Program-made: the position numbers and the translations under genes
Assembly: GCA_016867265.1 (NCBI GenBank)
Contig: VGJW01000006.1
Span: 62,001-126,000 of the forward strand
DNA length: 64,000 nt
Reading direction: 5' to 3'
Origin: Candidatus Tanganyikabacteria bacterium
Lineage (GTDB): Bacteria > Cyanobacteriota > Sericytochromatia > S15B-MN24 > VGJW01
Notes under the pieces: generated by a model
What the model was told of the DNA's origin: nothing
The model's database searches: none
The model's input: only the letters and a program-made list of their open reading frames with translations
Shown here: piece by piece, positions 1-64,000 of the stretch
Layout: the number at the start of each line of letters is the position of its first letter
How positions within the stretch are numbered: the stretch's first letter is position 1

Positions 1-686
1 TAAGGCTTGCGGCCCTCGGTCGCGAGATGGACCGCGGTCTCGCGGGCTACTTCAGGGGCCAGCTCATCAATGCATCCATCGTCCTCGTCGCTGCGATGGT
101 CGCGTTCAATCTGCCGCCGGTGCAGATGCGCTATGGCGTCGTTGCGGCCGCATTCTGGGGCTTGTGCGAGGTCGTGCCGATGTTCGGCAGCTACGTGGGC
201 ATCGGGACGGCTGTCCTGCTGGCCCTGCTGGAAGGCGGTGGGATCTGGTGGAAGGTGCTTCTCGTGGCCGTCATCATCCAGCAGGTGCGGGACAACCTCA
301 TTTCTCCCAGGGTCATGGCCCACACCACGGGGCTGCATCCGGTGATCATCGTCCTGGCGATCCTCGCCGGGACGCGTGTGGCGGGCCTGCTCGGGCTGTT
401 GCTGGCCATCCCGGTGGCCGCCGTGGCGGCTGCCGGGATGCGGGCGTGGGTGGCTTCCGAGGCCACCGTGGACGAAGCGCCCCCTTCTGCTGGCGAGCCG
501 GCCACGGTATTGCCGCTCACAGGCTTTCTTCCCGGCGAGAGTACCGTCCTGCCGTTGACCCGGCCCTTGCCCGAACTCTCGGAATTGCCTGACGGGCAGC
601 AAGCGGCACAACCCGCTCAACGACGTCAGAGTCCGGCGCGCACGACCATGCAGTTGCTCGGCCAGTTGCCCGAAGGGCCGACTTAG
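1..686 (+). CDS. AI-2E family transporter, C-terminal part (cut by window edge)
   Basis: The reading frame is open back to base 1 and carries the family's 'GYFRGQ' motif right after the first in-window Met (base 27), so this is the 3' part of a longer gene. What follows are hydrophobic membrane segments, a 'RDNLISPRVM' loop and a 'GLHPVIIVLAILAG' segment, all typical of the AI-2E/PerM permease family (PF01594). Members are inner-membrane proteins proposed to export small molecules, and some act as Na+/H+ antiporters. After the last membrane helix there is a tail of roughly 75 residues, rich in Pro, Glu and Gln, that is not part of the family core. The family call is firm. The substrate cannot be read from the sequence. 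Confidence 0.85.
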   Translation, partial: RLAALGREMDRGLAGYFRGQLINASIVLVAAMVAFNLPPVQMRYGVVAAAFWGLCEVVPMFGSYVGIGTAVLLALLEGGGIWWKVLLVAVIIQQVRDNLISPRVMAHTTGLHPVIIVLAILAGTRVAGLLGLLLAIPVAAVAAAGMRAWVASEATVDEAPPSAGEPATVLPLTGFLPGESTVLPLTRPLPELSELPDGQQAAQPAQRRQSPARTTMQLLGQLPEGPT

Positions 687-711
687 ACGGCGCTACCCGC
701 CACCGGCCCGG

Positions 712-1350
712 TCAGCCGCGCAGGCTGGCGATGGCGGCCCTGCGGTCAAGCTGGCCGAAGACCGCGCTCCCTGCCACCAGAACGTCCACACCGGCTGCTG
801 CAAGATCTGCCGCGTTATCCTGCGCAACCCCCCCATCGACCACCGTCAGGACCTCTCGGCCTGCCAGCAGCCCCCGCAAGCGGCGCAAGCGGTCCCAGGT
901 GGCCGGCAGGAAGGCCTGCCCGCCGAATCCCGGGTTCACGGACATGACGAGGACCTGATCCAGATCGTCACGCAGGTCTACCAACCACTCTAGTGGCGTC
1001 GCAGGACAGACCGCCAGGCCCGCGGCGGCCCCAAGGGCCCGGATTGCCGCAAGCGCACGCTGGACGTGGACGGTCGACTCCGCGTGAATCGTCACACGGT
1101 CTGCCCCGGCCCGGACATAGGCCTCAAGACTGCGTTCGGGGTGCTCGATCATCAGGTGGACATCGAGCGGCAAGCGCGTCAGGGGCCTAAGCGCGGCAAT
1201 CAGGGGCGGGCCGAAGGTCAGATTCGGCACGAAGTGCCCATCCATCACATCGAGGTGGAGCCAGTCGGCACCGGCCTCCTCGACGGCGCGAACCTCGTCG
1301 GCAAGGCGCATGAAGTCAGCAGACAGCAGGGAAGGGGCAATCAGGGTCAT
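712..1350 (-). CDS. rpe: Ribulose-phosphate 3-epimerase
   Basis: This cytosolic TIM-barrel enzyme of 212 residues interconverts ribulose 5-phosphate and xylulose 5-phosphate in the pentose phosphate pathway. It starts 'MTLIAPSLLSADFMRL', the canonical N-terminus of the family, and contains 'HLDVMDGHFVPNLTFG' with metal-binding His and Asp residues. 'DVHLMIEHPE', 'MSVNPGFGGQ' and 'VVDGGV' follow in the usual order. The ATG at 1350 overlaps the rnc stop as ATGA, so it is probably translationally coupled as the last gene of the rnc-fab operon. A longer in-frame extension upstream lies inside rnc and has no family similarity. Confidence 0.95.
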   Translation of the reverse strand: MTLIAPSLLSADFMRLADEVRAVEEAGADWLHLDVMDGHFVPNLTFGPPLIAALRPLTRLPLDVHLMIEHPERSLEAYVRAGADRVTIHAESTVHVQRALAAIRALGAAAGLAVCPATPLEWLVDLRDDLDQVLVMSVNPGFGGQAFLPATWDRLRRLRGLLAGREVLTVVDGGVAQDNAADLAAAGVDVLVAGSAVFGQLDRRAAIASLRG

Positions 1351-2111
1351 GGCGTCTGCAGTCGTCCTGTACGGGTCCGCCGGGGGGGGCGGCGCTGTGC
1401 CTGGGAACGGTCCAATCCCTCGAGGGCCCGACGGGCTGCCGCCTGCTCCGCAGCGCGCCGGCTGCCGCCCTCTCCTCGGCCGAGCACGCGTCCATGCAAT
1501 CGGACCTCGACTTCGAACATGTGCTGGGATGCGGAGACCATGACCTCCTGCAAGGTCTGGTACTCGGGCAGGCAGCCATGGCGGCGCTGGCACCATTCCG
1601 CGAGGACGACCTTGGGGTTGTCCGCATCCGGTGCGCCATGGATGATCTCGAGACGGTCCGCCAGGAGGCGTCGGACAAGCACCCGGACGGCCCCTGGCCC
1701 CAATGTGAGCTGGAGCGCACCCACGACGGCCTCGAAGGCACTGGCGGCACTGCTGGGCCGTTCACGCCCTCCCGTACGCTCCTCGCCGCGTCCAAAGCGC
1801 ATGTAGCTCGCAAGGTCGAGGCCCGCGGCGACCTCGGCAAGGACGGCATTGGAGACCATCCTGTGGAGAACCTTGGAGAGCAGACCTTCGGCATCTTCGG
1901 GATAGGTCTCGTAGAGCCACTCGGCGACCAACTGCTTCAGGACGGCGTCCCCGAGGAACTCGAGGCGCTCGTAATGATGACGGTCCGGGTGCTCGGCCGC
2001 ATAGGAAGGATGGGTCACGGCCTGCTCAAGCAGCCGCACGTCGGTATCAAGCGGTAGCGTCAGGCCCGCCAGCAGGTCTTGCAGGGGGCGGTGCAAGCGA
2101 TCAGTGCGCAA
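1347..2111 (-). CDS. rnc: Ribonuclease III
   Basis: This double-strand-specific endoribonuclease processes rRNA precursors and structured mRNAs. The catalytic signature 'YERLEFLGDAVL' carries the acidic metal ligands. A double-stranded-RNA-binding domain follows ('NPKVVLAEWCQRRHG ... FEVEVRLHGRVLGRGEGGSRRAAEQAAA'). The start is uncertain. No ATG fits, and I take TTG at 2111, which overlaps the fabF stop by 11 bases. TTG at 2096 is the alternative, and neither has a clear Shine-Dalgarno sequence. The position directly after fabF matches the acpP-fabF-rnc order of many bacteria. The C-terminal tail is Arg-rich. Confidence 0.93.
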   Translation of the reverse strand: MRTDRLHRPLQDLLAGLTLPLDTDVRLLEQAVTHPSYAAEHPDRHHYERLEFLGDAVLKQLVAEWLYETYPEDAEGLLSKVLHRMVSNAVLAEVAAGLDLASYMRFGRGEERTGGRERPSSAASAFEAVVGALQLTLGPGAVRVLVRRLLADRLEIIHGAPDADNPKVVLAEWCQRRHGCLPEYQTLQEVMVSASQHMFEVEVRLHGRVLGRGEGGSRRAAEQAAARRALEGLDRSQAQRRPPRRTRTGRLQTP

Positions 2112-3345
2112 GGTGACTGAATACCAGCGCGGCGTTCTGGCCGCCGAAGCCCATGTTCTGGGACAGCGCCGCCCGGACGGCTCGGGAACGGGCAGCACCG
2201 GCAATCACGTCGAGCGGGCAATCCGGGTCCGGGTCCGCGTAGTTCAGGGTCATAGGCAGGAGGCCGTGGTGCAGGGACAAGACCGTCGCGGCGGCCTCGA
2301 CGGCACCCGCAGCCCCGAGCAGGTGGCCGGTCATTGACTTGATGGATGACACAGGAATGTCGTCGAGCGCCGCCCCGAAAACCGCCCGGAGCCCGGCGGA
2401 CTCGGCCTTGTCGTTGGCTGGCGTCGAGGTGCCGTGGGCATTGATGTAGCCGATGTCCGCCAGCGAGAGGCTGGCATCACGGATCGCCGCCAGGATGGCA
2501 CGTTGCATGCCGTCCGCCTCGGGTGGCGGTGCCGTCAGGTGATGGGCATCGGCCGAAGCGCCATAACCCGCGACTTGGGCCAGGACACGGGCGCCACGGG
2601 CCTTCGCATGGCCAAGGCGCTCGAGGACCAGCACGGCGGCCCCCTCCCCCATGACAAAGCCGTCGCGCCCACGGTCGAAGGGCCGCGAGGCCCCTGCAGG
2701 ATCGTCGTTGCGCGTGGACAAGGCCTTTGCAGATGCGAAGCCGGCCAGGGAGAGCCGTGTCATCGCGGCTTCGGCACCCCCGGCGAGGATGATGTCGGCA
2801 TCGCCCCGCTGGATCGTCCGGGCCGCTTCGCCAATGGCATGTGCACCGGACGCGCAGGCCGTGACCGGACTGAGATTGGGTCCCCTGAGGCCGAGGTGCA
2901 TGGCGGGTACGCCGGCCGCCATGTTGACGATGACACCCGGAATGAGAAACGGCGAGACGCGTCCAGGGCCCTTGTCCAGCAAGTTGCGGTGCTCTTCCTC
3001 GAGCATGTCCAGCGCCCCCATGCCGGAACCGATGAAAACCCCGGCGCGATCACGGTCGCAGTCGACGTCCTCGAGGCCGGCATCCCGCCACGCGTGCACC
3101 GCCGCCCAGACGGCAAACTGGATGAACCGCGTCAGGCGACGCGCATCCTTGGCACTCAGGACCGACAGCGGATCGAAGCCCTTGGCCTCGCCGCCGAACC
3201 GCACGGGCAGGTCCGATGCGTCAAAGCGTGTCAGGGGGCCGATGCCTGACTGCCCTGCCACCAGAGAAGTCCAGAAGGACGAGACCGTCGAGCCCAGGGG
3301 ACTGACGAGGCCAAGGCCCGTGACGACGACTGGTTCACGATTCAT
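2101..3345 (-). CDS. fabF: Beta-ketoacyl-ACP synthase II
   Basis: This is the elongating condensing enzyme of type II fatty acid synthesis, which joins malonyl-ACP to acyl-ACP. The Cys-His-His catalytic triad is visible as C164 ('VTACASGAHA'), H304 ('NAHGTSTPANDKAE') and H341 ('SIKSMTGHLLGAAG'). The length of 414 residues is normal. The ATG at 3345 has an AGGA Shine-Dalgarno sequence about 7 bases upstream and begins 'MNREPVVVTGLGLVSPLG', which fits the family. It follows acpP by 61 bases in a minus-strand fab operon. Confidence 0.96.
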   Translation of the reverse strand: MNREPVVVTGLGLVSPLGSTVSSFWTSLVAGQSGIGPLTRFDASDLPVRFGGEAKGFDPLSVLSAKDARRLTRFIQFAVWAAVHAWRDAGLEDVDCDRDRAGVFIGSGMGALDMLEEEHRNLLDKGPGRVSPFLIPGVIVNMAAGVPAMHLGLRGPNLSPVTACASGAHAIGEAARTIQRGDADIILAGGAEAAMTRLSLAGFASAKALSTRNDDPAGASRPFDRGRDGFVMGEGAAVLVLERLGHAKARGARVLAQVAGYGASADAHHLTAPPPEADGMQRAILAAIRDASLSLADIGYINAHGTSTPANDKAESAGLRAVFGAALDDIPVSSIKSMTGHLLGAAGAVEAAATVLSLHHGLLPMTLNYADPDPDCPLDVIAGAARSRAVRAALSQNMGFGGQNAALVFSHLAH

Positions 3346-3406
3346 GCGGCGTCCTGCTTCCTGACCGGGGACACCGCGCGGCATCCCCGGTCCCGAACCC
3401 GAAGAC

Positions 3407-3667
3407 CTAGGCCTTGTTGGCCTCGACGTAAGACACGACGGCCGCCACGGTGGTCAGGCCCTCGGCAGCCTCATCGGGAATCTGCAAGTCGAAAGCTTCC
3501 TCGACGGCCATCACCAGTTCGACCGTGTCGAGGGAGTCTGCACCAAGGTCTTCCTGGAAGCTGGCCTCAAGCGTCACGACGTCGGCCGTGACGCCCAATT
3601 TCTCGACGACGATGGCGCGAATGCGCTCGAACAGCTCCTGGCCGCTCACGGTTCCGGTCTCGGACAT
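3407..3667 (-). CDS. acpP: Acyl carrier protein
   Basis: This 86-residue acidic carrier holds growing acyl chains on a phosphopantetheine arm. The attachment serine is S45 in the '[18 protein letters not shown]' motif. The ATG at 3667 has one of the strongest Shine-Dalgarno sequences in the window (GGAGGAAA), which matches the high expression expected of ACP. It lies between fabG (15 bases) and fabF in the conserved fabG-acpP-fabF order. Confidence 0.97.
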
Positions 3668-3681
3668 GGGAATTTCCTCCA

Positions 3682-4425
3682 TCACAAGTGCAGGCCGCCA
3701 TCCACACGGATGACTTGGCCCGTCACGTAGGGGGCGCGCGTCGCGAGGAACACGCAGAGGTCGGCGACCTCTGCTGGCTCCCCGAAACGCGACAGGGGCA
3801 GACGTTGCAGCAGCGCGTCGCGGACAGCCTGATCGAGCGTCTCGGTCATGTCCGATACGATGAATCCGGGGGCGATCGCGTTCACCCGGATGTTCCGGGA
3901 CCCGAGTTCCTTGGCCAAGGCCATCGTCAGGCCCACGAGACCGGCCTTGGATGCGGCGTAATTGGCCTGACCGGCCTGACCGTCGAGGCCCACGACGCTG
4001 CTCATGTTCATGATGCAGCCGCTGCGACGCTTCATCATGGGCTTGATGGCCGACCTTGCACAGAGAAAAGCACCTTTTAGGTTCGTGTCGAGAACTTCGT
4101 CCCACGCCTCGTTCGACAGCCGTAAGGCCAGAGCATCCCGGGTGATGCCGGCGTTGTTGACGAGTACATCGAGACGTTGGTCAGACCACGCAAGAACGTC
4201 GGAGAACAGGCGATCCACCTGTGCCGGATCCGCGACATCGGCACCGAAGGCCCTGGCGACGCCACCACTGGCGACGATGCTGCCGACCACCTCGGCAGCG
4301 GCCTCGGCCGAGCGGCCATAGTTGACGGCAACGGCATGTCCTGCATCGGCGAAGGCGAGGGCAAGAGCCTTGCCGATGCCCCTTCCGGCACCGGTGATCA
4401 GGGCGACAGGCTGATCCGGATTCAC
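3682..4425 (-). CDS. fabG: 3-oxoacyl-ACP reductase
   Basis: This short-chain dehydrogenase uses NADPH to reduce beta-ketoacyl-ACP. The Rossmann motif '[10 protein letters not shown]' is at the N-terminus and 'NNAGITRD' near residue 90. The catalytic Ser-Tyr-Lys lies at about S143, Y156 and K160 ('[20 protein letters not shown]'). The protein has 247 residues. The start is GTG at 4425, overlapping the fabD stop as GTGA, so reinitiation from fabD is likely. Any longer frame would run into fabD and add unrelated sequence. Confidence 0.95.
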
Positions 4426-5354
4426 GCGGCAACACCGGCGCCAGTCAACGCGGCCGCCACGGCACGCAGTTCGCCGGGCGTGGCAGCCGACAGCACCCGG
4501 GCCTCTGGCAAAATCTTGCGGATGAGCCCGGACAACGTCTTGCCGGCTCCCAACTCGACAAAGGTCGTCACGCCCATGGCCGACATCGTCCGGACGCAGC
4601 CGACCCAGTCGACACCGGCAGCCAACTGGCGCCCGAGCCGGTCCGCCAGCTGCGCAGCGTCCGTGTTGGCTGCTGCATCGACGTTGTGGACGACCGGACA
4701 CCCCAAGGGTTGCCACGGCGCCTGCGCCAGGGCACGGGAGAGCGGGGCAAGCGCACCGGCCATCAGAGGTGAATGAAAGGCACCCGAAACCTGCAAAGGC
4801 AGCACCCTGCGGGCACCTCGTCCAGCACCTTCGCGCGCGACCCATGCAATTCCCTCGGCCGTGCCCGAGATGACGGACTGGCCCGGCGCGTTGCGGTTGG
4901 CCAGCACGACCGTCGGCGGGGCTTCACGGCAGAGTTGTTCCAGAGCGGCGTCCTCCATGCCCAGCACCGCAGCCATGGTGCCGGCAGGCGCCTCTGCCAT
5001 GGCCTGGCCGCGGACCGACACGAGCCTGGCCGCCGCAGCGACCTCGAGCCCCCCGGCCACCTGCACCGCCGTATACTCCCCGAGGGAATGTCCCGCAACG
5101 ACATCGGGCGCAGGAGCCCCGAGACTGCGCAACACGCGGGCAGCGGCCACGCCGCAGGCGAGAAGGGCCAACTGGGCGTGGCGCGTCATCGTGAGCGCGT
5201 CAGGCGGGCCTTCGGTCATCAAGCGCAACAGGTCGACACCGGAGGCCTCTGCTACTTCTTGGGCCACGGCATGCGCCTCTGACCAAGCGGCGAACATCTC
5301 ACCGCCCATGCCGACGAACTGCGCCCCTTGTCCGGGAAAGACATAGGCGATCAT
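4422..5354 (-). CDS. fabD: Malonyl-CoA:ACP transacylase
   Basis: It loads malonate from CoA onto ACP for fatty acid synthesis. It begins 'MIAYVFPGQGAQFVGMG'. The nucleophile is S90 in 'GHSLGEY' and the catalytic His is H194 in 'SGAFHSPLM'. The ATG at 5354 overlaps the fabH stop as ATGA. A Met seven codons upstream is possible but lies inside fabH. The length of 310 residues is typical. Two points of translational coupling (fabH-fabD and fabD-fabG) suggest tight stoichiometry. Confidence 0.95.
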   Translation of the reverse strand: MIAYVFPGQGAQFVGMGGEMFAAWSEAHAVAQEVAEASGVDLLRLMTEGPPDALTMTRHAQLALLACGVAAARVLRSLGAPAPDVVAGHSLGEYTAVQVAGGLEVAAAARLVSVRGQAMAEAPAGTMAAVLGMEDAALEQLCREAPPTVVLANRNAPGQSVISGTAEGIAWVAREGAGRGARRVLPLQVSGAFHSPLMAGALAPLSRALAQAPWQPLGCPVVHNVDAAANTDAAQLADRLGRQLAAGVDWVGCVRTMSAMGVTTFVELGAGKTLSGLIRKILPEARVLSAATPGELRAVAAALTGAGVAA

Positions 5355-6373
5355 GGCTGCGCGGGTTCCGACCATCTGGCGTCATGTTGGGGCAACGGCC
5401 GCGTGATCGTCCAGCGAAGGCCAACGCCGGCCCACGTAAGGCCCGAGCCGAACCCTGCCAACAACAGTTTGTCCCCAGCTGCAAAACGGCCTTGGCCTGC
5501 CGCCTCGGCGAGGGCCACGGCAATGGTGCCGGCGCTGGTGTTGGCCATGCGATCGATGTTGAGGACCAACTTGTCCATGGGGACGGACAGCCGCTCGGCC
5601 ACCGCCTCGAGGATGCGCAGGTTCGCCTGGTGCAGGACGAGATGATCCACGTCGGCGACGCTCCAGCCGGCATCGGCACAGGTCTCCTGCACCAGCCTCG
5701 GAACGAGGCCCACGGCCCAGCGATAGACCTCGCGGCCCTTCATCCGGACTTCGTGTCGACTGGGGTCGCCCACGGGCGGGACCCGACTGCCCAGCGGGAT
5801 CACGATATGCTCTGCACCGCTACCATCGGCACCGAGCCGTGCGGCAACGATACCGGGTTCGGTCCCCTGCTCGAGCACGGCAGCTCCGCAGCCATCGCCG
5901 AAAAGAATGGCCGTCGCGCGGTCCTTCCAGTTGAGGAAACGGGACAGCAGGTCCCCGCCAATGACGAGCACGCGCCGGTACATGCCAGATCGGATGAACT
6001 GGCTGGCCACCACGAGGGCATAGGCATAGCCCGAGCATGCGGCCTCCATGTCGAAGGCCGCAGCACGGACGGCACCGACACGATGGGCCACCATGGCCGC
6101 TGTCGCGGGCATCAGGTAATCCGGAGTGCTCGAGGCACAGATGACGAGGTCCACGTCGGCGGGCTCGACTTCGGCGTGCAGCAAGGCCTGCCGTGCCGCT
6201 ACCGTCGCCATATCGCTCATGTGAACATCGTCCGTGACGAAGCGACGCTCACGAATGCCCGTGTGGGAGGCAATCCAATCGTCGGTCGTGTCGAGCACGG
6301 CCTCGAGGTCACGATTGGTGACCACGCGTGTGGGCAGGTAGTGCCCGACTCCTGAGAGGACGACGTGATGCAT
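5351..6373 (-). CDS. fabH: Beta-ketoacyl-ACP synthase III
   Basis: It starts fatty acid synthesis by condensing an acyl-CoA with malonyl-ACP. The catalytic triad is C113 ('DMEAACSGYAYAL'), H248 ('LVLHQANLRI') and N278 ('NIDRMANTSAG'). The protein has 340 residues. The ATG at 6373 shares one base with the plsX stop (TGATG arrangement). The conserved order plsX-fabH-fabD-fabG-acpP-fabF is complete here. Confidence 0.96.
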   Translation of the reverse strand: MHHVVLSGVGHYLPTRVVTNRDLEAVLDTTDDWIASHTGIRERRFVTDDVHMSDMATVAARQALLHAEVEPADVDLVICASSTPDYLMPATAAMVAHRVGAVRAAAFDMEAACSGYAYALVVASQFIRSGMYRRVLVIGGDLLSRFLNWKDRATAILFGDGCGAAVLEQGTEPGIVAARLGADGSGAEHIVIPLGSRVPPVGDPSRHEVRMKGREVYRWAVGLVPRLVQETCADAGWSVADVDHLVLHQANLRILEAVAERLSVPMDKLVLNIDRMANTSAGTIAVALAEAAGQGRFAAGDKLLLAGFGSGLTWAGVGLRWTITRPLPQHDARWSEPAQP

Positions 6374-7437
6374 CAGGACCGGACCTCCGGGTGCTCTGGG
6401 TGATCGGCTGCTTCGCCGGTTGAAAGGCTCTCTGCCAGCCTCTCCTGCAGATTGCCCCTCGCGGAACGGGCAGCGAGGGCCAGCGCCGAGGCCACGGCCG
6501 GCGCCTGGCTGCTGCCGTGGGCCGCCACGCACAGGCCGCGCACGCCGAGCAGGACGGCACCACCGTGAGCCGCAGGGTCCAAACGCTCACGGACGGCCTG
6601 AAATGCGGGACCAAGCAAGGGGGCCGCGATGCGCCGCCACAAGGGCAGCGTCCCGACGGCATCCGTGAGCAGGTTCGTCACCAACTGCGACACGCCTTCG
6701 GCCGTCTTCAGGAAGATATTGCCCGCGAACCCGTCGCAAACGACCACGTCCGCCTCGGGCAGGAAGACGCCCCGACCCTCGACATTGCCCGCAAAGACCC
6801 AGGCTCCGCCTCCCAGGGGCACTCCGGCACCGATGCGCCCGGCAAGGGCACGATACAGTGCCTGGGATCGCGCATCACCCTTGCCGGATTCCTCTCCGAT
6901 ATTCAGCACCCCGACACGCGGCTCCGGGATCCCTAGCACAATCCGTGCCATGGCCGTTCCCATCGCGGCGAAGTCAAGCAACCACTCGGGGCGGCTGTCG
7001 ACAGTACCCCCGACGTCCAGCACCACGGCGGGACCGGACAATGTCGGCACGATGGCCGCGAGTGCGGGCCGAGGTATGCCTCCAAGGCGCCCGAGCGTCA
7101 ACACCGCAGCGGCTGCGAAGGCACCTGTCGACCCGGCCGAAACCACCGCATCGGCAGCACCGTGCCTGACGTCCCTGAGACAGGAAACCACGGACAGGGA
7201 CGGCTGCCGTCGCACCGCACCGGCGGCCTCATCCATCCCCGGCGCTTCCCCCGACGGACAAGCGACAAGACGCCCCGTCCCGTCAGCGGCAAGGCCCGCG
7301 AGAACCTCCGGCGTGGCATGAATGCGAACCGTCAGCGCCAGATCGCGCCCGACGGCAAGCCGCGCCCCCCGAAGGACTTCGAGAGGCGCGTGGTCTCCAC
7401 CCATCCCATCGAGGGCGACGGTAACGGGCCGACCCAA
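6373..7437 (-). CDS. plsX: Phosphate acyltransferase PlsX
   Basis: It converts acyl-ACP to acyl-phosphate, the first committed donor for phospholipid synthesis in the PlsX/PlsY route. Diagnostic segments are 'VALDGMGGDHAPLEVLRGA', 'VSAGSTGAFAAAAVLTLGR', 'GVLNIGEESGKGD' and 'DGFAGNIFLKTAEG'. I take TTG at 7437 as the start because the next codons lead directly into the conserved beta strand, and the longer frame reads through rpmF. This gives 354 residues, normal for the family. The gap to rpmF is 5 bases. Confidence 0.94.
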   Translation of the reverse strand: MGRPVTVALDGMGGDHAPLEVLRGARLAVGRDLALTVRIHATPEVLAGLAADGTGRLVACPSGEAPGMDEAAGAVRRQPSLSVVSCLRDVRHGAADAVVSAGSTGAFAAAAVLTLGRLGGIPRPALAAIVPTLSGPAVVLDVGGTVDSRPEWLLDFAAMGTAMARIVLGIPEPRVGVLNIGEESGKGDARSQALYRALAGRIGAGVPLGGGAWVFAGNVEGRGVFLPEADVVVCDGFAGNIFLKTAEGVSQLVTNLLTDAVGTLPLWRRIAAPLLGPAFQAVRERLDPAAHGGAVLLGVRGLCVAAHGSSQAPAVASALALAARSARGNLQERLAESLSTGEAADHPEHPEVRS

Positions 7438-7442
7438 GGCCG

Positions 7443-7625
7443 TCAGGCCTGGACGACCTTCAGGATCTGCTCGCCCTTGTAGTAGCCGCAGGCGGCGCAA
7501 ACCGTGTGGGGGATCATCTTGGCGCCGCAGTTGGAGCAGGTCGTCAGGTTGGTAACCTTGGCCTTCCAATGGGCACGACGGCTCCACTGCTTGGAGTTGG
7601 TGGTCTTCTTCTTAGGTTGCGCCAT
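7443..7625 (-). CDS. rpmF: Large ribosomal subunit protein bL32
   Basis: A 60-residue basic ribosomal protein starting 'MAQPKKKTTNSKQWSRRAH'. It has a zinc-ribbon pair, C-x2-C ('CSNCGAKM') and C-x2-C ('VCAACGYY'), so it is the four-cysteine zinc-binding form. GGAGGAG lies upstream of the ATG at 7625. It overlaps the end of the DUF177 gene by 14 bases, the usual DUF177-rpmF-plsX arrangement. Confidence 0.96.
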   Translation of the reverse strand: MAQPKKKTTNSKQWSRRAHWKAKVTNLTTCSNCGAKMIPHTVCAACGYYKGEQILKVVQA

Positions 7626-8106
7626 GGTCTTCGGTCTCCTCCGGGCGGGGGGTCCCCAGGTCGGCAAGCTTCCGCCAGCGGGGATCGAGGGGGGGCAGGT
7701 CCTGGGCCGTGGGCAGCGGACAACCGCAGTGCTGGCGGGCGGGCAAGGACAGGATCACATGCTGACGCACGAGATCGTCCACGTCGAGACCCCCACGTGC
7801 CCAGACCGTTTCCTCGACCTCAGTCGAGACAGGCGGTTCGGACACGACCGTGAAGACCTCGTCGACCTCGACATCGAGATCGAGGTCATAGGGCTCCGCG
7901 CACCAATGGCAAGCCACCCGCATCGACATCTGGAAGTCCCCGTGGAATGCGATGGAACTGCTGTCTGCCGAGAGGGTAGCCACGAGGCCACCGACCACAG
8001 GACTCGTGGCGAGCCCGGTATCCGGCGTCACCTCGATGGTTCCGCGATAGGCTCCCCGCCACTCCCGATCAGGAGCGGCATGCAGGGATGCCACATCGAT
8101 GACCAT
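7612..8106 (-). CDS. DUF177 (YceD-like) protein
   Basis: This protein of about 164 residues belongs to the DUF177/YceD family, nearly always encoded just before rpmF. The family has been linked to 23S rRNA or large-subunit assembly. Visible hallmarks are the central 'ACHWCAEPYDLDLDVEVDEVF' region, cut here only by length, and a C-terminal Cys pair with Asp-Pro-Arg ('LDPRWRKLADL'). The ATG at 8106 has GTGAGG upstream. A TTG one codon earlier is possible. It is the first gene of the operon running down to rpe, and its promoter sits at 8154-8183. Confidence 0.88.
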   Translation of the reverse strand: MVIDVASLHAAPDREWRGAYRGTIEVTPDTGLATSPVVGGLVATLSADSSSIAFHGDFQMSMRVACHWCAEPYDLDLDVEVDEVFTVVSEPPVSTEVEETVWARGGLDVDDLVRQHVILSLPARQHCGCPLPTAQDLPPLDPRWRKLADLGTPRPEETEDHGAT

Positions 8107-8123
8107 CAAAGCTGCCTCACCAG

Positions 8124-8146
8124 AAAAACCGCCGGAACACCGGCGG
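8124..8146 (-). terminator. Rho-independent terminator after smpB, also the 5' end of the fab operon leader
   Basis: On the minus strand a perfect 7-bp stem (CCGCCGG / CCGGCGG) with a 4-base loop is followed directly by TTTTT. It is the natural terminator of smpB, whose stop is at 8195. It also lies downstream of the fab operon promoter, so its RNA copy would form the first structure of that mRNA. It is the only classic hairpin-plus-U-tract I found in the window. Confidence 0.75.
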
Positions 8147-8153
8147 GTCCGCC

Positions 8154-8183
8154 ATGTTAGCTCGGTCGTGACGACCGGGTCAA
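8154..8183 (-). promoter_or_regulatory. Sigma-70-type promoter of the DUF177-rpmF-fab operon
   Basis: On the minus strand, TTGACC (8183-8178) is followed after 18 bases by TAACAT (8159-8154). That is 5/6 and 4/6 to the -35 and -10 consensus. A start site near 8147 would give a leader of about 40 bases before the DUF177 ATG, with a hairpin at its very 5' end. This is pattern matching only and no transcript data are available. Confidence 0.6.
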
Positions 8184-8194
8184 GGACCGTGCGC

Positions 8195-8659
8195 TCAGCG
8201 ACCGTGGCCCTTCACGGCCCGTTCCATCTCGCGCCGGGCATCTCGCCCCGCGATGGCCTCGCGCTTGTCGTGAAGCTTCTTGCCCCGACACAGGCCGAAC
8301 TCCAGCTTGGCATGCTGCCCCTTCCAGTAGAGGCGCAGCGGGATCAGGCTGAGGCCGTCCTGCTTGATGGTGCCGTAGAGGCGCCGGATCTCGGCCTTGT
8401 GGAGCAGGAGAGGACGCGGCCGAAGCGGGTCATGGTTGTAGCGGTTCCCTAGGGCATACGGGGCGATGTGAAGCTGCAGCAGGGCGGCCTGACCGTCCTC
8501 GATGCGAATCCATGCATCGGACATCGTCACCTTGCCCATCCGCAAGGACTTGACCTCGGTGCCGGTCAGGACGAGGCCCGCCTCGAGGGTCTCTAGAACG
8601 AAGTATTCATAGCGGGCACGACGATGCTCGCTGATGGTGCGGGAGTCCGCGTTGCTCAC
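8195..8659 (-). CDS. smpB: SsrA-binding protein SmpB
   Basis: This tmRNA partner in trans-translation rescues stalled ribosomes. The 154-residue protein has the OB-fold signature 'LEAGLVLTGTEVKSLRMGKV', then 'DAWIRIEDGQAALLQLHIAPY' in two linked strands and 'GNRYNHDPLRPRPLLLHKAEI' in the usual order. It ends in the basic tail that enters the decoding centre ('KKLHDKREAIAGRDARRE'). The start is GTG at 8659 with GGGAGGG 5 bases upstream. No ssrA gene is visible next to it. Confidence 0.96.
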   Translation of the reverse strand: MSNADSRTISEHRRARYEYFVLETLEAGLVLTGTEVKSLRMGKVTMSDAWIRIEDGQAALLQLHIAPYALGNRYNHDPLRPRPLLLHKAEIRRLYGTIKQDGLSLIPLRLYWKGQHAKLEFGLCRGKKLHDKREAIAGRDARREMERAVKGHGR

Positions 8660-8782
8660 CCCGCCCTCCCTGCGTTAGGATGCCGTACGGGGGCTTGCGT
8701 CCCCGTCCCGACTCATGTTCCGCCTGCACCCGGGCACGGTCAAGAACCTTCCCGGATTGTGCATGGCTTGACGGAGGCCAGC

Positions 8783-9871
8783 GTGTCCGCTTCTTCCGGC
8801 GCCCCTCGGCGCCCCTCGGTCCGCCGAGCAGGCGTCCTGGATCTGCCGGGCGTGCGGGACCTGCTGGCAAGGGTGGCCGAACCCGAGGAGGCAGGCCAGG
8901 GCCTGCCCGGCCTCGACGCTGGCTCGTGGCCGCGCACAGGCGACCCGGTGCAGCAGGTGCTGGAGTGGCTGCCGCGACCGGACCGCCAGGCCGGCCAGTT
9001 GTGGGTTGCGGTCCACGACGGCTTGGTCCTGGGGGTCGCCCGGACCCTGCCCGGGAATCGCGCGCGCAATCGCTGGCACATCCAGGGCTTGGTCATGCGA
9101 CCGGACGCGCGGGGCCTCGGACTCGGGGGGGCGCTCATGGACCGCATCATCGGGTTCTATGGCGAGCGTGGTGCCGTTGCCGTCACCCTGCATTGCGATG
9201 TCCGGCATGACGGCATTCTGGGCCTGAGCCGCAGCCGCGGGTTCCGCAGTTACGCCCGGGTCACGTGCCTGGAAGCCTCGCACTTGACGGTGCAACAAGC
9301 CGTGCCGATGCCGCCACCGCTTGGCTGGCGACCGGCCCGCACCGCGGACAGGCCTGCCATCGTGGACCTCGAGCACGTCACGACCCCCGCTCCCGTCCGC
9401 TGTATCGACAGCCGGCGACCTGAGGCCTTCGGCAAGGTGGCCGACGTCGGCATCCCGGGACTCTTGCAGGCGCCCTGGCGGGATGTCGAGAATCTTGCCT
9501 ACGTCGTCGAGGATCCCCTGCACGGTGTCGTGGCTCACCTTCAGGTCATGGCGAGGCTGCGCGGGCAAGGCCCACACCTGTTGCACCTGACGGTTCATCC
9601 AGGCCACGTCCCGCTCTACGGGGCCATCGTGGCGCACGCAATGGGCAGGTTGCGGGGCTACCCGGCAGCCCCGGCGCGGCTCGCCGTGGCCAGCCACCAT
9701 CCTGCGAAGCGGGAGGCCTGCCTTGAATCGGGCATGCGTCCGGTGCGCGAGGAAGTCTGTCTGGTTCGGGACGGGATGCGGACGCTCGTCATCCCCCGCG
9801 CCGAGACCGCCCCGAGACAGGCCGGGGCCCTGGCGCCGGCGTTCCGGATGCAGGCAGCGAAACGGGGCTGA
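8783..9871 (+). CDS. Tandem GNAT-fold N-acetyltransferase-like protein
   Basis: A 362-residue cytosolic protein. The first half is a clear GNAT acetyltransferase with the acetyl-CoA-binding loop 'MRPDARGLGLGGALMD' (R-x-x-G-x-G type) followed by the expected helix. The second half (from about residue 180, 'GWRPARTADRPAIVDLEHV') looks like a second, degenerate GNAT domain. It has the beta-4 region 'LLHLTVHPGHVPLYGAIVAHA' but no Gly-rich loop. The start is GTG at 8783 because GGAGG lies 5-6 bases upstream. The acceptor substrate is unknown. The last 83 bases overlap the convergent cvpA coding end. Confidence 0.75.
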   Translation: MSASSGAPRRPSVRRAGVLDLPGVRDLLARVAEPEEAGQGLPGLDAGSWPRTGDPVQQVLEWLPRPDRQAGQLWVAVHDGLVLGVARTLPGNRARNRWHIQGLVMRPDARGLGLGGALMDRIIGFYGERGAVAVTLHCDVRHDGILGLSRSRGFRSYARVTCLEASHLTVQQAVPMPPPLGWRPARTADRPAIVDLEHVTTPAPVRCIDSRRPEAFGKVADVGIPGLLQAPWRDVENLAYVVEDPLHGVVAHLQVMARLRGQGPHLLHLTVHPGHVPLYGAIVAHAMGRLRGYPAAPARLAVASHHPAKREACLESGMRPVREEVCLVRDGMRTLVIPRAETAPRQAGALAPAFRMQAAKRG

Positions 9872-10352
9872 CCCAGCCTGTAGCGGCAGCCGTGACCTTG
9901 CCAATCAGGGGTTTGAGGCGCGGCACTGCCCAGGATTGCGCCAGGGTCTGCCGGACCGCGGGAATCTGGCTGATGAGCGGGAACTGGGAGATGGCCACGA
10001 GCGGCACGGAGACGATCACCAGTCCGGTGAGTGCACCGAGAAAAGCACCCAGAACACGGTCGACGCCTGCGAGCGGCGTCTTGTGAATGGCCCACTTGAG
10101 CAACAAGGCGACTGCGTTAAGGAGCACCACGACGGCGACAAGGGTCAGCACCCGGTCGGCAGGCCCGGGGCCCACGGGCCAGACGCCCGAGCTTCTGGCA
10201 ATCCCCGGAACGAGCCCGGGGTCCTGCCACGCGAGAAGCCCCCCCAGGACCCAAGCGGCAATCCCCACGGAGCCGCGTACGAATCCACCCGCCAGACCCC
10301 TAAGGATCTGCAGGCCCAGCGTGCCCAGGACAAGGGCGTCGACGAGGTTCAT
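9789..10352 (-). CDS. CvpA family membrane protein
   Basis: A 187-residue inner-membrane protein of the CvpA family (colicin V production and envelope stress). It begins 'MNLVDALVLGTLGLQILRG', followed by a Gly-rich second helix 'GFVRGSVGIAAWVLGGLLA' and two further membrane segments. 'VDRVLGAFLGALTGLVIVS' is the family's most conserved part. After the last helix a Pro/Ser/Arg-rich tail runs into the 3' end of the convergent GNAT gene. The ATG at 10352 lacks a clear Shine-Dalgarno sequence. Confidence 0.85.
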   Translation of the reverse strand: MNLVDALVLGTLGLQILRGLAGGFVRGSVGIAAWVLGGLLAWQDPGLVPGIARSSGVWPVGPGPADRVLTLVAVVVLLNAVALLLKWAIHKTPLAGVDRVLGAFLGALTGLVIVSVPLVAISQFPLISQIPAVRQTLAQSWAVPRLKPLIGKVTAAATGWVSPVSLPASGTPAPGPRPVSGRSRRGG

Positions 10353-10403
10353 GGTTTGCTTGGGTGGAGGGCCGCGTCGGGTGGCGCGCCCCAGAGGAAT
10401 GCC

Positions 10404-11246
10404 ATGCTACCCCTGAGCCACGTGCTGCACCAGACGAACCGCGCCTTTCGACAGGCGCCTTGGCTTGCTGCCCCGTTTCTGGTCAGCACTATTGCGCTGC
10501 GACTCGTCACGGCGACGGCAAGTGCTTCCGAACCCTTGCTCCTGACGGGTGCGATGCTGCTCCATCTGGCGCTGACCGCAGGATTCATGGGTGCCGCCCT
10601 ACATCTCGCGGACGGCCGCGGTGAATCATCCGCCTCTTCCGATGCACCGGATGCGGCGGCCTTGCCCCGCGGGGCAGCGGCGGAGGACGGCGATACCGAG
10701 CCCGCGACCCCCGGCGAGGCCTTTCTGGTGGGCGTCGGACGTCACTTCACGGGCATGGCAGTCGGTCACGGCTTGCTCCTGCTGGGGGCCCTCCTCGTCA
10801 TCGGAGGCACGGTCCGCGGGCTGTCGACGCGCTACCCCTTGCCGACGGAGAGTTTGCTCACGGCGTTGCGCGAGCGACTCAAGGCCAACCAGTTGCCTCT
10901 GCCCGAGCAACTCGAGGTGATGCTGCCCTGGGCCTGGGCGATGGTGGCGATGGCGCTGCTCTTTCTCGTTGCCATGCTCCTGCTCTCCGCGTGGAAGCAG
11001 ATTCTGGTCGCAGAACAGACAGGAACCTTCGACGCATTCAGGCAGAGTGCGGGGTTCGTCGTGGCCAGGATCGGCACGGTGATCGCAATTCTGGGCATCG
11101 AGGGTCTGGCGGACACCTTGTTGCTGCCTTTGGCCTTCGTGTCGGAGCCTTTCTTCCGTGCATTGGCGGATGTCGGCATCGTGACGATGCATGCCTGGGC
11201 CAGCCTGGCCCTGATGATGGCGTGGCTGCATCGGCCTCGCGGATGA
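10404..11246 (+). CDS. Polytopic membrane protein of unknown function
   Basis: A 280-residue protein starting at ATG 10404 with AGAGGA upstream. Five or six hydrophobic segments are visible, separated by one acidic linker (about residues 75-105, rich in Asp, Glu, Ala and Ser). I do not recognise the family. The arrangement resembles DUF-type proteins with a glycerophosphoryl-diesterase membrane-domain-like fold, but no motif supports that. It lies divergently from cvpA and directly upstream of three tRNA genes, with no shared function evident. Confidence 0.65.
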   Translation: MLPLSHVLHQTNRAFRQAPWLAAPFLVSTIALRLVTATASASEPLLLTGAMLLHLALTAGFMGAALHLADGRGESSASSDAPDAAALPRGAAAEDGDTEPATPGEAFLVGVGRHFTGMAVGHGLLLLGALLVIGGTVRGLSTRYPLPTESLLTALRERLKANQLPLPEQLEVMLPWAWAMVAMALLFLVAMLLLSAWKQILVAEQTGTFDAFRQSAGFVVARIGTVIAILGIEGLADTLLLPLAFVSEPFFRALADVGIVTMHAWASLALMMAWLHRPRG

Positions 11247-11297
11247 GTCCTTTACACAACCTTCAGACCGTGCTATCAATGGTGGGCCAACGGCGTT

Positions 11298-11370
11298 GCG
11301 GGCGTAACTCAGTTGGTAGAGTGCAAGCTTCCCAAGCTTGATGTCGCGAGTTCGAACCTCGTCGCCCGCT
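11298..11370 (+). tRNA. tRNA-Gly (anticodon CCC)
   Basis: A cloverleaf can be folded by eye. The acceptor is GCGGGCG / CGCCCGC with discriminator U, and the D-loop is AGTTGGTA. A 5-bp anticodon stem (CAAGC / GCTTG) holds the loop TTCCCAA, and the T-arm has GTTCGAA. The 3' CCA is not encoded. It is first of a three-tRNA cluster. Confidence 0.93.
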
Positions 11371-11376
11371 CTCCTC

Positions 11377-11448
11377 GGCGGCATAGCCAAGTGGTAAGGC
11401 AGAGCTCTGCAAAAGCTCCATTCCCCAGTTCGAATCTGGGTGCCGCCT
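11377..11448 (+). tRNA. tRNA-Cys (anticodon GCA)
   Basis: The acceptor is GGCGGCA / TGCCGCC with discriminator U, as is typical for tRNA-Cys. The anticodon loop is CTGCAAA on a GAGCT / AGCTC stem, and the T-loop is TTCGAAT. CCA is not encoded. Six bases separate it from tRNA-Gly, so the two are probably cotranscribed. Confidence 0.94.
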
Positions 11449-11483
11449 CTGGACCTGTCGGGGGGACCCGTCGGTTCTTTCAA

Positions 11484-11557
11484 GGGCGTATAGCTCAGTT
11501 GGTTAGAGCGCATGCTTGACATGCATGAGGTCACTGGTTCGAATCCAGTTATGCCCA
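11484..11557 (+). tRNA. tRNA-Val (anticodon GAC)
   Basis: The acceptor GGGCGTA pairs with TATGCCC including one G-T pair, and the discriminator is A. The anticodon loop is TTGACAT on a CATGC / GCATG stem, with T-loop TTCGAAT. The encoded 3' end reads ACC-T, so CCA is added after transcription. It is the last tRNA of the cluster. Confidence 0.94.
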
Positions 11558-11561
11558 CCTC

Positions 11562-11600
11562 GCTCAGGCGGTTCGCGAGACACTCGCGAACCGCCTGAGC
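11562..11600 (+). terminator. Long perfect hairpin ending the tRNA cluster
   Basis: An 18-bp perfect stem (GCTCAGGCGGTTCGCGAG and its complement) with a 3-base loop begins 5 bases after tRNA-Val. No U-tract follows (AATTAGTC). Its position suggests a terminator or a 3' processing/stability element for the tRNA transcript. Similar U-less hairpins lie at 20207-20237 and 62531-62568. Confidence 0.6.
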
Positions 11601-11642
11601 AATTAGTCACTTAGCCCTGTCGTCCCTCGAAAGGCGTGCCCC

Positions 11643-12107
11643 GTGGCAGATCCATCCTCAGGCGACGGCAGAGGAAATCCTCCGAACCGGGACAAGTTGT
11701 CTCGGATGCTGGCTGGCTGCCTCGACACATGGAACGGCGTCCGCGAGACGGTTCTCGATCTGGATGCGACGTGGAAGTGGGCTTATTCGGAGGCCACCGA
11801 CAGTTGGAACTATCGGGCCTACCAGGAAGGCGAGCGATTCCTCCTAGCCATGACTCCTGCGGAGGGATCCTTTGAGGTGTCGCTCAACCTGCGGGCGGGC
11901 GAACTGGCGAGCGTCGAGGCCGGCAACCCGTCCGAGGCGCTGGCGTTGGACAGCCTGCGCGAGGGACTTGGGGGACATACTGATGGCTGGGTTCATCTGC
12001 CCGTGGCGTCGTCTGCAGAGCTACCGTTGGTCCTGCGCCTGCTTGCCGTGCGCGCACGGCGGTTACAGAAACCGCGTTCGAGAGGAGCCCGCAAACGAAC
12101 GCGCTGA
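11643..12107 (+). CDS. DUF3788-like protein
   Basis: A 154-residue soluble protein. The central part ('WKWAYSEATDSWNYRAYQEG') matches the DUF3788 pattern of a Trp-rich strand, a basic tail and a second strand. So do 'FEVSLNLRAGELASVEAG' and the late 'GWVHLPVASSAELPLVLRL'. DUF3788 has no assigned biochemical role. The start is GTG at 11643 with AAAGG about 10 bases upstream, and an ATG at codon 22 is an alternative. It stands alone between the tRNA hairpin and the NhaD gene. Confidence 0.6.
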   Translation: MADPSSGDGRGNPPNRDKLSRMLAGCLDTWNGVRETVLDLDATWKWAYSEATDSWNYRAYQEGERFLLAMTPAEGSFEVSLNLRAGELASVEAGNPSEALALDSLREGLGGHTDGWVHLPVASSAELPLVLRLLAVRARRLQKPRSRGARKRTR

Positions 12108-12175
12108 CGCCTTGCGCGACCTGCCCCGGTCTGACGGATGCGGGACAAGGGGCCACGCATGCAGCGTGGACCGGG

Positions 12176-13507
12176 ATGCCCGAAGCCTGGTTGGCATTGG
12201 CAGTGTTCGTGGCAGCCTACGCGGCGGTCATCGCGGAGGAACGGCTGCACCTGCGCAAAGCAAAGCCTGTGCTTCTGGCTGCCGGATTTATCTGGCTGCT
12301 TGTCGCCGCCGCCGGCCTCCGCATGGGGGCATCGGAGGCGGTCGCCGGGGCGTTCCGCCATACCCTGCTCGAGTTCAGCGAGTTGTTCTTCTTCCTTCTG
12401 GCGGCCATGACCTACATCAATACGATGGAAGACCGAGGCGTCTTCGCGCGGCTCAGGCACTGGCTGGAGCAGTGTCAGTTGTCGCAGCGCGGCATGTTCT
12501 GGGCAACGGGCGCGCTCGCATTCCTGCTTTCACCGGTGCTCGACAACCTGACGACCGCCATGGTGCTGGGCGCCATCGTGATGGCGGTGGGTGCCGGGCG
12601 GTCGGCCTTCGTGACCCCGGCCTGCATCCACATCGTCGTCGCAGCCAATGCTGGCGGAGCCTTCAGCCCCTTTGGCGACATCACGACCCTGATGGTCTGG
12701 CAGAAGGGCCTGGTGCCGTTTCAGGACTTCTTCCGACTGTTCCTGCCGGCTGTCGTCAACTGGCTGGTCCCTGCCGCTCTGATGGCGCGATCGGTGCCAC
12801 GCGACCCTGCCGGCCGCAACGCAGTCGCGGATGCCCCGCCTGCAGGAGGCCTTGCCGTCGTCGCACTCTTCGTGGCGACCATCGTCCTGTCAGTCGTGGG
12901 TCACGCCTGGCTGCACCTGCCTCCCGTGGCAGGCATGTTGCTGGGCCTCGCGATGTTGAAATTCCATGGCTACTTGCTCGAGCGTCAGGATCGCCGGGAA
13001 GCCTTGGTCCCCGTCAATGAGCCTGACGATCTCTTCGCAGCGCCCGTGGCCACCAGGGCGCCCAAGGCCTTCGACTCCTATCGGCAGTTGGAACGCGCGG
13101 AGTGGGACACGCTCCTGTTTTTCCAGGGGGTCATCATGGCCGTGGGCGGGCTTGGCTTTCTCGGCTACCTCGCCCTCCTGTCCAAGGGGCTGTACGGCGC
13201 GTTTGGTCCGCTCGCGGCCAATATTGCCGTGGGTCCGCTATCTGCCGTCATCGATAACATTCCGGTGATGGCTGCCGTGTTGGGGATGGCGCCACAGATG
13301 TCGGTCAACCAGTGGCTGCTGGTTACGCTCACGGCAGGCGTGGGCGGATCGCTTCTCTCCATCGGCAGTGCGGCGGGCGTGGCCCTGATGGGGCAGTCCC
13401 GGGGCGTCTACGGCTTCATGGGGCACCTGCGCTGGTCGTGGGCCGTTGCCCTGGGCTTCATCGCCAGCGTGGCCACGCATCTGCTGATCAACCGCGATTT
13501 GCTCTGA
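12176..13507 (+). CDS. nhaD: NhaD-type Na+/H+ antiporter
   Basis: A 443-residue inner-membrane antiporter of the ion-transporter superfamily that exchanges Na+ or Li+ for protons. Family landmarks are 'LLEFSELFFFLLAAMTYIN' in the third helix, 'SPVLDNLTTAMVLGAIVM' with the buried Asp, and 'ANAGGAFSPFGDITTLMVW'. Its C-terminal mirror is 'AVIDNIPVMAAVLGM', then 'GGSLLSIGSAAGVALMG'. About 11-12 helices are visible. The ATG at 12176 follows a small 6-bp inverted repeat (CCACGC / GCGTGG) that could affect translation. No neighbouring partner is evident. Confidence 0.9.
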   Translation: MPEAWLALAVFVAAYAAVIAEERLHLRKAKPVLLAAGFIWLLVAAAGLRMGASEAVAGAFRHTLLEFSELFFFLLAAMTYINTMEDRGVFARLRHWLEQCQLSQRGMFWATGALAFLLSPVLDNLTTAMVLGAIVMAVGAGRSAFVTPACIHIVVAANAGGAFSPFGDITTLMVWQKGLVPFQDFFRLFLPAVVNWLVPAALMARSVPRDPAGRNAVADAPPAGGLAVVALFVATIVLSVVGHAWLHLPPVAGMLLGLAMLKFHGYLLERQDRREALVPVNEPDDLFAAPVATRAPKAFDSYRQLERAEWDTLLFFQGVIMAVGGLGFLGYLALLSKGLYGAFGPLAANIAVGPLSAVIDNIPVMAAVLGMAPQMSVNQWLLVTLTAGVGGSLLSIGSAAGVALMGQSRGVYGFMGHLRWSWAVALGFIASVATHLLINRDLL

Positions 13508-13651
13508 GGCAGGGCCACCCGAGCCGATGTCCTGACGCTGGGAGCCATCTGGGAGACTTGCCCGGGAGACTGGCGTGCGTTGCTTGCATCGCCGGGAGCG
13601 CGCGCTTGGTTTGTCTGGAGTCGAACAATCGGGTCGAGGCCCATCCTCTAT

Positions 13652-13666
13652 TGCGAATGATTCGCA
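13652..13666. promoter_or_regulatory. Fur-type 7-1-7 operator
   Basis: TGCGAAT-G-ATTCGCA is a perfect 7-1-7 inverted repeat, the core geometry of Fur-family boxes (Fur consensus TGATAAT-n-ATTATCA). It overlaps a possible -35 (TTGCGA, 13651-13656), with AT-rich TAATAG 17 bases on. It lies about 65 bases before the porin start at 13733, so repressor binding would block the promoter of the porin/FMN/ApbE operon. Zur or another Fur paralogue cannot be excluded from sequence. Confidence 0.7.
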
Positions 13667-13732
13667 TTTGCAGTAATAGTCATGCACGGGTTCCCATCCA
13701 CACCCCTTTTTGCTTCACCGGACAGCCGCCTG

Positions 13733-15070
13733 ATGTCTCTTGCCACCCCCTCCACCTTGCTGGTCGCCCTCCTTGTGGGCGGCGTGTCCTCGCTACCTGC
13801 CGAGGCCGCCGATGAAGTCCAGCAGGGCCTTCGGGGCGACAAAACCGAAGGCCGGATGGTGGCAGTTGGCGACGACAGGGAGGAAGAAGCGGTCGACGCG
13901 CCGGAAGAGGAGGATGCGGCAACCGAACCTCAGGTGACCCGGGCCACGGGGAAGAGCGGCCGGCAAGGCGCCAGCCCCCAGATGGATCGCACCTCTGCAT
14001 CCGGCCCCGGCGGGCGCAACATCACGTCCTTCGACCGCAAGGCACAGTCGCGCGTGGGTGGCTATTTCGACAACGAGTTCGTCCTACCGTCCGGGGGGCG
14101 CAGCACGTTCAAGGCCCATCGGCTGATCCTGCAGACCTCGAGCTACCTGCATGACAACCTGCTCTTCAGCAGCGAGATCGAGTATGAGTACGGCGCCCAG
14201 ATCCAGGCCAACTCCGGCGATGGCGAACTCAAGATCGAACAGGCCTGGGCTGACTACCGCATCGACGACCTGCTGACCCTGCGAGGCGGCATCGTCCTGA
14301 TGCCCATCGGCATCATCAATGTCCTGCACGACTCGGACTTCCGTGAGACGACGACGCGACCGCTGATGACGGAGCAGGTCATCCCGTCGACGTGGATGGA
14401 CACCGGAGCTGGCTTCCACGGTCTGGCCTATCCGAGCGACGAAGTCCAGGTGACCTACGAGGCCTATGTCAGCAATGGCCTGTCGCAGCGGATCAGTGCA
14501 GCCGATGGCCTGAAGCACGCGCGACCCAGCTTCAAGGATGACAACAATGGCAACAAGGCCCTGACCGGGCGCGTCGCCGTGAGCCCCTGGCTGGGACTGG
14601 AGTTGGCGACCAGCGGCTACTTCGGGCGCTATGACGGGGAGCGCGCCCTTTCGCTGCTGGGGGGCGACGTGACGTGGACCCACGGCCCGTTCGAACTGGC
14701 CGGCGAGTATGCCCGCATCGCGACCGAAGGCGGCAGCTGGCTCAACGGTACCGAGGTCGTGGCCGTCCCGACAGGCATGGAGGGCTGGTACCTCGAAGGC
14801 AGGTGGCGATTCTTCCCCGAGTGGCTTCACGGCACCTTCCTGGGACGCGGAGGCGGGTTTCCGCAGGCCACGATGGCCCTCGTCGGCCGTTATGGCGGGG
14901 CCGATACGGATCTGCCTACTGCAGGAAGAACCGACAGGACGGAGCTGCTCGTGGGTCTCAACTACCGTCCCATCCAGACATTCGTGGCGAAGTGGGAACT
15001 GGTGCGCCGCGGCGATCCCGTGACGGGGCCGCAGGACGCGCTCTGGAGCTCAATCGCGGTGGGATTCTGA
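13733..15070 (+). CDS. Outer-membrane porin-like beta-barrel protein
   Basis: A 445-residue exported protein. The ATG at 13733 gives a signal peptide ('LLVALLVGGVSSLPAEAA'). An earlier in-frame ATG at 13682 would sit on top of the promoter. An acidic linker follows to about residue 85. The rest shows alternating amphipathic strands with many Tyr, Trp and Gly ('VGGYFDNEFVLPSG', 'EYEYGAQIQ', 'WADYRIDDLLTLRGGIV', 'YLEGRWRFFPEWLHGTF'), and the terminal residue is Phe, as in outer-membrane barrels. It resembles the OprP/DcaP-type porin fold. Being first in a Fur-boxed operon, it could admit an iron chelate or flavin. The ligand is not known. Confidence 0.75.
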   Translation: MSLATPSTLLVALLVGGVSSLPAEAADEVQQGLRGDKTEGRMVAVGDDREEEAVDAPEEEDAATEPQVTRATGKSGRQGASPQMDRTSASGPGGRNITSFDRKAQSRVGGYFDNEFVLPSGGRSTFKAHRLILQTSSYLHDNLLFSSEIEYEYGAQIQANSGDGELKIEQAWADYRIDDLLTLRGGIVLMPIGIINVLHDSDFRETTTRPLMTEQVIPSTWMDTGAGFHGLAYPSDEVQVTYEAYVSNGLSQRISAADGLKHARPSFKDDNNGNKALTGRVAVSPWLGLELATSGYFGRYDGERALSLLGGDVTWTHGPFELAGEYARIATEGGSWLNGTEVVAVPTGMEGWYLEGRWRFFPEWLHGTFLGRGGGFPQATMALVGRYGGADTDLPTAGRTDRTELLVGLNYRPIQTFVAKWELVRRGDPVTGPQDALWSSIAVGF

Positions 15071-15073
15071 CGG

Positions 15074-15667
15074 ATGAGCCTGTTTCGCATCCCGGCATGT
15101 CTGCTGGCTTCGTTGATGGTATGGCTCGCCGTCGGCACCGTGGCCGCGGCCGATGACGAAGCCCCCGAAGTTTACGAGAAGGTCTACCTGACGCTGCCTC
15201 AGGCCCTCGGCATCGCCTTGCCTGCCGAGGATGCCGTCGAGGAAAGGGTCCTTGCCCCGACGCGCGCCCAGCGCCGCCGCATCGAGCGTGCACTCGGGCG
15301 CAAGCTGCCCGAGGCAACCTGGCACGTGCACCGTAGCCATCGGGAAGGTCGGACGACCGGATGGGCCTTTGCCATGGATGAACAGGGCAAGTACTACCCG
15401 ATCACCTTCATCGTGGGTCTCACCCCGGATGGTGCCGTCCGCGACGTTGCCGTCATGGTCTACAGAGAGAAGCGCGGGGATGCTGTCCATCGCCGACGCT
15501 TCCTGAACCAGTTCCAGGACAAGACGGTGGAGGACCCGCTGATGGTGAATCGGGACATCGTCCATTTGACCGGCGCCACCGTGTCCTCATGGTCCATCGC
15601 GGCCGGGGTGCGGAAGGCGGTGGTCATCCACGAAGTGCTGCTGCGCGAGGAAGGTAGCCGTCCGTGA
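15074..15667 (+). CDS. Exported FMN-binding domain protein, probable ApbE substrate
   Basis: A 197-residue protein with a signal peptide (cleavage near 'GTVAAADD'). The C-terminal half is an FMN-binding domain of the RnfG/NqrC type. 'LTGATVSS' (T166-S172) matches the [ST]GAT.[ST] flavinylation motif, in which the second Thr (T169) is covalently linked to FMN by ApbE, encoded two genes downstream. It would act as a periplasmic one- or two-electron carrier. It follows the porin by 3 bases and overlaps the next gene as GTGA. The middle region 'YYPITFIVGLTPDGAVRDV' is the usual FMN-domain strand pair. Confidence 0.82.
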   Translation: MSLFRIPACLLASLMVWLAVGTVAAADDEAPEVYEKVYLTLPQALGIALPAEDAVEERVLAPTRAQRRRIERALGRKLPEATWHVHRSHREGRTTGWAFAMDEQGKYYPITFIVGLTPDGAVRDVAVMVYREKRGDAVHRRRFLNQFQDKTVEDPLMVNRDIVHLTGATVSSWSIAAGVRKAVVIHEVLLREEGSRP

Positions 15668-16470
15668 CCCCGTTGATGCTGAAACTGCACCGTTGGCTGG
15701 GTCTGGTCTTTGGCGGGCTCGTGCTGATTGCCGCCATCACGGCCGTGGCACTGAACCATCAGGATCAGGTGCGTCGCTGGGCGGGCGAGACGACGATGGG
15801 GCACTCACCGTTCGGCAGGGGCCCCAGGGTCCTCGCCGTGGACCCCGGAAATCCGCTCGCGCAGCTGGCAGGCACGGACGATGGGCTCTTCAGATCCGAA
15901 GACGGAGGGCTGACGTGGGAAGAGGCGGTCCTGCCTTGGCCTGCCGAGCATGTCGTCGCGATCCAGTTCACCCCGGGCAAGCCGGACGAGGTCCATCTCG
16001 CCCTTGCCGGCATCGGCGTGTTGCGTTCGCTTGACCGGGGCGAGACGTGGGAAGACGTGGCACTACCCTTCCAGCCCGTCGAGGGTGTCCGCATCTGTGG
16101 GCTAGCCATCGACCGGGCGGGCCAGCTCGTGGTCCTGACACGGCAGGGCATCTGGATGCGGAACACGGTGGGCAGTTGGACCGAGCGTCGGGCGCCGGGC
16201 AAGAGCGGCGTCGACAGCGCTGCGGTGCAGGTGGCCTATCAACTGCACGACGGTCGTTTCTGGGGTGCGTGGGGCGTTCCGCTGACGGATGGTGTCTCCA
16301 TCGCCCTGATCGTACTTGTGGCCACGGGCTACGGCCTGTACAGCGTACGCCTGTGGCGTCGTCGCGGGGCAAGGCAGCCACGCAGCCTGCGTCCGTTGGT
16401 GCCCGCCCCGGACCCTCATGCACCGGCCAGCCTGCCCGGCGTGGCGGCCGCTGCCGCGCAGCATCCATGA
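15664..16470 (+). CDS. Two-helix membrane protein with periplasmic Asp-box (BNR) repeats
   Basis: A 268-residue protein whose N-terminus ('MLKLHRWLGLVFGGLVLIAA') looks like the first helix of PepSY-associated membrane proteins. The end ('LHDGRFWGAWGVPLTDG' plus a helix) resembles the last helix of the same group. Between them the expected PepSY domain is replaced by at least two sialidase-type Asp-boxes, 'FRSEDGGLTWEEA' and 'LRSLDRGETWEDV'. The His residues (H9 and H in 'QLHDGRF') could ligate haem, as in PepSY-type reductases. The start is GTG overlapping the previous stop (GTGA). It is likely the membrane component that passes electrons to the FMN protein. This role is inferred from context. 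Confidence 0.65.
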   Translation: MTPLMLKLHRWLGLVFGGLVLIAAITAVALNHQDQVRRWAGETTMGHSPFGRGPRVLAVDPGNPLAQLAGTDDGLFRSEDGGLTWEEAVLPWPAEHVVAIQFTPGKPDEVHLALAGIGVLRSLDRGETWEDVALPFQPVEGVRICGLAIDRAGQLVVLTRQGIWMRNTVGSWTERRAPGKSGVDSAAVQVAYQLHDGRFWGAWGVPLTDGVSIALIVLVATGYGLYSVRLWRRRGARQPRSLRPLVPAPDPHAPASLPGVAAAAAQHP

Positions 16471-17510
16471 TCGGGCCTTCGCTGGGAAAGACAAGCGCGG
16501 TTGGCCTTGCCTGCGCGCTGCTCCTTGCACCCGGAGCCCGGGCTGCCGAACCTGCGCAAACTTGGGCGACCCAGATGCGGACGGCGATGGGTACCCTCTG
16601 GACGGTCGAGGTCAGAGCCGAGCATCCGTCGCAGGCCCTCGACAAGGCATTCGCCGAAATCCGGCGCCTCGATGGCACGCTCAGCACCTACAAGGCGGAC
16701 TCCGAGATGAGTGCCCTCAACCGTGATGCGGGAGGCCCCGGCGTGCTTTTGTCGGCGGAGACCCGTGAGCTGGTCGGGCGTGCGGTCGCGCATGCCCGAA
16801 ACAGCGGGGGAGCCTTCGACCCGACGGTGGGCGCCCTGATGCGGGCGTGGGGCTTCAGGACGCAGGACTACCGGGTGCCGGACGAGGCCACCCTCCAGGC
16901 TGCGAGGTCCCGCGTCGGATTTCGCCATCTGCACCTCGAGGCATCGGGACGCATCCGCATCGACAAGGCGGGCGTCGAGCTCGATCTCGGGGCGATCGGC
17001 AAGGGCTTTGCCGTAGACCGGGCCCTCTCGATCCTGCGGCAGGCCGGAGCGACGGCAGGCAGGGTCGACGCAGGCGGCAACCAGGGTGTCTTCGGGCCGC
17101 CCCCAATCGGCACTGTCTGGCAGTTCGGCATCCGCCACCCCCGCCGGGAAGCAGCGCTGCTTGGCGTGCTGGCGCTGGCATCGGGCAGCATCTCGACCTC
17201 TGGCGATGCTGAGCGGGGCTTCTGGCGGGACGGGGTGCGCTACGGCCATGTCGTCGATCCTCGAACCGGCCAGCCTGTCAGGGACTGCTTGTCCGTCACC
17301 GTGACGGGACCATCGGCCGAGGTCGCGGACGCCTTGTCGACCACGTTGTACGTGCTGGGACCCGACCACGGGATCCCCTACTTGGCAGGGCTTCCGGGCT
17401 ATGCCGCCTGTTGGGTCCTTCCGGGCCCGGATGCCGACCATTGGCGCATTCGTTCATCCCCAGGCTTCCCCGCGCTTCTGGGAGCCCCGCCTTCGGAGCT
17501 CGCCTCGTGA
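16467..17510 (+). CDS. apbE: FAD:protein FMN transferase ApbE
   Basis: A 347-residue exported enzyme (signal peptide ending near 'LLAPGARAAE') that transfers FMN from FAD to a Thr of an FMN-binding domain. Family signatures are 'MGTLWTVEV', 'FDPTVGALMRAWGF', 'ELDLGAIGKGFAVDRAL', 'GRVDAGGNQGVFG', 'ISTSGDAERGF', 'GHVVDPRTGQPV' and 'AEVADALSTTLYVLG'. These cover the FAD and Mg2+ sites. The ATG overlaps the upstream stop as ATGA. Its obvious local substrate is the exported protein at 15074-15667. Confidence 0.93.
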   Translation: MIGPSLGKTSAVGLACALLLAPGARAAEPAQTWATQMRTAMGTLWTVEVRAEHPSQALDKAFAEIRRLDGTLSTYKADSEMSALNRDAGGPGVLLSAETRELVGRAVAHARNSGGAFDPTVGALMRAWGFRTQDYRVPDEATLQAARSRVGFRHLHLEASGRIRIDKAGVELDLGAIGKGFAVDRALSILRQAGATAGRVDAGGNQGVFGPPPIGTVWQFGIRHPRREAALLGVLALASGSISTSGDAERGFWRDGVRYGHVVDPRTGQPVRDCLSVTVTGPSAEVADALSTTLYVLGPDHGIPYLAGLPGYAACWVLPGPDADHWRIRSSPGFPALLGAPPSELAS

Positions 17511-18300
17511 CCCGACTGCCCGTCTGGTTCATCTCCCACGGTGGCGGCCCGTGGCCGTGGGTCGGGGGGATGCGGGAGGCCCACGGCGGACTCGAGGATG
17601 CCCTTCGGGAGATACCGCGGGCAAGCGGCAGCCCCAAGGCCGTGCTGGTCGCCATGGCCCACTGGGAGGAGGAAACCTTTACCTTCTCGAGTGGTGCGGC
17701 GCCCGGGATGATTCACGATTTTGGCGGCTTTCCTGCCCACACCTACCAGGTCCGCTATCCGGCGCCGGACGCTCCCGACCTGGCCGCCCATGCCGCCGAC
17801 TTGCTTGCCCGCCGCGGCTTGGCCGCCAGACTCGACGCGGACCGCGGCTTCGACCATGGGACGTTCGTGCCGCTTCCCGTGATGTGGCCTGGTGCCGAAG
17901 TGCCCGTGGTCCAGATGTCCGTGCGCCGTGACCTCGACCCTGCGGCGCACCGGGAGGCAGGGGAGGCATTGGCCGAACTGCGGGACGCCGGCGTCCTCGT
18001 TGTCGGCAGTGGCCTCAGCTACCACAATCTCGGGCGGCTGGGCCCTGCCGGACGTGCGTTTTAAGAGACCTTCGACAGTTGGCTGCAAGAGGCCGTGACG
18101 GCATCCGGTGCGACCGACCGCGCCCAGCGGCTGGAAGCCTGGGCCACGGCTCCCATGGCTCGTGTCGCGCACCCGCGGAAGAGCACCTCCTTCCCCTCCA
18201 CATTGCCCTAGGTGCGGCCGGAGACGATCCTGGCACGTGCGCCTACAGGGAAGAGGAGGTCCTCGGGGGATGGACGGTGGCGAACTTCAGGTTTGGCTGA
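17507..18300 (+). pseudogene. DODA/LigB-family extradiol dioxygenase, disrupted
   Basis: The frame starts at GTG 17507 (GTGA overlap with apbE) and reads a class III ring-opening dioxygenase of the 4,5-DOPA dioxygenase type: 'FISHGGGPWPW', 'AHWEEETFTF', 'GFDHGTFVPLPVMWPGAE', 'GSGLSYHNL'. An in-frame TAA at 18062 interrupts 'RAF-stop-ETFDSWL', where one substitution (GAA) would restore the reading. At about 18176 a missing base shifts the frame. The shifted frame then gives the expected C-terminus ('EEHLLPLHIALGAAG ... NFRFG') to a stop at 18298-18300. Two lesions make decay likelier than one sequencing error. The catalytic His residues precede both. Confidence 0.75.
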
Positions 18301-18324
18301 CGGCGCCGGCACGAGGCCACGGCG

Positions 18325-18762
18325 TCACAGGTCCTTGATGGCGAAGTGCAGGCTGGGCCCGGGACCCGGCCTGTCCCCCGGGGCCGCGACCTCGTAGCGG
18401 GTCGTCACGAGGCCCGTTGCCCATGACAAGGTACCACTCCAGGGCTGCTGGACCGTGTAGGCCCCTGCACCGATGTTCGTCACCCGAACGGTGGCACGGA
18501 ACGTCCAGTCGCCGGTCCCCTGCCGCGTCAGCCGGATGACCGGGACGGACTTGTTGCCGGGGAACTTGAGCAAGGCCCTGCGGATCAAGCCTTCTTCCGG
18601 CCGGGGAAACAGGCCCTCGGCCTCCCGACCTTCCTGCTTCTGAAGGGCAGGCAAGACCGCGCCAGGTAACGACACTCGGGCTGGCGCACCGCAGCCGGAG
18701 GCAACGAGCGCCGTCAGCAGGAGGCTGTATCTGGACAAAATGGACACCGGACAAACTCGCAC
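18325..18762 (-). CDS. Putative lipoprotein, function unknown
   Basis: A short protein with a lipoprotein signal ('SLLLTALVASGC', lipobox ASGC), then a Pro/Glu-rich stretch. A small domain with alternating strands follows ('DWTFRATVRVTNIGAGAYTV'), reminiscent of an immunoglobulin-like beta sandwich but too short to assign. The GTG at 18762 is used here. GTG at 18747 gives a more typical signal peptide, and neither has a Shine-Dalgarno sequence. It points away from the subtilase at 19000, with a 237-base intergenic region between them. That region holds one 7-bp inverted repeat (18856-18874, GCGCGTT / AACGCGC) and no clear promoter. Confidence 0.6.
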   Translation of the reverse strand: MRVCPVSILSRYSLLLTALVASGCGAPARVSLPGAVLPALQKQEGREAEGLFPRPEEGLIRRALLKFPGNKSVPVIRLTRQGTGDWTFRATVRVTNIGAGAYTVQQPWSGTLSWATGLVTTRYEVAAPGDRPGPGPSLHFAIKDL

Positions 18763-18999
18763 GAAACGCAGCAGGGTGGGCTCGGTCGGAACGTCACGAT
18801 CATGGCACGGGATGCGGATGCCAAGGTTAAGGAAAGATTCAACGGCCTGCCGAAAGCGCGTTAAATCAACGCGCGCTCAGGCCCAGCGAAGGCAACGTCA
18901 GGTCTGGCCGGAGGCCTCTTGCCAGTGCCGGGCATGAGATGTTAACCTCCACTTCAAGCAACGTTAAGATGCAGCGTCCCATCCTGGAAGGAGTCCACC

Positions 19000-20196
19000 A
19001 TGTCCGTCCTCCGTCGTGCCCTCCCGGCAGCCCTCGGGCTGAGCGTCGTCGCCGGCTGCGGCACGGCTGCCGTTCCCGTGATGGGTAACCGTGCCGCTTC
19101 GCCCGTCACCACGATGGCCGTTCCGGGTCAGCTGGTCGTCAAGCTGCGGCCCCAGGTTGCCGCAACCGGCTGGCTTGCCGCCCAGGGCCTTCGGGCCGTT
19201 CGCACGGTGCATGGTCTCGGCGCCATCGTCGTGGTGACGTCCGACACGACGGCGGCACTGGCGCGCCTGAACCGCGACGGCAGCGTCCTCTACGCCGAGC
19301 CCAACTACGTTGTTCGCGCCATCATGCCGACTGAGCGGCGGCCGGTGGCCAGCCTTGGCGGTGATGACCTGCTGGGCAGCCTCTGGGGCATGGTGAAGAC
19401 CGGCGCGACCAAGGTGTGGGCCAAGGTCCCCGGTGATCGCAAGGTGACGGTCGCGGTGGTCGATACCGGCATCGACCACGCCCATCCCGACTTCTCGGGT
19501 CGGGTGAACAAGGGTCGGGATGTCGTCAACAACGACGACGATGCCATGGATGATCAGGGCCACGGCACCCATTGCGCCGGCACGATCGCCGCGGGCTTGG
19601 GCAACGGCGGCGTGGTCGGCGTCGCCCCCGGCGTCTCCCTGCTGGCCGTCAAGGTTCTCGACGCCAATGGCAGCGGCTCTTATGCCGGGGTGGCCGAAGG
19701 CATCGTCTACGCAGCGGATCAGGGTGCGCCCATCATCTCGATGAGCCTCGGTGGTTCCCGGACCTCGAAGGTCCTCGAGGACGCCGTTGCCCACGCCATT
19801 CGCAAGGGCAGCCTGATCGTCGCAGCGGCCGGCAACGATGGCAGCGATGATCCCAGCTACCCGGCCGCCCTGCCCGGCGTCATGGCGGTCAGCGCTTCGC
19901 AGCGCGACGACCGGCTCGCCTACTTCTCCAACACCGGCAACCACGTCTCGGTCGCGGCTCCTGGCGTCGATATCCTCTCCACCGTGCCTGGAGGGCAGTA
20001 CGAGAGCCTTGACGGCACCTCGATGGCGTGTCCCCACGTCTCGGGTCTTGCCGCGCTCGTGAAGAGCCGCTTCCCCGCCTACAGCGCCAAGCAAGTGCGC
20101 GAGCGGATCGAGAAGTCGGCCGACGACCTGGGCAGCAAGGGCTTCGATCCCAGCTTTGGCAACGGCCGCATCAACGTCGCCCGCACCATCCTGTAG
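19000..20196 (+). CDS. Subtilisin-like serine protease (S8), lipoprotein
   Basis: A 398-residue protease with a lipobox (VVAGC at about residues 16-20), so probably tethered to a membrane after export. An I9-type propeptide follows ('GQLVVKLRPQVAATGWLAA ... YAEPNYVVRA'). The S8 domain has the complete triad: Asp in 'VAVVDTGIDHAHPDF', His in 'GHGTHCAGTIAAG' and Ser in 'GTSMACPHVSG'. The oxyanion Asn is in 'AAAGNDG'. The ATG at 19000 has AAGGAG about 7 bases upstream. It is one of three subtilases within 6.6 kb. Confidence 0.93.
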   Translation: MSVLRRALPAALGLSVVAGCGTAAVPVMGNRAASPVTTMAVPGQLVVKLRPQVAATGWLAAQGLRAVRTVHGLGAIVVVTSDTTAALARLNRDGSVLYAEPNYVVRAIMPTERRPVASLGGDDLLGSLWGMVKTGATKVWAKVPGDRKVTVAVVDTGIDHAHPDFSGRVNKGRDVVNNDDDAMDDQGHGTHCAGTIAAGLGNGGVVGVAPGVSLLAVKVLDANGSGSYAGVAEGIVYAADQGAPIISMSLGGSRTSKVLEDAVAHAIRKGSLIVAAAGNDGSDDPSYPAALPGVMAVSASQRDDRLAYFSNTGNHVSVAAPGVDILSTVPGGQYESLDGTSMACPHVSGLAALVKSRFPAYSAKQVRERIEKSADDLGSKGFDPSFGNGRINVARTIL

Positions 20197-20206
20197 GCCA
20201 CCCCTC

Positions 20207-20237
20207 CCGGGGCCTCGACCGCCGGTCGGGGCCCCGG
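20207..20237 (+). terminator. Perfect hairpin after the first subtilase
   Basis: A 14-bp stem (CCGGGGCCTCGACC / GGTCGGGGCCCCGG, one T-G wobble) with a GCC loop begins 11 bases after the stop codon. There is no U-tract. It is likely a transcript end or 3' stabiliser, of the same style as 11562-11600 and 62531-62568. Confidence 0.5.
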
Positions 20238-20329
20238 ACGCCTTGGAGGCAGCCACCGGATCGGCCGATGTGCGACAATGAGATTTTCGCCTTCCTTCCT
20301 GCGGCCCGGCCAAGGCCCGAGGTAATGCC

Positions 20330-21367
20330 GTGACCACGACTGCGCTTCCTGTTCTCGATTTCCTGCTGACGCACTACAAGAACTTCAATGCCCGTGCGAC
20401 TCGCGATGCCACGCTGGCCTACTGGCAGCACATCCAGGCCGGAGGCAGGATGTTCTGGGCGGTTGCCGGCGCCATGTCGTCGGCACAACTGGGCATCGTC
20501 CTCGCTCCGGCCATCCGGGCGGGCCTGATCCACGGCTTGTCCGTCACGGGAGCCAACCTCGAGGAGTCCCTCTTCCGTCTCGTCGCGCACGACAGCTACC
20601 GCGATTTTCCTGACTATCGCTACTTCACCAAGCAGGACGACACCCGCATCCTCGAGGAGCGGATGCGCCGGGTCACGGACACCAGCATCCCCGAGGACGA
20701 GGCGTTCCGGGTCGTCGAGAAGGTCATCGTGCCGATGTGGCTCGAAGCGTCGGCAACGGGGACACGTCGCTTCTGGCACGAGTACTTCTACACCCTCATC
20801 CAGGCGCTCGATGCGGCCACCTACGAGGGAGATCCCGAGTCGTGCTGGCTGCTGGCAGCCGCCCAGGCAGGCCTGCCGGTAGTGGTGCCCGGCTACGAGG
20901 ACTCGACCTTCGGGAACATCTTCGCCAGCTACGTCGCCAACGGCGAGTGCCAGCCCGGCATCGTCAAGTCCGGCATCGAGTACATGGCTGACTTCTACCA
21001 GCGCTACGAGGTGCTTTCCGAGGGTGCCGGCGTCGGCTTCTTCCAGATCGGGGGCGGCATTGCCGGAGACTTCCCGATCTGCGTCGTGCCCTCCCTGAAG
21101 TACGACATGCAGCGCCCTGCCAAGCCGTGGGCCTATTTCTGCCAGATCAGCGACTCCACGACCTCGTATGGATCCTATTCGGGTGCCACGCCCAACGAGA
21201 AGATCACTTGGGACAAGCTGACGGAAGACACCCCCATGTTCGTCATCGAGTCCGATGCGACCATCGTGGCCCCGCTGATGCTCCGGGCCCTGCTCGAGTG
21301 CAGCCAGGCTCCCGAAGAGGCCAACGCGCTCATTGACCGCCACATGGGTACGCTCGCCCGTTCCTGA
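20330..21367 (+). CDS. Deoxyhypusine synthase-like protein
   Basis: A 345-residue NAD-binding enzyme of the deoxyhypusine synthase family. In eukaryotes and archaea the family transfers an aminobutyl group from spermidine to eIF5A. Bacterial members lack eIF5A and some make homospermidine or related polyamines. Recognisable parts are 'SVTGANLEESLFRLVAH', 'PGYEDSTFGNIFASYVA' and 'SDSTTSYGSYSGATPNEKITWDKL'. K296 aligns with the catalytic lysine of the 'W-x-K' motif. The start is GTG at 20330 with GAGG upstream, since the nearby ATG runs into a stop at once. A polyamine role is inferred from the family. Confidence 0.82.
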   Translation: MTTTALPVLDFLLTHYKNFNARATRDATLAYWQHIQAGGRMFWAVAGAMSSAQLGIVLAPAIRAGLIHGLSVTGANLEESLFRLVAHDSYRDFPDYRYFTKQDDTRILEERMRRVTDTSIPEDEAFRVVEKVIVPMWLEASATGTRRFWHEYFYTLIQALDAATYEGDPESCWLLAAAQAGLPVVVPGYEDSTFGNIFASYVANGECQPGIVKSGIEYMADFYQRYEVLSEGAGVGFFQIGGGIAGDFPICVVPSLKYDMQRPAKPWAYFCQISDSTTSYGSYSGATPNEKITWDKLTEDTPMFVIESDATIVAPLMLRALLECSQAPEEANALIDRHMGTLARS

Positions 21368-21435
21368 CTCCCCCGCTACGGGGTAAGATGAAAGCCCGGC
21401 CCGATTCACCCTGACCTCTCCGAAGGTGGTGTGTC

Positions 21436-22995
21436 ATGGGCTACGGTGTCGTCTGGTTCAAGCGTGACCTTCGGCTGCACGACCATGCGCCACTGGCCGC
21501 CGCTGCCGTGCAGGGTCCGGTACTGGCGCTGCATTGCCTGGAACCTTCCCTCTGGGCTCAGTCCGATGCCTCCGCAGGGCACCTCGGCTTCCTGCGCGAG
21601 TGCCTCGTTGACCTTCGTCGGGCACTCGCGCGCAGGGGCGTACCGCTGCAGGTCGTTCGAGGTGAAGCGGTCGAGGTGCTCGAGGCCATCCACGCTCGGG
21701 AGCCCTTCGATACGCTCTGGTCCCACGAGGAAATCGGCGTCGAAGCCACGTGGAGCAGGGACAAGGCCGTCCACGCGTGGTGTCGTGCCCGGGGTGTCCG
21801 CTGGCAGGAATTTCCTAACGGCGGTGTCGTCCGACGCCTGACAGATCGCGACCGGTGGCACGGCATTTGGGAGCAGAGGATGGGGCAACCCCAGACCGTG
21901 CTGCCCGACCTGGTGCCGGGAGGGCCACTCCTGCCCGACAGCGAGGATTGCGGCATCGCGGTCCCCGTTCACGACCCGTGGGAGCCGCCCGGACGCCAGA
22001 GGGGTGGCCGCAGTGTCGCCGTGCCCCTCCTGCAGGCATTCCTCGCCTCCGGTGCAAGCGGTTACCGCAGAGGCATGTCCTCGCCGGCAACGGCACCAGA
22101 AGCCTGCTCCCGGCTGTCACCGTACCTGACCTACGGTTGCCTGGGCGTGCGCGAAGTCGTGCAGGCCGTCCGACGTCAGCGCGCCCGGGATCGGGAAGGC
22201 GGCTTGCGTCCGAACCGGGACCTCGAGGCCTTCGAGAGCCGACTGCACTGGCAGGCGCACTTCATGCAGAAGTTGGAGCGGGAGCCTGCCATCGCCCACG
22301 CCAACATGCATCGTGGCTATGACGGGCTGCGTGACAGGGACGGAAACCCGGAGCACCTCGAAGCCCTGATGGCCGGGCAAACGGGGTGGCCGATGGTCGA
22401 TGCCAGCGTGGCCATGCTGCGCCATACCGGATGGATCAACTTCAGGATGCGGGCGATGCTGGTCTCGGTGGCCACCTATCCCCTCTGGCTCGACTGGCAC
22501 CCTGTCGGTCTTTGGCTCGCGCGCCTCTTCGTGGACTATGAACCAGGCATTCACTGGAGCCAGATCCAGATGCAGGCAGGCACCACCGGCATCAACCTGC
22601 CGCGCGTCTACAATCCCATCAAGCAGGCAAGGGACCACGACCCGGAAGGCCACTTCGTCCGGTCGTGGCTTCCAGCCCTCCGCACGGTGCCTGATCCCTG
22701 GATTTTCGAGCCTTGGCGGATGCCTGACACCCTCAGGACATCCACCGCCGAGCTTGGTGAACCATCCTGGCCCCAGCCCCTTGTCGACCTGCCAGCAGCC
22801 ACGCGGGAGGCCAAGGCGCGGGTCTTCGCGTGGCGTGCCCTCCCCGAGGTCAGGGAGGGCAAGGCAGCCGTCATCCTGAAGCACGCCTCGCGTGCACCCA
22901 AGGCCGCGCGGCCACGTATGAGAAGACGCTTGCCCCCGCAGCCCCGAAAGCCCGATCAGCTCGGTCTCGACTTCGGCGAAACCCCGCGTCCCTAG
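21436..22995 (+). CDS. Cryptochrome/photolyase family protein
   Basis: A 519-residue flavoprotein of the DNA photolyase/cryptochrome superfamily, which repairs UV-induced pyrimidine dimers with blue light. The N-terminal antenna domain begins 'VVWFKRDLRLHDHAPLAAA'. The FAD-binding C-terminal domain shows 'RLSPYLTYGCLGVREV', 'GWPMVDASVAMLRHTGWI' and 'GIHWSQIQMQAGTTGIN'. The C-terminus is basic and Pro-rich. A -10-like TAAGAT lies at 21384-21389. The ATG at 21436 follows AAGGTGG. Whether it is a true CPD photolyase or a cryptochrome cannot be settled by eye. Confidence 0.88.
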   Translation: MGYGVVWFKRDLRLHDHAPLAAAAVQGPVLALHCLEPSLWAQSDASAGHLGFLRECLVDLRRALARRGVPLQVVRGEAVEVLEAIHAREPFDTLWSHEEIGVEATWSRDKAVHAWCRARGVRWQEFPNGGVVRRLTDRDRWHGIWEQRMGQPQTVLPDLVPGGPLLPDSEDCGIAVPVHDPWEPPGRQRGGRSVAVPLLQAFLASGASGYRRGMSSPATAPEACSRLSPYLTYGCLGVREVVQAVRRQRARDREGGLRPNRDLEAFESRLHWQAHFMQKLEREPAIAHANMHRGYDGLRDRDGNPEHLEALMAGQTGWPMVDASVAMLRHTGWINFRMRAMLVSVATYPLWLDWHPVGLWLARLFVDYEPGIHWSQIQMQAGTTGINLPRVYNPIKQARDHDPEGHFVRSWLPALRTVPDPWIFEPWRMPDTLRTSTAELGEPSWPQPLVDLPAATREAKARVFAWRALPEVREGKAAVILKHASRAPKAARPRMRRRLPPQPRKPDQLGLDFGETPRP

Positions 22996-24140
22996 GGGCG
23001 GCTGGCCACGGCACGGCCGGCATCCACCAAACCGTACCCGGACCGGTCATCCCTCCCGGGGGCATCAAGGTCCTTGGCCGTCGCGATCAAGGTGGCCTTG
23101 ATGCTTGCAGGCTTGCGGACATGGCCGGTGCCCAGCATCAGGGCGACGACAGCGGCCGTGAGGGGCGTTGCGAAAGAGGTCCCGTTATTCCATGTCGTGC
23201 CCCCGCCCATCTGCAGGGTCAAGATCTGGACACCAGGGGCCACCACCGAAACCCACGGCCCTGTCGTCGAGAAGCGGGCCACCCAGTCGGAAGTGTTGGT
23301 GGCGCCGACGACAATCAGGTCGGGGACATCGTTGCCGGCAAAGGCCGCGGGTATGTTGGCGCACTGCGTCGCGGTATTCCCGGTCGAGCAGACCATGGGG
23401 ACGTCCTTGGCCATGACGTGTCGGGCCGCCCGCAGCAGGCTCTCCTTCGCCAGACCATACTCGCTGCTGGCCGGCTTGGCACTCAGGCTCATCGAAATCA
23501 TGTCGGCGTGGTCTGCGGCCCAGACCATGCTCTCGGCGATGGAGGACGCGGTCCAGCTGACCTTCGCGGGCATGATCATCGCGTTGGGTGTCCCGCCGGC
23601 GATATCCGCGCCATTGCCGGCCACGGCACCGATACATCCCGCAGTGGCCGTGCCGTGCCCGTCGAAGTCCTGCGGGGGACGCCCGGGCTCCGCGGCGTTG
23701 TAGCCATCCACGAGACGACCGGCGAAATCAGAATGCGCGAGGTCCACACCCGTGTCCACGACGGCCACGCGCACCGCGGAAGCCCGGGTCGACAAGGCCC
23801 AGGCCTGAGGCAGGCGCATGCGCTCGAGATACCACTGCTCGGAACGTCCCGGGTCGCCTTGTTCCAGAAGAGCAGGCATACCCGTTGCTCGCCCGGGGGA
23901 GGCCGATGGTTCGAAGTCCGGGGAGACGGCATCCCTCTCCACGAAGGAGAGGCCGGGGATGCTCCGGGCATTGGCCTGAAAGGACGCTGCAGGACCCACC
24001 GGCATCACCACCAAGATGCGCAGGGGCCGCAGGACCTTGTTCACAAGCATCCCTCGTGCAGGGGCCCGGGCCACGCACGCGTCCATCGCAGCCAAGGTCT
24101 CGAAGCCCAGCAACCACTGCTTGAGTTCACGGGCCCGCAA
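22992..24140 (-). CDS. Subtilisin-like serine protease (S8) without visible signal peptide
   Basis: The S8 triad is complete: Asp in 'VAVVDTGVDLAHSDF', His in 'GHGTATAGCIGAVAG' and Ser in 'NNGTSFATPLTAAV'. The domain ends in the usual 'GYGLVDAGRAVAS'. A propeptide-like region precedes it ('ILVVMPVGPAASFQANA'). Unlike the two sister proteases, no signal peptide or lipobox is seen. The start is TTG at 24140. A GTG at 24044 with GAGGG upstream is a good alternative, and neither adds a leader. It may be cytosolic or have lost its secretion signal. It is convergent with photolyase (4-base overlap). Confidence 0.85.
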   Translation of the reverse strand: MRARELKQWLLGFETLAAMDACVARAPARGMLVNKVLRPLRILVVMPVGPAASFQANARSIPGLSFVERDAVSPDFEPSASPGRATGMPALLEQGDPGRSEQWYLERMRLPQAWALSTRASAVRVAVVDTGVDLAHSDFAGRLVDGYNAAEPGRPPQDFDGHGTATAGCIGAVAGNGADIAGGTPNAMIMPAKVSWTASSIAESMVWAADHADMISMSLSAKPASSEYGLAKESLLRAARHVMAKDVPMVCSTGNTATQCANIPAAFAGNDVPDLIVVGATNTSDWVARFSTTGPWVSVVAPGVQILTLQMGGGTTWNNGTSFATPLTAAVVALMLGTGHVRKPASIKATLIATAKDLDAPGRDDRSGYGLVDAGRAVASRP

Positions 24141-24216
24141 GGCGGTGTCGTTGCCAGTAGAGCGCGTGGCCGCAGGCAGGACGTGGCGACTACCCTCTCA
24201 TGGCCGCCCGCCAGAC

Positions 24217-24261
24217 ACCTCCCAGACGCGGACCTCTCCTGCTGGGAGATGTCTGGGAGGT
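24217..24261. promoter_or_regulatory. 11-bp inverted repeat between divergent subtilase genes
   Basis: ACCTCCCAGAC (24217-24227) and its exact complement GTCTGGGAGGT (24251-24261) flank a 23-base centre that itself contains complementary CTCTCC / GGGAGA-like segments. The repeat sits in the 175-base space between the minus-strand subtilase and the plus-strand subtilase. It could be an operator for both, or a stem-loop in the leader of either mRNA. Confidence 0.45.
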
Positions 24262-24315
24262 TCCGCCGGCAACGTCGTGGGCGTTCCCCATCCGTTCGTT
24301 CGTCCGGAGCGCTCC

Positions 24316-25554
24316 ATGTCAAACGCCATTCGTCCCCTGACCCTTGCGGTTGCGCTCGTCTCCGGTTGCAGCACCGTCTCGGCACCGCTCGCCACGACAA
24401 ACTCGGCACCTGCCGTCGATGGCCAGGCCATCCCGGGCGAGTGGATCATCCAGACCCGCACGGCAGCCTTGCCCGTCCTCAAGGGTGTCACCGTCATTCA
24501 GAGCCTTGACCTCGGTCCTGCAGGAACCTTTCACAAGGCCGTGGCCCGGTCCGGGCAGGGTGTGGATATCCGTCGTGCCTGCGGCGCCGGCAGCGGTGTC
24601 GTCGGCGTGACAACCAATCGCGCCGTCGTGCTCAAGGCCCCGTTACCACAGGCTTCACTGCCCGGATTCGTGATGCCGCTGGCCCAGGACCCCTTGGCCA
24701 AGGACCAGTGGTACCTGCCCTGCATCGGTGTGGAATCGGCACGGGGCCGGGCGCGCGGCCAGGGTGTCGTGGCAGCCGTGGTCGATACCGGCGTGGACTA
24801 TCGCCATCCCGACCTGATGGCCAACATGGTCTCGAATGGTGTTTCGTACGCCGACACCAAGGCCGACGGTCTCGATGCCTTCGGACACGGGACGCACGTA
24901 GCAGGCATCATCGATGCAGTGGCCGGCAATGGCGAGGGTATCGCCGGCGCGGCACCCGAAACAAGGATTCTGCCCGTGGCGGTTCTCGGGGCCAAGGGCG
25001 GCGGCAGCATCTTCTCGATCGCGCAGGGCATCCAGTACGCCGCGGACTATGGCGTCAACAACAAGGTCCGGGTCGTCATCAACCTGAGCCTTGGATCGGC
25101 CACGACGACGGAAGACCCCATTTCCCGTGCGGCGGGGCTCTATGCGACCTACGAGGGAGCCTTGCCGATTGCCGCGGCCGGCAACCACAGCGGCGAGGTC
25201 GGAAGTCCCGCCCGCATCACCGACTACTGCATGGCTGTGGCCGCGACGGACAATCAGAATGCCAAGGCCGCCTTCTCTTGCTTAGGTCCCCAAATTGCCG
25301 TTGCGGCACCCGGCGTGGACATCATGAACTCGACACCGACCTACCGCGTGCCGTTGAACGACAAGGGTCTGCCCCGCAACTACGCCGCTCTCAAGGGGAC
25401 CACCATGGCAACACCCGTGGTGGCAGGCGTGGCCGTCCTCGTCTGGTCCCAGCACCCGGAGTGGACGTGGAGCCTGATGCGCGAGTACGTCCAGCGCACG
25501 GCGACGGACCTGGGAAAGGCCGGCAGGGATGACATCTATGGCCTTGCCCGGTGA
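24316..25554 (+). CDS. Subtilisin-like serine protease (S8), lipoprotein
   Basis: A 412-residue protein with a lipobox (LVSGC near residue 18) and a diverged propeptide. The S8 domain triad is Asp in 'AAVVDTGVDYRHPDL', His in 'GHGTHVAGIIDAVAG' and Ser in 'GTTMATPVVAGVAV' (GTTMA instead of GTSMA, Thr before Met). The Ser is replaced by Thr in the aligned 'GT[ST]MA' position, so the nucleophile may be Thr or the enzyme inactive. The C-terminus stops at 'DDIYGLAR', short of the usual 'GYGLVDAxRA'. The ATG at 24316 has GGAG upstream. Confidence 0.85.
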   Translation: MSNAIRPLTLAVALVSGCSTVSAPLATTNSAPAVDGQAIPGEWIIQTRTAALPVLKGVTVIQSLDLGPAGTFHKAVARSGQGVDIRRACGAGSGVVGVTTNRAVVLKAPLPQASLPGFVMPLAQDPLAKDQWYLPCIGVESARGRARGQGVVAAVVDTGVDYRHPDLMANMVSNGVSYADTKADGLDAFGHGTHVAGIIDAVAGNGEGIAGAAPETRILPVAVLGAKGGGSIFSIAQGIQYAADYGVNNKVRVVINLSLGSATTTEDPISRAAGLYATYEGALPIAAAGNHSGEVGSPARITDYCMAVAATDNQNAKAAFSCLGPQIAVAAPGVDIMNSTPTYRVPLNDKGLPRNYAALKGTTMATPVVAGVAVLVWSQHPEWTWSLMREYVQRTATDLGKAGRDDIYGLAR

Positions 25555-25631
25555 ACGCGGACCTCGCGACCCGCTGACACCGGCACCCCTCGCCCCCGGA
25601 AGACCGCCAATAACGTCGGATCTCCGGGGGC

Positions 25632-26168
25632 TCAAGTTTGTCCTGATACCTCGCGAAACCGGTCCGCAAGCGCCTGCCACGGCCCTACGCTCCAGTAAGC
25701 TGTCGCCCGGCCCGAAGGAGAAGGCAGCACATGGACCTCGGTTCGAGTGAACGCATGCTGCCGTTGCACCCCATAGTCGACAACCTTTCGGCGGAGCGCC
25801 ACCCGTGCCGCTTCCTTGCTCGTGAAGGCGAGCAGGACAGGAGCCACGACGGCGATGCGCGACTCGAGGCCCGGCACATCGTAGTCGGCGGAAGTGAGGT
25901 CCGCATCCGCCCCGGCAACGTGCTTGGCGAGGTCCGTCAGGCCGATATCCAGCATGAGCAGCTGCCCATAGTCCTCCGGATCCAGCAGACCAGGCGTCAG
26001 CCCAATCTGTCGGAGGGTAGGCCAGAAGCGGTTGCCGGGCCCGGCATAATAGGCACGCTTCCGGGCCGAATGGTGACCCGCTGCCGTGCCGCAGAAGACA
26101 AGGCGAAGCCCTGGCCTCAACAGATCCGGCAGAATGACGCGGAGCCCTGTTGGCGCGAAGCTGTCCAT
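25632..26168 (-). CDS. mug: Mismatch-specific (MUG/TDG-type) DNA glycosylase
   Basis: A protein of about 178 residues of the uracil-DNA glycosylase superfamily, removing uracil or thymine from G mismatches. The active-site stretch reads 'VFCGTAAGHHSARKRAYYA' followed by 'GPGNRFWPTLRQIGLTPG' and 'LDIGLTDLAKHVAGADADL', the usual motif order of this MUG subgroup. 'VHVLPSPSGRATAYW' near the C-terminus is the DNA-intercalating loop. The ATG at 26168 is chosen because the next residues lead directly into the conserved strand. ATG at 26201 is an alternative. It is divergent from 26211 and convergent with the subtilase. Confidence 0.85.
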   Translation of the reverse strand: MDSFAPTGLRVILPDLLRPGLRLVFCGTAAGHHSARKRAYYAGPGNRFWPTLRQIGLTPGLLDPEDYGQLLMLDIGLTDLAKHVAGADADLTSADYDVPGLESRIAVVAPVLLAFTSKEAARVALRRKVVDYGVQRQHAFTRTEVHVLPSPSGRATAYWSVGPWQALADRFREVSGQT

Positions 26169-26210
26169 GGACGATGGTTGACCGAGTGGCTGAATGGGCA
26201 TGGGTCGATC

Positions 26211-27176
26211 ATGTTCGCATTCCGTAGCTACAGCTTGGCACTCGTCCTTACCATCGGCGTGGCCCATCCTGCTCTGGCGAAGCAGGATCAGGATCAGGAT
26301 CAGGCCCCGGCACCCGTGGCCGCAGGCGATGCTTCGGGATCGTCCGCGGGCTCGGGGGGCTCGGGGCCCGACCCCCTTATTGCGGGACTGCTGCCCCTGA
26401 CACTTGCCCCGCTGTCCGCGGCCGTTGCCCCGGCACTGAGTATCCTTACCGTCCCCTTGGCAGCGAGTTCAGGACATCTCTATGCCGGTGACGGATCCCG
26501 GGGCCTCCTCGCCGCGTCGCTGGGCGCAGCTTCGATGTTCGCAGGTGGTATTTCGTTGTGGTATGGCTCCTCTCTCGGTTCCTCCAACGTAGCCGCGTTT
26601 ACGATATTGAACCTGCTCGGCTTCGCTGGCTTGCTGGCCCCTGTGGTCGGCATTCCGCTCGATGCGGCCAACACGGCCAGGCGGAAGCGGGAGAGCCTCG
26701 CCGCAAAAGATCTCCTGACAACAGGGGAACCAGCAGACATCGGCAGCGAAACTGCACCGAAGGCACCAACTGCGCCGAGATTCACTGGTCAGTCGACAGG
26801 ACCCTGGATCGCGGGCTTGCCGGCCCTTTCAACGGCTGTGGCCCTCAATGTGTCCGACCCGGGGACCATGCAAGCTCTGAGCGCGACCGGCCTTGCACTT
26901 GGCTATGTGATCGGTGGCGACTTCCAACGGGCGGCGTGGGTCAGCCTGGTGGGCTCATTCTTCCAGGCCAGCCTGATTGGCGCCTCGAAGGGCACGTCCA
27001 TCATTGGCAGCAGCGATGCCATCAAGCTGACGGGCACCCTCGGGGCCCTGGCCATCGCGGGCCTCACGGCGTGGGATTCCGTAAGGCTCTACTCCAGCAA
27101 GCTCGACCCGGCGCGTCCAGGCGAGGCCGAGGCGCCCGCAGCCGCGCTTGTGGCGACGGATTCGGTCCAGCCCTGA
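26211..27176 (+). CDS. Exported hydrophobic protein, unknown function
   Basis: A 321-residue protein with a signal peptide ('YSLALVLTIGVAHPALA') followed by 'KQDQDQDQAP', encoded by three CAGGAT units (26283-26300), and a Gly/Ser linker. Six to eight hydrophobic segments rich in Ala, Gly and Leu follow, so it is probably inner-membrane. Two halves look related (a 'SLGAASMFAGGISLWYG' type segment and a 'GTSIIGSSDAIKLTGTLG' type segment), but I recognise no family. The ATG at 26211 leaves only 42 bases to the divergent mug start. Confidence 0.6.
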   Translation: MFAFRSYSLALVLTIGVAHPALAKQDQDQDQAPAPVAAGDASGSSAGSGGSGPDPLIAGLLPLTLAPLSAAVAPALSILTVPLAASSGHLYAGDGSRGLLAASLGAASMFAGGISLWYGSSLGSSNVAAFTILNLLGFAGLLAPVVGIPLDAANTARRKRESLAAKDLLTTGEPADIGSETAPKAPTAPRFTGQSTGPWIAGLPALSTAVALNVSDPGTMQALSATGLALGYVIGGDFQRAAWVSLVGSFFQASLIGASKGTSIIGSSDAIKLTGTLGALAIAGLTAWDSVRLYSSKLDPARPGEAEAPAAALVATDSVQP

Positions 27177-27180
27177 TGGC

Positions 27181-28581
27181 TCAGGGCCGCAGCAAGTCCC
27201 CGTAGCGCGCCCGGCGGATGAACTGGCCGCGGCCAGTTCGACCGTGGAAGGATCCGCCCTCCACGATGACCTCTCCCCGGGCGATGACCACGTCGGGATA
27301 GCCCTTCACGACAAACCCTTCGTACGTGCTGTAGTCGACCTTCATGTGATGCGTCGCGGGATTGTCGATGCTGATGACCTCGCGCCGCTCCGGATCAAAG
27401 ACCACGAGGTCCGCGTCCGACCCCACGGCGATGGTGCCCTTTCGCGGGAACATGCCGAACATCTTGGCGGCCGCCGTGCTGGTCAGCTCGACGAATTTGT
27501 TGAGACTGATGCGGCCGGCGTTGACGCCATGGTGGTAGATGAGCGCCATCCGATTCTCGACACCTGGAGCACCGTTGGGAATCTTGGTGAAACTGTCCCG
27601 ACCCAGTTCCTTCTGTCCCCCGAAGCAGAACGGGCAGTGATCCGTCGCGATGGTCGCCAGATGCCCCATCTCCAAGCCCTTCCAGAGGACATCCTGGTTG
27701 TCCTTGTGGCGCAGGGCCGGCGTCATGACGTACTTGGCCCCCTCGAAGTCGGGCTTGTCGTAGTAGCTCTCGTCCAGCAGCAGATACTGGGGGCAGGTCT
27801 CGGCATAGGCGTGGACACCCCGGTTCCGGGCACGCTTGACCTCCTCGAGGGCGTCCGCGCTGGACAGGTGGACGATGTAGACGGGCACGCCCGCGACCTC
27901 GGCGATCGCAATCGCGCGATGGACACCCTCACCCTCCATCCGCGTCGGCCGCGTCGCGGCATGGTACTTCGGGGCAGTCTTCCCCTCCTCGACCGCGCGC
28001 TTGATGATTTCGTCGATGACGATGCCGTTCTCGGCATGCATGCAGATCATTGTTCCGTCCTCCCCAGCCCGGCGCATCGCACGGTAAATCGTCGCGTCGT
28101 CGCTGTAGAGGACTCCGGGATAGGCCATGAACAGCTTGTAGCTGGTCACGCCCCCATCGGCGAGACGGCCCATTTCGCCAAGGCGTTCCTCCGGCATGTC
28201 CGTGACAATCATGTGGAAGCCGTAGTCGATGACCGCTTGGCCTGCCGCCTTGGCATGCCAAGTTTCCAACCCCTCGAGCGTCGCACGCCCCTTGGTCTGA
28301 ATGGCAAAGTCGATGATGGTGGTGGTGCCGCCGAACGCCGCGGCGCGGGTCCCCGTCTCGAAGGTGTCGGCACTGGTCGTCCCACCGAAGGGCATGTCGA
28401 GGTGGGTATGGGGATCGATCCCCCCCGGGAAGACGATCTTGCCCGTGGCGTCGATGACCCGCGTGCCCTCGACTTGCAGATCCTTGCCGATCCGCACGAC
28501 TTGGCCACCCTCGACGTGGATGTCCGCGAAGTAATCATCCACCGCCGTGACGATGCGACCACTGCGAATAAGCAGGCTCAT
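27181..28581 (-). CDS. hydA: Dihydropyrimidinase (D-hydantoinase)
   Basis: A 466-residue zinc amidohydrolase that opens dihydrouracil or dihydrothymine to the N-carbamoyl-beta-amino acid, step 2 of reductive pyrimidine breakdown. Metal ligands are H58 and H60 in 'GGIDPHTHLDMPFGG', the carbamylated K149 in 'GVTSYKLFMAYPG', 'ICMHAEN' and 'IVHLSS', and the catalytic Asp in 'ATDHCPF'. The ATG at 28581 follows a G-rich stretch. It is divergent from preT and shares a 213-base promoter region with it. Confidence 0.95.
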   Translation of the reverse strand: MSLLIRSGRIVTAVDDYFADIHVEGGQVVRIGKDLQVEGTRVIDATGKIVFPGGIDPHTHLDMPFGGTTSADTFETGTRAAAFGGTTTIIDFAIQTKGRATLEGLETWHAKAAGQAVIDYGFHMIVTDMPEERLGEMGRLADGGVTSYKLFMAYPGVLYSDDATIYRAMRRAGEDGTMICMHAENGIVIDEIIKRAVEEGKTAPKYHAATRPTRMEGEGVHRAIAIAEVAGVPVYIVHLSSADALEEVKRARNRGVHAYAETCPQYLLLDESYYDKPDFEGAKYVMTPALRHKDNQDVLWKGLEMGHLATIATDHCPFCFGGQKELGRDSFTKIPNGAPGVENRMALIYHHGVNAGRISLNKFVELTSTAAAKMFGMFPRKGTIAVGSDADLVVFDPERREVISIDNPATHHMKVDYSTYEGFVVKGYPDVVIARGEVIVEGGSFHGRTGRGQFIRRARYGDLLRP

Positions 28582-28667
28582 GGGCGGTCCCCCCGGGATT
28601 TCAGGACAGGAGAGGGTTTGCGGGACACGGGCCATCCCGGTCGGACGCATCGGTCGCCACTGCCAAT

Positions 28668-28698
28668 TTGACGACCAGCCGATGTGTCACGGTACGAT
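28668..28698 (+). promoter_or_regulatory. Promoter of the pyrimidine catabolic operon
   Basis: TTGACG (28668-28673) and TACGAT (28693-28698) are separated by 19 bases, slightly longer than ideal. The region is locally AT-richer than its surroundings and lies about 100 bases before preT. The hydA promoter must lie in the same intergenic space. I see no convincing operator palindrome. Confidence 0.5.
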
Positions 28699-28794
28699 GC
28701 TAACGCAATATGAACGACCCTGCCAGCGACGCTGCTGGCAGACACGCAGCCAGCTTCTCCTGACCCCCCGACCGACCCCAGGAGTCCAGCTTTC

Positions 28795-30153
28795 ATGACG
28801 CTGTCCCCGCGTGCGGGCCTCGCTGACGGCCGCCTCGAGTGTGCGATCCCGGACCACAAGCCCCTATTGACGGAGACACAGGCCGTTTCCGAGGCCAACA
28901 GGTGCCTGTACTGCCACGACGCCCCGTGCATCCAGGCCTGTCCGACGGGCATCAACATCCCCGAATTCATCCGGCGCATCGCGACGGGCAATGTGGCGGG
29001 GTCTGCCGAGACCATCCTCGAGGCCAACATCCTCGGGCACTCCTGTGCGTCAGTGTGTCCGGTCGAGGTGCTGTGCGCCGGCTCGTGTGTCTACAACGAG
29101 ATGGAACAGCCCGCCATCCAGATCGGTCGTCTGCAGCGGTATGCCACGACCCACGCCTATGACGCGGGGATGCGGTTCTTTACGAAGGGAGCCCCGACCG
29201 GACGCAAGATCGCCCTCGTGGGCGCTGGCCCCGCCAGCCTGGCCTGTGCCCACGAGCTGACCCGACTGGGCCACGAGGCCATCATCTACGAAGGGCGTGA
29301 GCTTGCCGGCGGTTTGAACACCACCGGGGTCGCCCCCTACAAGCTTCAGGCCGGTGAAAGCCTTCGCGAGGTCGCCTATGTCCAGGCCATCGGCTTCACC
29401 ATCCGCAATGGGGTGCATGTCGGCCGCGACGTGACCTTTGCGGACCTGGAGCGCGACCATGATGCCGTCTTCCTCGGCATTGGTCTCGGACCCGATTCGC
29501 GCCTTTCGATGCCCGGTGAGGACCTTGAAGGCTGCGAAGGCGCCGTGGCCTTCATCGAGCGCATGAAGAACGACCCGGCCTGCTCCGTGGCCGGCATCCG
29601 CCGCGCCTTGGTCGTTGGCGGTGGCAACACGGCCATCGATGCCGTCCGCGAGTTGCGTGCGCTCGGGGTGCCCGAGGTGACGATGGTCTACCGCAGGGGT
29701 GAGGCCGAGATGTCGGGCTACGCGCACGAGTTGGCGCAGGCGCTGCAGGAGGGGGTCAAGGTGCGCTATTGGTCCGCGCCGCTCGCCGTCACGGGGGAAG
29801 ATCGAGTCACGGGCCTGCAGGTCGCCCCGACCCGTGTGGATGCAGAAGGACGGCTTGTCATCGACGAGACGCAGACCTCGATGTTGCCCGCCGACCTGGT
29901 CCTGAAGGCCACCGGACAGGAAAAGCTTGCGGCCATGGTCGCAGGCATTGCCGGGATCGCGGTCGACAAGGGTCGGATCCGCGTGGACGCGGCGACGGGC
30001 CAGACGGGCCACCCTCGCTACTTTGCCGGCGGGGATTGCGCCAATGGCGGCAAGGAAGTCGTCAACGCCGCTGCCGAGGGCAAGCGTGCCGCCCAAGGCA
30101 TCCACGCCCTGCTCACCACGCAGGCCGGCACCGCCCCGGCTGCCGCCCGCTAG
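28795..30153 (+). CDS. preT: Dihydropyrimidine dehydrogenase subunit PreT
   Basis: A 452-residue FAD and Fe-S subunit that takes electrons from NAD(P)H and passes them to PreA for reducing uracil and thymine. The N-terminal cysteine cluster ('CLYCHDAPCIQACPTG' and 'CASVCPVEVLC') binds two 4Fe-4S centres. An FAD Rossmann motif 'IALVGAGPASLACAHELTR' and an NAD(P) site 'ALVVGGGNTAIDAVRE' follow. 'YFAGGDCANGGKEVVNAAAEG' is the flavin-closing segment, split by length only. AGGAG is about 9 bases before the ATG. It lies 9 bases ahead of preA. Confidence 0.95.
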   Translation: MTLSPRAGLADGRLECAIPDHKPLLTETQAVSEANRCLYCHDAPCIQACPTGINIPEFIRRIATGNVAGSAETILEANILGHSCASVCPVEVLCAGSCVYNEMEQPAIQIGRLQRYATTHAYDAGMRFFTKGAPTGRKIALVGAGPASLACAHELTRLGHEAIIYEGRELAGGLNTTGVAPYKLQAGESLREVAYVQAIGFTIRNGVHVGRDVTFADLERDHDAVFLGIGLGPDSRLSMPGEDLEGCEGAVAFIERMKNDPACSVAGIRRALVVGGGNTAIDAVRELRALGVPEVTMVYRRGEAEMSGYAHELAQALQEGVKVRYWSAPLAVTGEDRVTGLQVAPTRVDAEGRLVIDETQTSMLPADLVLKATGQEKLAAMVAGIAGIAVDKGRIRVDAATGQTGHPRYFAGGDCANGGKEVVNAAAEGKRAAQGIHALLTTQAGTAPAAAR

Positions 30154-30162
30154 GAGACCGAC

Positions 30163-31458
30163 ATGGCTGATCTTTCCGTCAATTTCGCCGGCATCACGGC
30201 CCCGAATCCCTTCTGGCTCGCCTCGGCCCCCCCGACCAACACTGGCGCCCAGATCATGCGCGCCTACGATCATGGCTGGGGCGGTGCCGTCTGGAAGACG
30301 CTGGGCACGCCCATCCGCAACGTGTCGGCCCGATTCGCGGCCAACGATTGGGGCGGACAGAAGATGATGGGACTCAACAACATCGAGCTGATCACGGACC
30401 GACCACTCGACGTCAACTACCGGGAGATCGAGGAAGTCACCCGCAAGTACCCCGACCGGGCGACCATCGTCTCGCTGATGTTCGAGACTGAGGATGAATG
30501 GAAGGAGAACATCGAGCGCTCCATCGAGGCCGGGGCCAAGGGCCTCGAGCTGAATTTCGGCTGCCCGCACGGGATGTGCGAGCGGGGCATGGGGTCGGCC
30601 GTCGGCCAGGAACCCAAGATTCTCGAGCGCATCACGAACTGGGTCATGCGGACCAGCACGATCCCGGTGATCGTCAAGCTGACGCCCAATATCTCGGAGA
30701 TCGTTCCGCCGGCCATGGCCGCCCAGCACGGGGGTGCGCACGCCGTCAGCCTGATCAACACGATCAAGAGCCTTATGGCCGTGGACCTGGACACCATGAT
30801 CCCGGTGCCCAATGTCGGTGGCGCATCAACCAATGGCGGCTACTGCGGACCCGCCGTGAAGCCCATCGCGCTGCGCATGGTCGGGGAACTGGCACGCCAT
30901 GAGGAGTTCAATCTGCCCATCTCGGGCATCGGCGGTATCAGCACTTGGCGGGACGCGGCAGAGTTCATTGCGTTGGGCTGCACCAGCGTGCAGGTCTGCA
31001 CGGCCGTCATGCACCACGGCTTCCGCATCGTCGAGGACATGGCCGACGGCCTGTCACGTTTCATGGACGAGAAGGGCTACAGGACCATCGAGGACTTTGC
31101 GGGCCTCGCCTCGCGGAACTTCCGGCCGTGGGAGGACCTGAATCTCAACTTCAAGGTCGTCGCGCAGATCAATGCCGACAAGTGCATCGGCTGTCAGTTG
31201 TGCTTCGTGGCGTGCCGGGACGGCAGCCACCACTGCATCTACCTGCCCGGGGACGGCACGGGCAAGGCCCCGGACGACGGCGGTCGCGTGCCGCACGTCG
31301 CCGCGGACGAGTGCACGGGGTGCAACCTCTGTTCGCTGGTCTGTCCCGTCGAAAGTTGCATCGAGATGGTCGAAATCGACCGCGGTCTGCCGGAGGTCTC
31401 GTGGAAGCAGTTCACGAGTGGTCAGGCGACCCTGCCCGAATACGTCTGGAAACACTGA
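30163..31458 (+). CDS. preA: Dihydropyrimidine dehydrogenase subunit PreA
   Basis: A 431-residue FMN subunit that reduces uracil or thymine, step 1 of the pathway. The dihydroorotate-dehydrogenase-like barrel has 'NPFWLASAPPTNTG', 'LNFGCPHGMCERGMG' with the catalytic Cys, and 'NGGYCGPAVKPIALRMV'. The C-terminal ferredoxin part has 'CIGCQLCFVAC' and 'CTGCNLCSLVCPVESC', two 4Fe-4S sites. AGGAG lies 7 bases before the ATG. It is the partner of PreT immediately upstream. Confidence 0.96.
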   Translation: MADLSVNFAGITAPNPFWLASAPPTNTGAQIMRAYDHGWGGAVWKTLGTPIRNVSARFAANDWGGQKMMGLNNIELITDRPLDVNYREIEEVTRKYPDRATIVSLMFETEDEWKENIERSIEAGAKGLELNFGCPHGMCERGMGSAVGQEPKILERITNWVMRTSTIPVIVKLTPNISEIVPPAMAAQHGGAHAVSLINTIKSLMAVDLDTMIPVPNVGGASTNGGYCGPAVKPIALRMVGELARHEEFNLPISGIGGISTWRDAAEFIALGCTSVQVCTAVMHHGFRIVEDMADGLSRFMDEKGYRTIEDFAGLASRNFRPWEDLNLNFKVVAQINADKCIGCQLCFVACRDGSHHCIYLPGDGTGKAPDDGGRVPHVAADECTGCNLCSLVCPVESCIEMVEIDRGLPEVSWKQFTSGQATLPEYVWKH

Positions 31459-31507
31459 TTCCCTCGCCTTCTATTCGTCCCCGTTCCCCCAAGGAGTAAC
31501 GAACCCC

Positions 31508-32377
31508 ATGGCCCGTATCGTCCGGTGTGGCCTCATCCAGGCCGCCAACTGCCTGTCGTCCGATCATTCGGTCGATGAAATCAAGCAGGCGATGAACGAC
31601 AAGCATGTGACGCTCATCGAGCAGGCTGCGGCCAAGGGCGTGCAGATCCTGTGTCTGCAGGAGATCTTCAACGGTCCCTACTTCTGTGCCGAGCAGACGA
31701 CGAAGTGGTACGCGTCCGCCGAGGCCATCCCCGACGGCCCGACGACCAAGCTGATGCAGGACCTCGCGAAGAAGCACCGCATGGTCATCGTGGTCCCCAT
31801 CTACGAAGAGGACCTGACGGGGGTCTACTACAACACGGCGGCCGTCATCGATGCCGACGGCACCTATCTCGGCAAGTACCGCAAGAACCACATCCCGCAC
31901 TGCAACCCGGGCTTCTGGGAGAAGTTCTACTTCAAGCCCGGCAACCTGGGCTACCCGACCTTCAAGACGGCCTATGGCACGGTCGGGGTGTACATCTGCT
32001 ACGACCGCCACTTCCCCGAGGGCATGCGCCTGCTGGCGCTCAACGGCGCCGAGATCATCTTCAACCCCTCCGCCACCGTGGCCGGCCTGTCGGAGTACCT
32101 CTGGAAGCTGGAGCAACCCGCCCACGCCGTGGCCAACCAGGTCTTCGTCGGGGCCATCAACCGGGTTGGCACCGAGGCCCCTTGGAACATCGGCGAGTTC
32201 TATGGCCAGAGCTACTTCGTGAACCCCAAGGGCGAGTTTCTGGCCGTGGGCAGCCGGGACCAGGACGAGATCATCGTGGCCGACCTGGATCTGGACCAGA
32301 TCAAGGAAGTCCGCAACACCTGGCAGTTCATCCGCGACCGCAGGCCCGAGACCTACGGCGCGATGGCGGAGGTCTAG
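31508..32377 (+). CDS. Beta-ureidopropionase (nitrilase family)
   Basis: A 289-residue C-N hydrolase that releases beta-alanine or 3-aminoisobutyrate, CO2 and ammonia from the carbamoyl product, step 3 of the pathway. The nitrilase triad is E52 ('LCLQEIFNGPYF'), K126 ('YRKNHIP') and C164 ('GVYICYDRHFPEG'). The 'NHIPHCNPGFWEKFYFKPG' segment is characteristic of the ureidopropionase subgroup. The ATG at 31508 has AAGGAG about 11 bases upstream. It fits between preA and the aminotransferase in the same operon. Confidence 0.94.
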   Translation: MARIVRCGLIQAANCLSSDHSVDEIKQAMNDKHVTLIEQAAAKGVQILCLQEIFNGPYFCAEQTTKWYASAEAIPDGPTTKLMQDLAKKHRMVIVVPIYEEDLTGVYYNTAAVIDADGTYLGKYRKNHIPHCNPGFWEKFYFKPGNLGYPTFKTAYGTVGVYICYDRHFPEGMRLLALNGAEIIFNPSATVAGLSEYLWKLEQPAHAVANQVFVGAINRVGTEAPWNIGEFYGQSYFVNPKGEFLAVGSRDQDEIIVADLDLDQIKEVRNTWQFIRDRRPETYGAMAEV

Positions 32378-32383
32378 TCCCCG

Positions 32384-33709
32384 ATGTCACCCACGACACC
32401 CAAGGCCAAGGCCAAGTCCCGCAAGGACATCGTCGCCAAGCACAAGGAGTTCCTGCTGCCCTCGCTGGGCTCGCACTATGCCGACCCCCTGCCGTTCGTC
32501 TCCGGCAAAGGTGTCCATCTGACTGATGCCGACGGCAAGGAGTACCTCGACTTCTTCGGGGGCATCGTGACGGTGTCCGTCGGGCACTGTGACGAAGAGA
32601 TCACCGAGCGCATCGTCGACCAGCTCAGGACCCTGCAACACACCAGTACGCTCTTCCCTATCGAGGCTCAGGCGGACCTCGCCGAAAAGCTCGCGGCCAT
32701 CGCCCCCGGTGACCTCAAGCGGTCGTTCTTCACGAACTCGGGCTCCGAGGCCGACGAGAAGGCCATCCAGATGGCGCAGGCCCACACCGGACGCAGGCAG
32801 GTGGTGGCGCTCCGCCATTGCTACTCGGGCGGCACGGCCGGTGCCATGTCGCTGACGGCCCACGGCACATGGCGCATCAACGAGCCCAATGCCTTCCCCG
32901 TCACGCACGCCGCCAATGCCTACTGCTACCGCTGTCCCTTCGGCAAGGAACCCACCAGTTGCAACCTGGAATGCGCCAAGGACATCGAGACGGCCATCCA
33001 GACGACGACGGACGGGCAGATTGCGGCCTTCATCGCCGAGCCCATCCAGGGTGTCGGTGGCTTCATCACGCCGCCGCCCGAATACTTCAAGGAGGCGGCC
33101 GCCATCGCCCGCAAGTACGGTGGCCTGTTCATCGCAGACGAGGTCCAGTCGGGCTTCGGCCGCACGGGGACCAAGTGGTTCGGCATCGAGCAATGGGGCG
33201 TCGTGCCGGACATCATGACCGGGGCCAAGGGCATCGCCAACGGCCTGCCGATGGGCTGGATGATCACGACCGACGCCGTCAGTCAGGCGCTGAACGGCAA
33301 GGTCTACCTGAACACTTTTGGTGGCAATCCCATCAGCGCGACGGCGGCTCTGGCCACCGTCGAAGCCATGGAGAAACGCGACCTGCCCGGCAACGCCGCG
33401 CGGGTGGGGGCCCACTTCCGGAACCGGCTGGAAGAGCTGCGCGACAAGTATCCGCTGATTGGCGATGTCCGCGGCAAGGGCCTCATGCAGGCTCTGGAGT
33501 TGGTCAAGGACCGCAAGACCAAGGAACCGGCAAAGCCGGAGCTGCAGAAGGTCATCGAGAGTGCTCGCGAGCAGGGACTCGTGATCGGCAAGGGTGGGCT
33601 GATGGGCAACGTCATCCGCATGACCCCCCCGATGACCGTTTCGGTCTCCGACGTTGACGAGGCCATCGGCAAGCTGGACAAGGCCCTCGCAGTTGGCTCG
33701 GGAGCCTGA
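32384..33709 (+). CDS. Beta-alanine/3-aminoisobutyrate aminotransferase (AGXT2-like class III)
   Basis: A 441-residue PLP enzyme that would convert beta-alanine to malonate semialdehyde, step 4. The PLP lysine is K282 in 'MTGAKGIANGLPMG' and the PLP Asp is in 'IADEVQSGFGRTG'. A four-Cys segment ('CYRCPFGKEPTSCNLEC', C181, C184, C193, C197) is typical of the AGXT2 branch rather than GABA transaminases. It begins 6 bases after the ureidopropionase stop. The neighbours decide the substrate assignment. Confidence 0.88.
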   Translation: MSPTTPKAKAKSRKDIVAKHKEFLLPSLGSHYADPLPFVSGKGVHLTDADGKEYLDFFGGIVTVSVGHCDEEITERIVDQLRTLQHTSTLFPIEAQADLAEKLAAIAPGDLKRSFFTNSGSEADEKAIQMAQAHTGRRQVVALRHCYSGGTAGAMSLTAHGTWRINEPNAFPVTHAANAYCYRCPFGKEPTSCNLECAKDIETAIQTTTDGQIAAFIAEPIQGVGGFITPPPEYFKEAAAIARKYGGLFIADEVQSGFGRTGTKWFGIEQWGVVPDIMTGAKGIANGLPMGWMITTDAVSQALNGKVYLNTFGGNPISATAALATVEAMEKRDLPGNAARVGAHFRNRLEELRDKYPLIGDVRGKGLMQALELVKDRKTKEPAKPELQKVIESAREQGLVIGKGGLMGNVIRMTPPMTVSVSDVDEAIGKLDKALAVGSGA

Positions 33710-33716
33710 CTGCGGC

Positions 33717-35240
33717 ATGTCGATGATCCGCGAGGAAGCCGATGGACGGGTGGAGCTGACGGGGGATCTCTCCGGCAGCCCCCTGTACAACCATGATCTG
33801 GCCCCCACGCCCATCGCATCCCGGACGTGGCGCGCCGTGAACCTCGCGGGCCTGTGGGTGGCCATGTGCCTGTGCATCCCGACCTACCAGATGGCCTCGG
33901 GCCTGATTGCCGTGGGCATGAACGTCGGGCAGGCCGTCCTGACGATTCTGCTGGGCAACCTGATTGTCCTCTTGCCCATCTTGCTCAACAGCCACCCGGG
34001 CACGCGCTATGGCATCCCGTTTCCGGTCTTTGCTCGGGCCGCCTACGGCACGGCTGGCGCCAACCTGCCTGCCCTGATGCGTGCGCTGGTCGCGTGCGGC
34101 TGGTTCGGCATCAACGCGTGGATCGGCGGCCTCGCCCTCAACACCATGATCAAGGCGTTCTGGCCGGGTTGGACGGCCTGGGGCGGCTCCCCCGGCGGTT
34201 ATCCTGCCGGGCAGTGGCTGGCGTTCCTGGCCTTCTGGGGCCTGAACATGGTGGTTGTGTTCCGTGGCATGGATGCCCTGCGTCGATTCGGCAACATCTC
34301 GGCCGTGCTGGTTTTGGTCATGACCTTCGGGCTGTACGTCTGGACCGTCAGGGAGACGGGCTCGTGGGGTCCCGGCCTTACGGCCGGGGGCAAGCTGGAC
34401 GAACTGGTCACATTCCTGCCGGTGTTCATCCCCAGCCTGACGGCCATCATCGGCTTCTGGGCGACACTGTCGCTGAACATGCCGGACTTCACACGATTCG
34501 CGGCCAGTCAGAGGGACCAGGTCCGCGGGCAAGTCGCCAGCCTGCCCGCCGCCATGGTGGCCTTCTCGACTTTGGGCATTCTCATCACGTCGCAAAGTGG
34601 CATACTCTACGGCAAGGAAATCTGGGATCCCATCGCCTTGGTCGATAAACTGGGCAATCCGTGGGTCATCGCGCTTGCGACCTTCACGATCGCCTTGGCC
34701 ACGACTTCGGTCAACGTCGCGGCCAATGTCGTCTCGCCTGCGAACGACTTCGCCCACGTCTGGCCCAGCCGGATTGACTTCCGCAAGGGGGCCTTGATCA
34801 CCGGCGTCCTGGGCATTGTCATCCAGCCGTGGCGGCTGCTTTCGGATGCCAGCGCCTACATCTTCGACTGGCTCGGCTTCTATGCCGGGGGCCTCGGAGC
34901 CGTGGCCGGCGTACTCGTCTGGGACTACTGGGTCCTGCGGCGGACCCGACTGTCGCTCGCGGACCTCTACAACCCGACCGGTGCCTACGCCTATCGTTCG
35001 GGATGGCATCCTGCAGCTCTGCTGGCGACGGCCATTGGTTGCTTCCTTGCGTGGGGCGGGCGTCTGATACCCGCGATGGCCCCTGCCGTGCCTTATGGCT
35101 GGTTTGCGGGCTTCTTCGGCGCGGCCTTCGCTTACCACCTTCTGGCAAGGGCCAATGCCCTCGGGCAAGCCATCGACACCGAGCCCACGGACTCGGACTT
35201 GCCCGCCGTCCAGCCATCCCTTCCCCCTTCGGACGTCTGA
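33717..35240 (+). CDS. NCS1 family nucleobase permease
   Basis: A 507-residue inner-membrane transporter with about 12 helices, of the nucleobase:cation symporter-1 family (uracil, cytosine, allantoin, hydantoin). Landmarks are 'NHDLAPTPIASRTWRAVNL', 'FPVFARAAYGTAGANLPAL', 'CGWFGINAWIGG' with the ligand-stacking Trp, 'NMPDFTRFA' and 'TTSVNVAANVVSPANDF'. The ATG at 33717 lies 7 bases after the aminotransferase stop, and a second Met at 33723 is possible. Being inside the pathway, it most likely imports uracil, thymine or a hydropyrimidine. Confidence 0.92.
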   Translation: MSMIREEADGRVELTGDLSGSPLYNHDLAPTPIASRTWRAVNLAGLWVAMCLCIPTYQMASGLIAVGMNVGQAVLTILLGNLIVLLPILLNSHPGTRYGIPFPVFARAAYGTAGANLPALMRALVACGWFGINAWIGGLALNTMIKAFWPGWTAWGGSPGGYPAGQWLAFLAFWGLNMVVVFRGMDALRRFGNISAVLVLVMTFGLYVWTVRETGSWGPGLTAGGKLDELVTFLPVFIPSLTAIIGFWATLSLNMPDFTRFAASQRDQVRGQVASLPAAMVAFSTLGILITSQSGILYGKEIWDPIALVDKLGNPWVIALATFTIALATTSVNVAANVVSPANDFAHVWPSRIDFRKGALITGVLGIVIQPWRLLSDASAYIFDWLGFYAGGLGAVAGVLVWDYWVLRRTRLSLADLYNPTGAYAYRSGWHPAALLATAIGCFLAWGGRLIPAMAPAVPYGWFAGFFGAAFAYHLLARANALGQAIDTEPTDSDLPAVQPSLPPSDV

Positions 35241-35252
35241 GAGGAGATTGTC

Positions 35253-36719
35253 ATGACCCCCGCAACCACGACCCAGGTCCGTACCCTCGGCAACTACATC
35301 GACGGCAATTGGGTGCCCACGACCAGCACCGAGTTCCTTGACGTCGTCAACCCCGCGACCGAGGAAGTCCTGGCCCGCGTGCCCCTCTCGAACGCGCATG
35401 ACCTCGATGCCGCCGTGCAGGCTGCCAACCGGGCCTTCCAGGGCTGGCGCCAGACGCCGCCGGCAGAGCGATGCAAGGTCCTCTTCAAGTGGAAAAACCT
35501 GCTTGAGGAGCATTTCGAGGAGATTGCCCGCATCTGCACTCAGGAACACGGCAAGACGCTCGCCGAGGCCCGGGGTGACCTGCGGCGCGGCATCGACAAC
35601 CTCGACGTGGCCGTCGGCATCCCCTCATTGATGCAAGGCGAGGCCCTCGAAGACGTCGGCCGCGGCATCGACTGCGTGTCCTACCGCCGGCCGATGGGCG
35701 TCTTCGCTGTCATCGCCCCGTTCAACTTTCCGCCGATGGTACCGATGTGGTTCATCCCCTACGCCATCGCGACGGGCAACACCATCGTGCTCAAGCCCTC
35801 GGAGCAGGTTCCGTTGTCCCAGCAGCGGATGTGGGAGTTGCTCGAGCAGTGCGGCCTGCCGCCCGGCGTCGTCAACCTGGTGCATGGCGGTCGCGAGATC
35901 GTGACGGGGATGTGCGAGCACCCGCTCATCAAGGGCGTGTCTTTCGTGGGTTCGAGCCCCGTGGCCCAGTATGTCTACGAGACGGCGACGAAGCACGGCA
36001 AGCGTGCGCAGGCACTGGGAGGCGCCAAGAACTTCATCGTGGTCATGCCGGATGCCGACCTCGAGAAGAGCGTCGATATCCTCGTCGAATCCTGCTATGG
36101 CTGCGCCGGCCAGCGCTGCCTCGCCGGCGCGACGCTGGTGTTCGTTGGCGACGCTTATGAGAAGTTCAAGGGACCGATGCTGGATCGTATAAAGCGCATC
36201 AAGGTCGGCAACGGCCTCGAAGACGGCGTCGAGTTGGGACCTGTCATCTCCAAGTCCTCCCTGGACCGCATTCACGGGCTGATCGAGCGGGCAATCGGCG
36301 AGGGTGCGGAGATGCTGCTCGACGGGCGGCAGAACCACGGTCAGGACAAGGGCTACTTCCTCGGGCCGACGCTCTTCGACAACGTCACGCCAGACATGGA
36401 AATCGCGCGCGAGGAGGTCTTCGGGCCCGTGATGGCGTGGCTCAAGGTCGAGACCCTGGAACAGGCGCTTGCGATCCTGGACGCCCACCCCTACGGAAAC
36501 ACGACCTCGATCTTCACGTCCAGCGGCAAGCACGCCCGCACGTTCGCCTACCATGCCGAGCCCAGCATGATGGGCATCAACGTGGGCGTGGCGGCCCCGA
36601 TGAGCTACTTCAACTTCGGCGGGGCCAAAGGCTCGATGTTCGGGGACCTCAAGGCCCACGGCAAGCATGGGATCGAGTTCTATACGGACCGCAAGGTCGT
36701 GATTACCCGCTGGTTCTGA
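35253..36719 (+). CDS. mmsA: (Methyl)malonate-semialdehyde dehydrogenase, CoA-acylating
   Basis: A 488-residue aldehyde dehydrogenase that finishes the pathway by making acetyl-CoA from malonate semialdehyde (or propionyl-CoA from the methyl form). The nucleophile is C289 in 'GCAGQRCLAG', and 'IAPFNFPPMVPMWFIPYA' with Asn158 and 'GSSPVAQYVYE' are family-specific. MMSDH enzymes lack the general-base Glu of other ALDHs, and 'QALGGAKNF' here shows the same lack. AGGAG precedes the ATG. It is the last gene of the operon. Confidence 0.94.
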   Translation: MTPATTTQVRTLGNYIDGNWVPTTSTEFLDVVNPATEEVLARVPLSNAHDLDAAVQAANRAFQGWRQTPPAERCKVLFKWKNLLEEHFEEIARICTQEHGKTLAEARGDLRRGIDNLDVAVGIPSLMQGEALEDVGRGIDCVSYRRPMGVFAVIAPFNFPPMVPMWFIPYAIATGNTIVLKPSEQVPLSQQRMWELLEQCGLPPGVVNLVHGGREIVTGMCEHPLIKGVSFVGSSPVAQYVYETATKHGKRAQALGGAKNFIVVMPDADLEKSVDILVESCYGCAGQRCLAGATLVFVGDAYEKFKGPMLDRIKRIKVGNGLEDGVELGPVISKSSLDRIHGLIERAIGEGAEMLLDGRQNHGQDKGYFLGPTLFDNVTPDMEIAREEVFGPVMAWLKVETLEQALAILDAHPYGNTTSIFTSSGKHARTFAYHAEPSMMGINVGVAAPMSYFNFGGAKGSMFGDLKAHGKHGIEFYTDRKVVITRWF

Positions 36720-36737
36720 GGGCTGCCCCCCCGTGGG

Positions 36738-36743
36738 TATGAT
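36738..36743 (+). promoter_or_regulatory. -10 element of the gene at 36777
   Basis: TATGAT matches 5/6 of the -10 consensus and sits 33 bases before the ATG. The -35 match is weak (TTCTGA, 18 bases away). It suggests the next gene is transcribed separately from the pyrimidine operon. Confidence 0.5.
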
Positions 36744-36776
36744 TCCGTTGGACGGGGTCGGCCCGCGGGGGGACGC

Positions 36777-38123
36777 ATGATCAAGGGTGTCAAGGGCAGC
36801 AATGGCCCGGCAAAGCCCCAGCAGGGCAAGCCGGCCAGCAAGGCCGAACGTGCTGCGGACACGCCTCGCCAAGACGCCGGCAAGGCGGCGGGAGCCGGCA
36901 AGGGAGCGCGCACGCCCGAAACCTCGGGCAAGCCCGGCAAGGCCGACAAGGGCAGGCAGGGCGGGGATGGTGCGCGTGTCCTGGTTCAGGTACCCCCACC
37001 GCCTCCCAGGGGCAAGGCCGAGCCTCCAACACCCCGAGCCATCGAGGCCAACCCCGAGTACCAGGCCGCCATGACGACGCTGCAGGACAACGGCATCCTG
37101 ACAAAGAAACTGCGCAAGCAGTTGAACCGCTTGCTTTCTGCCGCCGAACCAGCCGGGACAGCTGCGCCCCCTTCGGCCTTCGCGGCCGGCGGTGGGGCAC
37201 CGGCCGCACCCGCGGCGCCGGACAAGGCAGGCCAGTTGCTGTTGAACCTCGTGAAGCACCTGGCCCACCCGGAATCCATCATCCAGGGGGAGGGCACCTG
37301 GTCGTGCACCGTCGCCTCGCTGCAGGCTACCGTCGCCCAGATGGCTCCGGCACGTTATGCCAGGATGGTGATCGATCTGGCCACGACAGGCGAGACCAAG
37401 GTCCCCGGCAAAGAGCGAATCGAGGCCGATCATCGCGGCCTTCGCAACGAGGCTGACGGCAGGGATCCGATCGAGGACCTCTTTCAGGAATCCATGTTGT
37501 CGGCCGCACAGGCATGGGAGGACAAGGCCAAGGGCAAGCCAGCCGCCGGGCAGGCTTCGGACGACGATTTTGGCCGCGGTGCCTATGGTAGTGGTCGTCG
37601 CTATGGCAACGGAGCCTACCGGGGGGGGCGTCGCTACGGCGGTGACGACGAGGCAGTCGCGGGCCGGGGGCTGACGGCCGAGAGCTACACCCGTCTCGTG
37701 ACGGAAGTCTTCGGAAAGGGCCACGATCTTTTGCGTGCCACACCCGAGAGCCCTCTCGAGCGAGGGGAAACCATGCATCTGTTGCAGGCGGCGCTGAAGC
37801 GGGGACCGGTGCCAGCCGGGGTGACCTTCCCCTCCGAGGATGGCAAGACGACCATGCACCATGCCATCCGGGTCGTGGGTGTCCAGGACGACAGCGGCCG
37901 CAGCACGCTCCGGCCCGACAAGAAGATCGATGGTCAGAAACCCGGAAAGCCCGCCGCCGTGATCGTGGCGGACCCGCAGACGGGAGAGCAGCGTTCCGTC
38001 CCCATCGACCGATTCATGAAGGACCTCGACTTCCTGACGCTCCCCAAGGAAATCCTGCAACCCGAGGTGCCGGAGGGCATGGAAGCCTTTGCGGCGGCTT
38101 TCGCACGAAGCCTCGGGAGTTGA
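36777..38123 (+). CDS. Papain-like cysteine peptidase-like protein with disordered N-terminus
   Basis: A 448-residue protein not matching a family I can name. Residues 1-90 are Lys/Gly/Pro/Ala-rich and look disordered, with no signal peptide. A second Ala/Pro linker covers about 122-150. The C-terminal part has the spacing of a papain-like fold: Cys177 in 'GEGTWSCTVASLQATVAQ', His361/362 in 'TTMHHAIRVVGV' and Asp399 in 'VIVADPQTGEQRSVPIDRF'. A Gly/Arg/Tyr insert lies at about 266-288. C39- and YopT-like peptidases have this order of Cys, His and Asp. Activity is inferred. Confidence 0.6.
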   Translation: MIKGVKGSNGPAKPQQGKPASKAERAADTPRQDAGKAAGAGKGARTPETSGKPGKADKGRQGGDGARVLVQVPPPPPRGKAEPPTPRAIEANPEYQAAMTTLQDNGILTKKLRKQLNRLLSAAEPAGTAAPPSAFAAGGGAPAAPAAPDKAGQLLLNLVKHLAHPESIIQGEGTWSCTVASLQATVAQMAPARYARMVIDLATTGETKVPGKERIEADHRGLRNEADGRDPIEDLFQESMLSAAQAWEDKAKGKPAAGQASDDDFGRGAYGSGRRYGNGAYRGGRRYGGDDEAVAGRGLTAESYTRLVTEVFGKGHDLLRATPESPLERGETMHLLQAALKRGPVPAGVTFPSEDGKTTMHHAIRVVGVQDDSGRSTLRPDKKIDGQKPGKPAAVIVADPQTGEQRSVPIDRFMKDLDFLTLPKEILQPEVPEGMEAFAAAFARSLGS

Positions 38124-38180
38124 CCGGTTCCCGGGGTCGGGATGTGCTACCTTCGGGCAGGATGTCCCGGAGATTTCACC

Positions 38181-39218
38181 TTGCCGCTCGCCATCGACCC
38201 CGCTGAACTGGCGCCGGGCCTTGCGCCCGTGGCCGACTACTTTCCGCTGGAACGCGGACGCTACGAGGTTCAGGCGGGCCTGAAAATCCTGGGCCAGCAG
38301 CCGGTGGACGGCGTGGTCGAGACGCACCATTTCACGGCCGATGGCCTGCTGCCCCAGTACCTGCGCAACAAGCAGGCCAACATGGCTGAGGCACCGGAAC
38401 GCTATCACCCGCCGGCTGATCTCGAGCCTGCCCTGGCCGAGGCCATCGGCAACTGGTGGCTTGGGCAGCTGCATCGCGACTTTCCCGAGCGATTCGTGTC
38501 GGAATTGAGCCCGTGGCAGGTGATGCGCCTGCATGACCGCTGGACGAACTGGGGCTTCGAGCTGGATATGGGCCGGAAGGTCGTCGACGCCCAGCGCACC
38601 TTTGCGCCGCCCGGAGCCTTCGGGGCCATCGGGGCCCCGGACCTGTATGGCCGAAGCGTCCTCGATGCCTTGGCGCGCCTGGTGGCCGAGGACGTGGCCA
38701 TCGTCCGGCGCGATCGCCTTACGGGCCGGGATCGCTTGGTCTGGATCCACCTGAACAGCCCCAACCATTGGAGCGCCGCCGACAAGATAGGCAAAGACTT
38801 CCTGGCGATGCATGAACCCGTAGCTGACTTCGGCAACATCGCCAAGGCATCGGATCGCATCCTGGAAGCCATGATCACCAAGGGGCCCTTCCTACGATTT
38901 GCGTGGGGCATCGCCACGGATACGGTGCTGGACCATCATCCGGACAGCCCCGCCGGTCGCGCGCTGCCGGACATGTCACCCGAGGGCGCTGTCCGAGGCA
39001 CCTACCTGCGGATCGAGCGCCAGACGCTCAAGGGCTTCCCCGAGCACGACGCCGCGCTCTTCACGATCCGGACCTACTTCAAGCCAGTCGCCGAAGTGGC
39101 AGCAGACCCCGAGCGCCGAGACCTGCTGCGCGACGCTATCCTCTCGATATCTCCGGAAGCCCTGCGTTACAAGGGCATCGCTCCCTACCGCGACCTGCTG
39201 CTCGCAGGCCTCGCCTGA
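38181..39218 (+). CDS. DUF3445/HODM-domain protein (haem-dependent oxidative N-demethylase-like)
   Basis: A 345-residue protein of the DUF3445 family, which contains the alpha subunit of haem-dependent dimethylamine mono-oxygenase. Characteristic parts are the N-terminal 'DYFPLERGRYEVQAGLKIL', 'WIHLNSPNHWSAADKIG' and 'LRIERQTLKGFPEHDAALF'. TTG at 38181 is chosen because CGGAG lies 8 bases upstream. The earlier ATG at 38142 falls inside an extended -10 promoter (TG-C-TACCTT, 38145-38153). No beta or gamma oxygenase subunits are nearby, so the substrate is open. Confidence 0.8.
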   Translation: MPLAIDPAELAPGLAPVADYFPLERGRYEVQAGLKILGQQPVDGVVETHHFTADGLLPQYLRNKQANMAEAPERYHPPADLEPALAEAIGNWWLGQLHRDFPERFVSELSPWQVMRLHDRWTNWGFELDMGRKVVDAQRTFAPPGAFGAIGAPDLYGRSVLDALARLVAEDVAIVRRDRLTGRDRLVWIHLNSPNHWSAADKIGKDFLAMHEPVADFGNIAKASDRILEAMITKGPFLRFAWGIATDTVLDHHPDSPAGRALPDMSPEGAVRGTYLRIERQTLKGFPEHDAALFTIRTYFKPVAEVAADPERRDLLRDAILSISPEALRYKGIAPYRDLLLAGLA

Positions 39219-39225
39219 AACCGGC

Positions 39226-41040
39226 ATGGCCATCAAACCCGCCTTGCTCTCGTGCCGCGATCTGGGGCACCGCATGGGTGCGCGTGTCCTGTTCGACGGG
39301 CTGGCCTTTGGTGTCCATGAGGACGATCGCATCGGCATCGTCGGCCCCAATGGATCCGGCAAGTCGACGCTGCTGCGCCTGCTGGCCGGCGTAGATGCGC
39401 CTGATGAGGGCGAGCGCGCCCTGCAGCGCGATACGGTGCTGGGCTACGTCCCTCAGGAAGCGGTTTTCCTGCAGGAAACGCCCGAAGCCGTCTTGCGCGC
39501 CGCGCTCGAAAGCCTGCCCCTCGAGGAGCACGAAAAGGATGGGCGCATCGCCGAGACACTGGGTCGGGCAGGCTTCACGGACCCTGACCAGCCTACGGCA
39601 AAGCTGTCGGGTGGCTGGCGCAAACGCCTCGACATAGCCCGTCAGTGGGTACTGGAGCCGAACATCCTGCTGCTGGACGAGCCGACCAACCATCTGGACC
39701 TCGAGGGTGTCCTGTGGCTGGAGGGCCTGCTGCGGTCCACGAGCAAGGCCTTTGTCGTCGTCAGCCATGACCGGGCCTTCCTCGAGGCGGTTTGCAACCG
39801 GATCGTGGAAATCGACCGTCGCCACCCCGGTGGCATCCTGTCGATACCGGGCAACTACAGCCGTTTCCTTGAAGAGCGGGAAGCCGCCCTTGACAGCCAG
39901 GATGCGGCCCGAGCCGCACTGGCGAATCGTGTCCGCCAGGAGATCGCCTGGTTGCGGAAGATGCCCCAGGGACGGCAAGCCAAGCAGCAGGCCAGAGTCA
40001 ATCAGGCCGAGGGCCTGATCGATGACCTGGCCGATGCCCGGAGTCGAGCCGTCCAGAGAACGGCGGACGTACAGTTCGCCGCGACGGAGCGCAAGACCCG
40101 AAAGCTGCTCGAAGCAAAGGGTCTGGGCAAGGCCTACGGGAATCGCAGCCTCTTCGGCGGGGTCGACTTGCTGCTTTCCCCCGGCACCCGCGTGGGTCTC
40201 CTGGGTCCCAATGGGTCGGGCAAATCAACCTTGCTGGGCATTCTGGAAGGGCGCCTGCAGCACGACACGGGCAGCCTGATGCGTGCCGACGGCCTGGTGA
40301 CCGTCCACTTCACCCAGGATCGCTCCAGCCTGGACCCCGGCCAGACCCTGCGACGCGCGTTGTGTCCGGAGGGGGATTTCGTCCAGCATCAGGGCCGACC
40401 CGTGCACGTGATGTCCTGGGCCCAGCGGTTTCTCTTTCACAAGGACCAACTCGAACTTGCGGTCGGCCGGCTGTCGGGGGGCGAGCAGGCAAGGCTGCTC
40501 GTGGCGCGCCTGATGTTGCAGCCCGCCGATGTGCTGATCCTGGACGAGCCGACCAACGACCTCGACATCCCCACCCTCGAGGTCCTCGAGGACAGCCTGC
40601 TCGACTTCCCCGGCGGTCTGGTGCTGGTCACGCACGACCGCGCCATGCTCGGCCGGCTGGCGACGCGGCTGCTGGCGCTCGACGGCGAGGGTGGCGCAAC
40701 GTGGCACGAGGACCTCGATCAGTGGCAGGATGCCCGCAGGCAGCGGGAGCGTGCGCGCAGCAAGCCGGTCGACAAGACGCCTGCCGCTGCCCCGAAGGCC
40801 AAGGACCGGGGCGCGAAGCTGACGTGGCGAGAGCAGCAGGAATGGCAGGGCATGGAAGCAGCCATCGAGAAGGGCGAGGCCGAGGTCACGCACCTTGAGG
40901 CGGCCGTCGCTGACCCCAAGGTCGCCAGCGACGGGTGGGAATTGCAGCAGCGCTGCACCGCGCTCGAACAGGCGCAGGCCGAGGTGGCCCGCCTGTACGA
41001 GCGCTGGGCCGAGCTTGAGGCGAAGCAAGCCGGAGGCTAG
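39226..41040 (+). CDS. ABC-F ATPase, Uup type
   Basis: A 604-residue cytosolic protein with two ATP-binding cassettes and no membrane part. Walker A is 'GPNGSGKST' twice, signatures are 'KLSGGWRKRLDIARQW' and 'RLSGGEQARLLVARL', and Walker B is 'LLLDEPTNHLD' and 'LILDEPTNDLD'. The linker and the C-terminal coiled coil ('EWQGMEAAIEKGEAEVTHLE') match Uup, an ABC-F factor acting on ribosomes or branched DNA. The ATG at 39226 lies 8 bases after the DUF3445 stop. It is followed by a second ABC-F gene. Confidence 0.9.
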   Translation: MAIKPALLSCRDLGHRMGARVLFDGLAFGVHEDDRIGIVGPNGSGKSTLLRLLAGVDAPDEGERALQRDTVLGYVPQEAVFLQETPEAVLRAALESLPLEEHEKDGRIAETLGRAGFTDPDQPTAKLSGGWRKRLDIARQWVLEPNILLLDEPTNHLDLEGVLWLEGLLRSTSKAFVVVSHDRAFLEAVCNRIVEIDRRHPGGILSIPGNYSRFLEEREAALDSQDAARAALANRVRQEIAWLRKMPQGRQAKQQARVNQAEGLIDDLADARSRAVQRTADVQFAATERKTRKLLEAKGLGKAYGNRSLFGGVDLLLSPGTRVGLLGPNGSGKSTLLGILEGRLQHDTGSLMRADGLVTVHFTQDRSSLDPGQTLRRALCPEGDFVQHQGRPVHVMSWAQRFLFHKDQLELAVGRLSGGEQARLLVARLMLQPADVLILDEPTNDLDIPTLEVLEDSLLDFPGGLVLVTHDRAMLGRLATRLLALDGEGGATWHEDLDQWQDARRQRERARSKPVDKTPAAAPKAKDRGAKLTWREQQEWQGMEAAIEKGEAEVTHLEAAVADPKVASDGWELQQRCTALEQAQAEVARLYERWAELEAKQAGG

Positions 41041-41059
41041 CCTTGGGGCCCCTGACCGT

Positions 41060-41081
41060 GCGATCATGAGGCCATGATCGC
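41060..41081 (+). promoter_or_regulatory. Inverted repeat over the start codon of the second ABC-F gene
   Basis: GCGATCATG and CATGATCGC form a perfect 9-bp stem with a 4-base loop (AGGC). The start ATG (41074-41076) is in the 3' arm and the only GAGG lies at the top of the stem. Folding in the mRNA would hide the initiation region. ABC-F genes are often controlled by leader structures that respond to stalled ribosomes, so this could be a simple translational switch. Confidence 0.45.
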
Positions 41082-42714
41082 CTTCACCAAGGTCACCAAG
41101 ACCCACGGCAAGCGCCACCTCTACAAGGACGCATCCTTCCAGATCAACCCTGGGGATCGCGTCGGCCTCGTCGGTCCCAACGGGACGGGCAAGACCACGA
41201 TATTCCGCCTGATCATGGGCGAGGAGAGGCCGGACGAGGGGACCATCTCGATTCCCGAGCGTTTCCGCATCGGCTACTTCTCTCAGGAACCCGCTGCGGA
41301 CACGGAGGCGAGCGTGCTCGCTTCCGCCCTCGCCGGAGCCGGCGAGGTGGCCGAACTCGAGGCCGCCATTGCGTCGCTGTCCGAGCAACTGGGAGACCCG
41401 GACCTTGCCGAGGATCGGATGAACGTCATCCTCGAAGAGTTGGGAGAGGCCCAGACCCGTTTCGAGAATCTCGGGGGCTATGACCTGGAGAGCCGTGCTC
41501 AGGTGGTCCTGGGTGGCCTTGGCTTCAGCAACGAGGACATGCAAAAGCCGGTCCGTGCCTTCTCGGGTGGCTGGCGCATGCGTATCGAACTGGCCAAGGT
41601 ACTGCTCGGTCAACCCGACGCGCTGGTCCTCGACGAACCGACGAACCATCTGGACGTCGAGTCCATCGTCTGGCTCGAAGAGTTCCTCAGCCAGTACAAG
41701 GGCACCATCTTCATGACCAGCCACGACCGCGACTTCATGAATCGCCTGGTCCGTAAGATCGTGGCCCTGGAATGGGGCCAGATCAACGTCTATTCGGGCA
41801 ACTACGATCACTACGAGCGTGAGGCCGCCCAGCGGCTCGAGAACCTCGAGGCCGCCGCCGAGCGTCAGGAGGCCTTCCTCGAAAAGGAGGAGAAGTTCAT
41901 CGCTCGCTTCAAGGCCCGGGCCTCGCATGCTTCCTCGGTGCAGTCGCGCGTCAAGATGATCGAGAAGATCGACCGCATTGAGGTCCCGAAGGAGGGCAAG
42001 GCGGTGGATTTCCGCTGGCTGCCCGGGCAACGCAGTGGCGAAATCATTGCCGACGTCCAGGGCGTGACGAAGACCTACGGCAGCAAGCAGGTCCTCGGTG
42101 GCGTTGACTTCCAGGTCAAGCGTCTCGAACGCGTCGCCCTGCTCGGCATCAACGGGGCCGGCAAGAGCACGTTGCTCAAGATCCTGGCGGGCGACCTCGA
42201 ACCGGACGACGGCTCCTGCAAGCTGGGTGCCAGCCTGCAGATGGGCTATTTCGCCCAGCATCAGGCCGAGCAACTGGACCCCGGGAAGACCGTGTTCGAC
42301 ACGGTTCAGGACATCGTGCCGACGACCGGCCGTGGTGTCATCCAGAACTTGCTGGGCTCGCTGCGCTTCTCGGGAGACGACGTCGAGAAGAAGATCTCGG
42401 TCCTGTCGGGTGGTGAGAAGACCCGCGTGGTGCTGGCGTGCCTCATCGCCAAGCCCCGCAACCTGCTGATTCTCGACGAGCCCACGAACCACCTGGACCT
42501 GCGCAGCCGCGAGGTCCTGCTCGAAGCGCTCAAGGCCTTCGAGGGCACCTTGCTCTTCGTCAGCCACGACCGTCATTTCCTGCGGGAATTGGCAACACGG
42601 GTCATCCTGATCGACCGCGGCCAGACCCACGACTTCCCCGGCGGCCTGGGCTACTTCCTCGAGAAGTCCGGACACAAGATGCCGGGCTCCGAGTACACCG
42701 TCCGCGTCGGCTGA
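41074..42714 (+). CDS. ABC-F ATPase (YbiT/EttA-like)
   Basis: A 546-residue ribosome-associated ABC-F protein with two cassettes: Walker A 'GPNGTGKTT' and 'GINGAGKST', signatures 'FSGGWRMRIELAKVLL' and 'LSGGEKTRVVLACLI', and Walker B 'LVLDEPTNHLD' and 'LILDEPTNHLD'. The P-site tRNA interaction motif linker is long and charged ('EKEEKFIARFKARASHASS'). It ends without the Uup coiled coil. It is a second, distinct ABC-F directly after Uup, 34 bases away, with an unusual hairpin over its start. Confidence 0.9.
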   Translation: MIAFTKVTKTHGKRHLYKDASFQINPGDRVGLVGPNGTGKTTIFRLIMGEERPDEGTISIPERFRIGYFSQEPAADTEASVLASALAGAGEVAELEAAIASLSEQLGDPDLAEDRMNVILEELGEAQTRFENLGGYDLESRAQVVLGGLGFSNEDMQKPVRAFSGGWRMRIELAKVLLGQPDALVLDEPTNHLDVESIVWLEEFLSQYKGTIFMTSHDRDFMNRLVRKIVALEWGQINVYSGNYDHYEREAAQRLENLEAAAERQEAFLEKEEKFIARFKARASHASSVQSRVKMIEKIDRIEVPKEGKAVDFRWLPGQRSGEIIADVQGVTKTYGSKQVLGGVDFQVKRLERVALLGINGAGKSTLLKILAGDLEPDDGSCKLGASLQMGYFAQHQAEQLDPGKTVFDTVQDIVPTTGRGVIQNLLGSLRFSGDDVEKKISVLSGGEKTRVVLACLIAKPRNLLILDEPTNHLDLRSREVLLEALKAFEGTLLFVSHDRHFLRELATRVILIDRGQTHDFPGGLGYFLEKSGHKMPGSEYTVRVG

Positions 42715-42744
42715 CTGGCGGCCAGCGCCGTGCCTCCTGCCGTT

Positions 42745-43344
42745 TCAGGAGGAGGAGAGGACGGTCGCCGTCGCCTCCACGCTGAGGAGGACTTCGTTGT
42801 CCACCGGGCGTAACATCAGGCTCGGACGTTCGACACCGTGGGCCTCCAGGCTGATGGGGAAGCTGGCCTGAACCGTCAGTAGTTCGGGACGCAAGCGCCC
42901 TTCGATGGCGATGCGAACAGGCTGCGTCACGCCGCGTACCTGCACCTTGCCTGCTGCCTCCCCCACGAGGCTCAAGCCGTCGGGGGTCGCGCGCCTCTCG
43001 CTCCATGTCACGGATTCGATCACCAGGTCCACCATGGGGTGACGTTCGGCCTGCATGACCAAGGCCATGTTGCGATCCCGACTGCGATTCCCGCTGCGGA
43101 ATGAGCGCACGGGTATCCGCAGGCGCAAGGGGAGCTCCAGAATGGCTTGGCTGGCATCCAACACCCTGATCGTCCCCAGCAAATGGTCCGAGAGCCCGAT
43201 CGACGTATGCAGGGGGTGGACGACCTTGTAAGAAGTCCGAACATCCTTACCGAACACGTAGGACGCTGGCGCAGCCACGGCTGGCCCGGCGGCAAGTACC
43301 AGCGCGAGCAGCGTGCCCGACAAGCGAATGTTCCTAGGGCACAA
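42745..43344 (-). CDS. YceI family periplasmic protein
   Basis: A 199-residue exported protein (signal peptide ending near 'GPAVAAPAS') of the YceI lipocalin-like family, which binds isoprenoid or quinone-like lipids. Family features are 'LGTIRVLDASQAILELPL', 'VIESVTW' and a closing beta-barrel strand. The start TTG at 43344 has CAGGGG upstream and overlaps the previous gene by 11 bases. It is the last gene of a cytochrome c, cytochrome b-like, YceI operon. Confidence 0.82.
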   Translation of the reverse strand: MCPRNIRLSGTLLALVLAAGPAVAAPASYVFGKDVRTSYKVVHPLHTSIGLSDHLLGTIRVLDASQAILELPLRLRIPVRSFRSGNRSRDRNMALVMQAERHPMVDLVIESVTWSERRATPDGLSLVGEAAGKVQVRGVTQPVRIAIEGRLRPELLTVQASFPISLEAHGVERPSLMLRPVDNEVLLSVEATATVLSSS

Positions 43345-43939
43345 GTGCCAGCACCCCTGCCGAAAGGCACATCAGCGCAATCGCCGCGAGGCCCGCTGCT
43401 TGGTGGGGCTCGTTGTCCAGCCGTCCCGAGAGGCGGGCCACACCGGAAGCCAGGGTCAGCACCATGGCCGCCCCATGCCCCCAGGCCAAGGCACGGTGGA
43501 TATCGACCGAATCCCAACGGCCACCGACCGCCACCGGATCCCCTTCGGTGGCGGGCGCCGTCAGGGACAGACCAGCACTCGCAAAGTAGAGCCCAGTCGC
43601 TACGCCGCCCAATCCGGCGTGAAGTGCGGTGCCGAGGTTACGGTCCGGAAAGCCGTGCGCGCTCCACGTCCCCATGCCGGCTGCCAGCGCCATCGTCGTC
43701 AGGGTCGCCAAGGCGAGGCCCTGATGCAACTGCAACTGGTGATGCCGGCGATCCTCTGCCAACAAGGAATCCTCGGGATCCAGCCGAATGACATCTTCCC
43801 CGACCACCGGCTCGAGCTTGGCAGCCAGAGACAAGGGGGGCGGTTGCAGGGCCTGCACGTCGGCCGCCCACGCGGGTCCGACCGCAAGGAGAACGCCCGC
43901 GAGCGCAAGGGCCATCAGGTTGGCACACCGGAACAGCAC
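43334..43939 (-). CDS. Signal-peptide-bearing four-helix membrane protein, possible cytochrome b
   Basis: A 201-residue protein with a signal peptide ('MALALAGVLLAVGPAWAA') followed by four hydrophobic helices. His residues at helix ends ('QLHQGLALATL', 'GTALHAGLGGV', 'DIHRALAWGHGAAM', 'PHQAAGLAAIAL') could bind two b haems, as in b561-type proteins. No family is certain. The GTG at 43939 lies 3 bases after the cytochrome c stop. Its position between a haem lipoprotein and YceI suggests electron transfer across the inner membrane. Confidence 0.65.
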   Translation of the reverse strand: MLFRCANLMALALAGVLLAVGPAWAADVQALQPPPLSLAAKLEPVVGEDVIRLDPEDSLLAEDRRHHQLQLHQGLALATLTTMALAAGMGTWSAHGFPDRNLGTALHAGLGGVATGLYFASAGLSLTAPATEGDPVAVGGRWDSVDIHRALAWGHGAAMVLTLASGVARLSGRLDNEPHQAAGLAAIALMCLSAGVLALVP

Positions 43940-43941
43940 GT

Positions 43942-44286
43942 TCAGTTGTCCTTGCTGCCCTGCGCAACCCAGGCCTTGATGCGCAGGCGCTCTTCGGTCG
44001 AGACAGCTACCCCGGCCCTCGGGGGCATATGGCCCGATTCGATCTCGCGCAGGGCAAGGGCGATGCCACCCCGGACATTGGCGTAGGTCGCCCTGCCCGA
44101 GGCATCCATGTAGACGGCATCACGAGCGTTGCTACCTCCCACGGCGTGGCAACCTGCACAGGACCGCTCGATGACAGGCGCGACCTGCGTCCTGAACGAG
44201 ATGGTTTCCGTCGGCAGGACCTCTTGTTGCCCGGCGCAGCCGCCCACGAGCAGACCGGTAAAACAAGGCAGGATCAGCGTGCGCAC
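43942..44286 (-). CDS. Lipoprotein c-type cytochrome
   Basis: A 114-residue protein with a lipobox (LVGGC) and one haem-binding CxxCH ('CAGCH'), and a likely Met ligand in 'SGHMPPRAG'. The sequence around the haem resembles planctomycete-type cytochrome c domains ('FRTQVAPVIERSCAGCH'). GTG at 44286 gives a good lipoprotein signal with AAGG upstream and starts just after the DEAD helicase stop. GTG at 44313 is the longer alternative. It heads the three-gene redox operon. Confidence 0.85.
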   Translation of the reverse strand: MRTLILPCFTGLLVGGCAGQQEVLPTETISFRTQVAPVIERSCAGCHAVGGSNARDAVYMDASGRATYANVRGGIALALREIESGHMPPRAGVAVSTEERLRIKAWVAQGSKDN

Positions 44287-44293
44287 GATGGCC

Positions 44294-45760
44294 TTATGCC
44301 CCGCGCGAGCCACTCCTTGCAGGCTTGCTCAAGCGGGCGAGGAAGGCATCACGCCGAGCGGCAACGACTTCCAGGCGAACATGATCCGGCATGATCGCGA
44401 GGTCACGCATCTCCGACACGGGAACCCCCGTCCGCTGCGCAAGCCACTGAAGCAGGCGCTTGGGATGCTGTTCGGGCAAAGGGGACATCCTCAGGCGAAT
44501 CTGCTTCCACGCAGGTGCTTGAGCTGCCGGCGCGGTACCCACCGGACGACGCCCTGCAGGCTGACGGCCATCCCGGCCGCCACCGGGACGCTGGCCGCGG
44601 CCGCGCTCGGGTACGGTTCGCTCCTCGGGGCCACCCGCCGGCATCGGGCCGGGCTGGGGCGGCACGGCCCGCTCCTGGATGCTCACGCGCTTTGCGATGG
44701 GGTGGTAATACTCGGCGTCGTCGGTCGACACGAGCAGCACGCTGGTGCCTTCGCGACCCGCGCGACCAGTTCGGCCGCTGCGGTGGATGTAGGTCTCCAC
44801 GGTCGTGGGGACGCCGTGGTGAAGCACCAGATCGACGCCTTCGATGTCGAGCCCGCGGGCCGCAACGTCGGTTGCGACGAGGATGTCGATCTCGCTCGCC
44901 TTGAAGCGGGCCAGCATCGTGTTGCGGGCCGACTGGGACATATTGCCGTTAAGGAAGCCGACGGGCCTGCCGAGGCAGCGCTCAAGTTTCTGGGCCACGC
45001 GACGGGTCTCGTGCTTCATCTGGGTGAAGATGATGGTGCGACCGGGCTTGTCGGCCTCGAGCAGGGACCAGAGGGCCTCGACGCGCTTCGTGCGGTCAAC
45101 ACGCACCATCTCGTGGACGATGCGTGCCGGGATGCGCTCCTCGGACTGGGCCTCGAGATTAACGGGATCCTTGAGGTAACGATCAGCCAGCTGGCGAATG
45201 GGATCGGGCATGGTCGCCGAGAACAGGATGGTCTGCTTGCGGGCGGGCAGGCGGCCGACAAGGAACTCGATGTCGCGGCGGAAGCCCATGTCCAGCATCT
45301 GGTCGGCTTCGTCGAGCACCAGGATGGACACGTGCGACAGATCGAGGCTGCCGCGCCCCAGCAGATCCTTGAGGCGGCCCGGCGTTCCCACGACGATGTC
45401 CGTCCCTTGGCGCAGGGCACGCTCCTGAGGCTCCAGGCCCACGCCACCAAAGACCGGTGTCAGGCGCAGATTGCCGCCAGCCGCAACGGACTCGATGGCT
45501 TCCTTGACCTGCAGGGCGAGTTCACGGGTCGGCAACACAATCAGGACCGTAGGCTTGCCTTGGCCCCGAGGGACCATCGTCAGCAACGGCAGGCCGAAGG
45601 CCAGCGTCTTGCCGGACCCGGTCTTGGCCCGGACCACCGCGTCACGGCCTTCGAGCACGGCCGGGATGGCCAACCGCTGGACCGGCGTAGGCTCCGTGAA
45701 GCCCAATCGGGCCACGCCCGCCAACACCTGGGGCGACAAGGAAAAATCGGAAAAGGGCAA
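44294..45760 (-). CDS. DEAD-box RNA helicase
   Basis: A 488-residue ATP-dependent RNA helicase. Motifs in order: Q-motif 'FTEPTPVQRLAIP', I 'AKTGSGKT', Ia 'PTRELA', Ib 'TPGR', II 'DEAD', III 'SAT', V 'ARGLDI' and VI 'HRSGRTGR'. After an Arg/Gly/Pro-rich linker the C-terminus ('WKQIRLRMSPLPEQHPKRLL') looks like a small RNA-binding domain, though not a clear DbpA RRM. The start is TTG at 45760 with GAGGA upstream. It probably acts in ribosome assembly or RNA decay. Confidence 0.92.
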   Translation of the reverse strand: MPFSDFSLSPQVLAGVARLGFTEPTPVQRLAIPAVLEGRDAVVRAKTGSGKTLAFGLPLLTMVPRGQGKPTVLIVLPTRELALQVKEAIESVAAGGNLRLTPVFGGVGLEPQERALRQGTDIVVGTPGRLKDLLGRGSLDLSHVSILVLDEADQMLDMGFRRDIEFLVGRLPARKQTILFSATMPDPIRQLADRYLKDPVNLEAQSEERIPARIVHEMVRVDRTKRVEALWSLLEADKPGRTIIFTQMKHETRRVAQKLERCLGRPVGFLNGNMSQSARNTMLARFKASEIDILVATDVAARGLDIEGVDLVLHHGVPTTVETYIHRSGRTGRAGREGTSVLLVSTDDAEYYHPIAKRVSIQERAVPPQPGPMPAGGPEERTVPERGRGQRPGGGRDGRQPAGRRPVGTAPAAQAPAWKQIRLRMSPLPEQHPKRLLQWLAQRTGVPVSEMRDLAIMPDHVRLEVVAARRDAFLARLSKPARSGSRGA

Positions 45761-45868
45761 AAAATCCTCGCAATCAATCTAGATCAAAGACAATATCAGG
45801 GCGGGGGCCGACAGCCACTCCCGCACCTCCACCCTACCATCCGCCAGCGGCACCGTACAGGGGACACC

Positions 45869-46303
45869 ATGCCGGAGCATCTCGAGATCGCGCCGGGCGT
45901 CCGGGTCGCCACGGAGGCCCTGGTGGTCAGGGCCACGCGTGCCGGCGGTCCGGGGGGCCAGAACGTCAACAAGGTCGCGACCCGCATACAGTTGCGGGTC
46001 CCGGTCGACGCCATCGAGGGTCTTGCCGAGGATGCCCGCGAAAGGCTGCGGGTCCTGGCCGGCCATCGATGGCTCGAGGGCGACATCCTCGCCCTGACCG
46101 CAGCGGAAAGCCGCCATCAGGCGGACAACAGGCAGTTGGCCGAGGAACGCCTCGTTGCCCTGGTACGGGCGGCCCTCGTTCGGCCCAAGACCCGAAAGGC
46201 CACGAGGCCGACCCGAGGCAGCCAAGAGCGCCGCCTCTCCGGCAAGAAGTCCCGCAGTGCGGTCAAGCGCAGTCGGCAAGGCAGCTCGGACGGCGACGGC
46301 TAA
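45869..46303 (+). CDS. arfB: Alternative ribosome-rescue factor ArfB
   Basis: A 144-residue peptidyl-tRNA hydrolase domain protein with the catalytic GGQ motif ('RAGGPGGQNVNKVATR') and a long basic C-terminal tail ('KTRKATRPTRGSQERRL ... KKSRSAVKRSR') that enters the empty mRNA channel. It releases peptides from stalled ribosomes, complementing SmpB (also in this window). AGGGG lies before the ATG at 45869. It overlaps the convergent methylase stop by 4 bases. Confidence 0.92.
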   Translation: MPEHLEIAPGVRVATEALVVRATRAGGPGGQNVNKVATRIQLRVPVDAIEGLAEDARERLRVLAGHRWLEGDILALTAAESRHQADNRQLAEERLVALVRAALVRPKTRKATRPTRGSQERRLSGKKSRSAVKRSRQGSSDGDG

Positions 46304-47172
46304 GCCGGCGAAAACATCCGTCGGTTGCACACGAGCAACTCGGCGACGTCGCCCCGGCCGCTCGAGCGTGCATTGATGGCACGCGGCATCCCGACAGTCC
46401 GCATCGGCCAGTCACGATACAGGTCCCGGATGAAAGGACAGTCGGAATTGGAAAGCAGGACCGTGGCCCCACGGCGATCCAGCAGGGCGAAAAGGTCCCG
46501 AAGCGCGACCTGCTGCTCTTCGCCGAAATCCAGACCGACATACCGCGTGAACGACGAGGTCCGAGACAACGGGTGGTAGGGCGGGTCGAAGTAGACGAAG
46601 TCACCGGCCCCGACGTTCGCCTCGACGTCGGCAAAGTGCCTGCAGGACAACGTGACCGCAGCCAACGCCCTCGATGCCGCCTCAATCCTGGCACGGTCGG
46701 CGATACGCGGGTTGCTGTAGCGCCCCATGGGCACGTTGAAGCCGCCGCCCGAATTTTCGCGGTAGAGGCCGTTGAAGCATGTGCGGTTGAGGTAGATCAA
46801 GCGCGCGGCGCGGGCCATAGCTTCGTCCGGTACGGTGGCCCGCGTCAGGGCGTAGTGCTCGGTGCCGTGGCAGGCCTGATGTTCCTCGAGGAGACCGATC
46901 AGGGCCTCGGGGCGGTCTTGTACGGCCCTGTAGGCTTCGATGAGATGCGGGTTGCAGTCCGACAGGACGGCCCGTCCCGGAACAAGCAGCCCCTCGGAGA
47001 CCAAGCCGAAGAACAAGGCGCCACCCCCCAGAAACGGCTCGTGGTAGCGCCCATGCGGTGCCGTAGCCCGATAGATGCGGACAAGCTCGGGCAGCAGGCG
47101 CGCCTTGCCACCGGCCCACTTCAGGAAGGGGCTGGCCGCAACGGAACCCGGGACCCCGGGGTGAACAGGCAT
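46300..47172 (-). CDS. Dam-type DNA adenine methyltransferase
   Basis: A 290-residue N6-adenine methyltransferase (D12 class). The SAM-binding motif is 'FLKWAGGKARLLPEL', 'YHEPFLGGGALFF' follows, and the catalytic motif is DPPY in 'VYFDPPYHPLSRTS'. The ATG at 47172 starts 'MPVHPGVPGSVAASPFLKW', and a longer upstream frame is not family-like. No restriction endonuclease or mismatch gene is next to it, so it may be an orphan methylase. Whether the target is GATC cannot be judged from sequence. Confidence 0.9.
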   Translation of the reverse strand: MPVHPGVPGSVAASPFLKWAGGKARLLPELVRIYRATAPHGRYHEPFLGGGALFFGLVSEGLLVPGRAVLSDCNPHLIEAYRAVQDRPEALIGLLEEHQACHGTEHYALTRATVPDEAMARAARLIYLNRTCFNGLYRENSGGGFNVPMGRYSNPRIADRARIEAASRALAAVTLSCRHFADVEANVGAGDFVYFDPPYHPLSRTSSFTRYVGLDFGEEQQVALRDLFALLDRRGATVLLSNSDCPFIRDLYRDWPMRTVGMPRAINARSSGRGDVAELLVCNRRMFSPA

Positions 47173-47216
47173 GCCATGATGGTAGGCGGGGACACGATGC
47201 GGGGCAAGACGACAGG

Positions 47217-48323
47217 ATGGCGGTAGCGGACCGGGGAGTGCCCGTCTCGCGGCCGACTGCGTGGCGGGAGTCCGTTGGCGTGGCCTTGGCGGCCTCGGGA
47301 CTCGGTTGGCTGGCCAGCCTGGCAGGCATCGCTGCCGCCCGGATCTGGCCGGATCCGGGCACCGTGCCGTCCCCCGAGGCATGGCCCTGGGGCTGGGACG
47401 GCGGATGGTACGCCGGTCTCGCGGCCGAGGGCTGGTCCCTGACGCCACAAGGCGACATCCCCCAGGGGGCAGCTTTCCTGCCGGCTTGGCCCCTGTTGCT
47501 GCGACTGGGCATGGGCATCGGATTGCCTGGCGATGTCGTGGGCTTTGCCCTGCCGGGACTCTGCCAGCTCGTCTGGTTGGCGTTGCTGCACGGGATGGTG
47601 CGTCGCCAATACCCTTTCAGGCCTGCCCTGTGGGCGACCCTCCTGGCGGCCCTCTGGCCTCACGGCCTGACGGGCCGCGTCGCCTACACCGAGCCGCTGT
47701 TCCTCGCGAGCGGCACCTTGGTTCTGGCGTGGGGCACCCGACCGGGAAACCCGGGGGCTGTTGCCGTGCTCGCCGCGTTCCTTTCCGGTAGCGTTCGTGT
47801 CGCCGGCCTGGCGTTGGCCGGGGCAGGCCTCGAGGCACGGGGACATCGGCGCTGGCTTTTGCTGGCGGCCCCCGCGGTCGGTCTCGCGATGGTCATCGCC
47901 TGGCAGGCATGGGTACTCGGCGACCCGCTGGCATTTCTGCACGCGCAACGCCATTGGCACAATGGCCAACCGCCGGGGGGCTGGGGATGGCTTGGCCCGC
48001 TCAGCCTGGGCCTGCTCGGGCCGATCGGGCATCAAGGTGTGCTCAAGGCCGCTATGGCCTACGGAACGGCCGCCTTGGTCCTGCGCCATGTCGCGCGACA
48101 CCCCGGTGTCGCCGCGGCAGCAGCGGGTCACCTTGCGCTGGTGCTGGCCTCGGGCTGGACCGAGAGCGGAGATCGGTACCTCTACGGCTCCCCGGCAGCC
48201 TGGTGGCTGCTCATGCCCATCCTCGCCAGCCATCCCCGGGTTTCGATGGCACTGGGTCTCGTGTCGGCCGTGGTCACGGCCCTCTGGTCCCGATCGTGGA
48301 CCTTGGGCCTGTGGGTCTTCTGA
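47217..48323 (+). CDS. PIG-V-like membrane mannosyltransferase
   Basis: A 368-residue polytopic protein with about 8-10 helices. The loop after helix 1 has 'WGWDGGWYAGLAAEGW', the 'WDxxxYxxIAxxGY'-type motif of the PIG-V/GPI mannosyltransferase 2 family (GT76), followed by 'AFLPAWPLLLRLG', another family hallmark. 'GRVAYTEPLFLASGT' follows. It likely uses polyprenyl-phosphate-mannose on the outer face of the inner membrane. The acceptor is unknown, with no O-antigen or lipoprotein-glycan genes nearby. The ATG at 47217 has no good Shine-Dalgarno sequence. Confidence 0.75.
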   Translation: MAVADRGVPVSRPTAWRESVGVALAASGLGWLASLAGIAAARIWPDPGTVPSPEAWPWGWDGGWYAGLAAEGWSLTPQGDIPQGAAFLPAWPLLLRLGMGIGLPGDVVGFALPGLCQLVWLALLHGMVRRQYPFRPALWATLLAALWPHGLTGRVAYTEPLFLASGTLVLAWGTRPGNPGAVAVLAAFLSGSVRVAGLALAGAGLEARGHRRWLLLAAPAVGLAMVIAWQAWVLGDPLAFLHAQRHWHNGQPPGGWGWLGPLSLGLLGPIGHQGVLKAAMAYGTAALVLRHVARHPGVAAAAAGHLALVLASGWTESGDRYLYGSPAAWWLLMPILASHPRVSMALGLVSAVVTALWSRSWTLGLWVF

Positions 48324-48350
48324 ACCCAGCACGCTTAACCACTTGTTCGG

Positions 48351-49277
48351 GTGAACTTTACCGAACTCGATACGGCCCTGCCGACAACCCCCGAGGGGGA
48401 ACCAGCCAGCATGCCGACCGTACCGTCCTTTGGTGGGGGCTGCGTGCCGACCGCCTTGGCTCCGGCACCGGCGTGCACGAGACCACCTTACGCGGTTCCC
48501 TTCGCCCCAGTGCTGCCTGCCGCAGAGGATGCTTGGGTCGGGCAAAGCCCCACCGCTTGGCAGCCCGCTGTCGGCACGGTTTTCGCCCCTGTCCCCTATG
48601 CCAACCTGCTTGCGCAACTCGACTCCCTCGTCAGCGGTCCGGTACCCACTCCTCCGGTCCTGGCGCCCCTGCCCGGTGCACCTGCGCCAACTCCTGCGCC
48701 GGCCCGCCCCCAGCCGGGCCCACCGCCGCGCGCGACACCGGGTGGGCTACCGGCCGATCCCGCCAGCTGGTTCATCTCGCAGAACGCCGGAGCATACAAC
48801 ACGCGTGAGGACGCTCCCGGCAACGGCAATTGCGGGCCGACGAGCCTGACGATGATTGCCCGGGCGTTCGGCAAGGTCCACGTCACGCCGGAGTCTGCGA
48901 ACGCCGCCATCGAAGAGACGCGGCGCCGGATGGGAGCCGGCAGTCGTCAGAGCGACGAGTTCAAGGGCACCAGCTTCAAGCAGTTGGAGAAGGGTGCCGC
49001 CAGCTTCGGCCTGAATACGCACGTCGTCTGGGGAGGCATCGACAAGGTTCGCGCCGAGTTGGCTCAGGGGCGGCTCGTCATCGCCCACGTCTGCGCGACC
49101 TACCTGCGTCCGGGGACCCGCACCGGCCACTATGCCGTGGTCTGGAAGGTCGAGGGGGACAAGGTCTATCTGAATGACCCCGCGAACCGCAAGGGCCCGA
49201 TGGTCATCACCGTGGCCCAGTTCCTCGCCGCACAGAAGGCCCGAGGAACCCAGGGGCTGGTCTCGATCGGCGCCTGA
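48351..49277 (+). CDS. C39-like (papain-fold) peptidase-like protein
   Basis: A 308-residue protein. Residues 1-135 are Pro/Ala-rich, look disordered and have no signal peptide. The C-terminal domain has Cys161 in 'GNGNCGPTSLTMIARAFG', His260 in 'TRTGHYAVVWKVEGDKVYL' and Asp276 in 'LNDPANR', the classical C39/C70-type layout. 'GGIDKVRAELAQGRLVIAHV' fits that domain. GTG at 48351 is used. An ATG at 48411 with GAGGGGG upstream is a good alternative. Target and export route are unknown. Confidence 0.75.
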   Translation: MNFTELDTALPTTPEGEPASMPTVPSFGGGCVPTALAPAPACTRPPYAVPFAPVLPAAEDAWVGQSPTAWQPAVGTVFAPVPYANLLAQLDSLVSGPVPTPPVLAPLPGAPAPTPAPARPQPGPPPRATPGGLPADPASWFISQNAGAYNTREDAPGNGNCGPTSLTMIARAFGKVHVTPESANAAIEETRRRMGAGSRQSDEFKGTSFKQLEKGAASFGLNTHVVWGGIDKVRAELAQGRLVIAHVCATYLRPGTRTGHYAVVWKVEGDKVYLNDPANRKGPMVITVAQFLAAQKARGTQGLVSIGA

Positions 49278-49300
49278 CGCGGACCGGGCATCGAGCTGAC

Positions 49301-51679
49301 ATGCAAGGCACGCTGCCCGTCGCCGAGCACCTCGAGGCCATTGCGGACGCCTTGCTGGCGCATCGCCGGCTGGTGCTTGTCGCTCCGCCGGGAACTGGCA
49401 AGTCGACACTGGTGCCGGCGCATCTCGCCGCCAGCGGACACAGGACTACCGTCCTGCAACCCCGGCGGGTGGCCGCGCGGATGCTGGCCGCCCACGTCGC
49501 CGCGGGCCGGCCACTGGGAGAATCCGTGGGCTACGCCGTTCGGCACGACCGCAAGGCAGGTCCCGGTACGCGCCTGCTCTACGCGACGGCGGGCGTATTC
49601 CTGCAGGAACTGCTGCAGGGCGACCGCCGCGCGTGGCCGGACATCTTGATCCTCGACGAGTGGCACGAGCGTACCGTCGAGAATGATCTGGTGGCGGCAT
49701 GGGCGGTAGCCCAACCGGATGGCCCGGCCTTGCTGGTCATGTCGGCAACCATGGATGCCGCGGCGGTAGCCGGGTGGCTGGGACAGGCGCCGGTCCTCGA
49801 GGTGGAGGGCATCTCCCATCCCGTCACCGTGCGCCATCAAGTCCCCTTGGCCCGGGAGTCGCTCGGGGATCAGGTCGCGCGTTGCCTGCGCGACCTTCGG
49901 TCGGAAGGTCTGGACGGGTCCGTGCTCGTGTTCCTGCCGGGCAAGGGTGAAATCGAGCGCGTTGCGGACACGGTGGGTGCGGTGGTGCGGGATGCCGGCC
50001 TGAAGCTGCTGCGTCTGCACGGCTCCATGAGCCTCGAGCAGCAGCAGGAGGCGCTCGAGATACCGGCACGGGAGCGTGCGGTAATCCTCGCGACCAATGT
50101 CGCGGAAACCTCGCTGACCATCCCGGGCGTCACCGTAGTCATCGACAGTGGCAAGGCGAGAAGAACCCTGCCGACGACACCCGGAAATCCCCCCGAATTG
50201 CGGCTTGCCTGGATCACCCGTGCCAACGCCATCCAACGGGCAGGCCGCGCCGGACGCCTGGCACCCGGTCGCTGCATCAGGCTCTGGGATCCGGGCTACA
50301 CGCAATCGATGGATGCCCATCCCCACCCGGGCATCCTCGTCGCCAATCCCCTGATGACCGTGCTGTCATCCGGCGTTCTGGGCGTCGGCACGGGGCTGCC
50401 CACGCCCCTGCCGCCTGATGTCGCCGCCGATGCGCACGACAGGCTGCGGCACCTCGGAGCCTTCGATTCAGCCGGGCAAGTGACGCATCTGGGCCGGCTT
50501 ATGGCACGGCTGCCCCTCGATCCCGAGGGGGCTGCCGTCGTCGCTGCAGCGACGGCCGAACGGGATCCTTGGACGTGGCTGATTGCCGCCTCGGCCGTCA
50601 TGCGGCTTGAACCCGGCCACCCGGGCGGGGATCTCGCCCAGGACGCGTGGGAACTGCTGCGCTCCCCCGGGAGATTCGGCGAGACCGCCAAGACCCTTCG
50701 GCAAGTGGCCAGGACCTCAGGGCTCGTCAGCGAAGCGGATCCACCGTGGATGACGGCCCTGATACCCGGTGAGGAGGCGAGGCGGTCACTGGCCATCGCG
50801 TGGATGTCGATACTCCCCGCAGCCCTCGCCTTCCGGGAGGACAAGGCCCACCGGGATGCCCGGGATGCCCGCGTCCACTTGCCTGAGGGCAGTCCACCGC
50901 TGGTGCTCGTGCTGCATCGCCAGCCCCTCGAAGGCCCCGGACAGCGGGTCACCCGATGCGATGCGTGGCTGGAAGCGAGGGACGGCTGGTGGCCGGAGGC
51001 GCTGAGGACCGAAGTCACCACGCGCTGGGACGATCGCCAAGGCCGCGTCTTGCAGGAGCGCACCGTCAGCCTGACCGGACTTGTCCTGCGTCGCGAACCC
51101 CTGCCGCCTGCGGACTGGCAGCCCGAAGCCGTGCAGGCCACGCTGGCCGAGGCGATCCAGACCCGTGGCCTGCGCTTGCCCGCGCTCGATGACGAGGATC
51201 TCCAGCAGTGGATGCGACGCATCCGGATTGCCGCCCGCCTCTTTCCCGACGAAGGCTGGCCCGATCTGCAAGCCGACTGGCCCCTGATCCTGCATGAGGC
51301 CTGTGCAGGGCTGCGCAGGCCCGAAGACCTTTCGGCGGGCGCGCTTCGCCGCGTCATCGACGAGCTGCTCGGGCCCTGGCTGGTGCAGCGCCTGCAGCGC
51401 ATTGCCCCGTCACGCTGGCCCCTGCCCCAGGGCCGTCACGGACGCATCACCGTGGATGACGAGGGACAGGCCGAGCTTTCGGCAAGGCTCGGGGATCTCA
51501 TCGGGCTGACGGGTCCCCAGCAGCTCTACGAGGGACGCATCGCGCTCCGGTTCGACATCCTCGCCCCGAACATGAGGACCGTCCAGAAGACGGATGATCT
51601 CGACCGCTTCTGGCATACGGCCTATCCCGAAATCAAGCGGGAACTGAAGCGCCGCTATCCCCGTCATCCCTGGCCTTGA
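49301..51679 (+). CDS. hrpB: ATP-dependent helicase HrpB
   Basis: A 792-residue DEAH-type helicase. Motif I is 'APPGTGKSTLVP', II is 'DEWHER' (DEFHER in most family members), III is 'SATMD', and later 'TNVAETSLTIPGV' and 'QRAGRAGRLAPGRC'. The C-terminal HrpB-specific domain ends with 'ITVDDEGQAELSARLGDLI', then 'RFWHTAYPEIKRELKRRYPRHPWP', the diagnostic HrpB tail. The ATG at 49301 begins 'MQGTLPVAEHLEAIADALL'. Its cellular role is poorly known, with mRNA processing reported for some members. It precedes the envelope operon by 57 bases. Confidence 0.95.
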   Translation: MQGTLPVAEHLEAIADALLAHRRLVLVAPPGTGKSTLVPAHLAASGHRTTVLQPRRVAARMLAAHVAAGRPLGESVGYAVRHDRKAGPGTRLLYATAGVFLQELLQGDRRAWPDILILDEWHERTVENDLVAAWAVAQPDGPALLVMSATMDAAAVAGWLGQAPVLEVEGISHPVTVRHQVPLARESLGDQVARCLRDLRSEGLDGSVLVFLPGKGEIERVADTVGAVVRDAGLKLLRLHGSMSLEQQQEALEIPARERAVILATNVAETSLTIPGVTVVIDSGKARRTLPTTPGNPPELRLAWITRANAIQRAGRAGRLAPGRCIRLWDPGYTQSMDAHPHPGILVANPLMTVLSSGVLGVGTGLPTPLPPDVAADAHDRLRHLGAFDSAGQVTHLGRLMARLPLDPEGAAVVAAATAERDPWTWLIAASAVMRLEPGHPGGDLAQDAWELLRSPGRFGETAKTLRQVARTSGLVSEADPPWMTALIPGEEARRSLAIAWMSILPAALAFREDKAHRDARDARVHLPEGSPPLVLVLHRQPLEGPGQRVTRCDAWLEARDGWWPEALRTEVTTRWDDRQGRVLQERTVSLTGLVLRREPLPPADWQPEAVQATLAEAIQTRGLRLPALDDEDLQQWMRRIRIAARLFPDEGWPDLQADWPLILHEACAGLRRPEDLSAGALRRVIDELLGPWLVQRLQRIAPSRWPLPQGRHGRITVDDEGQAELSARLGDLIGLTGPQQLYEGRIALRFDILAPNMRTVQKTDDLDRFWHTAYPEIKRELKRRYPRHPWP

Positions 51680-51736
51680 CGCGGCCCCCTGGCGAGGGTT
51701 GCATGGGCGGCATCCCTGTCCCGAGGAGGCATCGCC

Positions 51737-53068
51737 TTGACCCCGGTCGATTGGCTGCCCTGGCTCCGCATGCTGGCCCTCGGCCTTGTGGCGGCTGGCC
51801 TCGTCCGGGGCTGGCGGGGCGCGAGCGTGCGTCCGGCACCGCTACCTGCCCGAACGTGGATCGCAACCCTCGCCATCGCGCTGTTGCCTGTCCTGCTGGT
51901 ACCTGCGGGGCCCAAGATGGCCTTTGCCTTGGCTGGCTGGGGCGCGGGCAGCCTCGTCCTCGTGCTGGCCTTGTTGATTCCCGTGGCCTCGGATGCCGCC
52001 GCCCCCCGGGTGACGGCTCTGTTGTCAGCCCTTCCCGTCGCCCTCCTCGCACCTTGGGCCGGCCGGCCTGGACTTGAAACTGGCTACGTCTGGGCCGCCG
52101 CGGTCGTTCCCGCGGCAACGTTGGTCACGGCAACAGGCTCACCGGTCGCGGCGCGCCTGGGTCTCGCACTCGCGGCGACGGGGGGCGCGGCACACGTTCT
52201 GGGCCGTCTGGTCCCCGAGGGTCTCGGCTGGGCGTGGACCATGCTTGCGGTCGCCGTGACCGTCTGGCTGGTCGATCGCCTGCCGGACAGGGGCAAGCCT
52301 GCCGTCCTGCCCATCGCGCTCGCAGCGCTCACGGTTCCTGCCGGCCGGTGGCTGCTGGATTTGCCCCCGGCGGCGTGCTGGGCCACGAGCGCCGGAGCAC
52401 TGGCTGCGGCGCTCGCAGGGGCCACGACGACGGATACCACGCCAGTGGTCCGGCTTGGCCGGCTGCTGCTTGCCGGAGGGGCAATGCTCCTGCTCGTTCG
52501 CCAGGGCGGCACGCTGGCCCTTGCGATGGCCAGCGCGGGCTGGGTCGCGACAGGCGCCGAGACCACCGGCCTGCTCCTTGCCGGTGCCTGGTGGACACGG
52601 TTGATGGCGCAGGAGCACCTCGATCGTTCCTGGCTGGCCCGTGAGGGCGTGGATCTCACGCATCCCTACGCCTTGGCCGGCCTGCTGGCCGGAATCACGG
52701 CACTCTTGCTTCCTGCCACGTGCGTCGGGAACTCGGATACCGGTCCCAGAGCCCTCTTGCGTCCCCTGGCCGCGTGGTGCGTCGTGGTCGCCCTCGGGGG
52801 CGTGCTCGGCCTGGAATCGGCCGGTGCCGCGGTGATGGGCGTCATGGTGGCGGCGATGGTCCTTGGATCTGGCCTGGCCGGTCCAGTCCTCCCGAGGACG
52901 GTGGGGCTGTTGCTGGGCCTGGTCGCCGTGGCCTCGCTCTCCGGTCCGGCCATGGTCCTGCTGAGCGGGCTCGACCGGCCGTTGAGGCTGGCCGCCGCCA
53001 CGACGGCCACGGCCATGGCGGCGTGGGCTTGGCTGTTCTCCCCGGAGCAGGCGGATGCTGCAGCCTGA
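51737..53068 (+). CDS. Polytopic membrane protein, unknown, first of envelope operon
   Basis: A 443-residue protein that is almost entirely hydrophobic (about 12-14 helices, very Ala/Gly/Leu-rich). The start is TTG at 51737 with a strong GAGGAGG 8 bases upstream. Its 3' end overlaps the next gene by 14 bases. I see no signature of SEDS, MurJ, ABC or MFS proteins, so the family is unknown. Its place just before a penicillin-binding transpeptidase invites comparison with SEDS-PBP pairs, but no conserved SEDS residue can be pointed to. Confidence 0.7.
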   Translation: MTPVDWLPWLRMLALGLVAAGLVRGWRGASVRPAPLPARTWIATLAIALLPVLLVPAGPKMAFALAGWGAGSLVLVLALLIPVASDAAAPRVTALLSALPVALLAPWAGRPGLETGYVWAAAVVPAATLVTATGSPVAARLGLALAATGGAAHVLGRLVPEGLGWAWTMLAVAVTVWLVDRLPDRGKPAVLPIALAALTVPAGRWLLDLPPAACWATSAGALAAALAGATTTDTTPVVRLGRLLLAGGAMLLLVRQGGTLALAMASAGWVATGAETTGLLLAGAWWTRLMAQEHLDRSWLAREGVDLTHPYALAGLLAGITALLLPATCVGNSDTGPRALLRPLAAWCVVVALGGVLGLESAGAAVMGVMVAAMVLGSGLAGPVLPRTVGLLLGLVAVASLSGPAMVLLSGLDRPLRLAAATTATAMAAWAWLFSPEQADAAA

Positions 53069-53852
53069 CAGCCCGGCACCGGCGCATGTGACACGCGCCG
53101 CAGAGGCAGCTCTCGAGGGGCGCATCGGCTGCGTGGTCCTGCGCGCACGCGACAACGGCCGAATGCTCATCGTGGCAGGCAGGCAACATGCCCTGGCCGC
53201 ACATCCGCTGGGATCGCTTGCGAAGATACCGGCCACCTTGGCACTGCCCGGTACGCCCGGACCGCTCACTTGGACGTGCGCCGGCCCCGAGGGGCAGCCA
53301 CCCTGCTGGACCCGGCACGGCCGTGTCGACACGGCCCGCATGCTGGCGCATTCCTGCAGCACGGCCGCCGCGCTGCTGGGGGAATCGGTCGGCCGTGCGG
53401 GCCTGCTGGCAAGCCTCGAGCAGTCAGGGTTCGGCCAACCGACGGGCGCAGGTCTGGGACCGGAGGCTGCCGGCGCGGTTCCCGAGGATGCCCCGCCAGG
53501 GAAGCTGGCGTCCGGCCGGGCCTGGGACCTGTCGGCCACCCCGCTGCAGGTGGCCCGGATGATGCAACGCTTGGCCGATGCCGAGGGCCGGACCCGTCGT
53601 GAGCCCATGGTCACGGTGCTGCGGGGCCTGAGGCTGGGCGTGCGGGAAGGAACGGCGGCCCATCTCGACGAGCTGGGCTACACGGCCGGAAAAACAGGAA
53701 CGGCTCCATCCCCGTCGGGTGGACGCGACGGCTGGTTTGCCGGTTGGACAAAGCGCTGGGTCGTGGTCGCGTGGGTCAGGGAAGGAACGGGATACGGGGC
53801 CGCCCGGGACGTCGCCAAGCGTCTGGCCCGAAAGCTGGGAGCAGGGTCATGA
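53055..53852 (+). CDS. Minimal penicillin-binding transpeptidase
   Basis: A 265-residue protein that is only a transpeptidase domain. The catalytic motifs are S54-x-x-K57 ('GSLAKIP'), S100-C-S102 in the place of SxN, and K213-T-G ('AGKTGTAP'). 'DGWFAGWTKRWVVVAWVREG' is the strand following KTG in PBPs. There is no signal peptide, membrane anchor or PASTA domain, which is unusual for a PBP. The SxS variant could alter beta-lactam sensitivity. The ATG at 53055 has GGAG upstream. It overlaps the SpoIID gene as ATGA. Confidence 0.75.
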   Translation: MLQPDSPAPAHVTRAAEAALEGRIGCVVLRARDNGRMLIVAGRQHALAAHPLGSLAKIPATLALPGTPGPLTWTCAGPEGQPPCWTRHGRVDTARMLAHSCSTAAALLGESVGRAGLLASLEQSGFGQPTGAGLGPEAAGAVPEDAPPGKLASGRAWDLSATPLQVARMMQRLADAEGRTRREPMVTVLRGLRLGVREGTAAHLDELGYTAGKTGTAPSPSGGRDGWFAGWTKRWVVVAWVREGTGYGAARDVAKRLARKLGAGS

Positions 53853-55186
53853 TGGCCGATCTGCCCCCGTTGCCTGCCGTCATCCGGTTGTCCCGGGGGC
53901 AAGGCGTGACGCGTTTGCCGCTTGAGGCATGGGTTTCCGGCGTCGTTGCCGCCGAGACTCCTGCAGGAAGTCCGCAGGCCGGACGCGAAGCCCAGGCCGT
54001 GCTCGCCCGGACCCTCGCCTGGCGTGGGGGGGACCACCCCGAAGGCAGCCTTTGCGGGACCACGCACTGCATGGCGTGGACGGCGGCAAGCGACCCCGGC
54101 GCGCGTGCTGCGGCCGAACGCACGCGGGGTTGGGTGCTCGCGGCAGGGAACAAGGTTGCCTTCCCCGCCTGCCACGCCTCGTGCGGGGGACATACGGCAG
54201 GATGGCCGGCCGGATTCGCCGGGGTGTCCGACCCCGCCTGCCTGCATGACCGTTGGGTGCGCTTCTGGCCCCGGACATGGCTGGATGAAGTCCTGCCCGG
54301 ACCGGCCACCCTGAGGGTCCTGCACACGCCGGACGGCCGTGTCTACCAGATGCGACGGGGTGCGGCGTGGCGAGACGGGGAGGTCTTCGGGGTGCTGGTC
54401 GGCCGTCGACACGGTTGGCACGCCGTGCCATCGACGGCCTTCGAGGTCCGCCCCCGGGCGGACGGCTGGCTGGCCACGGGCAGCGGCAGAGGCCATGGCA
54501 AAGGCATGTGCCAGCGGGGAGCCGAGCGACTCGCCCGCCAGGGGCGCTCATGGCAGGAGATCCTGCGGCACTACATGCCTTGGGCGCGCCCCGTACGGAC
54601 GGCCGTGGCCCTCGCTGCCGCGGGTTGGCTCGGTTGTTCCGTGTCGCCAGCTGTGGCCCAGCCCATGCCGGAGAAGTTGGCCGTGTCGATCACGACCTAT
54701 GCCCGAGCCGTCGCCCTGGGGCACTTCCTGGGGAACAGGCCGGCGGTGCCGGCGGACCTGGCACACCTGCCGCCCGGGGGCGTCTTCGTCACGTGGAGCA
54801 AGGCTGGCAGGACCCGCGCCTGCTGGGGGCGCCTCGAAGCGGACCAACCCGGCCTCGCAGCCCAGATTGCACAGGAAGCCGTCCGCTCCCTCGACCACGA
54901 TCCCCGGACTCCTCCCTTGTCCAGCCTTGAGGTGCGCGCCCTCGACCTGCTGGTCTCCCTGCCCGATCGCCCGAGGCCGCTCCCTCGGCTCTCTTGGCTG
55001 ATGCCCACCCGACAGGGCCTGTTGCTTGAGGCTGCGGGCCGCAAGGTGCTTGTCCTGCCCGGCGAGGCTGCATCACCTTCGGGCATGCTGCTGCGCTGCC
55101 GTGACAAGGCAGGGATCAGTCGACGGGTACCGGCGCGGTTGTGGTCCTTCACGACCCGGACGGCCTGGTCAGGGGGCAGGGGATGA
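53849..55186 (+). CDS. SpoIID domain fused to AMMECR1-like domain
   Basis: A 445-residue protein. Residues 10-245 are SpoIID/LytB, a lytic transglycosylase that cuts peptidoglycan glycan strands: catalytic Glu36 in 'GVVAAETPAG', 'ACHASCGGHTAG' (107-118), 'GSGRGHGKGMCQRGAERLA' (211-229) and 'WQEILRHYMP'. Residues 249-272 look like a lipoprotein signal or helix ('AVALAAAGWLGCSV'). Residues 275-425 match AMMECR1: 'GGVFVTWSKAGRTRACWG', 'DPRTPPLSSLE', 'LLLEAAGRKVLVLPGEA' and 'CRDKAGI'. The order SpoIID, helix, AMMECR1 is a rare fusion. No N-terminal signal is seen. It overlaps both neighbours by ATGA. Confidence 0.78.
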   Translation: MMADLPPLPAVIRLSRGQGVTRLPLEAWVSGVVAAETPAGSPQAGREAQAVLARTLAWRGGDHPEGSLCGTTHCMAWTAASDPGARAAAERTRGWVLAAGNKVAFPACHASCGGHTAGWPAGFAGVSDPACLHDRWVRFWPRTWLDEVLPGPATLRVLHTPDGRVYQMRRGAAWRDGEVFGVLVGRRHGWHAVPSTAFEVRPRADGWLATGSGRGHGKGMCQRGAERLARQGRSWQEILRHYMPWARPVRTAVALAAAGWLGCSVSPAVAQPMPEKLAVSITTYARAVALGHFLGNRPAVPADLAHLPPGGVFVTWSKAGRTRACWGRLEADQPGLAAQIAQEAVRSLDHDPRTPPLSSLEVRALDLLVSLPDRPRPLPRLSWLMPTRQGLLLEAAGRKVLVLPGEAASPSGMLLRCRDKAGISRRVPARLWSFTTRTAWSGGRG

Positions 55187-58100
55187 CGACCCGAGCGTGG
55201 GCCGCCTGCTGCCTGATGCTGCTGATGCTGGCCGCCATCATCTTTTCCGAGCGACCGGTAGGCCCCTTCGTTGCGCGCGTCCTCGATGACCATGGACATC
55301 CTCTCGCGGGTGCCACCGTCACCCTCGAGGGGCCGGTGCGCCGCGTGCTCAGGACGGGCGACGATGGCCGATGCCGTGGGGAAAGGCTGCCCGTCGGCAG
55401 CTATGACATCCACGTGGGCGGACGAGGTCGGGTGGGGCGCTGGGTATCCCCGCCGGCCGTCATCAGCGAGGACGGGACCTTCGTGCTGCCCGACGTCGCC
55501 CTCGAGCCGCGAGCGCCGGAGGTGGCCCTTGCCACGCCCCAGCAGGTCTTCGCGGCCGAGCACCCCGTCCTGCTCGCCGCGCGGGCCGTGGCCGTCTCGC
55601 GGCTCGACTTCGCCTTGAACCGCCTCGAAGGCAGCCGGCGCGTCCCCTTGGGCCAGTGGAGCCGACCCTTCGTCGAGCAGGCCGGGGATGCGGACGGCTG
55701 GGGCATCCGTTCCGTCAGGATTCCCGGGCTGCTGCCGTCCGGACGCTATGTCCTGACCCTGACGGCTCAAGCCTTGCCCGGCATGGCCCCTCCGCCGCGC
55801 CCCCTCGAAGATCGGCACGCCTTCATCGTCACCCGCCTCGCGTTGGTGGCCAAGCGTGACACCCATCAGTTGCTCGTGATGGCCACCGACATGGTCACGG
55901 GCCAACCCATGGCAGGCATCCAACTGCGTGCCGGCCCCGTGCGCGACGGTACCGGGCGCAGACGACCGGAAGCCCCCTTGAACCTCGGCGTGACGAATGC
56001 GGCAGGGCTGTGGCGCGGCCCGGTCCGGGGAACCGGCACCTTGGTCGTCACAGGCGGACTCGCTAACGAGCAGGCCGAGGCGATCGTCCCGGCCGCTTAT
56101 GCCGAACCTGGCCAGCTGCGGGCCCTGACGTGGACCGATCGTCCTCTGTACCGACCTGGGCACGAGATTCACTGGAAGACCACGATCAGGGCACAAGCCG
56201 AACCCGACCGTCGCCACTGGGCGGTACCGGGCGGTCTTTCCCTGGTAGCGGCGCTCGAGTCACCTTCCGGCAGGAAGGTCGAGGTCAACCCTGTAACCCT
56301 CGATGACTGGGGGGCTGCCGATGGCACGCTGCGCCTGCCTGCCGAGGCCGAGCCCGGATACTGGCAGGTCCGTCTCGTTCGCCCCGAGCGCCCGGACGAG
56401 ACCGTGGACAGCCAGATGGTGCGCGTCGCCGCCTACAGGAAGCCCGAGGCGCGGGTGGTCCTGACCCCGCCCGCAGCCCGTCAGGTCGGCCCCGGCCCCC
56501 TGGTCATGCAGTTGGAAGCCCGGGATATGACGGGGGGACTGCTGGCCGATGTGCCCTTTGCGTGGCGGGCCTGGAGCCAAGGCAAGGAGCCGCCTGTTGC
56601 GGACGACATGCCTGCTTGGTTTCAGGGCCTGAGTTCGGGCTGGGATCAGGGGATGTCCCGGGGCATGCTGCGGGGCGAGGGAGAGGGCCGGACGGATGAG
56701 GCGGGCAGGGCCATGCTCCGCCTGCCTGCGGACGGCCCCTTCGAAGACGAGACGTGGACCTTCGAGGCGGAGATCGTCGACCCCAGCAGGATGACGGCCA
56801 AGGGCACGGGCCACGTCGATCGGGTGCAAGGCGATGTCGCCATCGCCGTCCGGACGCCAGGCGTCCTCCGCGTGGGTCAGCCCTGGGCCGTGGACGTGGA
56901 CCTGCTGTCGTGGGACAAGGCCGACACGGGGCAGGCGCGCGACGGGGAATTGGTCGTCGAGCGCGTGACCTGGGTGCGGCGCGGCACGGAGACGCGCGAG
57001 GTACGAAGCGTCGTCCAGAGCCTGCCCTTGTCCCTACAAGGCAGGACCGGCCTGCATCTTGATCTGCAGCCCCAGGAGCAGCCGGGTGATCTCGAGGTCC
57101 GGGTGACCCTGCGGGACGCGGCCGGTCGGACGATCCGGGCCTCGGGGTGGGCGTGGAGCGTGGGGGGGGACGCCCTTGGGAACACCCGTGCGGCTGACGG
57201 GCCCATCGAGGTTCGGCTGCGGGATCGGATGGTCCTGCCCGGGGCGACGACCTCGGTGCTGATTCGCCTGCCGGATGCCCGCCTCACGCCTCTCGTGACG
57301 GTCGAAGGCAGGGACATCCATGAGGTCCGCCGGCTGCCCGCAGGTCGTCTCGAGCACGAAGTCATCCTGGAAGCCCGGCCGGAATGGGCACCGGATGTTG
57401 CCGTCAAGGTCACGGGGGTCCTCGGGACGGTCGGCCGCGAGGACATGGCCTTTCTGAACCTGATGCCGCAAGGTGCGGGCCTCCGCCTTGACGTGATGCC
57501 GACGCGTGAGGATGTCCTGCCGGGTGCAGATGCCGAGGTCAGCGTCCGCTGCACGGATGAAGCGGGGAAGCCGACGATGGCCGACGTGGCCCTCGCCGTC
57601 GTGGACGAGGCCGTGCTCGACCTCGAGCCGGACAAGACGCCCGACCCGCGGCCGGTCTTCTTCGGCCCCCGCTGGGATGCGGTCCAGACCGCCCTCTCCT
57701 TTGCGGAGTCCTTCACGGCTGGCCCCCCCAAGGAGCTGTTGCCTCCGGAGACCCGCAGCCGCTTCGAGGATACGGCTGCCTGGTTGCCCAAGGTCCGCAC
57801 CGACGCCAACGGTCAGGCACGGGTCCGGTTCAGGATGCCGGAGGACCTGACGACGTGGCGGTTGACGGCGCTGGGCATGACGCGTGCGGCCGCCGGCGGC
57901 GTCGGCCGCGCCCGAGTCCGGACACTGAAACCCCTCGTGGCCCGCCTTGGCCTGCCGGCGTTCCTTGTCTCGGGTGACAAGATCGAGGTGCTTGGCAGCC
58001 TGTTCGAAACGCGTGGCCAGCCGGGCACGGTGACGCCCTGGTGGCAGGGCAATGGCCTCCGGGTCTCGGGAGGCGCAAGATTGCCCCTTGCGCTGAGAGA

Positions 58101-59790
58101 GGGTAAGCCCGCGCTCGTGCCTCTGGCCCTCGAAGCCACCGCATCCGGTCCCGCCGAGGTGGCCTTCGGGGGGCGGGGTAATGGTCTCGCGGATGGCCTG
58201 CGCAGGCCGTTGCCCGTCCTCGACGCACTCCCGATCGCGATGCGCGTGCAGAAGACCCGACTGGCCCCGGACAAGCCGTGGCAGTGGCACCCGACTACAC
58301 CTGGCGAGCGCCTCGAAGCCATTGCCGTCGGCATGCCGCAGACGAGGCCGTGGCTGAATCTTGCCGCGACGGCACTGGCGAGGGAACCTTATGCGTGTGG
58401 CGAGCAACTCTCGGGGGCCCTCTACGGGCGCCTGCTGACAGGCGACAAGAACGGTGCACGGGACCTGCTGGCGTTGCTGACCGCGCGTCAGCACCCGGAC
58501 GGTGGTTGGGGCTGGTTCCCTGATGATGAGAGCGATCCCGAAGTCACGGCTCTGGTTCTGGGCGCGATGGCCGACGCCCAGGCCTCGGGCTTGCCCGTCG
58601 ACGGGGCAGTCGTTCGGACGGGCTGCAACTGGCTTGCGACATCAGGGCGCGGCCAAGGACCGCTCTGGCAGGTTCGAGGCCGACTGGTCCGGGGCGCGGG
58701 TCCGGACGGACGGGCCCTCGTCGCGGCAACGCTCGGACGCTGGGGGCTAACCCTCCCCGGATGGCGCCCCGGAGAGCCAGGCCTCTCGGCCGAGGGCCGG
58801 GCACGGACGCTGCTGGCGCTGCCTGCCGGTGGACGGAGCGCGCAGGTCTTGCTGGGCGAACTTGCACGAGGCGTCCAGCGGACGGGAGACCAGGCTTGGT
58901 GGAGAAGCGGGATGGTCGAGGGACTCGGTGCCTCGCTGCCCGTCGTGACCACGGCCAGAGTGCTGCAGGCGCTGCGGCGTCATGCTCCCGACCATCCTCT
59001 GGTGGAGGCGGCCCGGTATGCCCTGTGGTCCGAGGCGGCGGCCAGCGAACGACCGGGCTGGCCGACCACGCTCGAGACAGCCGAAGCCTTGCGGGCCTTG
59101 CAGGACGCGTCCCCCGAAGAAGAGGAAGCGCCAGCCAGCATCGGCCTCCGTCGCGACGGTGACCGAGTAGGCGTGACACCCACCATGCTGACCTCGTCCC
59201 GCTTCACACCCGTTGAAGCGCCGCCCGGCCGCGGCGTCACGCTGATCGCCAGCGGATCCAGGCCTGTCCTCGCAAGGCTGCGCATCGCCAGCATCGCCGC
59301 CGGGGGCTACCGCCAGACCGATGCACCTCGCCTGTCCCGTCGCGTCGTCGCCGTGCCCGAGCAACTGGTCAAGGCGCTCTTCGGAGGCATCACCGGACAC
59401 CTATATGATGCGCCCGAGGCCCGCCCGGACCACGACGCGTGGGGCCGGCTGGCGGCAGCGGAGCGCATCCGGCTGCGGGTACCCATGGCTTCCGAGGTGA
59501 CGGTGGAAACCGGCCACGACCTGCGCCACGTGGTCCTCGAGGAACCCTTGCCGAGCGGGGCCGAGGTCTGGCACGAAGCCGATGGCTCCGTCTGGTCCGG
59601 CACTCAGATCCTGGACGATCGGGTCGTCGTCATGATTCAGGACTTGCCGGCAGGAAGGCATGTCTTCCGATTCTACTGGCGCGCTCTGCTGCCGGGACGT
59701 CTGGTTCATCGGGGCAGCAGCATCCGCCCCTTCTATGCACGGGGCGGCGCTGCCTCCCTGGGGCCGGAGACGCGCGAGGTCGTGCCATGA
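55183..59790 (+). CDS. Bacterial alpha-2-macroglobulin with thioester
   Basis: A 1535-residue envelope protein that traps proteases. The N-terminal signal anchor ('CCLMLLMLAAIIFSE') is followed by a carboxypeptidase-regulatory-like domain ('GHPLAGATVTLEGPVRRV'), then MG domains ('LTWTDRPLYRPGHEIHWK'), a bait-region-like stretch and the alpha-2-macroglobulin domain. The thioester motif CGEQ is intact (C1072 to Q1075 in 'EPYACGEQLSGALYG'), so it belongs to the thioester-bearing class. In many bacteria this protein pairs with PBP1C. Here the partner genes are a minimal PBP and SpoIID. The ATG at 55183 overlaps as ATGA, and the 14-codon longer frame is not needed. Confidence 0.92.
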   Translation: MTTRAWAACCLMLLMLAAIIFSERPVGPFVARVLDDHGHPLAGATVTLEGPVRRVLRTGDDGRCRGERLPVGSYDIHVGGRGRVGRWVSPPAVISEDGTFVLPDVALEPRAPEVALATPQQVFAAEHPVLLAARAVAVSRLDFALNRLEGSRRVPLGQWSRPFVEQAGDADGWGIRSVRIPGLLPSGRYVLTLTAQALPGMAPPPRPLEDRHAFIVTRLALVAKRDTHQLLVMATDMVTGQPMAGIQLRAGPVRDGTGRRRPEAPLNLGVTNAAGLWRGPVRGTGTLVVTGGLANEQAEAIVPAAYAEPGQLRALTWTDRPLYRPGHEIHWKTTIRAQAEPDRRHWAVPGGLSLVAALESPSGRKVEVNPVTLDDWGAADGTLRLPAEAEPGYWQVRLVRPERPDETVDSQMVRVAAYRKPEARVVLTPPAARQVGPGPLVMQLEARDMTGGLLADVPFAWRAWSQGKEPPVADDMPAWFQGLSSGWDQGMSRGMLRGEGEGRTDEAGRAMLRLPADGPFEDETWTFEAEIVDPSRMTAKGTGHVDRVQGDVAIAVRTPGVLRVGQPWAVDVDLLSWDKADTGQARDGELVVERVTWVRRGTETREVRSVVQSLPLSLQGRTGLHLDLQPQEQPGDLEVRVTLRDAAGRTIRASGWAWSVGGDALGNTRAADGPIEVRLRDRMVLPGATTSVLIRLPDARLTPLVTVEGRDIHEVRRLPAGRLEHEVILEARPEWAPDVAVKVTGVLGTVGREDMAFLNLMPQGAGLRLDVMPTREDVLPGADAEVSVRCTDEAGKPTMADVALAVVDEAVLDLEPDKTPDPRPVFFGPRWDAVQTALSFAESFTAGPPKELLPPETRSRFEDTAAWLPKVRTDANGQARVRFRMPEDLTTWRLTALGMTRAAAGGVGRARVRTLKPLVARLGLPAFLVSGDKIEVLGSLFETRGQPGTVTPWWQGNGLRVSGGARLPLALREGKPALVPLALEATASGPAEVAFGGRGNGLADGLRRPLPVLDALPIAMRVQKTRLAPDKPWQWHPTTPGERLEAIAVGMPQTRPWLNLAATALAREPYACGEQLSGALYGRLLTGDKNGARDLLALLTARQHPDGGWGWFPDDESDPEVTALVLGAMADAQASGLPVDGAVVRTGCNWLATSGRGQGPLWQVRGRLVRGAGPDGRALVAATLGRWGLTLPGWRPGEPGLSAEGRARTLLALPAGGRSAQVLLGELARGVQRTGDQAWWRSGMVEGLGASLPVVTTARVLQALRRHAPDHPLVEAARYALWSEAAASERPGWPTTLETAEALRALQDASPEEEEAPASIGLRRDGDRVGVTPTMLTSSRFTPVEAPPGRGVTLIASGSRPVLARLRIASIAAGGYRQTDAPRLSRRVVAVPEQLVKALFGGITGHLYDAPEARPDHDAWGRLAAAERIRLRVPMASEVTVETGHDLRHVVLEEPLPSGAEVWHEADGSVWSGTQILDDRVVVMIQDLPAGRHVFRFYWRALLPGRLVHRGSSIRPFYARGGAASLGPETREVVP

Positions 59791-60458
59791 CCCATCACCT
59801 GGTGCCATCGGCTTCGTGGTGGGCAATCGCGCTCGCGGTCGGTCTGGGCTCGTGGGTCCTGCGTCCCTACCCGGATACGGTGGGTGAAGCCATGACGCCC
59901 ATCACGGACCGAGGCCCGGCGGAACGGGCCAACCTCGCGAGGGGCATTGCGTACCTGGCAGGTGCCACCATCGCACCGGACCGGCCTTGGTCACTCTCGA
60001 CATGCCTTGGCAGCAGGACCCGCGGGCACGGCTACATGCCGGCACCCTCGCGGCTGGGCGACGCGCGCGTCGCCACGCTCGGGGGGGGGCTTTGCCAGTT
60101 GGCATCCACCCTTCACCTCGCTGCCCTGCGGGCAGGCCTCGAGCCCCTGGCTCGCAAGGGTCATCGGCAACCCGCGGCCTCGATGCCGGCCGGCCTCGAC
60201 GTGGCGCTTTGGGATGGCGGCCAGGACTTGGTGCTGGCCAACCGCGGAAACAGGCCCATCCGCATCGAGGCACGGCTTTCGGAGCACGGCCTGAGCATCT
60301 CACTCAGGGGCTGGCACGACGGACGTGGTCATCAGTGGTCGTTGGCCACGCGGGACGATGGTCAGGGACTCAGGACATCAGGATTCCGCAGGACGTGGCT
60401 GCCCGATGACACCGTCGCCGGGACGTTGCGCTGGTCAGACGTCTACGATACCCGCTGA
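59787..60458 (+). CDS. VanW-like protein
   Basis: A 223-residue protein with an N-terminal hydrophobic anchor and the VanW domain signature 'TLGGGLCQLASTLHLAALRAG', shown here in part, followed by 'RKGHRQPAASMPAGLDVALW'. VanW proteins often occur near peptidoglycan or vancomycin-resistance genes, though their activity is unproven. The end contains no YkuD, PASTA or G5 domain. The ATG overlaps the alpha-2-macroglobulin stop as ATGA. It is the last gene of the operon, converging on 60466. Confidence 0.85.
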   Translation: MTHHLVPSASWWAIALAVGLGSWVLRPYPDTVGEAMTPITDRGPAERANLARGIAYLAGATIAPDRPWSLSTCLGSRTRGHGYMPAPSRLGDARVATLGGGLCQLASTLHLAALRAGLEPLARKGHRQPAASMPAGLDVALWDGGQDLVLANRGNRPIRIEARLSEHGLSISLRGWHDGRGHQWSLATRDDGQGLRTSGFRRTWLPDDTVAGTLRWSDVYDTR

Positions 60459-60465
60459 GCGGGAT

Positions 60466-61488
60466 TCAGGCGGGCACGTAGACGCCAAGGACGTGGCGAT
60501 TGCCGGGAGGGAAACTGCCCGCACCGCCATAACCCATCTCGCCATCGTTGATGAAGCGACCACCCCCCAATGAGACGGCGATGTCGCCGGCCGTGGGGTG
60601 GCTGGTGCCGGGCGTACCGGGACCCACGACCACGATGGCGCCACGCGGCGCGTCGTAGGGATTGGTCACCTCCAGCTTGCGCAGACCCAACCGCTCCAGA
60701 TTGCCGGGGACATTGGCGTATTCGGCAAAGTTCCGGGCGTAGGCCGAGTGACTGTCCGGCACGCCGGTGGCGGGCATCTTGCCGAAGCCCGACCGCTCGA
60801 TCAGCTTGTAGACGGCCTCATAGCAACGACCACGCGGGCGCTTGCCTCCGTTGGTCTGCTCGGCAAGGTTCGCGATGGCTTCCATCTGCCGGGCGGCATC
60901 ACCGCTGACAGGGCCGACGGCCGCAGCCGTAGCGGCCTTGACCTCTTCGGGCGACTGTCCCGGTGCCCAGCCCTTGCCCGCAACCCAACCTGCCGGAGCG
61001 GCACGCAAGGCCGGATTGGCCGCGACCACCTCACGAGCCGGAGCCGGCTGCACGCCCATTTCGGCAAAGAACCTCAGGCGCTGGGGCTCAGGCATCAGGT
61101 TCACCTGCTCCCAACTGACGGTCTTGCCGTTGTCCGCCCAAACCAACCGCCCTTGGTCGTCCTTCCGCCAAAGCTCACCGTCGACGGCCTTGTGGCCGAA
61201 GTTGAACTCGGACGCGTGGGGGTTTTGCCAATCACCCCAAGTCTGGCCGGCATCTACCCCACCTTGTGCCGTCAAGGCCTTGAGGGTCTCGAGGGCAGGT
61301 GCAGGGGCCGGGCCGACAGGGGGCTGTGGCAGCGATGCCGATGGCGCGAGGCCTCCGGCGCGCGCGCGCCCGACCTGCAACTGGTCCGTACCGGCACGGG
61401 CCACAGACGGGACGGCAGCCGGCACTTCTGCAGCGCCCGGCCGGTTCACCAGTGGCGCCGTCCGAGGCCGAGCGGGTCCCACGCGCAT
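60466..61488 (-). CDS. Protein with CHAP/NlpC-like Cys-His pattern, function unknown
   Basis: A 340-residue protein. Residues 1-65 are Pro/Ala/Arg-rich and probably disordered, with no signal peptide. 'WGDWQNPHASEFNFG' and 'NLMPEPQRLRFFAEMG' are conserved-looking but unassigned. The C-terminal part has Cys222 in 'RPRGRCYEAVYKLIERSG' and His297 in 'GTPGTSHPTAGDIAVSLGG', resembling a Cys-His amidase or CHAP-type centre with a Gly-rich loop. GGAGGGTG lies 7 bases before the ATG at 61488. Homology is uncertain, and activity on peptidoglycan is a guess. Confidence 0.6.
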   Translation of the reverse strand: MRVGPARPRTAPLVNRPGAAEVPAAVPSVARAGTDQLQVGRARAGGLAPSASLPQPPVGPAPAPALETLKALTAQGGVDAGQTWGDWQNPHASEFNFGHKAVDGELWRKDDQGRLVWADNGKTVSWEQVNLMPEPQRLRFFAEMGVQPAPAREVVAANPALRAAPAGWVAGKGWAPGQSPEEVKAATAAAVGPVSGDAARQMEAIANLAEQTNGGKRPRGRCYEAVYKLIERSGFGKMPATGVPDSHSAYARNFAEYANVPGNLERLGLRKLEVTNPYDAPRGAIVVVGPGTPGTSHPTAGDIAVSLGGGRFINDGEMGYGGAGSFPPGNRHVLGVYVPA

Positions 61489-61684
61489 GTCTGCACCCTC
61501 CTATCCAAGTCTGGCCAAGTTAGCTATCCCCTCGGCTGGAAGACACTTGTTTAAGCCCGCTGTAAATCTTCTCGTTAGTGCTACGTTTGCCGCCCTCGGC
61601 AGCATCCGAATGCGATGTATGGCCAGCTCGCAGTGCGTTAGACACGTGACTGATGCGGGAATGTCATGATTAGTATTTTAGAGG

Positions 61685-62446
61685 ATGATTGCCGTGCGTG
61701 ACTCAGTCGGTGGTGGAATGAGCTTGAAACCCGCCATTCCCAGACCTCTCCGGCCGGGCGACCTGTCTGATTCGCGACGAGCAGGTGGAGTGACTACTTC
61801 GCCCGGCGAGCCGGGGCGGGAGGGGTCTGCTCTAGACAATTTTAACAGGATGGACATCAACAAGGACGGGGTTCTGTCCGGCACCGAGTTGAAGGGCGTA
61901 AAACGCGGCGGGCTTAACGACCCCCGTTTTACCGACGGTAAGATTACCAAGGACGAATATTTGTCGTCGAATTCCCGGTCACGGCGGGCGGGTTCGCCTA
62001 CGGGTCCAGGCAGTGGACCGGTCCGGCATCCGGGTCTAGGGTCTGGACTGGCACTGGATCAGGGCAAACTGGGGGAGGTCTTTTTCAACCATCTTGACAA
62101 GAATGCGGACGGCGTCCTGTCCGGCAACGAGATCCGACCGCGGCACAAAGCCAAGGATGCCGATGGCGATGGCCAACTTACGCTGGACGAGTATAGGTCG
62201 CCGACGGCAGTTCCGGCGCTATTCCGCGTTCCGGATGAGGGCAAGGAGCGGTTGGATTTTAATTTGCTCGACAAAAATCAGGATGGCGTCCTGTCCGGCA
62301 ATGAGATCCGGCCGCGGGACAAAGCCAAAGATGCCGATGGCGATGGCCAACTTACGCTAGACGAGTTTAAGCTGGCGGCCCCTGCCTCGACGGGCGACCC
62401 GCCCCGCGTCGCCACGCTTGGGATAGGCCATCGGCGATTTGGATAA
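61685..62446 (+). CDS. Six-EF-hand protein
   Basis: A 253-residue acidic-loop protein. After a Pro/Arg-rich N-terminus without signal peptide, six calcium-binding EF-hand loops occur in three pairs: 'DINKDGVLSGTE', 'DPRFTDGKITKDE', 'DKNADGVLSGNE', 'DADGDGQLTLDE', 'DKNQDGVLSGNE' and 'DADGDGQLTLDE'. The last two pairs are near-identical at DNA level. The start is the ATG at 61685. GTG at 61694 is supported by a better-spaced AGAGG. It is divergent from 60466, with a 196-base intergenic space holding no clear operator. Confidence 0.88.
   Translation: MIAVRDSVGGGMSLKPAIPRPLRPGDLSDSRRAGGVTTSPGEPGREGSALDNFNRMDINKDGVLSGTELKGVKRGGLNDPRFTDGKITKDEYLSSNSRSRRAGSPTGPGSGPVRHPGLGSGLALDQGKLGEVFFNHLDKNADGVLSGNEIRPRHKAKDADGDGQLTLDEYRSPTAVPALFRVPDEGKERLDFNLLDKNQDGVLSGNEIRPRDKAKDADGDGQLTLDEFKLAAPASTGDPPRVATLGIGHRRFG
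62096..62367 (+). repeat. Near-identical 98-bp direct repeat inside the EF-hand gene
   Basis: Bases 62096-62193 and 62270-62367 differ at only a few positions and each encode one EF-hand pair, 174 bases apart, in frame. This shows a recent internal duplication that doubled a calcium-binding module. Few silent changes have accumulated. Confidence 0.85.
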
Positions 62447-62530
62447 CGGGGCTCGCCCGCCCTGCCCGTCCTCGAAGAGGCGTCGTGCGGTGGTAGCTGT
62501 TGGATGGCGGTAGACCAAGGCGGTCCGACT

Positions 62531-62568
62531 GGTTCAGGCCCGGTTCCTCGCGGAACCGGGCCTGAACC
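62531..62568. terminator. Perfect 17-bp hairpin between convergent genes
   Basis: GGTTCAGGCCCGGTTCC and its exact complement flank a TCGC loop, midway between the EF-hand gene stop and the icd stop. No U-tract follows on either strand. The place suggests a bidirectional terminator, of the same U-less style as 11562-11600. Confidence 0.65.
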
Positions 62569-62591
62569 ATTCGCATGCCGCCGTCCGGGCT

Positions 62592-63821
62592 TCAGGCCGT
62601 CACTGTCGTCAGGCCCATCTTGGCCCGAAGGTTCTCGTCGAGCTTGGCGAGGAAGGCTTGGGTCGTCAACCAAGGCTGGTCCTTGCTGACCAAGATTGCG
62701 AGGTCCTTGGTCATATGGCCCGACTCGACCGTCTCCACGCAAACCTGCTCGAGGGTCGTCGCGAACTTCTCGAGTTCGGGGTTACCGTCGAACTTGGCGC
62801 GATAGTAGAGGCCACGGGTCCACGCATAGATGGAAGCGATGGGGTTGGTCGAGGTCTCCCGGCCCTTCTGATGCTCGCGATAGTGTCGGGTGACGGTGCC
62901 GTGGGCCGCCTCGGCCTCGACGGTCTTGCCGTCGGGACTCATCAGCACCGAAGTCATCAGGCCCAGCGACCCGAAGCCCTGAGCCACGGTGTCAGACTGG
63001 ACGTCTCCGTCATAGTTCTTGCAAGCCCACACGAAGGCACCGTTCCACTTGAGCGCCGCCGCCACCATGTCGTCGATCAGGCGATGCTCGTAGGTGATGC
63101 CAAGAGCCTCGAAGCGACCCTTGAACTCGGTCTCGTAGATTTCCTGGAAGAGATCCTTGAAACGGCCGTCGTACGCCTTGAGGATGGTGTTCTTGGTCGA
63201 GAGATACACCGGCCACTTCTTTTCGAGCCCGTAGTTGAGGCAGGCACGCGCGAAGCCCTTGATGGAGTCATCGAGGTTGTACATGCCGAGCGTGACGCCC
63301 GACCCCTTGAAGGTGAAGACTTCCTTCTCGATGACCTGACCGTCGGCACCCTCGAAGCGCATCGTCAGCTTGCCCGCCCCCGGAATGCGGAAGTCGGTGG
63401 CCCGATACTGGTCCCCGAAGGCGTGACGGCCAATGACGATGGGCTCGGTCCAGCCGGGTACCAGGCGCGGCACGTTGCGGCAGATGATGGGCTCGCGGAA
63501 GACCGTGCCGTCGAGTATGTTGCGGATCGTGCCGTTGGGGGACTTCCACATCTGCTTCAGGCCGAACTCGGTCACGCGGGCCTCGTCCGGAGTGATGGTC
63601 GCGCACTTGACGCCCACGCCGTACTGCTTGATGGCGTTGGCTGCGTCGATGGTGACCTGATCGTCCGTCGCATCCCGATGCTCGATGCCCAAGTCGAAAT
63701 ACTTCAGGTCGATGTCGAGGTACGGAAGAATCAGTCGGTCCTTGATGAACTGCCAGATGATGCGGGTCATCTCGTCGCCATCGAGTTCGACGACCGGATT
63801 CTGGACCTTGATCTTGGCCAT
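62592..63821 (-). CDS. icd: NADP-dependent isocitrate dehydrogenase (IDH type II)
   Basis: A 409-residue TCA-cycle enzyme oxidising isocitrate to 2-oxoglutarate with NADP+. The sequence follows the eukaryotic-like subfamily: '[19 protein letters not shown]', '[19 protein letters not shown]' and '[19 protein letters not shown]', then '[19 protein letters not shown]' and '[19 protein letters not shown]'. The ATG at 63821 has AAGGAG 8 bases upstream. The longer in-frame extension lies in the promoter region. It is a single gene with its own promoter at 63853. Confidence 0.96.
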
Positions 63822-63852
63822 GGCACGCTCCTTCGCGAGGCTTGGGTGCGGC

Positions 63853-63858
63853 ATGTTA
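63853..63858 (-). promoter_or_regulatory. Extended -10 of icd
   Basis: On the minus strand TAACAT is preceded by TGC (extended -10), 31 bases before the icd ATG. The -35 is weak. The same TAACAT -10 occurs at the fab operon promoter. Confidence 0.5.
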
Positions 63859-63874
63859 GCACGGCCCGGCACCG

Positions 63875-64000
63875 TCAGCGGATGATACGGCCCTCGGGGA
63901 CAGTCCGACGTGCCCACGCCCGAACCAGCGGGAAGACGATGCCCGCCAGCAGCAGGGCGGGGACCGGGGCCAGCAGCGCCAGCAACCGCGCGAGGAGCTG
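63875..64000 (-). CDS. Membrane protein, C-terminal end (cut by window edge)
   Basis: The minus-strand frame is open from 64000 to a TGA at 63875-63877 and reads a hydrophobic helix ('[19 protein letters not shown]') then a basic end ('[16 protein letters not shown]'). It is the last 41 codons of a gene entering from the right. The pattern of one terminal helix plus Arg-rich tail fits an inner-membrane protein. No family can be named. Confidence 0.5.

Follow-up and report, generated by a model that had tools for sequence, protein, structure and literature searches.

Among the described systems closest to the locus analysed here are the magABCDEF operon of Pseudomonas and yfaATSQP of E. coli, both built around an alpha-2-macroglobulin (A2M). 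The A2M MagD, which has no thioester, captures a protease and associates with other products of its operon (PMC5764988). MagE is not stably bound to MagD, the loss of magE alters MagD processing, and MagE has been regarded as a possible chaperone (PMC5764988). Comparing the order of the Pseudomonas loci with the published order, we identified MagE by position as a DUF2300 protein. In E. coli, the gene for the A2M YfaS, a pseudogene in MG1655, has that for YfaT (DUF1175, NlpC/P60-like) before it and that for YfaQ (DUF2300, matching SpoIID) after it. A second arrangement is the Type I pair yfhM-pbpC of E. coli, in which a thioester A2M stands by a D,D-transpeptidase domain with a presumed trap-and-repair logic. 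VanW proteins form a second family of L,D-transpeptidases (PMC12729407; PMC11986978). They work through a Cys-His-small residue triad, and the activity is absent from some members (PMC12729407).

The operon described here lies in a 64,000-nucleotide stretch of DNA (the window) from a 2.85 Mb genome that is 98 percent complete. Photosystem II reaction-centre genes were absent from all 18 genomes of its class and present in many phylum-mates; the class is a non-photosynthetic branch of the Cyanobacteriota, probably Sericytochromatia. We found a real, conserved envelope operon that is a thioester-bearing relative of Mag/Yfa. The probability that it acts in envelope protection of the Mag/Yfa kind, still with the thioester and with separate wall enzymes, is put at roughly 0.5.

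Layout and domain content of the operon

Five plus-strand ORFs extend from 51737 to 60458, as the initial annotation had described. Its description of tight coupling was confirmed as well: genes 1 and 2 share 14 nt, and each of the remaining three junctions is an ATGA overlap. Pfam bore out the assigned transpeptidase, SpoIID, AMMECR1, A2M and VanW domains, and the proposed envelope theme was supported. The features are as follows.

51737..53068, plus strand: gene 1, ORF for an unclassified membrane protein, 443 aa (TTG start, GAGGAGG upstream)
53055..53852, plus strand: gene 2, ORF for a stand-alone penicillin-binding transpeptidase (TPase) domain, 265 aa
53214..53225, plus strand: TPase SxxK motif, SLAK, residues 54-57 (ortholog alignment)
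53352..53360, plus strand: TPase SCS replacing SxN, residues 100-102 (invariant in 4 orthologs)
53691..53699, plus strand: TPase KTG motif, residues 213-215 (invariant in 4 orthologs)
53849..55186, plus strand: gene 3, ORF for a fused SpoIID - AMMECR1-like protein, 445 aa
53867-54622, plus strand: SpoIID part of gene 3 (family profiles)
53954..53956, plus strand: conserved SpoIID Glu36 (invariant in 6 orthologs)
54575..54661, plus strand: signal-peptide-like stretch MPWARPVRTAVALAAAGWLGCSVSPAVAQ inside the fusion, the sole hydrophobic stretch of the gene 3 protein
54635-55183, plus strand: AMMECR1-like part of gene 3 (family profiles)
55183..59790, plus strand: gene 4, ORF for the A2M, 1535 aa
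58396..58407, plus strand: A2M thioester motif CGEQ, residues 1072-1075
59787..60458, plus strand: gene 5, ORF for the VanW protein, 223 aa
60093..60095, plus strand: VanW Cys103, candidate catalytic Cys (invariant in 7 orthologs)
60162..60164, plus strand: VanW His126, candidate catalytic His (invariant in 7 orthologs)

An HrpB-type helicase gene on the same strand (window 49301-51679) stops 57 bases 5' of gene 1, so the operon transcript may start further upstream. A peptidase C39-like protein is encoded upstream of hrpB (48351-49277). A consensus scan revealed neither promoter-like sites in the operon region nor terminator-like sites between its genes, although the high GC content makes a scan of this kind weak evidence. 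The first gene 3' of the operon is convergent, and a protein encoded just past the operon (61685-62446) carries several EF-hand calcium-binding repeats.

The gene 1 protein had no Pfam or NCBIfam match. Nine hydrophobic segments were predicted in it, against 13-16 in its orthologs, which are present in 9 of the 18 class genomes and share the pattern R..LQ.FL.R..L...GVD.T..Y, kept in part by the window protein. Profile comparison with SEDS glycosyltransferases and MurJ flippases was negative (0.1-0.2 percent); the same method did connect SEDS with O-antigen ligase (74 percent).

Gene 2 matched the Transpeptidase family (PF00905) at 6e-15, and its family profile matched PBP2/MrdA in the PDB at 9e-32; by profile similarity, the operon TPase is nearest to PBP2/MrdA. 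SLAK and KTG are present, while the SxN position reads SCS. The operon encodes neither a glycosyltransferase domain nor PBP1C. Its sole TPase is stand-alone and PBP2-like, in agreement with the absence of PBP1C already noted in the initial annotation.

Gene 3 matched SpoIID (PF08486, 9e-12; TIGR02669 above cut-off) and AMMECR1 (PF01871, 3e-18). We take Glu36 to be the catalytic Glu of the SpoIID domain, by analogy with B. subtilis SpoIID. Cys69 and Cys74, a presumed Zn site, are likewise invariant in six orthologs. SpoIID and the AMMECR1-like protein are two separate genes in all other genomes, so the SpoIID-AMMECR1 gene first described is real but peculiar to the window genome, and the operon normally has six genes. 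The AMMECR1-like orthologs begin with signal peptides, and MPWARPVRTAVALAAAGWLGCSVSPAVAQ may be the leftover signal of the once-separate gene. A relationship of the AMMECR1-like protein to DUF1175 was not supported by profile comparison.

The gene 4 protein contains MG2, A2M, A2M_BRD and bMG10 domains, a bait region and an N-terminal signal or anchor; the thioester reported as intact was indeed found, as CGEQ at residue 1072. The gene 5 protein matched VanW (PF04294, 8e-26) and has an N-terminal membrane anchor. With its conserved Cys and His, it is a candidate L,D-transpeptidase, and orthologs lie 3' of the A2M in all loci of the taxonomic order. The VanW-type LdtCd4 and LdtCd5 of C. difficile share the VanW domain, the conserved Cys and His and the membrane anchor. 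The window protein differs from them in lacking a PG4 domain by Pfam and in belonging to an A2M operon of non-photosynthetic Cyanobacteriota.

Gene order in related genomes and divergence of the window copy

The six parts were located by family profiles; a first scan of the genome contigs with the window A2M sequence had found no relative. The order membrane protein, TPase, SpoIID, AMMECR1-like protein, A2M and VanW was found across the taxonomic order and in one family outside it. All six parts are contiguous in this order in genome G020. G039 has the same order with TetR and hydrolase genes inserted between SpoIID and the AMMECR1-like gene. The order also holds over two contigs in G013 and, outside the taxonomic order, in G050. 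In G004, from the same family as the window, TPase and SpoIID are encoded on different contigs, each close to a contig end; this is consistent with the same order, which the genome probably shares. The gene-order search suggested by the initial annotation thus showed that the order recurs beyond the window, and since it is conserved at ~25-37% identity in several genomes, the arrangement is more than chance. Class A PBPs, called at class level, are encoded elsewhere in the order-mate genomes, so the operon is no substitute for the main synthases.

The distribution is not uniform. In G042 and G025, the membrane protein-TPase-SpoIID and AMMECR1-A2M-VanW modules are both present and unlinked, and neither the A2M nor the membrane protein was found in G002 and G003, from the window's own family. 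In family f4 (L051 4792-7016, L053 4202-7349), genes for a Wzy_C O-antigen ligase and a glycosyltransferase 2 lie upstream of AMMECR1-A2M-VanW, joined in L053 by a lipid A acyltransferase gene. A further A2M encoded in G004, 2083 aa long and highly divergent, carries CTEQ (L066 5691-11942).

The window operon is diverging faster than MurJ and FtsW. Identity between the window and its order-mates, compared with identity among the order-mates, was 29 vs 40 percent for the A2M, 35 vs 44 for the TPase and 27 vs 36 for the membrane protein. There was no such gap in MurJ (44 vs 43) or FtsW (58 vs 59); a RodA-like protein, perhaps a paralog, also showed one (36 vs 54). Despite this divergence, the catalytic motifs of the window copy are kept. 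The window TPase and SpoIID both start at the mature domain. Neither has a signal peptide, nor the TPase a membrane anchor, and there is no room for one, whereas the TPase orthologs carry signal peptides.

With these export signals missing, the window copy, which is the least typical of the family, may be altered or decaying; either it has become specialised or it is in decay. The window TPase and SpoIID could accordingly be read as decaying remnants, leaving only the A2M, the AMMECR1-like protein and VanW at work. Besides the lost signals and the faster divergence, this reading draws on the SpoIID itself, which is ~100 N-terminal residues short and fused to the next gene. However, the frames remain open over 265 and 445 codons, with both the catalytic motifs and the ATGA couplings preserved, and we regard decay as a minority explanation, though the strongest of those competing with envelope protection. 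Inactive remnants, a possibility raised at the outset, are a live prospect for the window genome but not for the family.

Kinship with Mag/Yfa through DUF2300 and the A2M tree

Single-sequence BLAST of the window proteins against YfaQ gave nothing, so profiles were needed. The alignment of the order TPase profile to DUF2300 spanned SxxK and the equivalent of SxN and scored 46.2; the highest scores otherwise seen were 25.9 among 200 column shuffles and 21.9 with other families. A second colinear block, individually weak, covered KTG and the following GWFAGW/GGFAGW. Comparison of the SpoIID and DUF2300 profiles gave 96 percent. GSxWK is kept in all 82 DUF2300 sequences. When a DUF2300 protein from Escherichia was examined as an AlphaFold model (pLDDT 81), Foldseek matched it with probability 1.00 to BlaR1 sensor domains, class D beta-lactamases and a PBP2. 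Profile alignment, shuffles and AlphaFold/Foldseek agree in identifying DUF2300 (YfaQ, MagE) as a predicted degenerate TPase fold plus SpoIID. The open-access papers searched yielded no match for DUF2300, and a plasmid search with YfaQ returned enterobacterial copies only.

At the C-terminus of DUF2300 proteins, HEYLHLAF is strictly conserved (HExxH; E. coli YfaQ, L068 8149-9798; L073-L152). This likely marks a metallopeptidase domain following the TPase fold and SpoIID, and it might explain the MagD processing defect of the magE mutant. Comparison of this end with the Deinococcus downstream protein described below gave no more than a hint of a relationship (score 25.6 with a null maximum of 20.3; probability 16 percent).

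The window operon has both DUF2300 folds as separate homologous genes, with no DUF2300 Pfam match and no HExxH, and with motifs more intact than in the fused MagE/YfaQ. Like Mag/Yfa, it is tight, its TPase fold and SpoIID adjoin an A2M probably of the Mag/YfaS clade, and a small exported protein lies directly 5' of the A2M, although this is AMMECR1-like where Mag/Yfa has DUF1175. Pfam found no DUF1175, DUF2138 or DUF2135 among the operon proteins, and VanW and the multi-helix membrane protein are extra. The pairing of TPase and SpoIID beside an A2M, initially thought to have no known counterpart, therefore does have one in degenerate form, and TPase-SpoIID-A2M is a shared theme.

In the A2M tree, the order A2Ms form one clade (97/97) and join Mag/YfaS and the G176 A2M at 87/99 (quick tree 95), a node with only 87 percent bootstrap. 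The Mag and window branches are long, so the exact sister relations are unsure. PBP1C-linked A2Ms split from the order and Mag A2Ms at 100/99, and the DUF1175-type A2Ms of Deinococcus fall on the same side as the latter. On this tree, the window A2M is outside the PBP1C-linked clade and probably groups with Mag/YfaS. Its position, together with the TPase-SpoIID makeup of DUF2300, argues against a replacement of PBP1C by a TPase and SpoIID, as had been proposed. Compared with yfhM-pbpC, the window operon shares a thioester A2M next to a D,D-transpeptidase domain, but the A2M is of another clade, the TPase is PBP2-like, no PBP1C or glycosyltransferase domain is present, and SpoIID and VanW are extra.

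C.EQ is kept by all A2Ms of the order and by those of Deinococcus, while five of six Mag/YfaS A2Ms, unlike the window A2M, have lost the thioester Cys. The exception is the Mag-type A2M of Pseudomonas turukhanskensis (L116 5204-9994), which retains CVEQ unlike its close relatives. The simplest explanation is that the thioester was lost later, within the Mag clade.

Plasmids of Deinococcus and Meiothermus (L070, L072, L155) carry three-gene operons of DUF1175, a thioester A2M and a small HExxH protein. These A2Ms lie on the same side of the tree as that of the window and, as there, a small exported protein precedes and a small protein follows the A2M. The flanking genes are of other families, with no adjacent TPase or SpoIID; profile comparison of the Deinococcus downstream gene with VanW was negative.

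The degeneration of DUF2300 bears on a further explanation, in which the wall-enzyme folds serve mainly to fix the A2M to the wall through binding of peptidoglycan or lipid-linked stem peptides, and catalyse neither crosslinking nor cutting. KTG has become KTWSW and SxN has become SCG in 82/82 DUF2300 sequences, and SCS also replaces SxN in the order. On the other hand, the order TPases keep SxxK and KTG, the SpoIID Glu and Cys are invariant, and VanW keeps its Cys and His. We consider such a scaffold a doubtful account of the operon, a little behind decay.

Proposed mechanism and meaning

Protease trapping coupled to wall repair appears to be the best mechanism for an envelope-protection operon of this kind. 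The A2M would sit on the inner membrane, facing the periplasm; an incoming protease would cut its bait region and be bound covalently by the CGEQ thioester. The PBP2-like TPase (D,D-crosslinks) and VanW (L,D-crosslinks) would then re-tie the wall around the A2M, while bare glycan would be trimmed by SpoIID. The machine may also include the multi-helix membrane protein and the AMMECR1-like protein, which would be exported. Secretion, trapping, enzyme activity, a physical complex and co-regulation are what we infer.

Several observations weigh against this mechanism. SCS stands for SxN in every TPase ortholog, and the window TPase and SpoIID have no signal peptides. The f4 modules are unlinked, the DUF1175, DUF2138 and DUF2135 partners are missing, and MagE is not stably bound to MagD. 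The operon diverges faster, and the 87 percent node unites long branches. With no export signal on two of its enzymes, the window copy itself only weakly illustrates the wall repair and protease defence first proposed for it. That the membrane protein-TPase-SpoIID and AMMECR1-A2M-VanW modules merely lie side by side, functionally unlinked, is improbable: they are apart in G042 and G025, with the O-antigen ligase and glycosyltransferase genes beside the A2M module, and separated by TetR and hydrolase genes in G039, but every complete order genome that carries this A2M has the two of them, G002 and G003 have neither, and TPase-SpoIID adjoins the A2M in Mag/Yfa operons too, as DUF2300.

Within the envelope-protection reading, we tentatively suggest that the operon preserves the ancestral Mag/Yfa state, a thioester A2M combined with a separate working D,D-transpeptidase, a glycan-cutting SpoIID and a VanW L,D-transpeptidase. 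The type II state would have arisen later, by TPase-SpoIID fusion and by loss of the TPase motifs and the thioester; VanW may attach the A2M, or a protease caught by it, to the wall through a covalent bond.

A thioester A2M need not go with PBP1C, and the type I/type II split, based on the thioester and PBP1C, therefore departs from the A2M tree. The locus also places a VanW protein, from a newly recognised L,D-transpeptidase family, in an A2M operon of non-photosynthetic Cyanobacteriota. DUF2300 (YfaQ, MagE) gains a concrete predicted identity behind an uninformative name, that of a penicillin-binding fold with a SpoIID domain, which opens the role of wall enzymes in bacterial A2M systems to tests in common laboratory strains.
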